Shown: positions 1-39,354 of the stretch, piece by piece | Numbering within the stretch: position 1 is the first letter of the stretch | Layout of the letters: the number at the start of each line of letters is the position of its first letter | DNA from: a virus | IMG/VR virus record: IMGVR_UViG_3300032087_004366 | Coordinates: 1 to 39,354 of that record | Length of the DNA stretch: 39,354 bases | Strand: one strand, 5' to 3' | Notes under the pieces: generated by a model | Told to the model about the DNA's origin: nothing | The model's database searches: none | What the model saw: the letters and a program-made list of their open reading frames with translations, nothing else | Translations under genes and position numbers: made by a program

Positions 1-1569
1 GCCTATGCTCAGGCTGATAACATGGCTATCCGTAACCTGACTGCAGCTGAACGAATGGCTGGTGAAGAGGGGACTACATTTCTCCAGATTCAGACTGATG
101 GTATGACAGAGAAACAAATCGTCACCATGTTTGAGGAACTAAATACTCTCCAGGATGCAGACGGAAACCCAATATTCACAGGATTTACTCCAACTGGTGA
201 TAACATCGTTATCGGTGGCAGCTATTACGCTGGTGGAGTGGAAAACTTTGCTATAGCAGTTGAGTCTGTATTACCGCAAATTGAGCAAATAAGAGATCGA
301 CACAACCAAGGTGCTGCAGTTACACTAACGGAAAAGAAAGTTAAGACTTATGATGCAGAGCAATACCCAGAATTCTACAGAAGCGGAAGTCCGAAAACGA
401 ATAATCGAGAAGCTGAAAAAGTCAGGAAGTTGGACGGACGAACCACAGGGTCTGGACAAGACCTTGGCAGGAAACTCCGCAGTCATGTTCTCCGCAGGCT
501 TGGGGACATTCAGCCAGGGCAGCGAGCAGCCCCTGCCACCGACCCAAGCTCCAGGCACTTCGCTGGAATAGTAGACGCTGGAAAGCGAGCCAAGAAAACG
601 GCTGGAGCTGAGGCTAAGGTGGCTCAGGCCAAGGAGACTCTAGACCAAGCACAGGCTGCAAAGGACGCAGCTGTAGAGCCTGTTGGTGGACGCAAGACTT
701 GGAAGGGTGATGTCACCCCAGAGCAGCGCAGTGAAATAGCTGGCTCACTAGCTGCAGCTAAAAAGGCTCTGAGTGCTGCTAGAAAAGCTGAGGCTCCTGT
801 TAAGAAGGGTGCTATCAGTAAGGACATGCTCAAGCTCTCTCAGCGCCTAAATGCGGATGTCCTGCGTGGGACCATTTCTGAGGACATGGGTATCTATGCT
901 TGGAAAATCGCCCAAGCTTTTACAGTAGCCCAGAAAGATGTCAGGATCCATCCAAATCTGAACCAGAAAGGGCTAGATGGACAGGCTAAAGCATGGATCC
1001 GTGACAAGCTCGCTACAGTCAAGTCAGGCACTCTGGTAGTCGAGAACTTGCCAGAAGGCTACAAGCCACCTCAAGGCTATGGAGTCGCTACTACTAAAGA
1101 TGGTGAAAGTATAGTATTTAAAAATACAGAGGCAAAAAAGCTGCAGAAAAAGGGACCAGTTGCTAATCAGAAATTACCTCTTAAAGAGTGGTGGGCAACA
1201 CAGCCTAGTAGAGGTGCTAGACTCCGGGTTCCACAATTTGATGGCACGGATGTCCTAACAGCTGTCACCATGCGTAAAGGCAAGGTGCAGAATATTGAGA
1301 TTCTGAATGAGACTGAAGCCAAGCGCAATATGCAGCGAGTGCTTAAAGCTGAAGAGGCTGATGCTGCTGATGCTGCCTTCATGCCAGCTGACCAAAAGAG
1401 CTTACCAGCCAGCCCAGCAATTAGTAACCCTAGAGGAGTTGAGCCTAGGATGCTAAGCAGCAATCCGTATCTGCAGCGCAAGCCAGTTCCATTACCAACT
1501 GTACCAGCAGCTAAATTAGGAGACCAAGAGGAGAGGCTTAACAGTTACCTAGAGCTGCTCAAAAACTAG
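1..1569 (+). CDS. C-terminal part of giant virion/ejection protein (continues from 39354)
   Basis: The frame is open to the first base of the window (first codons read A-Y-A-Q-A-D-N) and ends at TAG 1567-1569. The ATG at 22 is internal, not a start. The frame opening at 34036 runs off the right edge in the same phase, so this is most simply the last 522 residues of a protein of about 2,295 residues whose gene was cut when a circular sequence was linearised. The visible part is hydrophilic, with an Ala/Lys-rich helical stretch near residues 190-270 and a Pro-rich tail. I recognise no enzyme domain here. Function is inferred from its place at the end of the ejection-protein block. It overlaps the next gene by one base (TAGTG). 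Bases 350-571 also read well in another frame; see findings. Confidence 0.8.
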   Translation, partial: AYAQADNMAIRNLTAAERMAGEEGTTFLQIQTDGMTEKQIVTMFEELNTLQDADGNPIFTGFTPTGDNIVIGGSYYAGGVENFAIAVESVLPQIEQIRDRHNQGAAVTLTEKKVKTYDAEQYPEFYRSGSPKTNNREAEKVRKLDGRTTGSGQDLGRKLRSHVLRRLGDIQPGQRAAPATDPSSRHFAGIVDAGKRAKKTAGAEAKVAQAKETLDQAQAAKDAAVEPVGGRKTWKGDVTPEQRSEIAGSLAAAKKALSAARKAEAPVKKGAISKDMLKLSQRLNADVLRGTISEDMGIYAWKIAQAFTVAQKDVRIHPNLNQKGLDGQAKAWIRDKLATVKSGTLVVENLPEGYKPPQGYGVATTKDGESIVFKNTEAKKLQKKGPVANQKLPLKEWWATQPSRGARLRVPQFDGTDVLTAVTMRKGKVQNIEILNETEAKRNMQRVLKAEEADAADAAFMPADQKSLPASPAISNPRGVEPRMLSSNPYLQRKPVPLPTVPAAKLGDQEERLNSYLELLKN

Positions 1570-1988
1570 TGAAGCGAGATGGCCTAATTTTTGAACTAGA
1601 ATTTAGGCTCGCAGCTCTAAAGGAAGGGTTCGATGTGTTCCCAGCAGAAGGTGACTACAGTCTAGTAGACTGCATGCTGCTAAATCAGGCTGGCAAATCT
1701 TATCGGGTCCAAATCAAAGGAACAGGTGGCAGTGTTAAATCTGACGGCAAAGGTCGCAAAGCCTCTGGAAACAAATTTCAAATCATTCCTGGATGTGGTA
1801 CGGATAAAAGAAGCTACCGGGCTACAGAGGTTGATGTTTTAGCCTGCTGGGTGGATCCACGCAGGGAATGGTTTCTGCTACCGATGATTCATGCCCAAGG
1901 CAAAAGCACTCTAGCATTCTTCTGCTGGGAAGGAAGCAAGAGCCAGTGGGAGAAATATCGCAACAACTGGGATATCTTTAGGAGCTAG
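1569..1988 (+). CDS. PD-(D/E)XK-like small nuclease
   Basis: 139-residue protein starting at GTG 1569, which shares a base with the stop of the preceding gene, so translation is probably coupled. The order of motifs fits a PD-(D/E)XK restriction-like fold: an N-terminal Glu-bearing helix (ELEFRLAALKEGF), an Asp in a strand (DYSLVDCML), then RVQIKGTG with the Q-x-K variant of the (D/E)-x-K motif. Families of this kind include archaeal Holliday-junction resolvase-like and PDDEXK_5-type endonucleases. A role in recombination, end processing or host DNA attack is inference. Its 3' end overlaps the convergent integrase gene by 11 bp. The last gene of a virion block is an odd place for a nuclease, so it may be a lysogeny-associated extra gene. 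Confidence 0.6.
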   Translation: MKRDGLIFELEFRLAALKEGFDVFPAEGDYSLVDCMLLNQAGKSYRVQIKGTGGSVKSDGKGRKASGNKFQIIPGCGTDKRSYRATEVDVLACWVDPRREWFLLPMIHAQGKSTLAFFCWEGSKSQWEKYRNNWDIFRS

Positions 1989-3138
1989 GCAGAATTGCAA
2001 AATACTCCCGTGCCTGAGCCTTAGTGGCATCACCCTCATAGTGCTTTGCAGTAGTAGCAGCAGTAGAGTGTCCAACCTGCTTACGCACATCGTCCTGAGT
2101 TAAGTATGGGGTAGCGTATGTGCCGTAGCTTTTACGAAGTATGCTGTTGGTCCTGCCAGTGTACCCAGAAGCTTTTATGGCTGCACGGAAGCGCTTGGCA
2201 AAATTGGTGAAGTTTAGCTCTCCACCATATTCGTCCTGCCACCACTCCATCCAAGTCCAAAAAGTTTCTGGCAGGTCACGGACTACCCTGCGTGTGTTCT
2301 GGTCTCCAGCAGAGTGCTTGGCAATTCGCACATGAATCTCTTTCAGTTCCCAATCAAGCTGGTCAAGCTGGAACACCTGAGTCTCCTCTGGACGTATGCC
2401 AGCAAACATACCCAAGATTAAAACTGGAATAAGCGCTGGGTCTTCAGCGCATGCATAATTCAGCAGCGCCTTAGCCTGTGGTACTGTTAGCCAGCGCTTC
2501 TTGAGCTTGGGTTCTGCTGGGAATGCATTGCCTTTGCGGTTGAGGAAATTCTCATTGCAATAGCGCTCCTCTACAGCCCAGTCCAAGAACTGTGAGATGA
2601 GTATGCGCTGACGTTTGACTGTGTGCCATGCTAGTCCCTGCTTCAATAGAGCAAGGTGATGATCTCGCAAATCTTTGCCAATGTTAGTAGCAGCATCAAG
2701 GTGGCCGAATTCTGCTATGAATCTAGCCTTACCAGGTTCGTGGCTGTCATAGGTAGACTGAGCCTTCCCCAGTTTCAGATACAGCTCCCAGTACTCCTCC
2801 ATGGCCTGACCATATGTAATACCTGCGACAACCTGCTTTCCACCCATTTCGATGTAGCCCTTGACTGCATCAACTAGGGACAGCCCTGCAGGCAGTATAG
2901 CTAAGGCAGTGTGAAACTGCTCCAGCTGGTCTGGGTTTAAGAATGCTTTGCTGTCACCGACTCTAGAGATTGCAGCGCCTGCGTCATCTATATAGCGCTG
3001 GGCATCTTCTCTGGTAGTAAACTGGTGCTTCTTGCGCTGACGTTTGCCGTCAGCCCCAGTTCTGTACTCATTGACCACATAGCGCTTGCCTGAGTGGTGC
3101 TGGTGGATTCCTATGTCGGAGAATTTAGTAGTAGTCAT
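1978..3138 (-). CDS. int: Tyrosine-family integrase
   Basis: 386 residues. It catalyses site-specific recombination between attP and the host attB. The N-terminal ~80 residues resemble an arm-binding domain (basic, KRYVVNEYRTG), followed by a SAM-like core-binding domain (about 107-200) and the catalytic domain. Catalytic residues are visible: R249 (AGIRPEE), K274 (RIAKHS), R335 (SILRKSY), H357 (VGHS) and nucleophile Y367 (KHYEGD). The usual first His of box II (HxxR) is Ser332 here. I have seen N/S-x-L-R in some integrases, so this does not by itself imply inactivity. The gene points away from the attP core at 3329-3378, about 190 bp upstream of its start. No Shine-Dalgarno sequence precedes the ATG. 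It may be read from its own promoter or from leftward transcription of the immunity region. Confidence 0.95.
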   Translation of the reverse strand: MTTTKFSDIGIHQHHSGKRYVVNEYRTGADGKRQRKKHQFTTREDAQRYIDDAGAAISRVGDSKAFLNPDQLEQFHTALAILPAGLSLVDAVKGYIEMGGKQVVAGITYGQAMEEYWELYLKLGKAQSTYDSHEPGKARFIAEFGHLDAATNIGKDLRDHHLALLKQGLAWHTVKRQRILISQFLDWAVEERYCNENFLNRKGNAFPAEPKLKKRWLTVPQAKALLNYACAEDPALIPVLILGMFAGIRPEETQVFQLDQLDWELKEIHVRIAKHSAGDQNTRRVVRDLPETFWTWMEWWQDEYGGELNFTNFAKRFRAAIKASGYTGRTNSILRKSYGTYATPYLTQDDVRKQVGHSTAATTAKHYEGDATKAQAREYFAILPSS

Positions 3139-3178
3139 TGGTCTTTTTTACTTTGCAGTTTTGTGGAACAGCAGTTGA

Positions 3179-3245
3179 GGGGACCAATATTGGACGGTCC
3201 CCGGGGACCAATCAAGCTTAAAAACGCCCCACTTTGCCCCACTTT
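3179..3245. promoter_or_regulatory. Palindromes and direct repeats upstream of int (arm sites or operators)
   Basis: This stretch holds a dense set of symmetric elements. GGGGACCAAT occurs at 3179-3188 and again at 3203-3212. GGTCCCCGGGGACC at 3196-3209 is a perfect 14-bp palindrome. CCAATATTGG at 3184-3193 is a perfect 10-bp palindrome. GCCCCACTTT is repeated head to tail at 3226-3235 and 3236-3245. The position between the integrase start and the attP core fits arm-type integrase/excisionase sites or an int operator. Which one cannot be told from sequence alone. Confidence 0.6.
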
Positions 3246-3273
3246 AGTGTCATAAGGGAATTGGCCAAAAGAA

Positions 3274-3313
3274 AGAGCCACCCCAGTGCTGGAGTGGCTC
3301 TTGTTTGTTTATT
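3274..3313. terminator. Hairpin terminator beside attP
   Basis: An 11-bp stem with one mismatch (GAGCCACCCCA paired with TGGAGTGGCTC) and a very short loop, flanked on both sides by A/T-rich runs, so it could work in either direction. It lies between the attP core and int. It could stop host tRNA-Phe transcription after integration, or limit leftward read-through from the immunity operon into int. Confidence 0.6.
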
Positions 3314-3328
3314 TATGCGGTTTAAAGC

Positions 3329-3378
3329 TGGTGGCGAGACCCGGATTCGAACCGGGGACACATGGATTTTCAGTCCAC
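3329..3378 (-). other. attP core: 3' half of tRNA-Phe (GAA)
   Basis: Read on the minus strand this is the 3' half of a tRNA: anticodon stem and loop with CTGAAAA (anticodon GAA, Phe), variable loop, T-arm CCCGG-TTCGAAT-CCGGG (plus-strand 3340-3356), acceptor strand TCTCGCC, discriminator A and an encoded CCA at 3329-3331. Sequence 5' of the anticodon stem does not fold as D-arm or acceptor, so it is not a complete tRNA gene. A 3' tRNA half next to a tyrosine integrase is the classic attP core: integration rebuilds the host tRNA-Phe. Exact core limits need the host sequence. Confidence 0.88.
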
Positions 3379-3484
3379 TTTAATCGACACCATTACTCCA
3401 ATAGAATAGTCAGGAGACAGTCTGGGGACTGCATGACTAGGGTAATCTCTTTTTCATGGAGTGCAGAAACTACCCTATAAATGG
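3379..3484. other. Non-coding attP right arm
   Basis: No gene is seen between the tRNA fragment and the end of the leftward operon. The only structure I see is a 7-bp inverted repeat, TAGGGTA at 3438-3444 and TACCCTA at 3471-3477, 26 bp apart, with a T-rich tract between. It could be a weak terminator for the leftward operon or a binding site in the right arm of attP. Confidence 0.35.
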
Positions 3485-3979
3485 TCAACTAGTAGATATG
3501 TAGGTCAGTCCTTTTTCCATATAGTACTGATCCTGACCTTGTATCTTGTAGGTCCAGCCTTTTTCACCTCTAGCACTTTTCAAGATGACTCCCTGCATCT
3601 TGTTCTTATTAACCATGACAGTCATGCCTGGGCTAAACTTAGGAGGCATGGAAGCATCGAGCATGTTTTGTATGGCTGCTGTGTCTGCTGGCAACTGTAG
3701 CATTCGATTGCATATCCATGAAGCCATGATGATACATACAATGCAACTCAGCCCAAGAAATACTCCCAAGCTAATCCAGTACTTTTTTTCTCTCTCAGCT
3801 GCACAAACAAGTCGGTGAATTTGGTGTATTTCCTGACCATTGATACGCATCTCTGCAATATCCTCACCATCAGGGATGTTAAAATCAATAATGTCCCTGC
3901 TTTTAGTTTGAATCTGCACACTGGTGGGCATGCAGTTTGCGTTAGGTTCGTTTGTTACTTTTTTACTTTTACGGGTCAT
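3485..3979 (-). CDS. Single-pass membrane protein in the immunity operon
   Basis: 164 residues. A basic, polar N-terminal region of about 65 residues is followed by one strong transmembrane segment (about 68-92, YWISLGVFLGLSCIVCIIMA) and a C-terminal part of about 60 residues. That part looks like a small beta-barrel: FSPGMTVMVNKNK, then alternating strands with Gly turns and the YKIQGQDQYY segment. The start overlaps the stop of the RHH gene (CTATGA), so the two are translationally coupled. I do not recognise a named family. Being expressed with a putative repressor suggests a prophage-stage function such as superinfection exclusion, but this is inference only. Confidence 0.7.
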   Translation of the reverse strand: MTRKSKKVTNEPNANCMPTSVQIQTKSRDIIDFNIPDGEDIAEMRINGQEIHQIHRLVCAAEREKKYWISLGVFLGLSCIVCIIMASWICNRMLQLPADTAAIQNMLDASMPPKFSPGMTVMVNKNKMQGVILKSARGEKGWTYKIQGQDQYYMEKGLTYISTS

Positions 3980-4194
3980 AGATTGTCGCCTTTCTCTTTA
4001 TCATAGTGATGTGCTGCCCTGCACATTGAAAGAAACTTAGGTAGTTTTGGTTCATCCTCACTGATTAGTTCGTAGCAACTCTCGCAGAAGCCTGCGACTA
4101 GGTTGCTCATGGTTTGATGGTTTTCTTCAGCTAGTTTAGAGAGCTGTTCATGCTGCTCCTGACTAACACGTATGGTGATTATTGTGGATTTCAT
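3976..4194 (-). CDS. Ribbon-helix-helix (Arc/CopG-like) repressor candidate
   Basis: 72 residues if translation starts at the ATG at 4194-4192. The frame is open further upstream, but the extension is compositionally poor and runs through the promoter region. The N-terminus STIITIRVSQEQHEQL forms the beta-strand of an RHH fold, followed by two helices (EQHEQLSKLAEEN and MSNLVAGFCESCYEL). The acidic/basic C-terminal tail contains no obvious domain. RHH dimers bind direct or inverted repeats. A pair of ATACCG repeats lies just upstream, around the likely start of this transcript. The gene is divergent from a second RHH gene at 4327. This arrangement makes it a candidate lysogeny repressor, in the manner of P22 Arc/Mnt rather than CI. 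No Shine-Dalgarno sequence is seen. Confidence 0.75.
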   Translation of the reverse strand: MKSTIITIRVSQEQHEQLSKLAEENHQTMSNLVAGFCESCYELISEDEPKLPKFLSMCRAAHHYDKEKGDNL

Positions 4195-4220
4195 TTTGTG
4201 ATGGGAGTTGGTGCAGACAC

Positions 4221-4256
4221 ATACCGATAAATATACCGCACTTTGATGGTGCAAGT
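4221..4256 (-). promoter_or_regulatory. Leftward promoter with ATACCG direct repeats
   Basis: On the minus strand ACTTGC (4256-4251) and TATTTA (4233-4228) sit 17 bp apart, a fair sigma-70-type match for the -10 and a poor one for the -35. ATACCG occurs on the plus strand at 4221-4226 and 4233-4238, a 12-bp period that overlaps the -10. The repeats would suit autorepression by an RHH protein. A related TATACC lies at 4314-4319. Confidence 0.45.
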
Positions 4257-4275
4257 ATTTTTTTGAAAATAATTG

Positions 4276-4306
4276 TTGACGTAAACGTTGTATGCGATTG
4301 TATGCG
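4276..4306 (+). promoter_or_regulatory. Rightward early promoter with tandem TTGTATGCG repeats
   Basis: TTGACG at 4276-4281 is a good -35. With a 17-bp spacer the -10 would be TGTATG (4299-4304). TTGTATGCG is repeated at 4288-4296 and 4298-4306, exactly one helical turn apart, covering the spacer and -10. A repressor bound there would block the rightward early operon. The exact -10 is uncertain. Confidence 0.5.
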
Positions 4307-4326
4307 GTTGAAATATACCAGAATAC

Positions 4327-4494
4327 ATGAGGAGATTGAGTGACGAATTTAGAAGGCAGAAAACTAGCCTGACCTTGAAGCCAGAGACTTGGCCAGAATT
4401 CAAAAAGACCTGCCACCAGCTTGGGCTGTCAGCATCTGCACAGCTAGAGTCACTGATGCTGCGCTGGGTCAAACGGCAAAGGAAGAAACAATGA
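4327..4494 (+). CDS. Second ribbon-helix-helix regulator (Cro-like position)
   Basis: 55-residue protein, first gene of the long rightward operon. The sequence reads MRRLSDEFRRQ, then KTSLTLKPETWPEFKKTC (strand plus first helix) and LGLSASAQLESLMLRW (second helix): the RHH pattern, with a basic tail KRQRKKQ. It overlaps the next gene through ATGA (4491-4494). It lies 130 bp from, and divergent to, the other RHH gene, so the pair has the geometry of a CI/Cro switch. Which protein favours lysogeny cannot be told from sequence. It is too short to stand out in an ORF scan, but codon structure, overlap and motif agree. Confidence 0.7.
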   Translation: MRRLSDEFRRQKTSLTLKPETWPEFKKTCHQLGLSASAQLESLMLRWVKRQRKKQ

Positions 4495-4715
4495 TCCAGC
4501 CAGAGCTACTACGATTAAAAGAAGCTGCACAGCTGCTGGGCTACAAGGATCCCAAGCAGATACAAATTCTGAGGCAGCAAGGTCTTTTAAGATATTACTA
4601 CACCCCTCTGTCCAAAAGGCCAAGGGTGAGACGGCAAGATGTATTAGGGCTAATCAGCATCAAGCCGCCTAAAGAGGCAATTTGGGGCAAGAGGAGAGGT
4701 GAAAATATTTCTTAG
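4491..4715 (+). CDS. MerR/excisionase-type HTH protein
   Basis: 74 residues from ATG 4491, with GGAAGA upstream as a fair ribosome site and an ATGA overlap with the preceding gene. The N-terminal half, LRLKEAAQLLGYKDPKQIQILRQQG, has the winged-helix layout of the HTH_17/MerR group, including the LGxxxxxxIxxLRxxGLL spacing. The remainder is basic. Such small proteins act as excisionases or local regulators. Position directly after the putative Cro-like gene, and the attP with arm repeats nearby, would fit either role. Confidence 0.6.
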   Translation: MIQPELLRLKEAAQLLGYKDPKQIQILRQQGLLRYYYTPLSKRPRVRRQDVLGLISIKPPKEAIWGKRRGENIS

Positions 4716-5226
4716 CTGCATACCACCAAAGGCCACCCACCAAGCCAGCGCCAGAATTCTCAAGAGGCGTGATGGCACAAGCTTCGTGGGCAAGATGCAG
4801 AACAGTAAGGGCAAGGCTGTTCAGCGTGACTTGCTGGCTCTACTCCACCCACATGCACCAGCGCAACCCTTTGAGGGTCCGCTCAGGGTGAAGGTGGCAT
4901 GGTGCTATCCGTGGCGCAAAAGCGAGCCAAAGAAAAACAGGCTGGCTGGCAGTAAGCCCTGCGACACTAGACCAGATGTCGATAACCTAGCTAAGATGTT
5001 TTTAGATATCTGCAGTCGGCTCTTCTGGGTCGATGACAGCCAGATTAGCAGCCTTAGCTTCAGCAAGTGGTGGGGAGACCATCCAGGTATAGCGTTAGAG
5101 ATTTCAAAAATGGGGGAGGATACCCAACCGACCAATGATGGTCAGGTATCCCCTGCAGCTACAACTGCAGCCCCAAAACACAAACCAACCATGACCAATG
5201 AATCAAGTAAAGTTAGAAATACCTGA
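4699..5226 (+). CDS. rusA: RusA-family Holliday junction resolvase
   Basis: 175 residues starting at GTG 4699, preceded by one of the few clear ribosome sites in the window (GAGGAG) and overlapping the previous gene by 17 bp. RusA enzymes are dimeric, metal-dependent endonucleases that cut four-way junctions. The signature is plain: TRPDVDNLAKMFLD at residues 90-103 and WVDDSQI at 110-116, supplying the conserved Asp cluster (D93, D95, D112/D113). The last 35 residues are low-complexity (Thr/Ala/Pro/Asn) and extend past the usual ~120-residue domain. They overlap the start of the next small gene, so the tail may be little constrained. Confidence 0.9.
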   Translation: MKIFLSCIPPKATHQASARILKRRDGTSFVGKMQNSKGKAVQRDLLALLHPHAPAQPFEGPLRVKVAWCYPWRKSEPKKNRLAGSKPCDTRPDVDNLAKMFLDICSRLFWVDDSQISSLSFSKWWGDHPGIALEISKMGEDTQPTNDGQVSPAATTAAPKHKPTMTNESSKVRNT

Positions 5227-5353
5227 GCCTAAGACAGAGCTGCGAGACACTCTGTTCTTTACTACCATGATATTAGCCTGCGCTGCCAACATAGCCGTCT
5301 GGGCATACGCTACCGGGCATATCCTCAACAGCCTCAACCTGATCCTACAATGA
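5198..5353 (+). CDS. Small membrane protein, 51 residues
   Basis: Starts at ATG 5198 inside the RusA tail and ends at TGA 5351-5353, where it overlaps the next gene by ATGA. A polar N-terminus of about 18 residues (KLEIPEPKTELRD) is followed by one hydrophobic segment (FFTTMILACAANIAVWAYA) and a short amphipathic end. Function unknown. Its place in an unbroken chain of overlapping genes is the main reason to call it real. Confidence 0.55.
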   Translation: MNQVKLEIPEPKTELRDTLFFTTMILACAANIAVWAYATGHILNSLNLILQ

Positions 5354-5445
5354 CCCAGAAAGAACTAGATCAGCTGAAATTTCAACAAGTGCGCCTTCGC
5401 AAACTCATCGAGCGCATCAACCTCAAACACAAGAAAATCAAGTAG
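5350..5445 (+). CDS. Very small basic coiled-coil-like protein
   Basis: 31 residues, starting in the ATGA overlap at 5350 and ending two bases before the next gene. It is a single predicted amphipathic helix with a heptad-like pattern (LDQLKFQQVRLRKLIERI) and a Lys-rich tail. Function unknown. Coding status rests on tight packing with its neighbours. Confidence 0.45.
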   Translation: MTQKELDQLKFQQVRLRKLIERINLKHKKIK

Positions 5446-5447
5446 TC

Positions 5448-5777
5448 ATGCCAGTAAATATCGCAGAGCTAAAGTCAGCCCTATCAGGTAAGTATCTGAA
5501 GGCTGAAGACCTAGATGGAGTACTTCAAGTAACCATCAAAGATGTAAACCTAGAGACTGTCGGACAGGACAGTAATGAGAAGAAAGTGGTCCTCTACTTC
5601 CAGGAGACAGAGCAAATCTTTCCCCTCAATAAAACCAACTACAACACCATTAAATCGGTGCTGCAGCAGAATGATCCTAACCAGTGGGTAGGCCAGCAGA
5701 TCAGCCTCCGCTCAGAGAAGGTTCCTTTCAAGAACGAGATAGTAGATGCCATCCGTGTAGATCCTAACCCATTTTAA
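5448..5777 (+). CDS. Recombination-associated small beta protein (SSB/OB-fold-like?)
   Basis: 109 residues. Alternating strands and turns run from GKYLKAEDLDG through VLQVTIKDVNLETV, KKVVLYFQE, FPLNKTNYNTI, WVGQQISLRSEKV to DAIRVDPNPF. I have seen this layout in phage proteins of unknown function encoded just upstream of RecE-type nucleases. A single-strand-binding or annealase-accessory role is plausible from the position and beta-rich character but not shown. No ribosome site is visible. Confidence 0.6.
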   Translation: MPVNIAELKSALSGKYLKAEDLDGVLQVTIKDVNLETVGQDSNEKKVVLYFQETEQIFPLNKTNYNTIKSVLQQNDPNQWVGQQISLRSEKVPFKNEIVDAIRVDPNPF

Positions 5778-5788
5778 AATCAATAACT

Positions 5789-6853
5789 ATGAATGAGGCT
5801 ATATTAGACCCTGGCATGTGGTCAAAGGACATGCTGAACGATGAGTATCACGCTACTAGAGCTTTGGGTAGCTCTGGTATCAAGCGGCTACTTAAATCCC
5901 CTGCAGTGTATCGCTATGAGTGCGACAATCCACCTAAGCCAACCAGAGCTATGGAGATTGGAACTTACACTCATGCAGGAGTGCTGGAGCCTGAGCTTTT
6001 CAATGAGACTTGGTTCAGACTGCCAGAAGGCGACAAGCGCAGGAAAGAGTACAAAGATCAGGTGGCAGAGGCTGCACTAGCTAATCCGGGCAAATCTGGT
6101 ATCGACCCAGCCACATGGGACCAGATACATGCCATGCGTGACGCAGTACTAGCTCACCCTATGGCTCGTAAGTTAATCCAGCCACAGTCACGGGCCATGG
6201 TGGAAGCGAGCTTCTTCTGGAACTGGGACGGGGTAGAATGCAAGTGCCGACCAGACTTCTACTGCCCAGCTGAGTCTTATGTGGTTGACCTTAAAACTAC
6301 ACAGGATGCCAGCCCAGAAGGCTTCGCAAGGAACTGCGCTAACTTTGGCTACCATATTCAAGAGGCTTTTTATAGAACTGGACTGGCAGCACATAATCGA
6401 GCTGTAGATCGATTCTATTTCTTGGCTGTAGAGAAGGAGCCACCCTATTTGGTAGGAGTCTACACGCTGGACGGCATGGCTAGAATGACAGGCAGGCATA
6501 AGTGTGAAGAGGCGCTGAGTGCTTACATGAGCTGCGAGCAGACAGGTGACTGGCCAGGGCTATCCAATGAGGTGATCCAGTTGGAGCTACCACGCTGGGC
6601 TGTACCACAGGATCCACCTAAGACGGATGACCTCACTGCTATTCGTTCAGTTAACTCAGTAAAGTTGGAACAGGGTAGCATGCTGACGCTGGACCAAGCC
6701 TGTGAGCTGGCTGGCTGCAGTAGAGTCACTCTCTACAACTGGATGAACGATGGGCTGGCTTACACCAGTACCAATCCAAATCTCAAGCGCAGCCCAAGGC
6801 TGATTAAAGCAGAAATACTGCAGGAGTACATCGATGCCAAGCAAGCTGCCTGA
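5789..6853 (+). CDS. RecE/exonuclease VIII-like nuclease fused to an HTH domain
   Basis: 354 residues. Residues about 10-265 match the PD-(D/E)XK nuclease-like domain of phage exonuclease VIII relatives: GTYTHAGVLEPE (H62, E67), CKCRPDF with D156, VVDLKTT with D167 and K169, and the Q motif GYHIQEAFYR (Q191). Such enzymes resect double-stranded ends for single-strand annealing. Residues about 298-350 are an extra domain, LTLDQACELAGCSRVTLYNW, a clear MerR/HTH_17-type helix-turn-helix absent from typical family members. No RecT/Beta-type annealase is recognised nearby, so the upstream 109-residue protein or an unknown neighbour would have to supply pairing. Confidence 0.85.
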   Translation: MNEAILDPGMWSKDMLNDEYHATRALGSSGIKRLLKSPAVYRYECDNPPKPTRAMEIGTYTHAGVLEPELFNETWFRLPEGDKRRKEYKDQVAEAALANPGKSGIDPATWDQIHAMRDAVLAHPMARKLIQPQSRAMVEASFFWNWDGVECKCRPDFYCPAESYVVDLKTTQDASPEGFARNCANFGYHIQEAFYRTGLAAHNRAVDRFYFLAVEKEPPYLVGVYTLDGMARMTGRHKCEEALSAYMSCEQTGDWPGLSNEVIQLELPRWAVPQDPPKTDDLTAIRSVNSVKLEQGSMLTLDQACELAGCSRVTLYNWMNDGLAYTSTNPNLKRSPRLIKAEILQEYIDAKQAA

Positions 6854-7610
6854 GTATACCCTGAGCTTCGACATGTTGCTGGATATACCCGGCCATGGTC
6901 GCAGGAGATTTCCTATTGATTGTTCGGTGAGTCGCTCCTTCAAAAAAAGTGTTGGTGAGCATGTGCAGGCTGTAGTCGCAGAGTCGGCAATGAAGGAGCG
7001 CTCACCAGAAGAATGGAAAGATATTCTGGAAGCATGGGTAGTAGATGAAGATATTCGGGCATGGGCTGGAGCCATAGCATGGTGGGACCATTGCCCTAAC
7101 TTTCCAGTCACAGAGCGCTACACTGTGGTTCAGAACAGAAAGCAGGAACTGCTAAACATGTATGCAGTCTGCACCTGCAAGCGACCACTACAGCTCAGGC
7201 TGCGTGATCTCAATGTAGCTGACGATGATCTGATACCTGACCTGCTTATGGCTGGCGAGCTTCATATAGCTGACCTGCCTGAGCCGTTACAGCAAGTTGG
7301 TCTCAAGTTATTGAACGCATACAAGCACTACATAGCTGCCAGGAAGGAACAGCAGCGCTGGGCATGTATGGCTTCTGAGTATGTCTACAATTCAGAGCGA
7401 GTCCAAGCCACTGACACAGACAAGCTCATGGCTGCTCTGCGTAATATTGGCTATTTCCACCCGGAATGGAGACTGGGGCTGACTGACACTGACTACCAGA
7501 GCCAGTCTGGCTGGAAGAAGAACTTCAAACACAAGATCTTAACCAAGTGGGGCAAGGAAGTTAAAGCCCATACCATAGACTATGGAAGCTCACGTAAGGT
7601 ACGAGACTGA
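6834..7610 (+). CDS. Hypothetical protein of the replication module
   Basis: 258 residues, overlapping the RecE-like gene by 20 bp and the initiator-like gene by 29 bp. I recognise no family. It is largely helical, rich in Trp and in charged residues, with paired Cys at CTCKRPLQ and a basic C-terminus (SGWKKNFKHKILTKWGKEVK). Its location just before the iteron-bearing gene suggests a role in replication or recombination (helicase loading or annealing, for example), but no motif supports one choice. Confidence 0.6.
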   Translation: MPSKLPEYTLSFDMLLDIPGHGRRRFPIDCSVSRSFKKSVGEHVQAVVAESAMKERSPEEWKDILEAWVVDEDIRAWAGAIAWWDHCPNFPVTERYTVVQNRKQELLNMYAVCTCKRPLQLRLRDLNVADDDLIPDLLMAGELHIADLPEPLQQVGLKLLNAYKHYIAARKEQQRWACMASEYVYNSERVQATDTDKLMAALRNIGYFHPEWRLGLTDTDYQSQSGWKKNFKHKILTKWGKEVKAHTIDYGSSRKVRD

Positions 7611-8535
7611 CCTGCCACTGCAGCCAGACTGGCCTGCTATGGTGGAGATCCCAGAGGCAGCTTTTACGGATCTTGCAGGTCCATATGAGTTCATGGTTTA
7701 TGCCACCCTGATCTGGATGGCAGCAAAGGGTGAGACCAGCCCCAGTAGCAACCGACTAGCTGATGTTACTGGCATGAGTAAGAGTACGATTATCAGGGTT
7801 GTGAATGGGCTGGTTTCATCTGGGGTTGTGATAAAAGAAAAAATCAGTCCACAACGTAATCGGTTTAGGATTCTGGAGCCAGTCCAACCTGTGTCTGAGA
7901 GACACAAGCCTGTGTCTGTGGGAGACAAGCCTGTGTCTGTGGGAGACAAGCTTGTGTCTGTGGGAGACAAGCTTGTGTCAGAGAGAGACAAGCCTGTGTC
8001 TGTGGTGGACAACGTGATTCCCATGGAGTCACCCCCTCATACTCCCCCTGTTACTGCTACTGCTACTACAGCTGCAGCTGCCCCCACCACCTCCAAAAAT
8101 ACCCCCTCCTATAGTCCTCCCCCTAAAAAGGTTCCTACCTCCCCCAGGATGCAGAGACCGACACAGGAAGATGTGACCGAATACATGGGTCAGATCCTGA
8201 TGCCCAAGAAGGAAGCATCCAAGTACTTCGACTTTTACGAATCTTGTGGCTGGCTTGTCGGCAAGAAACCCATGAGGTGCTGGCAGGCTGCAGCTCGCAA
8301 CTGGAAGCGCAACTACCTTGACCAAGGTGGCCAGCTGCTGGCTAGACCCCCTAAGACCCCCAAGCAAGAGCAGCAGCTGGAGCAGACCCAGTCATGGAAA
8401 CCAAAGCTGAAAGCATGGATCAAACAGGAGTTCCCAAACCCGGAAGAACTCATGGACCCAACAGCACCCCAACGATTTCTGAAGATGAGCTATCACCAAT
8501 TACCTGACTACGTCAAAGAAGGAGCCGACATATGA
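7582..8535 (+). CDS. Replication initiator, lambda O-like organisation
   Basis: 317 residues. The N-terminal ~95 residues contain a winged-helix domain: SSNRLADVTGMSKSTIIRVV followed by LVSSGVVIKEKI, the layout of phage O-type initiators and primosomal DnaD-like proteins. The middle (103-145) is a run of seven-residue units such as KPVSVGD encoded by iterons, then a Pro/Thr/Ala-rich linker (150-195). The C-terminal domain, TEYMGQILMPKKEASKYFDFYESCGW to AARNWKRNY, recalls a DnaD/replication-protein C-terminus found in many phages. As in lambda O, the origin repeats lie inside the gene. The gene overlaps both neighbours, ATGA at its 3' end. Confidence 0.75.
   Translation: MEAHVRYETDLPLQPDWPAMVEIPEAAFTDLAGPYEFMVYATLIWMAAKGETSPSSNRLADVTGMSKSTIIRVVNGLVSSGVVIKEKISPQRNRFRILEPVQPVSERHKPVSVGDKPVSVGDKLVSVGDKLVSERDKPVSVVDNVIPMESPPHTPPVTATATTAAAAPTTSKNTPSYSPPPKKVPTSPRMQRPTQEDVTEYMGQILMPKKEASKYFDFYESCGWLVGKKPMRCWQAAARNWKRNYLDQGGQLLARPPKTPKQEQQLEQTQSWKPKLKAWIKQEFPNPEELMDPTAPQRFLKMSYHQLPDYVKEGADI
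7888..8013 (+). repeat. Six 21-bp iterons: predicted replication origin
   Basis: Six head-to-tail 21-bp units start at 7888, 7909, 7930, 7951, 7972 and 7993. Units 2 and 3 are identical and unit 4 differs from them by one base. Each unit begins CYTGTGTC and ends GACAAG or close to it, and each has internal dyad symmetry. The first contains a perfect TGTGTCT...AGACACA pair. The repeats stay in frame and encode seven-residue repeats. Iterons with dyad symmetry within an initiator gene are the known design of lambdoid origins. The next ~140 bp on the plus strand are strongly C-rich and purine-poor instead of the AT-rich segment seen in lambda. Confidence 0.8.
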
Positions 8536-8768
8536 ACAAGCTGATACGCATAATGGATCAGGGCAATCCTACCTACATCAATCCAGCTTTTGTCGAAAGT
8601 GTTGAATCTGATGGACAGTACACACTGATCTACCTCAAGGGTCATGCCAGCCTCGCCACCAAGGAAGATACAGTGGAGCTGGTGAGGCGCTTCAATCAGG
8701 GCATAGTCAGCCCAGTAGATTCACCATTTGTTAAGGCTGTAAAGAAGGAACAGGCCAATGAATCTTGA
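8532..8768 (+). CDS. Small protein, FlbD-like fold possible
   Basis: 78 residues, starting in an ATGA overlap with the initiator gene. The first 55 residues, IRIMDQGNPTYINPAFVESV then TLIYLKGHASLATKEDTVEL, follow the layout of FlbD-like small proteins: basic start, N-x-x-x-I/V-E-S-V/I, strand, K-D/E helix. No flagellar context exists here, so any resemblance would be of fold only. Function unknown. Confidence 0.5.
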   Translation: MNKLIRIMDQGNPTYINPAFVESVESDGQYTLIYLKGHASLATKEDTVELVRRFNQGIVSPVDSPFVKAVKKEQANES

Positions 8769-8982
8769 AGCACTACTACAGCCCAACCCTAACGGCTCCT
8801 TCGATATCAGGATCATCCCTGCCAGACATGGTATCGTCGGACCCAGACATCTCAAGGGTGAGGCTGAACTACCCCTGCACCGAAATATTCCAAGAGGTGA
8901 TGCTGTAGCTGCCTGCAGAGCCTTCCAGGACTTTCTAGACCAGCAGAACAAGAGACTGAACCAGAAGCGCAAGAAAAGATAA
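8758..8982 (+). CDS. Small hypothetical basic protein
   Basis: 74 residues, overlapping the previous gene by 11 bp. It has an N-terminal beta-like part (GSFDIRIIPARHGIVGP) and a C-terminal helix ending in KRLNQKRKKR, a basic tail suited to nucleic-acid contact. No family recognised. Confidence 0.5.
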   Translation: MNLEALLQPNPNGSFDIRIIPARHGIVGPRHLKGEAELPLHRNIPRGDAVAACRAFQDFLDQQNKRLNQKRKKR

Positions 8983-8995
8983 TTAAGGAAGAACA

Positions 8996-9787
8996 ATGAA
9001 AATAAAAATACAAACAATCACTCCAGAAAAAGCTAAAGCTCTACTCAGTAAAAATATCCGCAACAGAACTGTCAGGAATTCGCATGTTAATGATCTGGCT
9101 CATGCCATGAAGTCAGGCCACTGGAGTGTGAATGGTGACTCTATTCGCCTCAATGGGGATAATCTTGTTGATGGACAGCATCGACTACTGGCATGCATCA
9201 AGAGCAAGACTCCATTCCAGACGCTGGTAATTAGTGATCTAGATTTCAGTACATTCCATACTATCGATCAGGGCTTGAAGAGATCACACGCTGATACTCT
9301 ACATGTCAGAGGTGAAGACAGCCCATTGATGCTAGGTGCTGCATTGGTGCTAGTGCATAAATATCAGATGCAGAAGACTGGAGGTTATAAAATCTCCAAC
9401 ACAGAGCTGCCTGAGCTACTTGAGAAGCACCATGCTCTCCGTGAGTCAGTACAGTACCTAAACAACTTTCGGAAGATGTTCATACCCCACTCCATACTGA
9501 TTGCTGGTCACTACATGTTTGCTAAGAACAACAGAGCAACAGCTGATGAATTTATAGAGCAGGTATGCACAGGTGTGGGACTACAGCACAGAGACCCTGC
9601 ACTGGTCCTCCGTGAACGCATAATGTCTGAGCGGAGCAGAAGTGGCACAGCATCATGCCTGCCTAGGGTTTACACCTTGGTGCTACTGGTCAAAGCATGG
9701 AATGCATACGTAGATGGTCGAAAGATAGCATCACTGCGCTGGAGGACGGCAAAGAACAGCACAGAACTGTTCCCGAAGGTAAAATAA
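8996..9787 (+). CDS. ParB-like (ParB/Srx fold) phage protein
   Basis: 263 residues with a clear ribosome site (AAGGAAG) upstream of ATG 8996. The N-terminal ~100 residues carry the ParB-N fold signature: HVNDLAHAMKSGHW, then GDNLVDGQHRLLACI with DGQHR at 59-63. In ParB and related enzymes this motif binds CTP, ATP or a nucleic acid. Many phages encode such proteins and their functions differ (DNA binding, nuclease, kinase-like). The C-terminal ~140 residues are helical and unassigned. No ParA partner is present, so plasmid-type partitioning is not suggested. Confidence 0.75.
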   Translation: MKIKIQTITPEKAKALLSKNIRNRTVRNSHVNDLAHAMKSGHWSVNGDSIRLNGDNLVDGQHRLLACIKSKTPFQTLVISDLDFSTFHTIDQGLKRSHADTLHVRGEDSPLMLGAALVLVHKYQMQKTGGYKISNTELPELLEKHHALRESVQYLNNFRKMFIPHSILIAGHYMFAKNNRATADEFIEQVCTGVGLQHRDPALVLRERIMSERSRSGTASCLPRVYTLVLLVKAWNAYVDGRKIASLRWRTAKNSTELFPKVK

Positions 9788-9798
9788 GGCAAGAATCA

Positions 9799-10347
9799 AT
9801 GAGCAAGGACGAAGACAAGACCAGCTACCCTCCACAGCTCCAGGGACCAGAGCAGTTACCTGGAGTAGCTCAGGTGCAGGACAGAGTAGACCACAATGGC
9901 AACAGGCTGTTCGCAACTAACCCGGAGAAGTACATGCGAATCGCTTCCATGCTGGCTGAGGGTGAACCCATAGGCAGAATTGCCAACAGCCTCAAGACCA
10001 GCCCTATGACTGTCTATGCAGTCCAGCGTAGGGAAGGAGTCACCATCAGCGAAGGTAAAGCCTTTATGGCTGACCTGGTTAGCCTAGGCGCTCGTCTGGC
10101 TGTAGAGTCTACCATCGAGAAGATCCAAAATGATGAGATCCCTCCAGGACAGCTACCAATTGTCGCTGGCATCTTTATTCAACGAGCGCAGGAACTGCGA
10201 GGTGAACCTACCCAGCGCATCGAGGTAACTCGCAAGGAAATGACCCAGAACGACTTTAACGACATCATCAACAACCTGCCCAAACAGGCAGACATCATCG
10301 AGGTAGTAGATGCACATGAGAAGCCACCTACATCAAGCGGAGAGTAG
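9799..10347 (+). CDS. HTH protein (regulator or terminase small subunit-like)
   Basis: 182 residues from ATG 9799. The frame is open upstream but overlaps the ParB-like gene, so the downstream start is preferred. Residues about 40-75, YMRIASMLAEGEPIGRIANSL plus TSPMTVYAVQRREG, form a homeodomain-like helix-turn-helix. A helical segment follows, then a C-terminal stretch KEMTQNDFNDIINNLPK. Similar HTH proteins are common in phage early regions, and some small terminase subunits share this layout. It lies about 4.5 kb from terL, so the terminase role is only one option. Confidence 0.6.
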   Translation: MSKDEDKTSYPPQLQGPEQLPGVAQVQDRVDHNGNRLFATNPEKYMRIASMLAEGEPIGRIANSLKTSPMTVYAVQRREGVTISEGKAFMADLVSLGARLAVESTIEKIQNDEIPPGQLPIVAGIFIQRAQELRGEPTQRIEVTRKEMTQNDFNDIINNLPKQADIIEVVDAHEKPPTSSGE

Positions 10348-10352
10348 CTGCC

Positions 10353-10928
10353 ATGATTGAGCTGGGGGTTGACACTGCTACAGTTACTGCTACTACTACT
10401 GTAGCTGTTCCTGCTACTGCTCCTGCTACTGTAGCTGCTGCTGTACCTGCTACTGCTAGTGCTGCTACTGCTCCTGCTCCTGCTGCTGTACCTGCTGCTG
10501 TACCTGCTACTGTACCTGCTGCTGTACCTGCTGCTGTACCTGTTACTGCTCAGGGGCTGAAGAGGTCCATGAAACCGATTGGGACACTTTACCGGGAAGC
10601 GCAACGCACGCAGGCGCACACACGTAGCACCCTCGATGTAGTACTGTTTTGGTCTCCCCCTGGTCCCCCTGTTGCACAGGTTAGCTCCAGTACTACCAGG
10701 ACAGTGGATGATGCATCCATAGGGCCACCCCCTGCCACCCCAGAACAGCCCCTAGGGGGAGGGGGGGGTACTGGATCCGGCCAGCGACGATTCCTGCAAC
10801 CGATCCACCCACCAGCAGAAATTCCAGCAAAAGCTCCTGCACTTGTTTCTGCACCTGCACTTGTTCCTGCCCCTGCACTTGTTCCTGCCCCTGCCCCTGC
10901 ACCTGCACCTGCACCAGATGAAGGCTAG
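10353..10928 (+). CDS. Low-complexity Ala/Pro/Val/Thr reading frame of doubtful coding status
   Basis: 191 codons from ATG 10353. Residues ~8-66 are almost only Ala, Val, Pro and Thr, and the last ~30 are alternating Ala/Pro/Val. Both tracts are encoded by short DNA repeats. The middle (67-155) is Pro/Ser/Thr-rich with a GGGGG run and no recognisable domain. It fills an otherwise unoccupied gap between two good genes and overlaps the next one by 11 bp. That could mean a disordered linker-like protein or simply repeat DNA that stays open. All frames on both strands stay open across much of this segment, which weakens the case for coding. Confidence 0.35.
   Translation: MIELGVDTATVTATTTVAVPATAPATVAAAVPATASAATAPAPAAVPAAVPATVPAAVPAAVPVTAQGLKRSMKPIGTLYREAQRTQAHTRSTLDVVLFWSPPGPPVAQVSSSTTRTVDDASIGPPPATPEQPLGGGGGTGSGQRRFLQPIHPPAEIPAKAPALVSAPALVPAPALVPAPAPAPAPAPDEG
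10369..10552 (+). repeat. CTG/CCTGCT-type simple repeat tract
   Basis: About 180 bp of imperfect 3- to 15-bp repeats built from CTGCT, CTGTACCTG and ACTGCT on the plus strand, with very few G outside GCT/CTG. The last part repeats GCTGCTGTACCT several times. It is probably prone to slippage. A shorter tract of similar character lies at 8050-8075 behind the iterons. Confidence 0.8.
10836..10917 (+). repeat. CCTGCACTTGTT / CCTGCC simple repeat tract
   Basis: About 80 bp of 6-bp-based repeats (CCTGCA, CCTGCC, CTTGTT), nearly free of purines other than the G of CTG and the A of GCA. It ends directly before the ATG at 10918 of the next gene, so it forms the 5' untranslated leader or the overlapped 3' end of the previous frame. 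Confidence 0.8.
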
Positions 10929-11310
10929 TCTTATATATTTAGCAGGACCAATACATGGGCTGAGTGACCAGGACTGCAGGTACTGGAGGCAGAAGGCTAG
11001 TCAATTACTTCGTGCCAAGAGCATGATGACAATTAGCCCTATGTCGAATGATTGTCGAGGCAGGGAAGGCAGGTTTGTTCAGCAGTTGGTAAACCGGGAA
11101 AAGGTTTGGATTCAGCAGTGTGATACAGTACTGGCCAACTGCTGGACACCTTCCTATGGCACATCGATGGAGATTCTTTATGCATGGGAGCAGCACAAGC
11201 AGGTAGTGGTCATATCCCAGAGTAAGAATCCTTGGTTAATATGTCACAGTGACTTGATGGTTGATACTATTGAGGATGCGATTGATCAGTTGGAGTATAG
11301 GGGGGCATGA
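10918..11310 (+). CDS. Nucleoside 2-deoxyribosyltransferase-like protein
   Basis: 130 residues from ATG 10918. The frame is open upstream only through repeat DNA encoding Leu/His, so that extension is rejected. It starts LIYLAGPIHGLSDQDCRYWR, the nucleotide-binding N-terminus of the nucleoside 2-deoxyribosyltransferase / DUF4406 group, followed by QCDTVLANCW and YGTSMEILYAWE, which supplies the conserved G-T-x-x-E glutamate. Family members exchange or hydrolyse the N-glycosidic bond of deoxynucleosides. Next to QueD and a transglycosylase-like gene it may act on modified purine nucleosides; that is inference. It ends in an ATGA overlap with queD. Confidence 0.7.
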   Translation: MKASLIYLAGPIHGLSDQDCRYWRQKASQLLRAKSMMTISPMSNDCRGREGRFVQQLVNREKVWIQQCDTVLANCWTPSYGTSMEILYAWEQHKQVVVISQSKNPWLICHSDLMVDTIEDAIDQLEYRGA

Positions 11311-11744
11311 ATATAGATCCTAAGAGGAAGGTGCAGCCGCATCTTGGTATTTTTTCAGCTGGTAGGGTGTGGAAGACCTTCAAGTTCTGTGCAGCTCATA
11401 ATCTCACAGGGTTAGAAGATGGGCATAAGTGCATGGGGGTGCATGGGCATAATTATAGGTTAACAGTTTTTTGCTGTGGGACTTTTAACACGGAGAGTGG
11501 CAAGAATGGAATGGTAGTAGATTTTGCCCGGATCAAGGAGGTAGTGCAGCCAGTGGTGGATATGTTGGACCACAAGAACCTTAATGAGTATGTTGAGCAG
11601 CCCACTACAGAGAATGTGGCTCAGTGGTTGTATTTTCTATTCAAGGAGCATCTACCAAAGCTTGAATACGTTGAGTTGCAGGAGACGGATACTTGTGGCG
11701 CTCAATTTCCAGCATTTAGGGAGTATAGGAGTCACTCTAAATGA
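11307..11744 (+). CDS. queD: QueD, 6-carboxytetrahydropterin synthase
   Basis: 145 residues. QueD converts 7,8-dihydroneopterin triphosphate into 6-carboxytetrahydropterin, the second step towards preQ0 and other 7-deazaguanines. Zinc ligands are present as H31 (CAAHNLTG) and H46/H48 in KCMGVHGHNY. C42 is in the catalytic position, LDHKNLNE supplies H89, QPTTENVAQ is the typical PTxEN segment, and E126 lies in ELQET. Length fits the bacterial enzyme. QueC, QueE and GTP cyclohydrolase genes are not in the window, so other steps would have to come from the host. It is coupled to both neighbours by ATGA overlaps. Confidence 0.88.
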   Translation: MNIDPKRKVQPHLGIFSAGRVWKTFKFCAAHNLTGLEDGHKCMGVHGHNYRLTVFCCGTFNTESGKNGMVVDFARIKEVVQPVVDMLDHKNLNEYVEQPTTENVAQWLYFLFKEHLPKLEYVELQETDTCGAQFPAFREYRSHSK

Positions 11745-12460
11745 TTCACTACCATGGGATGGCCGGGAAGGGGCATGATGAGGTGATTGCGTTGGCAGGG
11801 GGCAGGCATATTTTCATATCTTATGCCAGGCCAAACATTTTGGAGATGGCATCAAGTATCTGTAGCAGTTTTGCGCTAGATAATGGTGCTTTCAGTGCAT
11901 GGACCAAGGGCAAGGTCATAGATTATGATGGCTTTATTGATTTTACAGCTAGGTGGAGTCGGCATCCAGCATTTGATTGGGCTGTGATTCCAGATGTGAT
12001 AGATGGTGATGAGGTTGCAAATGATGATTTTCTGGCTCAATGGCCCAGACAACTCCCTGGAGTACCTGTGTGGCATTTGCATGAGAGTTTAAAGAGATTG
12101 CAGCGTTTAGCTGAGGAGTGGCCCAGGGTATGTCTAGGTAGTAGTGGGTTGTACAGTAAGCCTAATAGTAAAAGTTGGTGGGGTCGTATTAGTGAGGCCA
12201 TGGATGCTGTTTGTGTAGATGGGCAGCCTCTCTGCAAGTTGCATGGGTTGAGGATGCTTGATCCACGAATATTTACTAAGCTGCCACTTTCATCAGCTGA
12301 CAGCACCAATGCGGAACGAAATGCAGGAATAGACAAGAAGTGGGGTCCATATGCACCTCCTACTGTAGGTCAGAGGTCTGCAGTCATTGCTTGGCGAGTA
12401 GAGAATCAACAGTCAGCTGAGTTTTGGGATCAGCCGACTCAAATGGAATTAGCCTTATGA
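11741..12460 (+). CDS. TGT/DpdA-like 7-deazaguanine transglycosylase candidate
   Basis: 239 residues. Segments along the chain suggest the TIM-barrel tRNA-guanine transglycosylase superfamily in its phage DpdA-type form: LDNGAFSAW with D47 in the place of the substrate-recognising Asp, VIPDVIDG (82-89), PVWHLHES (109-116), LGSSG (132-136), KLHGLRML (166-173) and SSADSTN (184-190), where an Asp nucleophile is expected. DpdA enzymes swap guanine in DNA for preQ0-derived bases. QueD immediately upstream supports the assignment. It is shorter than canonical TGT (about 375 residues), lacks the Cys zinc site and may be tRNA- or DNA-specific; sequence alone does not decide. Confidence 0.65.
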   Translation: MIHYHGMAGKGHDEVIALAGGRHIFISYARPNILEMASSICSSFALDNGAFSAWTKGKVIDYDGFIDFTARWSRHPAFDWAVIPDVIDGDEVANDDFLAQWPRQLPGVPVWHLHESLKRLQRLAEEWPRVCLGSSGLYSKPNSKSWWGRISEAMDAVCVDGQPLCKLHGLRMLDPRIFTKLPLSSADSTNAERNAGIDKKWGPYAPPTVGQRSAVIAWRVENQQSAEFWDQPTQMELAL

Positions 12461-12846
12461 AAGAGACAGAACTAGCAAAGATGCTGGGCATGACCCGGCA
12501 AGCATTAACCAGCTGGCGCAAGAAGTACTTGGACAGTGGCTGGGATGACCAGGAGCGAGAATATGAGGCAGAAGGGGTTGCAGCAGTTAAGGCAGCTTTT
12601 GGTATTGAGGAGGAGCTGCCTACAGAGCTGGAGGTAGTTGAAGGGGTTGTAGAGTACCTGCCCAGGAATCCAAGACTACTACTGGTCAAGATTGAAGGTG
12701 AGGATGAGTTAGCCAGGGTCAGAGTAAGAGATCAGGATTTATTTGTGAGGGGGATGCAGTTGCAGTTGAAGCCGTTGGTGGAGGTGCAGAGCAGTAACAC
12801 GTATGTGCTGGCAGGGAGACATCCCAGGTGGAGAGGTAAGTGGTGA
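12457..12846 (+). CDS. HTH DNA-binding protein
   Basis: 129 residues from ATG 12457, in ATGA overlap with the transglycosylase-like gene. The N-terminal ~25 residues, ETELAKMLGMTRQALTSWRK, form a helix-turn-helix with W as the usual recognition-helix end. An acidic linker (EELPTELEVVEGVVEYLP) leads to a small beta domain (LLLVKIEGEDELARVRVRDQ). The start of the methyltransferase gene overlaps its stop. It may regulate the modification cassette or guide an enzyme to DNA. No named family recognised. Confidence 0.6.
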   Translation: MKETELAKMLGMTRQALTSWRKKYLDSGWDDQEREYEAEGVAAVKAAFGIEEELPTELEVVEGVVEYLPRNPRLLLVKIEGEDELARVRVRDQDLFVRGMQLQLKPLVEVQSSNTYVLAGRHPRWRGKW

Positions 12847-13886
12847 GTCATGTGGATACTACCAAAGCAGGTATTAAAGAGCTACGGCACTTATCATTGT
12901 GCAGTGGCTATGGAGGAATTGACCTTGGGTTGCGACGAGTTTTGCCAGCTTGCAGAACAGTCGCTTATGTCGAAATCGAAGCCTTCGCAATCTGGAACTT
13001 GGTGCAGAAGATGGAAAAAGGATACTTGGATGCAGCACCTGTCTGGACGAACCTTAAAACCATGCCATTGGCCCAGCTTCGGGAGGTATTGGGCAGAGAG
13101 TCAATAATTAGTGGTGGATTTCCATGTCAGCCATTTTCAGTAGCTGGGGCTAAAGCAGGAGATGAGGATCCCAGACATTTATTTCCATACATAGTAGATG
13201 CAGTTAGAACTATTCAGCCTCGATGGGTCTTCCTTGAAAACGTGGAAGGAATCATCTCAAGCAAGCTCAAGTCAGACAACTGGGCAGACCCAGCAGGGAC
13301 ACCAGTTTTGCTCCATGTCCTTAGAGAGTTGGAAAGGTTGGGTTACCGGGCAGAGGCAGGAGTATTCTCAGCGAGTGAAGTCGGTTTACCTCACCAGCGT
13401 AAACGAGTCTTTATCCTGGCCCACTCCAGCAGCGCACGAAGCAAGACTGGGTTACCAGGATCGGACCAGGGGCAAGAAAGGCACACAGAAGAGCTTAACG
13501 ACTATCGTGATAGATCAGCAGCACCAGCAAGACCAGGACAGCAGCAGTACCCATGGGAGCCACCCAGAGTCATTCTGGGCAACTCCGACACAGGACGGCA
13601 ATTACAACAGGAAGGGGATCAGCCAGAAGGCAGGGGATGGGATAGCCACACAGGTTCAGAAGGAAGATACTTTAGTGGGGCAAGCGACCAAGCAGTTAAG
13701 CCTAGGAACTTTATCACCCAGATGGACAGAAGCTTTAATGGGGCTACCGATTGGCTGGACTATGCCCAGCTGTGCAGCTCCGTGGATAATAGAACTGACG
13801 AGCTGCGACTCCTCGGCAACGGAGTGGTCCCTGCAACAGCTGCCAAAGCATTCACAACCCTTTACGAAAGAATAATCAATGGATAG
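12840..13886 (+). CDS. dcm: DNA cytosine-C5 methyltransferase
   Basis: 348 residues from GTG 12840; GTG 12843, which overlaps the previous stop as GTGA, is an equally good start. It transfers a methyl group from S-adenosylmethionine to C5 of cytosine. Motif I is SLCSGYGGIDLG (19-30), motif IV GGFPCQPFS with catalytic C96, motif VI LENVEG (132-137), motif VIII LPHQRKRVF (183-191), and motif X LGNGVVPATAAKAF close to the C-terminus. Between VIII and X the target-recognition region is hydrophilic and low in structure (about 195-310). The same DNA carries a second, family-like reading frame (13198-13875). Likely role: protection from host restriction. Confidence 0.93.
   Translation: MVSHVDTTKAGIKELRHLSLCSGYGGIDLGLRRVLPACRTVAYVEIEAFAIWNLVQKMEKGYLDAAPVWTNLKTMPLAQLREVLGRESIISGGFPCQPFSVAGAKAGDEDPRHLFPYIVDAVRTIQPRWVFLENVEGIISSKLKSDNWADPAGTPVLLHVLRELERLGYRAEAGVFSASEVGLPHQRKRVFILAHSSSARSKTGLPGSDQGQERHTEELNDYRDRSAAPARPGQQQYPWEPPRVILGNSDTGRQLQQEGDQPEGRGWDSHTGSEGRYFSGASDQAVKPRNFITQMDRSFNGATDWLDYAQLCSSVDNRTDELRLLGNGVVPATAAKAFTTLYERIING
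13198..13875 (+). CDS. Out-of-frame gene nested in dcm (WPTP...LMGLPIGWT family)
   Basis: 225 codons, +1 frame relative to dcm, entirely inside it. The product begins MQLELFSLDGSSLKTWKESS, continues SLESWKGWVTGQRQEYSQR and SLSWPTPAAHEARLG (71-85), repeats the pattern as FWATPTQDGNYNRKG (126-140) and ends with SPRWTEALMGLPIGWTMPS (173-191). WPTP...NYNRKG and the closing LxPRWxExLMGxPxGWT are what I know from a widespread group of uncharacterised phage proteins linked to C5 methyltransferases. Finding that pattern in an alternative frame while dcm keeps motif X argues for dual coding. Function unknown; expression is not shown and no ribosome site is visible. Confidence 0.65.
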   Translation: MQLELFSLDGSSLKTWKESSQASSSQTTGQTQQGHQFCSMSLESWKGWVTGQRQEYSQRVKSVYLTSVNESLSWPTPAAHEARLGYQDRTRGKKGTQKSLTTIVIDQQHQQDQDSSSTHGSHPESFWATPTQDGNYNRKGISQKAGDGIATQVQKEDTLVGQATKQLSLGTLSPRWTEALMGLPIGWTMPSCAAPWIIELTSCDSSATEWSLQQLPKHSQPFTKE

Positions 13887-14118
13887 AGCAACACAGTTAC
13901 GAGAAGATGCGCTGCGCTACTTCTGTGAGAAGGCCAGAGCAAAATATGATAAAGGCCAGGCAGAGCATGGTGGCTACCTAGTGGACAGGGTCACGATGGA
14001 TGATATTGAGGAGGAGCTGATCGATTTGCTGTTCTACTTCTTTTCGCTCAAGCGCAAGTTCAACTTATTAAGTATGCCAATCCATGTGGGATCTAGAGAC
14101 ATTGAAACGGCTGAATGA
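13879..14118 (+). CDS. MazG-like nucleotide pyrophosphohydrolase-type small protein
   Basis: 79 residues, overlapping the dcm stop by 8 bp. KYDKGQAEHGGYL followed by MDDIEEELIDLLFYFFSLKRK matches the core helix pair of small phage MazG-like/dUTPase-like all-alpha pyrophosphohydrolases, in which the E-E-x-x-D run holds Mg. The full EExxE12-28ExxD set is shorter than in active MazG, so a structural or regulatory role is possible. Confidence 0.6.
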   Translation: MDRATQLREDALRYFCEKARAKYDKGQAEHGGYLVDRVTMDDIEEELIDLLFYFFSLKRKFNLLSMPIHVGSRDIETAE

Positions 14119-14434
14119 TCAGGAAGTTGCCCGGCAGCAGCGCCAGCAACAGTCAGAGGTGCTTGAGGGAGCCATAGCGCAGAGCTGGGCTGCTGCACTC
14201 CAGCGTCAGGTTGACTCTCTTGGCATCTCAGGTCATCTTACTGAGAATGAGCCAGGAGGAGACAGGGCTACCAGGGGACCAGGGCATGACTGCAGAAGAG
14301 CAGGTCGATGCTGTGACCCACATGATGCACAACACAGTAGCGAGGGTGCTGCAGGAATGGGACATGATAACAGTAGAGACTGTGATCGGGATTCTTGCAT
14401 TTGTGCAAAGGGATCTACTGGAGACCACTGTTGA
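14084..14434 (+). CDS. Small hypothetical protein with uncertain 3' part
   Basis: Starts at ATG 14084 inside the previous gene. The first ~60 residues look natural: WDLETLKRLNDQEVARQQR, a coiled-coil-like Gln-rich helix, then IAQSWAAALQRQVDSLGI. From about residue 60 the chain becomes Cys/Arg/Asp/His-rich and looks like the shadow of the other frame (14247-14495). Either the two genes overlap by 188 bp, or the real product shifts frame near 14240-14250, or one base is missing or extra in the sequence. Confidence 0.4.
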   Translation: MWDLETLKRLNDQEVARQQRQQQSEVLEGAIAQSWAAALQRQVDSLGISGHLTENEPGGDRATRGPGHDCRRAGRCCDPHDAQHSSEGAAGMGHDNSRDCDRDSCICAKGSTGDHC

Positions 14435-14495
14435 GTTTGAGCTTGAAATACCAGAGGATGAGGAACCAGAAGACGATGGGGGTTTTACCTACTGA
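14247..14495 (+). CDS. Small acidic hypothetical protein
   Basis: 82 residues from ATG 14247; an in-frame ATG at 14211 is also possible. Two helices, TAEEQVDAVTHMMHNTVARV and ETVIGILAFVQRDLLETTVE, are followed by an acidic tail (EIPEDEEPEDDGG). Its stop overlaps the start of the next gene (TGATG). Size and position just upstream of terL would also suit a small terminase subunit, but there is no motif for it. Confidence 0.55.
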   Translation: MSQEETGLPGDQGMTAEEQVDAVTHMMHNTVARVLQEWDMITVETVIGILAFVQRDLLETTVEFELEIPEDEEPEDDGGFTY

Positions 14496-14893
14496 TGGAC
14501 CCGGTAGCAGCAGCAGAACTGGCCAATCAGGCAGCAACAGCTACAGACGGCAACCCACTGGGGGCCATGTTCAAGGATGCTGGCTCACATATTTTGTGGC
14601 TGGGGGTGAGCTTGTGCTTTTGGATGCTAATCAAGGACTGGTTGACCCGGATCAGCGCAGGGATCAGTTTTTGGTTCAGCAGGGACTTCCAACCAGGAGA
14701 CACAGTGCTGCTGGATGGGGAGACAGCTATAATAGTTTCAATTGGTGCAAGGCAGTCCACCTTCCAAATTCGGGAAGGCAAGGTAGTGCGCTGGAGGTTT
14801 GTACCCAATCACCTGATCGAGCAGCTGAAGCTGGAGAAGGTTGTGGACGTAGTCCAGAATGGTCATAGCAATGGCCACCCAACCAAAGTTTGA
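14495..14893 (+). CDS. Mini MscS-like membrane protein
   Basis: 132 residues. After a polar N-terminus of ~30 residues there is one transmembrane stretch (HILWLGVSLCFWMLI) and an amphipathic turn (LTRISAGISFWF). The following segment, RDFQPGDTVLLDGETAIIVSIGARQSTFQIREG ending in RWRFVPNHLIEQL, matches the MscS beta-domain: F-x-x-G-D-x-V, then the T/V-x-x-I strand, then PN. Full MscS channels have at least three transmembrane helices and ~280 residues, so this is a truncated version. A role in lysis timing, host osmotic response or channel modulation is inference. It overlaps the terL start by 35 bp. Confidence 0.6.
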   Translation: MDPVAAAELANQAATATDGNPLGAMFKDAGSHILWLGVSLCFWMLIKDWLTRISAGISFWFSRDFQPGDTVLLDGETAIIVSIGARQSTFQIREGKVVRWRFVPNHLIEQLKLEKVVDVVQNGHSNGHPTKV

Positions 14894-16490
14894 CATCACT
14901 CCGCATCCTGTCCTGGCGCTGCCCACACAGGAGCAGGCTGAGGCCATGGGGTTTGAGAAGTTCCGTGAGCTGATTGAGAAGCGTGAGAAGCTGATTGAGC
15001 TAGAAAAGACTGACCCCTACTACTATGGATTTGAGCCACCACTTTGGGCAAAGGCCAGAGACTTCCTAGAGCAGCACCAAGAGATTTTGATCCTAGGTGG
15101 CAACCGGGCAGGGAAGAGTGAATTTTGTGCCAAGGAGATTGTCAGGACCATGGTCAACAACCCTGGCGCTCGATGTGTTTGTTTCCAGGCCACCCACAGC
15201 AACTCTGTTGAAATGCAGCAGAGCCTGGTCTACAAATATCTACCCCTAGTCTGGAAGAACTCCAAACAGAACAAAGTCACCAACATTCGCTACACCCAGA
15301 AGAACGGCTTTAGTGACAGCACCTTTGTCGGCCCCAATGGAAGCCAGTGCTGGTTCAAGGTGTATTCATCAGAGTTATCAACCATAGAAGGAGCAGAGTA
15401 TGGACCCGGCAATGCCTGTTGGTTTGATGAGCTTGCACCCTTGGACTGGGTCAGGACAGTCAGATTTAGGCTCATAACAAGAGCTGGGCGCATGATGATC
15501 AGCTTTACACCAATCCAAGGCATGTCCCCACTTGTGCGTGAGTATCTGACAGGAGCTGTGACTGAAGAGTGGGAAGAGGCAGAGCTGCTTATCGATAAAA
15601 GTGGCCGGGCAGAGCAAGTTCCCAGAATCCAGCAGGCTGGTGGAGGTAGAGATGCACGGATCCTATACTTCCATACCAAAGACAATGCATATGGTGGCTA
15701 TGAAACCTTGAAGAAGACCCTGGCAGGGGAGACTAGAGCAAACATCCTGACCAGAGGTTACGGCATACCCCAAAAGCAGATGGCAGCTTTGTTCCCACGA
15801 TTTGGTCCGACCCACATCGTGCGGAGCGAGCAAGTGCCTGACGAAGGGACAAATTACCACATAGTCGATCCCAGTAATGCCAGGAACTTTTTTATGATCT
15901 GGGCCAGAGCCACCCCAGACGGCAAGATTTACATCTACCGGGAATGGCCATGTGAAGCCACCTACATCGAGGGAGTCGGCTGGCCAGGTGCATGGGCAGA
16001 GCCAGACGGCAAAAAGCTAGATGGCAAAGCTGGACCAGCTCAGGAATGTTTTGGATTTGGTCTAGAGCGATACACGCAGGAGATAAGTAAACTGGAGACT
16101 GAAGATGTTCACTACCGATTTATGGACAGCCGATTCGGTGCATCACCCACTCCTACCAAGACTGGCCAGACCACTCTCATCGAATCTTTTGAAGATCATG
16201 GATTGTTTTTTGAGCCGACTCCCGGAGTGGCTCTAGATGAGGGCATCAGCCTGATCAACGATGCACTGGACTACGATGTCACCCAGGATGTAAGTCCACT
16301 CAACTGTCCGAAGCTATATGTGCATGAGGACTGCAAAAATGTCAGATTCGGCCTGCAGACATGGGGCAACCATGATGGAAAAAAATCTGCGACCAAGGAT
16401 ATAGCTGACTGTATCCGCTATTTATTGCTGGTCGAGCCGACCTACATTGATCGGAGCAAGACACAGCTCAGGTCAGGCATTTTTTGGTAA
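14859..16490 (+). CDS. terL: Terminase large subunit
   Basis: 543 residues from ATG 14859 (14871 is an alternative). It packages DNA into the prohead with an ATPase and a nuclease domain. Walker A is GGNRAGKS (80-87) and Walker B ACWFDELAP with D190/E191; the motif-III region includes SFTPIQGMS. The nuclease domain shows acidic residues in HIVDPSNARNF, YRFMDSRFG and KDIADCIRYLL, consistent with the RNase H-like fold. An N-terminal helical extension (~60 residues) precedes the ATPase. It is followed by a terminator, so it is probably the last gene of the rightward early/middle unit. Confidence 0.95.
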   Translation: MVIAMATQPKFDITPHPVLALPTQEQAEAMGFEKFRELIEKREKLIELEKTDPYYYGFEPPLWAKARDFLEQHQEILILGGNRAGKSEFCAKEIVRTMVNNPGARCVCFQATHSNSVEMQQSLVYKYLPLVWKNSKQNKVTNIRYTQKNGFSDSTFVGPNGSQCWFKVYSSELSTIEGAEYGPGNACWFDELAPLDWVRTVRFRLITRAGRMMISFTPIQGMSPLVREYLTGAVTEEWEEAELLIDKSGRAEQVPRIQQAGGGRDARILYFHTKDNAYGGYETLKKTLAGETRANILTRGYGIPQKQMAALFPRFGPTHIVRSEQVPDEGTNYHIVDPSNARNFFMIWARATPDGKIYIYREWPCEATYIEGVGWPGAWAEPDGKKLDGKAGPAQECFGFGLERYTQEISKLETEDVHYRFMDSRFGASPTPTKTGQTTLIESFEDHGLFFEPTPGVALDEGISLINDALDYDVTQDVSPLNCPKLYVHEDCKNVRFGLQTWGNHDGKKSATKDIADCIRYLLLVEPTYIDRSKTQLRSGIFW

Positions 16491-16595
16491 AAATCAGCCA
16501 AGGTCAGGTGGTGGACCAATTAGTCGAGCAGTTGACTGATGACCAGAAATAGCTAGGACTGATCTGTTTGTTCATAAATTCCTTTATATCTCCTA
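16491..16595. other. Gap after terL, no gene seen
   Basis: About 105 bp between the terL stop and the terminator stem. No open frame of useful length with a plausible start was seen. Short repeats of ACTGAT occur but form no clear structure. Confidence 0.5.
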
Positions 16596-16628
16596 GGGCT
16601 GCCTTTCACAAGGGGCAGCCCTTTTTTT
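16596..16628 (+). terminator. Strong intrinsic terminator after terL
   Basis: Perfect stem GGGCTGCC (16596-16603) paired with GGCAGCCC (16614-16621), loop of about ten bases, followed by seven T (16622-16628). This is the clearest intrinsic terminator in the window and separates the terL-containing unit from the virion unit. Confidence 0.9.
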
Positions 16629-16650
16629 ATGCTGGGGGTGGCTAGGTCGA

Positions 16651-16686
16651 GCTGCCACTTGCTTCCACTTGCCACATGGGTATTTT
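16651..16686 (+). promoter_or_regulatory. Late promoter candidate with 10-bp tandem repeats
   Basis: GCTGCCACTT (16651-16660) and GCTTCCACTT (16661-16670) are tandem 10-bp repeats. TTGCTT (16659-16664) and TATTTT (16681-16686) lie 16 bp apart and could be a -35/-10 pair 8 bp before the start codon region, the repeats overlapping the -35. The same decamer recurs at 19337-19366. Confidence 0.45.
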
Positions 16687-16694
16687 AAGAACTC

Positions 16695-16895
16695 ATGCCA
16701 AGAGAGAAGCTACTGCTGAGGAGAGGCGAGGTGCTGGAGCTTTTAGGAGTTACAGACCGGATCCTGACTAGAATGGTAAGGGAGGGAGTCATCAAACCAG
16801 TACAGTTTCCAGGCTGCAGAGCCTTTTACCGCAGAGCCGACATTTTAGAAGCCATCGACCGACATGAACAGCAAACTGTCAACTGCTACGCCTGA
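16695..16895 (+). CDS. Small HTH_17/excisionase-like protein
   Basis: 66 residues. RRGEVLELLGVTDRILTRMV followed by REGVIKPVQFPGCRAFYRRADI is the MerR-type HTH with wing seen in excisionases and small phage regulators. It is the first gene after the late terminator and the CCACTT repeats. It overlaps the portal gene by 32 bp. It may control the late promoter just upstream. A small-terminase role is less likely because of its size and its place after terL. Confidence 0.65.
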   Translation: MPREKLLLRRGEVLELLGVTDRILTRMVREGVIKPVQFPGCRAFYRRADILEAIDRHEQQTVNCYA

Positions 16896-19074
16896 AGCGC
16901 CAGAGCTATCTGAGCTTATCAACGATCTGCAGGACATCCTTGTGGATGCCAATGATGCAATAGGTGTACGTGACGAGTATGACGATGTTCGCTACTGTCG
17001 CTGGTCTGGTCAGTCAGACGATGGCAGAAAGCATGAGTCTGACCTAGGTGATGTGCCTGGGCCGTGGGAGGGCGCTTCTGATTCCAGGATCCGATTAGCT
17101 GACCGCATCATCAATGAGCATGTGCAGCTGGTCACAGAAGCTTTTTTCAGAGCGCAGCTCCAAGTTGTAGGAGTTGAGAAAAATGACATGACCAGCGCAG
17201 GTATCTGGTCAGACCTGATGAACTGGCTGGTCCACCAGAAGCTGGAGCCTGAGCTGCGTCAGCAGGTAGAAATCCTGGCTAATCATGTTTTTTCTGATCA
17301 CCCGGCTGTTGGCATTCTAGGAGTTTACTGGAAACAAGAGCTGGCTTATAACCAGCGCAGTTTCGGCATGGAAGACCTTGCCAAAGTTGTTATGTCGCAG
17401 GGTGGCAATGAGCAGGCGCTCATGCAGATCGTCGAAAAAATGGAAGATCCCCAGGCACGTGACCAGGTGCTGCAGCTTATGCGTGGAGCCTTTCCTGGTA
17501 TCGATGATGATGAGCTTGAACGTGCGCTAGATGAATTTAATGAAAAGGGGACAGCTACAGTATCCAGTCCGCAAGTAAAAGAGAACCGACCCTATTTTGT
17601 AGCGCACAAGCTGTTCGATGATATTTTCCTGCCCGGTAACACTTACGACATCCAGCACTGTGGTAGTATCTACAGACGGCAATGGATGAGCGAGGTAGAC
17701 CTGCGTGAGAAGGTGGCCAGCGAAGAATGGGATGAAAAATTTGTTGATGAGTTACTAAAACATGAGGGAGCCAGCAGCGTTGAGACTAATCAGTACGTCG
17801 AGACCACTGGTGTAGGGCTGGAAGCGCTAAATCGTGGGAACAGAGGATCCCATGACGGCATGTTTGAGGTTTGGTACAGCTACCAGCGCCAGGCTGGTCC
17901 AGATGGAGTGCCAGGCATATACTGCACAGTTTTCTCGCCATTTGTGCGTGAGGACTACGGAAAGCACCTGTTGCTGCCATACCAGCATGGTCAGATGCCG
18001 TTTGTGTTGTTTAGCCGTGAGCGCCTGGGCCAGTCCGTTTTTGATTCACGCAGCATAAACGAGATTGTGATGACCTACCAAACGGAGGTCAAAATCCAAA
18101 GAGACTGCAGAACAGATGCTACAACAATTTCTACTTTGCCTCCATTACAGGTGCATGCGAGAAGAGGGGGATTAAATCTTCTACTTGCACCAGGGGCGCA
18201 AATTTCAGTCCAGCGCCAGGATGATCTGAACTGGCTCAACCCTCCACCCATGCCCAATGGCAGTATCGAAATTGAGCAGCGCTGCATCGAGGACGTAGAA
18301 CGCTATTTCGGTGGGGGTGAGGATGTGCAGAAGCGCCTGTTGTACCAGCAGAGTGTAGTCAATCGCTGGCTGGCATCCTGGCGCAATGCATTCAATCAGT
18401 GCATGCAACTGGTCCAGCAGTACTGGGACACAGCCTATATCACCAGGGTCACCAATGGTAAGCCTGAGTCGATCATGATTTCCAGCGACGATATTCAAGG
18501 CCAGTACGACATGAGCCTCAGATTTAGCGCTGACAATTTAGATCCTGAGTTTACCCAGAAAAAACTAGAAGCCATTGCCAAACTAGTGGTCCCCCTCGAT
18601 GTCACCGGGGTGATCGACAGGAGTGCGCTAGTTAAGCTGGTCTTGGAGATGTTGTCACCACAGCTGGCTCAGGAGCTGGTGATGGATGATAACAAGGCAG
18701 CGCTGAAGGAAATCGACAATGAGCAGAATGCTTGGGTCAAGATATTAAATGGTATCGAGCCACAAATGGAAGAGGGAGTGAATTTCCCACTGCGACTACA
18801 GACAGCCCAGCAGGTCATGCAATCTAGCCAGGAGGCACAAAAGAAAATGCAGGAGCAGCCACTGGTTCAGCAGCTGGCCCAGAACAGGCTCAAATATTTA
18901 CAGTTTGGAATGCAGCAGAAACAGAATGCAGCGACAGGCAGGTTAGGAACCAGCCCACTAGCGCAACAGGCTGGACCAGCTCCAGGAGGACCAGCTCCAG
19001 CAGCTGGACCTGCAGCAGGTCCACCCCAGGAGGCAGCACCTCCACCAGCACCTGAGCCTGCAGGAGCATACTGA
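16864..19074 (+). CDS. Portal protein
   Basis: 736 residues. It forms the dodecameric ring through which DNA is packaged and ejected. The N-terminal part contains RYCRWSGQSDDGRKH and GPWEGASDSRIRLADRII, a pattern I associate with large portal proteins of podoviruses (P22, phiEco32 or SU10 type). A long central wing/stem region follows, then a helical segment (about 610-690) that would form the crown or barrel, and a Pro/Ala/Gly/Gln-rich tail (about 695-736) encoded by repetitive DNA. Length is in the range of the long podovirus portals. The stop overlaps the next start (TGATG). Confidence 0.88.
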   Translation: MNSKLSTATPEAPELSELINDLQDILVDANDAIGVRDEYDDVRYCRWSGQSDDGRKHESDLGDVPGPWEGASDSRIRLADRIINEHVQLVTEAFFRAQLQVVGVEKNDMTSAGIWSDLMNWLVHQKLEPELRQQVEILANHVFSDHPAVGILGVYWKQELAYNQRSFGMEDLAKVVMSQGGNEQALMQIVEKMEDPQARDQVLQLMRGAFPGIDDDELERALDEFNEKGTATVSSPQVKENRPYFVAHKLFDDIFLPGNTYDIQHCGSIYRRQWMSEVDLREKVASEEWDEKFVDELLKHEGASSVETNQYVETTGVGLEALNRGNRGSHDGMFEVWYSYQRQAGPDGVPGIYCTVFSPFVREDYGKHLLLPYQHGQMPFVLFSRERLGQSVFDSRSINEIVMTYQTEVKIQRDCRTDATTISTLPPLQVHARRGGLNLLLAPGAQISVQRQDDLNWLNPPPMPNGSIEIEQRCIEDVERYFGGGEDVQKRLLYQQSVVNRWLASWRNAFNQCMQLVQQYWDTAYITRVTNGKPESIMISSDDIQGQYDMSLRFSADNLDPEFTQKKLEAIAKLVVPLDVTGVIDRSALVKLVLEMLSPQLAQELVMDDNKAALKEIDNEQNAWVKILNGIEPQMEEGVNFPLRLQTAQQVMQSSQEAQKKMQEQPLVQQLAQNRLKYLQFGMQQKQNAATGRLGTSPLAQQAGPAPGGPAPAAGPAAGPPQEAAPPPAPEPAGAY

Positions 19075-19337
19075 TGGCTAGGAAGACCCCGGCTATACTG
19101 GTGCAGCGTGAGCGCCCTTTGGACATGCATGAGATCCGTGATGAGCTTGTGCGGATGCCAGAACGACAATTTCAAGCACTTGAGCAGGTCATCGATGAGA
19201 TGCTGCTGGGAGCTGTCAATGATGTAGCTGACCAGCGCCAGCTGGAAAGTCATGCAAGAATGGCTGCGACTAGTGGCTGGATTGATTGCTTGGCTAGTCT
19301 GAAGTCACGCTTGGCTGATCTCAGAAGCAGCAAGTAG
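19074..19337 (+). CDS. Small helical protein between portal and scaffold
   Basis: 87 residues, starting in the TGATG overlap with the portal gene. It is mainly helical (MHEIRDELVRMPERQFQAL, IDEMLLGAVNDVADQRQLES), with no transmembrane segment and no known motif. Genes at this position in related phages are often unannotated head-completion or accessory proteins. Its TAG stop ends on the first base of the decamer repeat region. Confidence 0.55.
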   Translation: MARKTPAILVQRERPLDMHEIRDELVRMPERQFQALEQVIDEMLLGAVNDVADQRQLESHARMAATSGWIDCLASLKSRLADLRSSK

Positions 19338-19408
19338 CTACCACTAGCTGTCACTTGCTACCACTTACTGCTGGCTGGATTGCATCAGCCTAGTGCTGGA
19401 GCTATTTG
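19337..19408 (+). promoter_or_regulatory. Three 10-bp repeats and a promoter before the scaffold gene
   Basis: GCTACCACTA (19337-19346), GCTGTCACTT (19347-19356) and GCTACCACTT (19357-19366) are head-to-tail decamers like those at 16651-16670. TTGCAT (19380-19385) and TATTTG (19403-19408) have a 17-bp spacer and could drive the scaffold-capsid genes. The repeats sit upstream of the -35, where an activator would bind. Confidence 0.5.
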
Positions 19409-19444
19409 TGGGTCAACAGTCGGTATCTGTAACCTACCAGAATT

Positions 19445-20371
19445 ATGAGTGATCAAGATGGGGTCGCGCCCGAAACGCAGATTGAACCAGACGATACGCT
19501 GAATGTCTCCGACATAGCAGCAGCGTTATTTGACAACCCACCGACCACTACCAGCAGCGAGGTAGCAGAGGCAGATCCAGGAGGAGCCACTGAAGAAGCT
19601 GCTGAGGAGTTGGATACGGAACCAGAGCCAGAGACTCAGGAAGCTGGTGACTCCCCAGGAGTTAAAAAGCGGATTGAGAAGCTTATCGCCCAAAAGCATG
19701 AAGCAGAATCTGAGCTGGTCAGTTTACGGAAACGAGTCGAGGAGCTTGAAAATAAGCCTGACCCGGAGCCAGAACAGCCCAGACCAGAAGCTCGCTTCCA
19801 GAAAGCTACCACTCATGCCCAGCTGCAAAAGCTGGAGCAAGAGGCAAAAGCCATGGATGACTGGATAACAGTCAACCCAGACGGAGGTACTTTTATAGAT
19901 GCAGAAGGCAATGAGCAGGTCATTGACATGGAAAAGGCAAGGGAAATTGCCGGGCAGGTTCGCAAGGATCTGCGAGACAATATCCCTTTACGTCGAGAAG
20001 AGTTAGTGACCAGAGGCAAAGTCATCCAGCAGGCACAGCAAATGTTTCCCTGGATGACTGACCAAACCAGCGCAGAGCATACGGAAGTAGCTTCTTTGCT
20101 GGCTAGGAATAGCCGCCTCTCTGAGTTCTACGATGAATTCCCACAATCCCCACTAATGATGGGCTATGTGATCGAAGGCATCAAGGCAGTCCAAGCCAGA
20201 GGCAAGAAAGCAACACAAAGTGCAGCCAAGCCTCCAGCAGTTCCAACTCCTTCAACCAGGTCAACCACACAGCCAAAAAAAGAATCTAAGTCACAAAATG
20301 CGCTTCTAGATCGTGCAATGGCCACTGGGGACCGGGGTGCAGTCGCAGACTACCTGGAGACAATTCTATAG
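19445..20371 (+). CDS. Scaffolding protein
   Basis: 308 residues, placed directly before the major capsid gene. The first ~75 residues are strongly acidic and Thr/Glu/Pro-rich. A coiled-coil follows (about 76-105, KKRIEKLIAQKHEAESEL), then a helical middle, and a basic Ser/Thr/Lys-rich region before a helical C-terminus (LLDRAMATGDRGAVADYLE), which would contact the capsid. Composition, length and position fit a phage scaffold. No protease triad is seen. Family membership cannot be fixed from sequence alone. Confidence 0.75.
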   Translation: MSDQDGVAPETQIEPDDTLNVSDIAAALFDNPPTTTSSEVAEADPGGATEEAAEELDTEPEPETQEAGDSPGVKKRIEKLIAQKHEAESELVSLRKRVEELENKPDPEPEQPRPEARFQKATTHAQLQKLEQEAKAMDDWITVNPDGGTFIDAEGNEQVIDMEKAREIAGQVRKDLRDNIPLRREELVTRGKVIQQAQQMFPWMTDQTSAEHTEVASLLARNSRLSEFYDEFPQSPLMMGYVIEGIKAVQARGKKATQSAAKPPAVPTPSTRSTTQPKKESKSQNALLDRAMATGDRGAVADYLETIL

Positions 20372-20388
20372 CCTAAAAATTAATTATA

Positions 20389-21417
20389 ATGGCAGCTCTA
20401 CTCGAAAGATCCCAAGTCGGTAAACGTGAGGATTTAGCCGACCTGATCAGTAATGTTGATCAGAAAATAACTCCTCTTACATCTCGCATCCGTAATGGTG
20501 ATGCTCCGGGCAACACGCTCATGCAATGGCAAGCCGATGCTTATGACGATGTCAGCATCGATGGTGCAATGGACAACACTGACACCACTAGCTTCGATGA
20601 CTTCAGCAATCGTGCTGTCCTCTACAACACTGTTCAAATCTTTGAACGTGCGCCTCAAGTCAGCCGTCTCGCAGAACGCATTTCTGATGTAGCTGGCCAA
20701 GGCAAGAAAAAGGAAATGGCCAAGCAAGTTGCTAAGGGCATCGTCCTCCAGAAGCGTGACATTGAGGCAGCTTTCTGCAGCCGTAATATTGCTCGTCAGG
20801 AGGATGCGTCCAACAGCTACCTCAGCCGTGGACTTCGCTCCTACATCATGCACACCCGTGGAACTCAGGCAGGTGAGCCTGGTTTCGGTGAAGCTTCTGG
20901 TTTGCAGGTTCCTGCTGCGTTCACTCCATCAGCTGCTCAGGTAGCCAGCGTTGCTGCTGCGAGCTTCAACGACGATTCCGTGCGTGACGTAATGGAAGCC
21001 ATCTGGAACAACACTGGTGCAAGCAACAGCTTCATGGGTCTCTGTGGCTCAGGAGTTAAGAAAAAGATCAGCAACCTGGTCAGTTTCGTACAAGCCAGCT
21101 CTACTGGAGTGCAGGTTAATGCCCAACTCAATGACAACAAAGTTACCGAAATCGTCGATATTGTTGACACTGATTTTGGTGTAGTCGAGTTGGCTTTGTC
21201 CCAGTTCCTGGACGTAGGTCACGATGGCACTACCAATGCTGCTGATCCTAACCTTGTCTATTTCTTGGACATGGATCGCATGGAAGCTCGCTGGGAATCA
21301 CGCCCCTCCTTCAAAAGCTTTGAAGATAAGGGTGGAGGTCCACGTGGATTGATCGAATCAGTTTGTTCACTCGTCTGCCACAACCCACTTAGCTTGGGTA
21401 GCATCGAGTTAACCTAA
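20389..21417 (+). CDS. Major capsid protein, SU10/DUF5309-like
   Basis: 342 residues. The N-terminus, KREDLADLISNVDQKITPLTSRI then NTLMQWQADAY, is the hallmark of the SU10-type major capsid family (HK97 fold). Further family-like segments are RLAERISDVAG, KGIVLQKRDIEAAFC, GLRSYI and GVVELALSQFLD. This family is found in podoviruses with phiEco32/SU10-like heads as well as in other tailed phages. There is no ribosome site: the start is preceded by AATTAATTATA. It is the most reliable structural call besides terL. A hairpin follows the gene. Confidence 0.85.
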   Translation: MAALLERSQVGKREDLADLISNVDQKITPLTSRIRNGDAPGNTLMQWQADAYDDVSIDGAMDNTDTTSFDDFSNRAVLYNTVQIFERAPQVSRLAERISDVAGQGKKKEMAKQVAKGIVLQKRDIEAAFCSRNIARQEDASNSYLSRGLRSYIMHTRGTQAGEPGFGEASGLQVPAAFTPSAAQVASVAAASFNDDSVRDVMEAIWNNTGASNSFMGLCGSGVKKKISNLVSFVQASSTGVQVNAQLNDNKVTEIVDIVDTDFGVVELALSQFLDVGHDGTTNAADPNLVYFLDMDRMEARWESRPSFKSFEDKGGGPRGLIESVCSLVCHNPLSLGSIELT

Positions 21418-21441
21418 TTTACCCAAAACCTCATTCGGGCT

Positions 21442-21469
21442 GGGGCCAGGCTGCAACATGCCTGGCCCC
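21442..21469 (+). terminator. 10-bp hairpin after the capsid gene
   Basis: Perfect stem GGGGCCAGGC (21442-21451) with GCCTGGCCCC (21460-21469), eight-base loop. No T tract follows, so it is either a weak terminator or an RNA-stabilising hairpin that raises capsid message relative to the tail genes. The gap 21418-21487 contains nothing else. Confidence 0.6.
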
Positions 21470-21487
21470 TAGCCAACATCAAAAACC

Positions 21488-21850
21488 ATGCATGAATGTG
21501 TAGTTCCCGGAGTCGGCAACATTACAAAAGAGCTGATCAATGAATTCCAAACTGGACGGCTTAGAGAACAAGTCCAAGCGGAAGTCAACCAGCGCAAAGT
21601 GGCCACCTACAACTACAATAATGAGCGCAGAAATCTCTCCTTTGGGCGCTTACGCATGCAAGTGGATGCAACAGTCTACCACTACTGGGGCCAGCGACTT
21701 GGGTACGAATGCTGGAGAGACAAAACATTCCTGGCTGAATTTGAAAAGGCCAACCCGGAAGTGAAGGTAAAATCAAAATCTGTGAACGCTTCAATCCTAG
21801 TTCCAGGCAAACCCAAAGACCCCCAGGACAAGTACCTGATTAAAAACTGA
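21488..21850 (+). CDS. Small hypothetical protein after capsid
   Basis: 120 residues. The sequence is polar and rich in Asn/Tyr/Arg (KVATYNYNNERRNLSFGRL) with charged C-terminal segments. No domain recognised. Position between capsid and connector suggests a head-decoration or head-tail accessory protein; the evidence is context only. The stop overlaps the next start. Confidence 0.55.
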   Translation: MHECVVPGVGNITKELINEFQTGRLREQVQAEVNQRKVATYNYNNERRNLSFGRLRMQVDATVYHYWGQRLGYECWRDKTFLAEFEKANPEVKVKSKSVNASILVPGKPKDPQDKYLIKN

Positions 21851-22482
21851 TGGGATGGTGGAATCAGCCTCTGGCTACTACAGGCAGCATAGCTAATGCT
21901 GTTTTCAGCCGTATGGGTTTAGACCCAGCTCAGGCACTAGCCCAAGAAAAGGCAGCTGTAGCAGAAGCCATCCAGCAGGGGCTAGAGCGAATCTGGACCC
22001 ACTATGCATGGGATGAGGTGCTAGACACAGAGACCTATTACCCGGCTAATGGTCTGGTCAGTATCGGAACCAATGACAACGTGCTAGAGATTGAAGGTAT
22101 CTACACGAAGGATCCAGATATCAATCCGACCATCAGCAGCCTCAAGTTCAACCAAGTCAGGCGCAAGGTACACATCCTGGAGACAGCTCCAGCGACTATC
22201 ATTGCAAGGTACTGGCCGATCCCTCCGTCAATTGAGGCGAGCTACTTTAGCCCAGATACAAGCACATATAGTGTTGAGGATCTGATCGACAACAGTGAAG
22301 GAGCTAACGGCTATGCAGTGCCTAAAATATTTTACAGCTACCTAGTCAGCAGAGCTTACCAGGAGATGCTAATCGGTGATGGGCAGCACGATAAGGCTGG
22401 GCTGATTGCCGGGGAGGCAGAGCAGATACTTTATCAAAAACAACAGGAAGCCGATAGGCGCAAAATGGGAATTAACGCATGA
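21850..22482 (+). CDS. Head-tail connector (tail tubular A/adaptor-like)
   Basis: 210 residues. The N-terminal region has helices (AQALAQEKAAVAEAIQQGLERIW), the middle is beta-rich (WDEVLDTETYYPANGLVSIG, VLEIEGIYTKDP), and the C-terminal half ends in helices (YLVSRAYQEML, AGLIAGEAEQILY). This order matches gp4/tail-tubular-A-like adaptors that dock on the portal. Its place just after the capsid genes fits. The stop overlaps the next start (ATGA). Confidence 0.6.
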   Translation: MGWWNQPLATTGSIANAVFSRMGLDPAQALAQEKAAVAEAIQQGLERIWTHYAWDEVLDTETYYPANGLVSIGTNDNVLEIEGIYTKDPDINPTISSLKFNQVRRKVHILETAPATIIARYWPIPPSIEASYFSPDTSTYSVEDLIDNSEGANGYAVPKIFYSYLVSRAYQEMLIGDGQHDKAGLIAGEAEQILYQKQQEADRRKMGINA

Positions 22483-23744
22483 GAGTTTTTATCAACAGAA
22501 AAATCGTAGCTCCAAAAGTTAAGGGTGTAGCTGGAGACAATGTAGCTATTAACCTGGACGAGCGAATTGACCCTATCGAGGCAAGAGTCTCATCTCTAGA
22601 AGATGAACGAGACAGTGATGATGCTGACAGCTTGGTTCGTGACAGCCGTTTGACTGCGCTTGAAACCAAAATGGATGACCAGCTAGGTGATATCCAGGAT
22701 TTCATCGATGCATACAACGCTCACCAGGCTAATAAAACTATAACCCCAAGAACGAACACAGTTAGCCTGACCTTGGCAGCTGTAGCTTCTGGAGTTACAC
22801 GGACACGCTCACTCTATCCGCTTACTAATGAGCATGCGACTGGAGACGGCTGGTCTATTGAATTTAGGCACAGTACCTACACTGGTGGCAACTGGACCAC
22901 AGGTAATATCTCAGTGCCACAAGGTACTACTGTAGAGGTCCGTGCAGTCGAGACTGGCACAAATACACTACTCACTTCCAGCGGAATCCCTGGGCTTCTA
23001 AACTGGACAGGTGCTTTAACTGGTACAACTAACCCGGCAAACGTAGTCATGCCAGCTGCAGGTACAGCCATAGGTGCTAACGTCAGCACCACTACTGGTG
23101 AAGAACTGATCTACAGTGTAACTGGGGACCAAGAGTCTGGTGCTTGGACTACTGGCCGATTCCAGGGTAAGGTGACAGTGACTGTATCGGGTTGGGTAAA
23201 CACTGCTGGTGGATCAGGCGCTCCTGTGTTCGACGCATTTTACCAATTATCCAACTGGTATAGTTTGAACCACGGAGGTGATACCAGCAGCGCAGCCAGC
23301 TATAAAGCTTCAACTAAAAACGGAAAGCTGCAGGTCAATTATGGTGACTATGGCAGTACAGATCAGAGTGACTGGGTTTACCCACTGGGTGATGGTGCTG
23401 CAAATGGTGATGACGGCTATCCAGCTATAAACTGGTCACCTAATACTGCACCCCTGACACTATCAGCCCAGGACACTCTCTTAGGTCCAAATGCTGAAGC
23501 TCGCAATATGCCCCAGGAGGGTTACAACGAGTACACCTTCACCATCGATGTAGCCTCGATACCCGGCAACAATGACAGCACCTCAATTCGCTTAGGCTTT
23601 AGAGCATGGGCTAACTCCAACAGTGCCGGGGACTACGGAGATAACTACAATGAGAATGCACACCGATTTGGAACATTTTGGGTCAAAGCAGAGCCAGCAG
23701 TAGACTCAAACGGCAATGCCCTTGGCAGCTACTCAAGAACTTAA
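22479..23744 (+). CDS. Tail fibre/adhesin with N-terminal coiled coil
   Basis: 421 residues. The first ~30 residues are beta-like (RVFINRKIVAPKVKGVAG). A heptad-rich coiled coil (about 30-85, DERIDPIEARVSSLEDE and SRLTALETKMDD) precedes a large beta-rich part of Thr/Ser/Gly/Asn-rich repeats, typical of a trimeric fibre. The C-terminal ~180 residues contain DYGDYNE- and GYPAINW-type segments resembling carbohydrate-binding beta-sandwiches. Receptor specificity cannot be read from sequence. No catalytic motif seen. Confidence 0.65.
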   Translation: MRVFINRKIVAPKVKGVAGDNVAINLDERIDPIEARVSSLEDERDSDDADSLVRDSRLTALETKMDDQLGDIQDFIDAYNAHQANKTITPRTNTVSLTLAAVASGVTRTRSLYPLTNEHATGDGWSIEFRHSTYTGGNWTTGNISVPQGTTVEVRAVETGTNTLLTSSGIPGLLNWTGALTGTTNPANVVMPAAGTAIGANVSTTTGEELIYSVTGDQESGAWTTGRFQGKVTVTVSGWVNTAGGSGAPVFDAFYQLSNWYSLNHGGDTSSAASYKASTKNGKLQVNYGDYGSTDQSDWVYPLGDGAANGDDGYPAINWSPNTAPLTLSAQDTLLGPNAEARNMPQEGYNEYTFTIDVASIPGNNDSTSIRLGFRAWANSNSAGDYGDNYNENAHRFGTFWVKAEPAVDSNGNALGSYSRT

Positions 23745-23756
23745 ATCTAAAAAATT

Positions 23757-24158
23757 ATGAGCTTATCCGACACAAGAGAAACAGCCATTGGTAACGCAAT
23801 TTTCAATGGTACACCTTATTCCGAAACTGGTCCAATAACAGTGGGGCTAGGAACAGCTGCTAATGAAAGCAGCTTCACGGAACCGACATCAGGCCAATAC
23901 AGCACCTACACTCGCCAGACTATAGCAGCGACTCAGTCAGGTGAAACCTGGACCTTAGCTAACAGCACTAACTCAGCCAACAATATTGCTTTCCCAGCTC
24001 TAGCTGGAAGCGACACAGGCTGCACAATTACTCATGCAGCTCTCTTCGATAATGCTGGCCAAGTGATTGCCTGGACGGAGGTGCAGCCGAATGTGCCTTT
24101 GGTAGCTGGTGACAACCCAGAAATCTCACCCAATACCCTCACGCTAAAAATTCTTTGA
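23757..24158 (+). CDS. Tail fibre protein, phage beta-sandwich adhesin A
   Basis: 133 residues. The order ITVGLGTAANE, YSTYTRQTIAATQ, NNIAFPALAGSD and THAALFDNAGQVIAWTEV is the pattern of the small phage tail-fibre fold met in the genes at 25740 and 26190, a family seen in podoviruses and siphoviruses. N-terminal variants anchor, C-terminal strands close the domain. It appears to be the first of three paralogues in this cluster. Confidence 0.65.
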   Translation: MSLSDTRETAIGNAIFNGTPYSETGPITVGLGTAANESSFTEPTSGQYSTYTRQTIAATQSGETWTLANSTNSANNIAFPALAGSDTGCTITHAALFDNAGQVIAWTEVQPNVPLVAGDNPEISPNTLTLKIL

Positions 24159-25519
24159 TTAGTTTAGGTACAGCCATTGGTGCAGCAGCAGCTGGCCAGC
24201 GCCAGCGCATAGCAGCCCTTGAAACCAGGACAGTAATAGTTACTGGTACTGAGGCTGTAGTGACTGGTGACACACAGCCAGCAGGGACTATACGTTTTGC
24301 TACTGATACTGGCAGAATCATGGTCAGTACTGGCTCAACTTGGGTAGGCACTGGAATAGCAACCCCAGCCGCTTCAGCTACATCAGGCAGTAGTATTACT
24401 GGAGCAGTAGTTACTTCTGGCGCAACAGGTGCATCTGCTACATCAGGCAGCAGCATTACTGGTTCCATAGTAACTGCTGGTGCAACTGGTGCATCTGCTA
24501 CATCAGGCAGTAGCATTACTGGAGCTGTAGTTACTGCTGGTGCAACAGGTGCTTCAGCCACATCAGGTAGTAGCATTACTGGAACTGTTGCTTCTGGCGC
24601 TCTATCCGGAGAAGCCATTGGGGAGGGAACAGGAGAAGGTACTGCAGTAGGTAGTACAACTTCTGGCGCTCTATCTGGAGAGGCTATAGGTGAGGGTAGT
24701 GGTGAAGGTACGGCAATAGGTTCCGTGCCAGCCAGCCAGACTGACGTAATAAACCTTTCACCAAGCCTGTTCCACCGATCAGAGGATATTGCTGATACAG
24801 ACTCCGATGGATATGCGAATACATGGGTCGAGTATGGAGGTGGCACTCAATATCAGCAAGATAGCTGGGGAACAAGCCACCCATATTACATTTCCTCAGA
24901 TGCCGATTTCAATAATCATGCAGTTGTAGATTTTAGTGGTTCGCACTACATGACTTTGCGAACTGCAACGTCAGCAGGAAATTCTGCACAACACTATTTC
25001 ATAGTTTTTGCTTGGGCCAATAGTTCTAACTGGGGAACGACAGGATACATTCATGGCAATCCTTGGGGAACGGCAAATCGTTTGCAGGTGTCATCATTGG
25101 GACAGCATAACCTCGGAGGTTGGAAATCATTTGTCGGACTTGATACTGCCACCGCCAGCAACTGGAACGACAGCACGAACACTATTCGTAAAAACGGACA
25201 GGTTCTGTCAGCAGCAGAACAGTTATATACTCCGTTGATGAATATCCGTGATACCTCTGGGAATACATGGAAAGCATCTGCTGCTAGTCAAACAGCAACA
25301 GTAAACAGTACCTCAGAATGGACTAAACCTGTTTTGTATGAATGGGAAAGTAACGGCACTAAAACCTTTAACCCTAGATGGTTCGGAAGATATTCGAGTG
25401 GTTTGGTTATCCCCATGAAGGTTGCCGAGATCGTGGGGTACTCATCGGCACTTTCATCAACCGATGCTGCTACTGTGCGAAGTTACTTAGGTAGTCGCTA
25501 CAACATCCAAATGACATGA
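24155..25519 (+). CDS. Repeat-bearing tail fibre with lectin-like C-terminal domain
   Basis: 454 residues from TTG 24155, overlapping the previous stop. The N-terminus, SLGTAIGAAAAGQRQRIAAL, is similar to that of the gene at 27349, so it is probably a shared anchor. Residues 74-133 are three 20-residue repeats (ATSGSSITGAVVTAGATGAS) with a partial fourth. Residues 147-192 are two 23-residue repeats (SGALSGEAIGEGTGEGTAVG). From about 200 the chain resembles a LamG/concanavalin A-like lectin sandwich (NLSPSLFHRSEDI ... EIVGYSSALSSTDAATVRSYL). A long thin shaft carrying a sugar-binding head is the likely design. Confidence 0.7.
   Translation: MISLGTAIGAAAAGQRQRIAALETRTVIVTGTEAVVTGDTQPAGTIRFATDTGRIMVSTGSTWVGTGIATPAASATSGSSITGAVVTSGATGASATSGSSITGSIVTAGATGASATSGSSITGAVVTAGATGASATSGSSITGTVASGALSGEAIGEGTGEGTAVGSTTSGALSGEAIGEGSGEGTAIGSVPASQTDVINLSPSLFHRSEDIADTDSDGYANTWVEYGGGTQYQQDSWGTSHPYYISSDADFNNHAVVDFSGSHYMTLRTATSAGNSAQHYFIVFAWANSSNWGTTGYIHGNPWGTANRLQVSSLGQHNLGGWKSFVGLDTATASNWNDSTNTIRKNGQVLSAAEQLYTPLMNIRDTSGNTWKASAASQTATVNSTSEWTKPVLYEWESNGTKTFNPRWFGRYSSGLVIPMKVAEIVGYSSALSSTDAATVRSYLGSRYNIQMT
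24374..24598 (+). repeat. 60-bp tandem repeats in the fibre gene
   Basis: Three nearly identical 60-bp units from 24374 and a partial fourth, each encoding the 20-residue Ser/Thr/Gly repeat that starts SATSGSSITG. The shaft length can therefore change by unequal recombination or slippage without loss of frame. Confidence 0.85.
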
Positions 25520-25737
25520 GCAGAAACGCAGTAATACTTCCAGACCTAGCGACTTATCAGCAGTACTTGTCTATTATAGAGTCAGTTGTTGGTTCACCAT
25601 GGCAACCTGCAGACGGATGCACTGACGGAACTGACTACGCACTAGTCATCCCGGAAGACCAGGACGCACTCATTCCTGCCACATTTCCACGCACTAAAAA
25701 TTTTCAAAACTACTCACTTACAGTCCCACAGGTATAA
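25516..25737 (+). CDS. Small tail-module protein
   Basis: 73 residues, starting in an ATGA overlap with the lectin-bearing fibre gene. The sequence is acidic and Pro-rich (DYALVIPEDQDALIPATF) with no domain recognised. It ends two bases before the next fibre gene. A chaperone or linker for the fibres is possible from position only. Confidence 0.5.
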   Translation: MSRNAVILPDLATYQQYLSIIESVVGSPWQPADGCTDGTDYALVIPEDQDALIPATFPRTKNFQNYSLTVPQV

Positions 25738-25739
25738 TC

Positions 25740-26186
25740 ATGGCAACCACATCAAACGCAACTTCTGACTACCTAGAGCAGGCCACCCTTGAACACTTTT
25801 TTGGCATCAGCTCGTATTCACAACCTTACAGCATCGATATAGCTCTGCACTACGGAGATCCGCTTGACGATGCTAGTGGTGGCAACGAGCTAGACAGCAT
25901 TAATGACCCCGGCTACAGCAGGGTCACCCTGTCTTCACCATCATCAGACCTGTCAGTCAGCTCTGACGGCAATGGTTATTCGGTGACGACAATGAACACA
26001 GTCACATTCACAGCCTCTGGTGGCAGCTGGACCAACGCACCTACTTACGTAGCAATGTATGACGATAGCAGCAACCTTCTATGTCGTATGGCATTAGACG
26101 ATGGCTCAGGCAACAGTCTTTCAGCTCTCTCAGACGGACAGTCACTAAATTTAACATCAGGTAACCTAAAATTCAAACTTAGCTAA
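25740..26186 (+). CDS. Tail fibre protein, phage beta-sandwich adhesin B
   Basis: 148 residues. The sequence of strands (YSIDIALHYGDPLDD, GYSRVTLSS, NTVTFTASGGSWTNAPTYVAMYDDSSNLL, SDGQSLNLTSGNLKFKLS) matches the fold at 23757 and the outer parts of the protein at 26190. The closing element NLKFKLS is shared with DLKLTLN at the end of the latter. It is the most compact of the three copies. Confidence 0.65.
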   Translation: MATTSNATSDYLEQATLEHFFGISSYSQPYSIDIALHYGDPLDDASGGNELDSINDPGYSRVTLSSPSSDLSVSSDGNGYSVTTMNTVTFTASGGSWTNAPTYVAMYDDSSNLLCRMALDDGSGNSLSALSDGQSLNLTSGNLKFKLS

Positions 26187-26189
26187 ATC

Positions 26190-27347
26190 ATGCCACTAAC
26201 AGGATCATTCACACAATCATTCCAGCAGCTAGTGTTGGACGCACTTGGTCAACGCACAGTATTTGACCCAGCCATTGACGGCTTAAAACTTGCACTTTTT
26301 ACAGCTGATCCTGGAGAAGGAGCCAGTACCAGTAACGAGATTTCTGGTGGAGGCTACACCCGGCAAGCAGTTGCCCTAGGTGATGCAACAAATAATGCCA
26401 GCAACCATGGAGAAATTGCCAATACTGCTGCGATTAGCTTTGCGGCATCTGGCGCAAGTTGGTCAGGTATCACACATGCTGGGCTGTTCAAGGATAATAG
26501 TTACACTAGAACTATTATGGGGACCAGTAACTCCACCCGATCTGCCGCAGGAATTATTGGTAGTATGAACATTGGTCAACGATTAGACATACCTGCGTCT
26601 CATTGTGCTGTTGCGGCAACGTTAACTGTAACTAGTGCCGATGCAGTAAATGCTAACGACACACATGCTTGGTTTGGAAAACTAAATTTTAGCAGTTTAG
26701 CATCTGGGACTTATACGACTACCGACCCACTAGGTATCATTAATTACTTTATCAGGGTCAAAACTGGCAAAATGGCTGGACTCTGTTTTGATATTAAGGG
26801 TGATCAGACCAATGCATTAATTGTCCAGTCACCAAACATCTTCCCTCCTGACGTTCTTGATGGAGAAAAAATTGATGTAATCGAAAAACCAACTCTTGTG
26901 CAATTTTTTGGGTCCGTGCCAATCACAGGCAATCTGGCAAGTGGACTTCAAGCAGCAAGCACTCAGGGTGGCGCAGATGACCTAGGAGTAGTAGCAGCAG
27001 AAAGTTCGTACAATCGCTTCTGGCCTTACAGTGACGGCACAAGCGTTGCCAACTGGAAAGCAACAGCATCTGGTCATTCTAGCACTAATGCTGATACCTG
27101 CGTACTCTTTCCTCAAGAATTGGCTAATCTGTATGATCAAGTAACTAATGGTTACGAAGATATCTATCTAGATATCAATACTGACAGGTCTGCCGACTGG
27201 ACTTTGACCTCCCAACTCAGCACCACCGATGAGATGCTTGCCCGGTTCCAGTTCGAAGATTCTGGAGGCAATGCCCAGACCCTAAACGTAGCAGATGGCA
27301 GTTCCCTCGATGTCGCAATAGGTGACCTCAAACTGACCCTCAACTAA
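26190..27347 (+). CDS. Tail fibre protein, beta-sandwich adhesin C with a ~230-residue insertion
   Basis: 385 residues. Residues 1-113 follow the adhesin pattern: LKLALFTADPGEGAS, GGGYTRQAVALGDATN, NTAAISFAASGASW, GITHAGLFKDN. The closing strands appear only at the far end (about 345-385: LARFQFEDSGGNAQ, DGSSLDVAIGDLKLTLN), so the sandwich is split by ~230 residues. The insert is beta-rich (NYFIRVKTGKMAGLCFDIKG, IDVIEKPTLVQFFG), of unknown fold, and probably carries the receptor-binding surface. Confidence 0.7.
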   Translation: MPLTGSFTQSFQQLVLDALGQRTVFDPAIDGLKLALFTADPGEGASTSNEISGGGYTRQAVALGDATNNASNHGEIANTAAISFAASGASWSGITHAGLFKDNSYTRTIMGTSNSTRSAAGIIGSMNIGQRLDIPASHCAVAATLTVTSADAVNANDTHAWFGKLNFSSLASGTYTTTDPLGIINYFIRVKTGKMAGLCFDIKGDQTNALIVQSPNIFPPDVLDGEKIDVIEKPTLVQFFGSVPITGNLASGLQAASTQGGADDLGVVAAESSYNRFWPYSDGTSVANWKATASGHSSTNADTCVLFPQELANLYDQVTNGYEDIYLDINTDRSADWTLTSQLSTTDEMLARFQFEDSGGNAQTLNVADGSSLDVAIGDLKLTLN

Positions 27348-27348
27348 A

Positions 27349-27564
27349 ATGGCTACAGAACTCTCACTTGGTACATTGGTTGGCTCAACACTGAACCAGC
27401 AGAATCAGCGGATTAAGACGCTGGAGGCAGAGACCACTCTACCTACATACACCAGCAGCACTTTACCAGCAAGCCCTAGCACTGGTGAGACTGTGTTCGT
27501 CACAGATGACAGTACTTTACGCACCTGGGATGGCAGCAGCTGGATTAGCACACAATTATCATGA
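27349..27564 (+). CDS. Short fibre-anchor paralogue
   Basis: 71 residues. Its N-terminus (SLGTLVGSTLNQQNQRIKTL) mirrors that of the 454-residue fibre (SLGTAIGAAAAGQRQRIAAL), and the remainder (GETVFVTDDSTLRTWDGSSW) resembles the segment that follows there. It lacks any shaft or head. Most likely an anchor, or a remnant of a fibre that lost its distal part. It overlaps the next gene by 4 bp. Confidence 0.55.
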   Translation: MATELSLGTLVGSTLNQQNQRIKTLEAETTLPTYTSSTLPASPSTGETVFVTDDSTLRTWDGSSWISTQLS

Positions 27565-27764
27565 GTAATATTCCAGACATCTATATCCAAGTTACTGCCA
27601 TTCTAGGTGGCGTAATAGCAACTGCCAGCGCAGTTGCAGCTCTTACTCCAACTCCAAAGGACGATCAGTTTGTGACTGGTGCAAAACGCTGGCTTACCAA
27701 ACTCTACCGGGTAGTAGACATTCTGGCGCTGAACGTAGGGCGAGCCAAAGACAAAGGCAAGTGA
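27561..27764 (+). CDS. Holin-like small membrane protein
   Basis: 67 residues, first of three small membrane-protein genes. A hydrophobic segment (IYIQVTAILGGVIATASAVAAL, about 8-29) is followed by TPTPKDDQF and a basic C-terminus (VGRAKDKGK). This layout matches many one-transmembrane holin-like phage proteins encoded in tail modules. Function is inferred from size, topology and context. Confidence 0.5.
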   Translation: MSNIPDIYIQVTAILGGVIATASAVAALTPTPKDDQFVTGAKRWLTKLYRVVDILALNVGRAKDKGK

Positions 27765-27910
27765 TGCGTGATGCTTTTGTCGGAGTTGTTGGGACTGTAG
27801 CCACCTTTGGGCTATCCGAAATCAACCTGGTAGTAGCAATAACTGCTGGCCTTCTCACCTGTGTCTACATGGGCATGAGTATTCTGAAGGAGGTCAAAAA
27901 GGATGATTGA
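27764..27910 (+). CDS. Second small holin-like membrane protein
   Basis: 48 residues from ATG 27764, overlapping the previous stop by one base (TGATG). It contains a hydrophobic stretch (about 19-37, INLVVAITAGLLTCVYMGM) and ends KEVKKDD. With the genes on either side it looks like a holin/antiholin pair followed by a spanin-like protein. Confidence 0.5.
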   Translation: MRDAFVGVVGTVATFGLSEINLVVAITAGLLTCVYMGMSILKEVKKDD

Positions 27911-28160
27911 TCGGGAGCAACTCGCAGCAATCGTTATGGCTTGTTTACTAGCAATATTCATTGCGATATGCCTTTTGCTGCAGACTGGCTGCATGAGTAG
28001 CCGGGGAGTGGATGAAATGTCTGTCTCTGTGCCAGCTCTGTTTCAATTTGATATGGAGTTTCATGAAGAGGAGCCGACCAGTCTATCAATTGGACCATCA
28101 ACCTGGTGGGAAGCTTTGCTCCAGGCTCCCGAATCCGTAGTAGTACCAGCAGAAGAATGA
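27903..28160 (+). CDS. Spanin-like or lipoprotein-like small membrane protein
   Basis: 85 residues. An N-terminal hydrophobic stretch (LAAIVMACLLAIFIAICLLL) ends in QTGC, which resembles but does not match the lipobox (Leu is usual at -3; here Gln). A polar, acidic C-terminal part follows. A lipid-anchored outer spanin is one reading, a single-pass protein another. It overlaps the tail nozzle gene by 4 bp. Confidence 0.45.
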   Translation: MIDREQLAAIVMACLLAIFIAICLLLQTGCMSSRGVDEMSVSVPALFQFDMEFHEEEPTSLSIGPSTWWEALLQAPESVVVPAEE

Positions 28161-29878
28161 AATATCGCAGCTACGGAAAACTAGATGACGCAATACAGCC
28201 AGAAGGTGACAATGCTTTCATGGGTTTCTCCAGCCGTGTAGCCAAAGAAAACCTCAAGCCAGGATTTGCTAGTCTGCTCTGCAATATGAGACTGGACAAA
28301 GGGCAGGCTCAGGTCCGTGAAGGCATCCGGGTACATAATGCCAGCATCAACCTACCCAATACTCCATTGCATTTACAGTTTAACCTGGATACAGCTGCAT
28401 CAGGTAATCAGCCTCTACTAGGAGGGACCAACGGAGTAATGATCCCAACCTTGATCCTGGATAATAATGGGATCGAGTGGGTGGCCATGGTCACTACTAA
28501 CTCGCTGGTCTTCTGGAACCAGGACAGCACTACCTACCCAGTGGTCAGCCTGCCCTACCCAGCTGGTGAAGAAGTACTACCTGATGACGAGCCTTTTGTG
28601 ATGCAAGCAGGTACTGGGTCTGCTGGTAAGCTCATCGTGTTTCGAGGCTTCAACAAAGATCCCCTAATACTGGACAATGTGGTTAACTCCAGCACCACAA
28701 TCAGCGCCAGCACAGCAATTCCCAATTCTGTTATGGGGCTGTGGTTTCTCTCAAAGCTGTACGTCATTAAAGATGACTACACAATTGCCTACAGCAACAC
28801 GGATGCCTGCGACACATTTACAACTGGTGGCACTCCAAATGAGGTGACCATTGGCTATGGTGGCCACGATCCCATTAGAGCTATCGCTCCATTTGGTGAG
28901 GGGCAGCTGATTGTTTTCAAAAGGAACAGCATACACGTAGTCACCAATGCAAACCAGCTTGGGGTGTTAGATGGTAACGGACAGCCTTTCAGTCGAGTTC
29001 TAGAGGTGACCAGGCAGCATGGAGTAGCCGGGCGCAGAACAGTCACTGCCATTGGAGACCAGGTCTTTTACTTGTCCGATGCAGGAGTCTACAGTCTGAC
29101 TTCTGGAATCAACGCACAACCTGGCACAGCTACACCTGTGCAGCTGATGAAGGTGATCAATGATCCGATCTCCAGCCCGATCCAGGATCAGTTTGACCAA
29201 GTGAACATGTCAGCAGCAATCAGCTGCGCCACTGGCATATTTTACGATAACCGATTTTTCCTAGCAGTACCTTGGGGCAATGACACAGATGGAAACCCCC
29301 AGATCAGAAACAATAGAGTTCTGGTCTACAGCCTCCTGACCAAAAGCTGGGAGAGCATCGACTACTTTGGAGACGGCACTCTGGACCTCTACTTCGATGA
29401 GTTTATGGTAGGTGGGTTTGGGTCCAAGCGAGTGCTATTCATGGGCAACAAAGAAGCCTACATTTTTGTCTATGGTGAGGGTGAGCAGGATCGCTGGGGC
29501 CGGGACGGCTCTGAGGGTGATTTAGCTATCCAAGGCAAAGTCCACACCCGTGGCTATAGCCTAGGTACTGTTGATGTAAAGAACTGGCGCTGGGGCCAGA
29601 TCCACTGGGCGCATGCTGACCCTGCTACTCCAGGCAATCCTAACCCCAACAGAGCCAGCAATACTTTAAACTATTCAGTCAGCACTGTAGACACAGATGC
29701 AACTCTAGAAGCTAGAACAATTTCTAGCTCTTATGACGATGGTTCTACCAGGTTCAGCCTAGGCAGGATCCGGGGTGTGCATGCCAGTGCAGAACTTTCT
29801 ACATCAGGCCGATTTAAAATCAACCGGGTTGAGCTATCAGGCAGGCAGGCCGATGGGCAACTCCATGAACACATATAA
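28157..29878 (+). CDS. Tail nozzle/stabilisation protein (beta-propeller-like)
   Basis: 573 residues from ATG 28157; the frame is open upstream, but this start follows the gene overlap. MGFSSRVAKENLKPGFASLL near the start and repeated strand motifs (GKLIVFRGFNKDPLIL, GQLIVFKRNSIHVV, TVTAIGDQVFYLSDAGVYSL) suggest a beta-propeller like that of P22 gp10-type and tail-nozzle proteins. A C-terminal segment ends in FKINRVELSGRQ. Position between connector and fibres fits a short, non-contractile tail. Confidence 0.7.
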   Translation: MKYRSYGKLDDAIQPEGDNAFMGFSSRVAKENLKPGFASLLCNMRLDKGQAQVREGIRVHNASINLPNTPLHLQFNLDTAASGNQPLLGGTNGVMIPTLILDNNGIEWVAMVTTNSLVFWNQDSTTYPVVSLPYPAGEEVLPDDEPFVMQAGTGSAGKLIVFRGFNKDPLILDNVVNSSTTISASTAIPNSVMGLWFLSKLYVIKDDYTIAYSNTDACDTFTTGGTPNEVTIGYGGHDPIRAIAPFGEGQLIVFKRNSIHVVTNANQLGVLDGNGQPFSRVLEVTRQHGVAGRRTVTAIGDQVFYLSDAGVYSLTSGINAQPGTATPVQLMKVINDPISSPIQDQFDQVNMSAAISCATGIFYDNRFFLAVPWGNDTDGNPQIRNNRVLVYSLLTKSWESIDYFGDGTLDLYFDEFMVGGFGSKRVLFMGNKEAYIFVYGEGEQDRWGRDGSEGDLAIQGKVHTRGYSLGTVDVKNWRWGQIHWAHADPATPGNPNPNRASNTLNYSVSTVDTDATLEARTISSSYDDGSTRFSLGRIRGVHASAELSTSGRFKINRVELSGRQADGQLHEHI

Positions 29879-29881
29879 GCC

Positions 29882-30820
29882 ATGCAACTCGCTAAAGGAT
29901 ACGATTTCGATGATACAGACCCGGTCAAGAGGGTAGTCACAGCAGCTAAATTGGAGCAGCTGGTAGAGTCAGCTACTGCGACATTTGAAGCCAGCGATCT
30001 AGCGCAAATTAAAACACTAGCAACTGCTGCTGCTGACGCTGACAAGTTTGGGACTGACCAGCTTACAGATGCTTCAGTTACCACAGCCAAACTGGCAGAT
30101 GCCAATGTGACTGAAGCCAAGATCGCTGATGATGCAATTACTACAGCTAAAATCACAGATGCGAATGTAACTACAGCCAAGATTGCAGACGCAAATATTA
30201 CTACAGCCAAGATTGCAGATGCGAATATTACCACAGCTAAAATTGCAGATGCCTCAGTTACAGCAGCCAAGCTGGACACAGCTGCCAGCGGATCCATTGC
30301 TGGTGATATTGCTGGAGATGGGCTGGTCAGCGCTAACAGTAAACTAAATTTACAAACAGGCTGGCAGTTTCTGTCTAGCCCCTACACAGCCTGGCAGACT
30401 GGCGTAGTCAATGATACGACCAACGATGTAAAGGTAGCCGACCTAACTAGTGGAGCCACTACAATTGTGCCTAATGGGGTTCGCAAGTTGCTGTTTAGTG
30501 CTTACGTCCATGACGGCTGTACATTAGCTCTATGGGAGCCAGACGCAGGACAAAGCCACCAGCTTGGATGGAGGACAGTGCTTTACAATTCTAGCAGTAA
30601 TAATCGTGAAGTAATATTTACAGCCGACAATGTTCAGCATCCAATTAGTTTTTACGCTTACAATAGCGCTGGTAGCACAGGTGGCCTAGAGTCGGCTGGA
30701 AATACACCCGATTCAAAAACACACGCTAATCTAATCGCAGAAAATTATTTGAGGTTTCAGTTAAATACAGATGGGTCAGGTAGGATAGTCTACCTCAAGA
30801 TTCTGGCATACATGTGGTAG
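29882..30820 (+). CDS. Tail fibre with seven decapeptide repeats
   Basis: 312 residues. After a start with DFDDTDPVKRVVTAAKL, residues 63-132 are seven decapeptides of type DANITTAKIA, a common fibre-shaft element. The C-terminal ~170 residues (GWQFLSSPYTAWQTG, TTIVPNGVRKLLFSAYVHDG, RFQLNTDGSGRIVYLKILAY) form a beta-rich head that is probably receptor-binding. No enzymatic motif seen. Confidence 0.7.
   Translation: MQLAKGYDFDDTDPVKRVVTAAKLEQLVESATATFEASDLAQIKTLATAAADADKFGTDQLTDASVTTAKLADANVTEAKIADDAITTAKITDANVTTAKIADANITTAKIADANITTAKIADASVTAAKLDTAASGSIAGDIAGDGLVSANSKLNLQTGWQFLSSPYTAWQTGVVNDTTNDVKVADLTSGATTIVPNGVRKLLFSAYVHDGCTLALWEPDAGQSHQLGWRTVLYNSSSNNREVIFTADNVQHPISFYAYNSAGSTGGLESAGNTPDSKTHANLIAENYLRFQLNTDGSGRIVYLKILAYMW
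30068..30277 (+). repeat. Seven 30-bp tandem repeats in the fibre gene
   Basis: Seven units of 30 bp, each encoding a decapeptide such as DANITTAKIA. Units 5 and 6 differ by few bases. Copy number can change without frame loss, so shaft length may vary between strains. Confidence 0.85.
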
Positions 30821-30821
30821 A

Positions 30822-31181
30822 ATGACTTTTGATCCACCAACAGCCATGGTCCCATACCTGCCAGAAATGGCAGAGCAGCTTCGTGCTGCAGCAAAAGAGG
30901 ATGACCATACCGCAATAGCTCCGACTCATGTCTTCATAAAGAATAATGAGATTGTCGGCTATTGCCGGGTCGATGTGACCTGCCACTGGTGGCTGCATAC
31001 TAAAAAATGCAAGGTTAGAGATACGCTGGCCTGTTGCTACCAAATGGAAGCGGTGATGAGGGACAGGGGAATCAGTAACTACGTCATGCTTTGCGCCAAA
31101 AAAAGCCCCTATAATAAAGTCATGGAGAAGGGTGGCTTTAGTAGTATTGGCAGCACCCAATTATTTCAAAGATCAATATGA
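30822..31181 (+). CDS. GNAT-like protein in the tail/ejection block
   Basis: 119 residues. VFIKNNEIVGYCRVDV, then RDTLACCYQMEAVMRDRG and YNKVMEKGGFSSIGS, follow the order of strands, acetyl-CoA-binding helix and C-terminal FxxxG of GNAT folds, but the acetyl-CoA loop (Q/RxxGxG/A) is poor. T7-like phages carry a small GNAT-like gp13 protein in a comparable position before the ejection genes. Enzyme activity is doubtful. Confidence 0.5.
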   Translation: MTFDPPTAMVPYLPEMAEQLRAAAKEDDHTAIAPTHVFIKNNEIVGYCRVDVTCHWWLHTKKCKVRDTLACCYQMEAVMRDRGISNYVMLCAKKSPYNKVMEKGGFSSIGSTQLFQRSI

Positions 31182-32323
31182 ATATCCTAGCACTACTCAG
31201 ATTCTTTCGGACCCTGGACCATAGGCACTTAGCCCAAACTTTTACGCTTTCTTGGTGTAATGACTTTGATGCACCTGATGTAGAAAAGCGAGACCCAGAG
31301 CGTGAAGCGCTAAGTGCTGTAAATATCCAAGCTGGTCTCATGGACTTAATTGCAGACAAGAATTTTGCTGCTCAGGGAGACCAGGCTGCTGGGGTCAGCA
31401 AGTTCACGGACAGTCTGCTTTTCGGAACTCCAGCCAGGGAAGCAGGTACTAAAAATGTGCGAGAGGGAGATCCTGAGTTTATGATGTCTGTGTTTGAAAC
31501 CAGGCCAGACATTAAGGCCAGTTTCGACCAGAGCAAGGGTGCTGGCTTTGGAGGTACGTTTGACGAATGGTGGGCAAACAATCGAGGTAACTACATGGAC
31601 GTAGTGAATCTAGGGGTAGACCGGGAGGTGACTGCCAGAGAAGCCACCAGGGGACTAGCTGACATCATGCGAGACGCACAAGGCTCGATCATGGACATGA
31701 AGGAGGACTTCGTAGGTCGAGAGCTTGATACAGTTAAAAAGTTTGCAAGCAGCGCCATGGAAGCTCTTGCACTAGCCGACCCAGAATCTGCAGCTCTACT
31801 AGACCAGACAGCAGCCTCAGCTAAACAACAGCTGGCAGATGCTCAGGGACCACTTTCACAGCAGACCTATGATGCTCTGAGCCAGCCCATAATGAGCAAC
31901 ATGGCAGCAGCTGGATTTGGCAGCATGGATCCTGCAGCTCAAAAAGCTATCTTCCAGCGCAGCGACCAAGAGAGGCAGCGCAGGCTACTTGAAGCTCAAC
32001 AGTCAGCACTTACTACAGTCGGTGCTAGAAATCGCTTTTACGGGGATCCGTTCATGGCCACCATTGGACGCAGCAGCAGCGCTGAAGCTCAGGGCATGAC
32101 CAATACTGCCAACAGCCAGTATCAAGACATGATTGATCCATTCAACCCGGCAATTCTCGGAGCTTTCGCAGATAATGTCGGCAACCAGAACGCAGCCAAC
32201 ATAGCAAACGCAAACAATCAAGCAGCAGCAGCAATGGCTCCATGGGGCTTTGCTGGCCAAGTTATTGGGGGTGGCCTGCAGGGAGCAGGTTCTGCTTTTG
32301 GAGGATACTTAGCAGGGAAATAG
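31178..32323 (+). CDS. Internal virion/ejection protein 1
   Basis: 381 residues, starting in an ATGA overlap with the GNAT-like gene. An N-terminal charged part is followed by a long helical region (about 80-280) rich in Ala, Gln and Asp, and the C-terminal ~40 residues are Gly/Ala-rich and hydrophobic (PWGFAGQVIGGGLQGAGSAF), like the membrane-active tails of ejection proteins. It is followed by two further virion genes. No lytic transglycosylase motif seen. Confidence 0.6.
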   Translation: MNILALLRFFRTLDHRHLAQTFTLSWCNDFDAPDVEKRDPEREALSAVNIQAGLMDLIADKNFAAQGDQAAGVSKFTDSLLFGTPAREAGTKNVREGDPEFMMSVFETRPDIKASFDQSKGAGFGGTFDEWWANNRGNYMDVVNLGVDREVTAREATRGLADIMRDAQGSIMDMKEDFVGRELDTVKKFASSAMEALALADPESAALLDQTAASAKQQLADAQGPLSQQTYDALSQPIMSNMAAAGFGSMDPAAQKAIFQRSDQERQRRLLEAQQSALTTVGARNRFYGDPFMATIGRSSSAEAQGMTNTANSQYQDMIDPFNPAILGAFADNVGNQNAANIANANNQAAAAMAPWGFAGQVIGGGLQGAGSAFGGYLAGK

Positions 32324-32325
32324 AC

Positions 32326-34023
32326 ATGGCAAAATACACAGCACCAGCAGTTCGCAGCCAACCTTACAATGCAGCCCTGGCTAGTAAGCCTGGCGAGATG
32401 TACATGCAAACCATGGGCAATCTTGGTAGCAATATCGGCAAAGGCTTAGGTGCTGCCATAGGAGGGTATCTGAAGAAGCGCAGAGCAGATGATGACTTGG
32501 ACAATATGGCTGAGTCTATCTACCCTTATGTCAGCGAGATGTTCCCAGAATTTGCTGGCAAGGATGGACAGACCAACCTGCGTAAGGCTCTGAAATCTGG
32601 TGGCATGGATGCTATTTTGCAGATGGAGAAAATGAAGACAGCCCAGCAACAGGCTCAGGCTGCAATGCAGGGTGCTTACATGGACCAGCAGACTAAACTG
32701 CAAAGTGTTCAGAAATCAAACGATGAGCGCTTTAGGGCCAATCTAGGTGCTATAGATATTACTGATCCACAAGCTCTGCGTGATTTTGCAGATGACTATT
32801 TTACTGGAAAGTCTGCACAAGAGCTGCAGATGAACCCGGCTGCGATTGAATGGCTAAAGCAATCTGGTGCAGTTTTAGCACCTAAAGAGCCAGAGCCTAA
32901 CCAGGATAGTATGTGGAACCCAGATCAAGTCAGGGCAAGCATGCAGGACGAGCAGCAGATCATAGACAATAAGCTGACCGACTACACGGCTAGGTTCCTA
33001 GACAAAACAGTTACTGATAGTGATGTTGAAATCAAAGATGGCATGCGCTATGTCTACACCAAGGACAACCAAGGCAACCGGGTCTTCGTCAGCGCCACAC
33101 CTGTTGAGCAGGGAACCCCAGACGTAGTTTCTAAATTTGAATTTGGAGAAGATGGCACTGCAACTTTCAACACATACCAGACCACAAAAGTAGGTGGCGT
33201 TGATAAGACTACACTGGTCAGTTCGACTAAGGTAGATGTAGATGACGTTCCATTTTCTGCACAGCCAGATGGAGGTGTCACTGGAGGCAGAGTCATTGAG
33301 GCAGCTAAGGAGTTTAAGGGTGACAGTTACGCCACACTAAACCACAGAGTCCAGCAACAGGCTGCATTCTTACAAAAATCTGCTGAGACCCCAGCGCAGT
33401 TACAAGAGCAGCTGCAGGCAATGCAGGAGAAAGCTGCAAAGGATGAGGTCGAGGCTGCTAAGAGCATTGAGACTGCTTTCACTAAAGATCCGACTGGTCT
33501 AGGTGAAAATGCTGATACAGTCGCAAAGGCAATCTTGGCCAGAAACCTACTCAATGATGCTGCTATGACTGGCAATGTACAGCTGGCTCAGGCAGCTACC
33601 AGATACTTTATCAGGCTCTACGAAAAAGGCATTCTGACAGAAGCCGATATAAGTGGCTTTGGTTCTACTGGAGTCTTCCAGTCGCTGATGGAGGATGTCA
33701 GTAAGTTGACCAATGAGGTTAATGTACCCCTAATGCAACAGATGGCAGCAGCAGCTGACAAGACTCTGGAGAGAGTCGGTCCCCAGGTTAGCAAAAGAGT
33801 TGAAAATCTTTTCGAGACTACAGCCAGACTCTACAATATTCCACCGACCAGGCTGCAGCAGGTTTCGAGCTACACGGACTTGAAAAATATTCCGACGATC
33901 AAGCCACTAAATTGGAAAGCAGCTGATCCTAATGAAGTTCCAGTAGTCCAGCAAACAGGCACAGAAGAAGAAATCAATGCTGCAGCAGAGGCAACTACTC
34001 CAATGCAAACCCCAGCTGAATAA
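32326..34023 (+). CDS. Internal virion/ejection protein 2
   Basis: 565 residues from ATG 32326; the frame is open 84 bases further upstream, but inside the previous gene. Near the N-terminus is a Gly-rich hydrophobic helix (GSNIGKGLGAAIGGYLKK), and the rest is helical and Gln/Ala/Asp-rich (about 100-350), with an acidic Pro/Thr tail. This resembles the middle of three successive ejection proteins (compare T7 gp14-gp16). No enzyme motif. Function is inferred from position and composition. Confidence 0.55.
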   Translation: MAKYTAPAVRSQPYNAALASKPGEMYMQTMGNLGSNIGKGLGAAIGGYLKKRRADDDLDNMAESIYPYVSEMFPEFAGKDGQTNLRKALKSGGMDAILQMEKMKTAQQQAQAAMQGAYMDQQTKLQSVQKSNDERFRANLGAIDITDPQALRDFADDYFTGKSAQELQMNPAAIEWLKQSGAVLAPKEPEPNQDSMWNPDQVRASMQDEQQIIDNKLTDYTARFLDKTVTDSDVEIKDGMRYVYTKDNQGNRVFVSATPVEQGTPDVVSKFEFGEDGTATFNTYQTTKVGGVDKTTLVSSTKVDVDDVPFSAQPDGGVTGGRVIEAAKEFKGDSYATLNHRVQQQAAFLQKSAETPAQLQEQLQAMQEKAAKDEVEAAKSIETAFTKDPTGLGENADTVAKAILARNLLNDAAMTGNVQLAQAATRYFIRLYEKGILTEADISGFGSTGVFQSLMEDVSKLTNEVNVPLMQQMAAAADKTLERVGPQVSKRVENLFETTARLYNIPPTRLQQVSSYTDLKNIPTIKPLNWKAADPNEVPVVQQTGTEEEINAAAEATTPMQTPAE

Positions 34024-34035
34024 GAATCACTAGTC

Positions 34036-37000
34036 ATGTCACTAAAGCCATTTGTTTCTAAGTCAGACTTGGGTTTTTTTAACGATGCAGGAGTCCAAGA
34101 TCGAGCGCAATTACTTCGCAACAGAGGTATGCCCGTCGATGTCATTAAATCTACTTTAAGAAACCCCAGTCTGCCATTTGCAGTTCATAAACCGGGTCAG
34201 GAATTTAAACCTGGCACATGGGCAGAAGCAAGGTCACTTACACCAAAGGAACGAGTCTACGCTGATTTCAAAGCTCTTGCAGAAAAGCAAGGTTACAAGG
34301 TTAGAGGTGGATTAGGTTTTTTTGGTACAGCTGGAAGCTTGGTTAGCAGCGCCAAAGGTTTGGCAATTGGTAAAGCAGGAACCAAAATTGAAGACCTAGA
34401 TGATGACATCCTGCTAAACCAAATTTGGAATGGGCAGGGTGAGCTACAGAAAGAACTTCAGCCTCTATTGCAGAAAGCTGTATCTGATAACAGCCCTGAG
34501 TATGACAACCTTGATCACTTTCTGGCTACTACACCTATGGGCTATGAAGAGTGGGCTAAGAATCACTTTGAAAAGAGCCAGCTGCCTACAAAGGAAAAAG
34601 CTTTGGAGTACACTGTTGCAGGCATCAAGTATGTAGGTGACACAGTCGGTGGCTTTCTGAGTGACACTGGGCAAGCTATAAAAGATACAGCTACTGGTGG
34701 CCTAGGTTCTGGAGATTACGCTGAATCTATCGGTAAGGGTATTGCCACTGGGCATCGTGACCTAGGACTTGTCTACCGGGGAACAGCTGGCTGGATAGGT
34801 GACAAGCGCTACGAAGAAAATAAATACGACAATTTTGAGCAGTATTTCAATGACGAGGAGAACAAGGAGGTTCTAAAAAGAAAATACAATCGTTACGTCA
34901 ACAGCCATGCATGGGCAAACCAGGAGCGACTTTACAGGCAGGACAAAGTAAAATATCAAGGTGCATTTGAGGCTGGCTCCTTTGCTACTGCTGACTGGCT
35001 CATACCATTCTCACCACTAGCCAAGCCCATGCGCTTAGGCGCTAGATGGGGTATGAAAGGCGTTGGAGGTGGAGTAGGCTGGGGCTTGTCCAAGATGACC
35101 TGGGGCGCTGCATGGCTTGGTGAAAAAGGTGCAGCTCTTCCTCGAAAAGCAGCCGTCAACACCTTAGCAAAAAGTTTAGGAATATCAGCTGCAGATGCCC
35201 AGAAAGGTATGGCACTAGCCACTACAGCTGGCTTTGCAGGCCAAGAAGCACTTTCAGTCATACCAGGAGCCAGAGCAGCAGCAAATACTGCAGCAGCGTT
35301 AGGTGCAGCTGAGTTAACCAGTAAGTTCATCAGGACAGGAGCTGAAAAAGCTGCAGTGGCTTTCTCAGCACTGATGCGTCCAGGTTCACAGAAGCGCTTG
35401 ATGTGGCGCATGGCTGATGAATTTGCTGCAAAAGGGAATACCAAATGGGCTGCAATGGCTACTTGGGCTGCTGCTAATGGGGGTGACCGGGTCGCTGGTG
35501 CTATGTTTGAGACTCTTTATGGGGCTGGCGCTGGAGCTACCATGGGTGCTTTGATGCAAGGTATGGTCACCAGTGGAGAATGGGATGCTATATTGTCTGG
35601 AGCTGGAGGTGGCCTGACTATAGGAGGAGGACTGGGTGGCACTTTAGGTGCAGTTAGAAAAAGTGACGCTGGTAAATCCAGTGCTGCTAGGAGCAAGCGC
35701 AGTATCAAAGAATTTGAAAAAGGTGGCCTTGAGGATGCTACTAATGGCAGCCTGCCAAATGGAGCTTACAACAACGGCAACAAAAAGTACACCCAGCAGG
35801 AAGCGTGGAGCCAGCTCAATGAAAAGGAGTGGGCTGAGTACCAGACTCTAGATAGCAGAGAAGCTAGGCTGGCTATGCTCGATAAAAAGAGCAGGCAGAT
35901 GCAGAAGGAAGCGTTCAGCCGACTGCCAAAGCATGCCCAGGAGTTTATAGCTACATCTTGGGAAGCGCTGGGCTGGACTCCAAAGATGCACATATTTGAG
36001 AATCAGCAGACCTACCGCACATTCATGTCGCACTACATGGGTCGCAGACTTGGTCCAGACTTTACACCTCCAGCTGGGTTTTATGATCCAGCCAGCAAAA
36101 TGATTTTTGTTGATGGCTCCCGGCCAGAGATGGGTTCAAATTATCTGACCAGTGTTATCATCCATGAGCTGACTCATGCCAGAGAAGGTGCATGGCTCAA
36201 TGATGGGGATGCCGTAGAACAGTCAGCTAAAGTAGTTGAGGTTCTGAAGAGTTACCAGGATCCGAATGGTACTCCCTTTGAGCTGCCCAATGGTGAAAGC
36301 ATCAGGCTCAGTGGAGAGATGGTGGATTTTGCAAACAACTATGACGCTGCAATGGACGCTAGTGGTATCCAGGAGGGTCATATTGGCATGAACGCACTCA
36401 AGTTAGCAGACGAGACTCTGTCAGCGTCTGCACAGCTCATGTACGCTCAGGATCCCAATGTCTGGAACAACATGGGCAAGGACAACAGGCACTTGCTTGC
36501 CCGGATGAGTAACGGCATGCGTGACACCTTAGAGCGACTGGGCATGCTTGATATACATGGCAGACCAAAGGAGCCAACTGACAACATCAGTTCTGCACTT
36601 TACAAGTCCAAGCCTGTGCAGAGGGTTATAGCCAATTACAAACTAGCTGAGGCTTCACTGCACAGATATGAGTCAGAAGCTGCTGATAGGGGCTACCAGA
36701 TAACCGGGACCAGAAATGAGGTCCGTGAGCGAGTCAGGCGCATTGGGGGTGGCAACAGTATGGTCCCCCAAGAGACTGTTGATGCAATAGCTGCAATCAA
36801 TCCAGATTTCTGGCCTAGGGGTATGAAGCGCATTGCAGAGTCAAGGCCACTGAAGGTTGGTGACTTTGTAAACATCAAGAAGGGTAGAGGTGATCTGTTA
36901 CCTGAGTCAGTGCGAGTAGAGGCCACCCTCAATGATGGTACTGTTAAGCTTGAGGGATACACGGATCCAGTTCCTGCAAAAAGCTTGAGACGCAAAACCA

Positions 37001-39354
37001 TGCGTCCAGACCAGGTTGCTGGAGTAGGATTAGGTAATGAAGGTTCCCGGCTGCCTAAAGAAGTTTATGATGAGCTGCTTAAAGGTGGACCTGCAGGCAG
37101 ACAGGCAGCTGAACTGCTTGAGCGAATTGAGGGTAGTATTCTCGATGGCAATGTGCTTAAAGTGTTTTACTCTAACCGCACTAGCAATCTGGGTAACAAT
37201 GAGGTAGTCGGTAGGGAAATAACCCCAATCCAGTTTTCAGTCTCAAATAAGCGCAACATCTTGCTGCAGGGATGGGACATGGGTGCAGTCCAGTACAATC
37301 TCAAGAAGCTCCAGGATGGGGGCTTCATGTCAGCACAGCAGGTTCGTGACTTTCATACTAATGCAGCTGCAAGATTTGATGAGATTAGTGAGCGCCTGCA
37401 GGGTATTGATCCAAATAATCTCACCGACATTCGTGAGCTATTTAAAATCAGAAAAGGCAGTGACGATGAGCTAGGTATAACTATTTTAGCAGCACTGGGT
37501 ACACCTCCTGAGAATATCAGAGCTATAGACCCACAGCTGGCTCAGTATATGCATGACTCAAAAATGAAGCATGTTGCCCAAAAGGGTGGTCCACTGAAGA
37601 GCTTCCGGGTCGATAGTGTTATTTCTTTAGGTGAGAAACTGAAAGATGGTCAGCCTGTTAAAGGGCTACCTGCAACCTATCTCAATGTTAAAGAGGCTTA
37701 CATGCCACACGCTAACATGGACAGGCCAGTGGACTTACCTGAGAGCTTACTGCCCATGGACAATCCTGGTATGCCTGGATCCTACTCCCTGCACCTTATT
37801 CAAGGACCAGAAAATAAAACAGCTTTCCATAAGCAAGCTACAGAAGAAAATAATACTGTCATTTCTACCCCAAGTGGAACTCCAGTTCCCAGCCGGGTTC
37901 ATCCACCTAGAGTCAGCCTCATAGATGAAACAGGAAAAACCAGAGGGACATGGGCTAGTGTTGAGGACTTACACAGGCAGCTAAATGCAGACCTAGCCAG
38001 GATTCGCAGATTCGCCAGGGAGAACCCAGAAGAGGCCAAGAACAGCCTAGGCTTCTATTCTGGTATGGCTGACGCAGCAGCTAGGCTGTCAACGCAGGGT
38101 GATAGCGTTGTATTCGATGTGCGCCAGGCAGACCTGCACCTACGTCAGTTCGCTTACCTTTCAGTCAGAGCCAGCGTACCTAGCAATACTAGTAAAGCTG
38201 GCACGGCAGGCATTGGTCCGTTCCTGGGTCAGTATGAACCTGGATTTTCCGCTGGCTCACAGACCCAGATTCGGGGCATGGGCAAAATCTTCCAGGATTG
38301 GGAAGCTGGCAAAGCGCTTGATATGACCCAAGCAGGAGTAGCTAACAAGGTTAGAAACTTCTACATCAACGGCATGACAGAGCTGCTGGAAAAGGTATTA
38401 AACCAGCCAGCAGGAACAGACCCTAATAAAAAGCAAAACCTGGTTTACATTGCTGAAAAGATAAACAACTCCCTAGGCAAGCAGGGTCTCAAGGATGGAA
38501 TCAATTCCACTCAGGATGTGTTGAAGCTGCAGACCAAGCTGGCTAGGCTCCAGACTGTAGATATGTGGGACATGTCTGCAAAGGGTCAGTCCTTTGGTGG
38601 CTTTGTCCTAGCTCCTAATGCTAAGGGGCAGATGTTTGGCTACAAGTGGTCAAATCCAGAACAAGGCAGGACCATTGAAATATTTCAGCGAGACGAACGT
38701 GGAGCTATAGTGAACGATGAAGCTGGCAACCCAGTGATGACTGACCTGGCTGCTAAAGTCCTGCGCTGGCATAATGATAATGGTGACAAGGGCAAATATG
38801 AAACCCGGAAGCCGACCAGCTTCGATGACCTGACCTATCGTGAAAAAAAGAATCTAGTCTACGATGAGCAGAACCAAACGATCAAGGTATGGGATGAGGG
38901 TGACGATGCAGGACTAGCTGCTGGAGGTGAGTCACCACTTTACGAGCGCATGCAAGCTTATGGTGGCATGCTCACGGATGCATTAAATGCTGAAGGTGGC
39001 CTCATGGGGCAGACTGAGCTGAAGGCGCTGGACCTGCAGCAGTTCATGTGGGGCATGGAGAAGTTTGAGAATCCACTTCCAGCCAATCGTGACTTCAGTT
39101 CCTACGACCGAATCGTTAATGAAGCTTACCAGCTCCTGGATAAGGCTAAAGCTGAGGGGGTAGACTGGAGAACTATCAGTGACCCAGAGCTAAAAGCTGG
39201 CGCTTCCTTCTTAGAGTCTACCCAACGCAGCTATGAAGCTTTGGCAGAGCAGACAGTGCCTCTAGAAGTTATTACTGAGCAACCTGGTCAGTGGGGTTCA
39301 GCTATGCAGACACAGCTGCAGAGATTGATCGATGAGGGAGATCCAAATCCTCAG
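34036..39354 (+). CDS. Giant ejection protein with zincin motif (continues at base 1)
   Basis: 1,773 codons from ATG 34036 to the window edge, in phase with the open frame at the start of the window (about 2,295 residues in all). Residues 710-714 are HELTH within SVIIHELTHAREGAW, the zinc-binding HExxH of zincin metalloproteases. The usual third ligand is not obvious, but a Glu-rich segment follows. Residues about 396-432 and 478-538 are Ala/Gly-rich and hydrophobic (GAGAGATMGALMQG, GGGLTIGGGLGG), likely to enter membranes. The rest is hydrophilic. Compare T7 gp16-type internal core proteins, which cross the envelope during DNA entry; a protease instead of a transglycosylase would be unusual. 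Confidence 0.75.
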   Translation, partial: MSLKPFVSKSDLGFFNDAGVQDRAQLLRNRGMPVDVIKSTLRNPSLPFAVHKPGQEFKPGTWAEARSLTPKERVYADFKALAEKQGYKVRGGLGFFGTAGSLVSSAKGLAIGKAGTKIEDLDDDILLNQIWNGQGELQKELQPLLQKAVSDNSPEYDNLDHFLATTPMGYEEWAKNHFEKSQLPTKEKALEYTVAGIKYVGDTVGGFLSDTGQAIKDTATGGLGSGDYAESIGKGIATGHRDLGLVYRGTAGWIGDKRYEENKYDNFEQYFNDEENKEVLKRKYNRYVNSHAWANQERLYRQDKVKYQGAFEAGSFATADWLIPFSPLAKPMRLGARWGMKGVGGGVGWGLSKMTWGAAWLGEKGAALPRKAAVNTLAKSLGISAADAQKGMALATTAGFAGQEALSVIPGARAAANTAAALGAAELTSKFIRTGAEKAAVAFSALMRPGSQKRLMWRMADEFAAKGNTKWAAMATWAAANGGDRVAGAMFETLYGAGAGATMGALMQGMVTSGEWDAILSGAGGGLTIGGGLGGTLGAVRKSDAGKSSAARSKRSIKEFEKGGLEDATNGSLPNGAYNNGNKKYTQQEAWSQLNEKEWAEYQTLDSREARLAMLDKKSRQMQKEAFSRLPKHAQEFIATSWEALGWTPKMHIFENQQTYRTFMSHYMGRRLGPDFTPPAGFYDPASKMIFVDGSRPEMGSNYLTSVIIHELTHAREGAWLNDGDAVEQSAKVVEVLKSYQDPNGTPFELPNGESIRLSGEMVDFANNYDAAMDASGIQEGHIGMNALKLADETLSASAQLMYAQDPNVWNNMGKDNRHLLARMSNGMRDTLERLGMLDIHGRPKEPTDNISSALYKSKPVQRVIANYKLAEASLHRYESEAADRGYQITGTRNEVRERVRRIGGGNSMVPQETVDAIAAINPDFWPRGMKRIAESRPLKVGDFVNIKKGRGDLLPESVRVEATLNDGTVKLEGYTDPVPAKSLRRKTMRPDQVAGVGLGNEGSRLPKEVYDELLKGGPAGRQAAELLERIEGSILDGNVLKVFYSNRTSNLGNNEVVGREITPIQFSVSNKRNILLQGWDMGAVQYNLKKLQDGGFMSAQQVRDFHTNAAARFDEISERLQGIDPNNLTDIRELFKIRKGSDDELGITILAALGTPPENIRAIDPQLAQYMHDSKMKHVAQKGGPLKSFRVDSVISLGEKLKDGQPVKGLPATYLNVKEAYMPHANMDRPVDLPESLLPMDNPGMPGSYSLHLIQGPENKTAFHKQATEENNTVISTPSGTPVPSRVHPPRVSLIDETGKTRGTWASVEDLHRQLNADLARIRRFARENPEEAKNSLGFYSGMADAAARLSTQGDSVVFDVRQADLHLRQFAYLSVRASVPSNTSKAGTAGIGPFLGQYEPGFSAGSQTQIRGMGKIFQDWEAGKALDMTQAGVANKVRNFYINGMTELLEKVLNQPAGTDPNKKQNLVYIAEKINNSLGKQGLKDGINSTQDVLKLQTKLARLQTVDMWDMSAKGQSFGGFVLAPNAKGQMFGYKWSNPEQGRTIEIFQRDERGAIVNDEAGNPVMTDLAAKVLRWHNDNGDKGKYETRKPTSFDDLTYREKKNLVYDEQNQTIKVWDEGDDAGLAAGGESPLYERMQAYGGMLTDALNAEGGLMGQTELKALDLQQFMWGMEKFENPLPANRDFSSYDRIVNEAYQLLDKAKAEGVDWRTISDPELKAGASFLESTQRSYEALAEQTVPLEVITEQPGQWGSAMQTQLQRLIDEGDPNPQ

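Follow-up and report, generated by a model that had tools for sequence, protein, structure and literature searches.

The cytosine methylase gene (dcm) of this virus probably encodes an obligate two-polypeptide m5C methyltransferase (estimated probability about 0.8), with a catalytic chain (alpha) in frame 0 and a second chain (beta) in the overlapping +1 frame that carries the target-recognition domain (TRD) and motif IX (Table 1). The window, meaning the whole stretch of DNA analysed, is an entire virus record of 39,354 bases that carries integrase, exonuclease, replication, packaging and head genes. The methylase gene lies directly 3' of genes for a 6-pyruvoyl-tetrahydropterin synthase and a queuine-transglycosylase-like protein, making a DNA-modification neighbourhood possible; by sequence resemblance, the upstream trio in Table 1 may serve 7-deazaguanine modification of DNA. 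Of the methylase neighbours tested in the window, none was recognised as a restriction enzyme. Elsewhere, at 8996-9787, the window encodes a protein of phrog_5931, a family without an assigned function, that has a weak, sub-threshold match to DndB.

Table 1. Features of the dual-frame methylase locus and its upstream genes (window positions).
Feature	Position	Strand	Remarks
ATGTG overlapping start	12850..12854	+	ATG 12850 opens +1a; GTG 12852 opens frame 0
Frame-0 ORF (alpha / dcm)	12852..13886	+	C5-methyltransferase catalytic core, motifs I-VIII and X
+1a ORF, 5' part of the +1 track	12850..13107	+	85 aa; stops in the motif IV region separate +1a from 13198
+1 ORF (beta), candidate target-recognition and motif IX polypeptide	13198..13875	+	ATG start, 225 aa, inside dcm
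Motif I (LSLCSGYGG)	12891..12917	+	Frame 0
Motif IV, catalytic PC (GGFPCQPFS)	13113..13139	+	Frame 0
ENV motif (VFLENVEG, frame 0, 13227-13250) overlapping +1 SLKTWKESS (13231-13257)	13227..13257	+	Both frames constrained in relatives
Motif VIII (QRKRVFIL)	13395..13418	+	Frame 0
+1 recognition cassettes: WPTP (13417-13428) and WATPTQDGNYNRKG (13576-13617)	13417..13617	+	Frame 0 there is a variable linker, predicted disordered
LSPRWTEALMGLPIGWT, assigned to C5-MTase motif IX	13711..13761	+	+1 frame
Motif X (DELRLLGNGVVP; LLGNGVVP at 13809-13832)	13797..13832	+	Frame 0
Nucleoside 2-deoxyribosyltransferase-like ORF, QueD-like 6-pyruvoyl-tetrahydropterin synthase and queuine tRNA-ribosyltransferase-like protein (phrog_887)	10843-12460		Directly upstream of the dual-frame methylase

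The out-of-frame ORF at 13198-13875 is most likely real and functional. The original prediction described a 225-codon, family-like +1 frame within dcm with WPTP, NYNRKG and LMGLPIGWT elements, and a dcm that keeps motifs VIII and X in its own frame; these features were all recovered. In 1000 synonymous shuffles of dcm, which left protein and codons unchanged, the longest +1 ORF averaged 90 codons and reached 225 or more with P = 0.001, and the MGxPxxW motif essentially never arose. The openness and motifs of the +1 frame are thus beyond what the frame-0 protein dictates, which supports the two-polypeptide reading. Searched separately, the translations matched different families: frame 0 matched PF00145 (1.9e-33, residues 16-224) and phrog_363 (6e-54), and the beta ORF matched phrog_1008 (4.4e-9, profile positions 70-279), as did all 43 of the 43 +1 proteins. 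The motif X end of frame 0 also matches phrog_1008 (profile positions 293-322), so that one known profile is split here across two frames. No match for the +1 family was obtained in Pfam, NCBIfam or PDB (weak zyg-11 hits were disregarded). In tblastn against named phages, the window +1 protein returned nothing at 1e-5; a more typical +1 sequence returned 104 records.

The +1 coding track is longer than the ORF originally described, with both +1a and beta conserved. +1a is conserved beyond the synonymous null in six relatives (z 4.3-7.6) and has no Pfam match; it may serve for docking or form a small subunit by itself. Relatives L004, L005 and L014 have an unbroken +1 frame. The GNYNRKG cassette recurs in distant phages, with a mean identity of 0.72 in +1 versus 0.39 in frame 0 (54 pairs). 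The closest relatives lack the part of beta that follows motif IX (13762-13875), which may be dispensable. The AlphaFold model of beta alone is of low confidence (pLDDT 58), with the exception of helices 42-66 and 174-181; it is too weak for a fold search and therefore leaves the TRD fold of beta unproven.

Frame 0 contains C5-cytosine methyltransferase motifs I, IV (PC), VI (ENV), VIII and X in order, together with the MTase fold, and falls short of a complete enzyme in having no TRD or motif IX of its own between VIII and X. Its mechanical ORF runs from GTG 12840, and GTG 12852 agrees with the starts of relatives L001 and L003. In the AlphaFold (AF2) model, the core is confident (residues 11-200, pLDDT mostly 85-96), as is the motif X helix (pLDDT about 95); residues 207-325, where the recognition domain should be, are disordered. 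Foldseek with this model returned M.HhaI and M.HaeIII at the top, and also DNMT1. The frame-0 profile matches M.HhaI over residues 13-177 only, and this confined match, along with the lack of a folded TRD in the alpha model, supports the two-polypeptide reading. Unlike the canonical single-chain enzymes M.HhaI and E. coli Dcm, frame 0 resembles M.HhaI over motifs I-VIII but is without TRD and motif IX.

Motif IX itself appears to reside in the +1 frame, with frame 0 lacking one, on the grounds of pattern, helix and profile position. No conserved copy was found in 29 aligned frame-0 proteins. The LSPRWTEALMGLPIGWT segment has E, M and W invariant across 43 +1 proteins and is a predicted helix (174-181, pLDDT about 80). 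The +1 profile matches the single-frame protein Graduation gp47 at the motif IX segment (17 bits) and matches Firecracker gp5 strongly (80.9 bits); it has no match to E. coli Dcm. By eye, the +1 LNPxWVEWLMGxPxGWT stands before the frame-0 GNGxVP much as, in E. coli Dcm, PRECARLMGFE stands before GNSVV, a pattern-based likeness to canonical enzymes.

The dual-frame layout is conserved within the clade of the window. In L001, dcm (2676-3854) and a +1 ORF (3001-3756; 41% identity to the window +1 protein) show the same overlap, and the same +1 motifs are found in L003-L006, L010, L011, L013 and Phage C75C1 (L014). These relatives are too diverged for substitution rates, and the dual-frame case here is one of similarity above a synonymous null; a whole-clade comparison of codon positions 1, 2 and 3 was saturated and was replaced by synonymous shuffling and neighbouring-gene controls. 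With both genes synonymously shuffled, the similarity of the window +1 protein to its relatives lies at z 4-16 above the null. For dcm pairs the +1 z values are 5-13, versus -1.2 to 2.4 for neighbouring genes of the same phages (32-55% amino-acid identity), which again favours a two-polypeptide enzyme. For A1, diversity was too great for a pattern scan. In the high-GC viral contigs L007-L012, the +1 frame is open over nearly the whole of dcm, with [LA]MGWP..W near the end, and the frame-0 motif X is GNGVCS rather than GNGVVP.

Dual-frame selection was measured directly in a sister family with a short dcm (about 240-300 aa), represented by Salmonella phage L019, in which at least 563 viral-contig relatives were counted for the dcm protein and at least 598 relatives for the +1 protein. 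Internal stops in homologues and constraint no greater than that of dcm had been named as evidence against the nested gene. The +1 frame has no internal stop in 76 of 77 diverged homologues, and constraint exceeds that expected from dcm alone; the proposed nested gene thus survives on both counts. MGxPxxW is present in 56 of the 77 versus 0.46 expected, and WPTP-type motifs number 86 versus 4.6 expected, totals that do not represent independent events, since the homologues are related. Substitutions were sorted by their effect in each frame. Among dcm pairs of 90-98.5% identity, dNN/dNS and dSN/dSS are 0.14 and 0.19 in +1 and 0.15 and 0.20 in frame 0, with codon position rates of 0.083/0.019/0.076. 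Flanking control genes, in contrast, are neutral in +1 (0.82 and 1.03) and constrained in frame 0 (0.12 and 0.15), with rates of 0.073/0.053/0.265. A megablast of E. coli genomes yielded too few alleles.

A regional map of dN/dS-like ratios (157 sequences; 46 independent pairs, each sequence used once, with bootstrap), with which a second regional analysis agrees, indicates that the roles of the frames alternate along the gene. Both frames are constrained in the ENV-VIII region (+1 0.28, frame 0 0.15) and in IX..X (0.10 and 0.13). The values for I-III are 0.42 and 0.15, and in the motif IV region constraint is almost solely in the dcm frame (+1 0.69 [0.55-0.85], frame 0 0.14). Between VIII and IX, +1 is constrained (0.23 [0.17-0.29]) while frame 0 is neutral (0.89 [0.78-1.06]), indicating that in the recognition region +1 codes for protein and frame 0 is effectively neutral. 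Mutual constraint over ~680 bp, as originally envisaged, therefore holds around ENV-VIII and IX..X and gives way in VIII..IX, where +1 is constrained alone. This neutrality in relatives, together with the unfolded region in the window model, suggests that dcm is without a recognition domain of its own. Two-frame selection against the flanking controls and the regional map are further grounds for the two-polypeptide reading, as is the obligate pairing of the frames: at loci found via the +1 protein, dcm is open in frame -1 at 72 of 73 recognisable viral loci and is in frame -1 at 71 of 74 loci in bacterial genomes, and no stand-alone +1 gene was recognised among them.

Under the proposed mechanism, frame 0 would yield alpha, comprising the AdoMet-binding and catalytic core (I-VIII) and motif X, with a non-conserved linker in place of the TRD. 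The +1 frame would yield beta, comprising motif IX and, ahead of it, modular WPTP-type recognition cassettes, and its upstream segments would probably serve in docking on alpha. We infer that the two chains assemble in trans, beta bringing sequence specificity and the motif IX helix. Both frames probably initiate at one ribosome-binding site, through AUGUG in the window and AUGAAUGAG in the large sister family. AUGUG sites in E. coli can initiate both frames (PMC9841429). The ATGTGGATACTACC start context is common to the window, L001 and L003. In the sister family the +1 ATG is mostly 4 nt past the dcm start (ATGAATGAG or GTGAATGAG), and these paired starts mostly lie behind a single Shine-Dalgarno. 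The +1 track of the window is broken around motif IV, and translation of beta probably begins anew at ATG 13198, ahead of which no Shine-Dalgarno is apparent.

It is improbable that dcm is instead self-sufficient and the +1 protein a dual-coded partner that regulates it as inhibitor, activator or chaperone. DNA recognition by beta is itself deduced, beta alone is not confidently folded by AlphaFold, and +1 segments beyond the TRD (I-III and ENV-VIII) are also under selection, all of which a regulator would accommodate. However, a self-sufficient dcm is difficult to reconcile with the neutrality of VIII..IX in relatives and its lack of fold in the window model, with a frame 0 that has no motif IX, and with related enzymes in which either a single chain holds a +1-type segment between VIII and X or a second gene carries TRD, IX and X. 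Of the partner roles first suggested, specificity is thus favoured, together with supply of the missing motif IX, and inhibitor or activator functions less so. The likelihood is lower still that programmed frameshifting, into +1 past motif VIII and out again ahead of motif X, yields a single polypeptide. The functional modules do swap frames in just that order, but two shifts in opposite directions would be required, +1 is already under constraint before the point where a shift would be useful (ENV-VIII, I-III), and separate +1 start sites exist. In addition, the short family keeps +1 open through motif IV despite near neutrality there, and frame 0 is open across VIII..X at 72 of 73 loci, versus about 13% by chance if +1 alone coded VIII..IX; because the set behind this estimate had been picked for an open frame 0, its count of zero frame-0 stops is biased, and 72/73 is the unbiased figure. 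The double frameshift was rejected.

The two remaining explanations carry very little weight. One holds that the open +1 frame is a functionless by-product of dcm sequence and codon usage. Long +1 ORFs in the high-GC relatives L007-L012 are indeed partly compositional, the synonymous nulls there already reaching 160-200 codons, but synonymous-shuffle nulls and two-frame selection exclude this explanation in the tested families and refute it computationally for the family. The other, scarcely credible to the same degree, is that constraint at the DNA or RNA level (structure or regulatory sites) mimics +1 coding; against it, the VIII..IX rates at the three codon positions (0.415/0.176/0.18) are in step with +1 codon degeneracy, and the distant cassettes are more alike as amino acids in +1 than in frame 0.

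A two-polypeptide enzyme would be of a kind already known through the bacterial enzyme M.EcoHK31I, the nearest example, which the original prediction did not name, and by analogy the phage arrangement would work like it. M.EcoHK31I, which recognises YGGCCR (Lee, Kam and Shaw, NAR 1995 23:103), and M.AquI, which recognises CYCGRG, are both two-part m5C methyltransferases. The small polypeptide of M.EcoHK31I is reportedly read in an alternative frame inside the large one's gene; the window's small polypeptide would likewise lie in another frame inside the gene of the large one. In M.EcoHK31I, motifs I-VIII and X are in the large polypeptide and motif IX is in the small one (PMC3404938), a precedent that supports the two-polypeptide reading and a division repeated here on pattern, helix and profile evidence. 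The TRD of M.EcoHK31I is predicted in the large subunit (PMC3404938), a literature prediction rather than a defining property, whereas the recognition region of the window falls in +1, its frame-0 counterpart being neutral in relatives and disordered in the model. Also unlike M.EcoHK31I, the window holds a phage gene with no recognised restriction enzyme alongside, and its +1 track is in two ORFs with an AUGUG start. The two polypeptides of M.AquI divide a TRD/IX side from a catalytic side (PMC3404938). M.AquI beta holds motif X too, while motif X of the window is in alpha, placing the locus outside the M.AquI type; nearly all of beta, moreover, lies inside the gene of alpha. A hidden HNH endonuclease encoded by an out-of-frame ORF has been described in mycobacteriophage methylases, as in ShiLan (PMC11855218). 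That case is a homing insertion, whereas in the window nothing is inserted and the +1 frame runs through the conserved methylase. A hidden HNH homing element was rejected for the +1 proteins: searches of Pfam, PHROGs and NCBIfam gave them no HNH hit, and the +1 frame overlaps conserved methylase motifs.

Natural rearrangements of the same modules provide further support for a two-polypeptide enzyme. Mycobacterium phage Firecracker has a split C5 methylase (gp6/gp5; L024 1353-2298), in which gp6 stops after motif VIII and gp5, overlapping gp6, has the +1-type TRD, IX and X in one frame. This layout, with motif X in gp5, resembles M.AquI. Graduation gp47 is a single-frame form, which brings the layouts of these modules to three: dual-frame, split and single-frame. 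The phrog_1008 label 'DNA methyltransferase' (PHROGs) is silent on out-of-frame coding inside dcm, and its profile extends over motif X, a frame-0 element in the window. No description of a phage version of this arrangement was found in the literature searched, which covered few subscription papers. The novelty lies in how widely it occurs in phages, in the map of selection for each frame and in the evidence that recognition has moved into beta. The layout is present in hundreds of viral contigs and many bacterial genomes. There is a better than even chance that phage C5 methyltransferases of a very large group are obligate heterodimers, with the whole target-recognition module encoded in +1 within the gene of the catalytic subunit, as exchangeable WPTP cassettes, and with the catalytic frame a neutral linker there.

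If so, many phage cytosine methylases are annotated as single-chain enzymes while missing a specificity subunit, and an annotated ORF recoded for cloning would yield an inactive enzyme. Cassette swapping in one frame would let specificity evolve with the enzyme in the other frame untouched, which may explain the stability of so long a same-strand overlap. The +1 cassettes are candidate modular recognition parts, and their exchange in one frame makes it testable which protein chooses the target. The family also provides a large natural data set on two proteins sharing DNA. Long same-strand overlaps in double-stranded DNA phages are usually taken for annotation errors, and annotation of these loci is inconsistent. 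The +1 frame alone is called, as a hypothetical protein, in Synechococcus Ssp-JY39, Pseudomonas phPA-G and Shamal; in Paenibacillus Tadhana both frames are annotated as DNA methyltransferase. In the named phages L015, L020 and L026, annotators missed the methyltransferase in the other frame and called just the +1 frame as a hypothetical protein.
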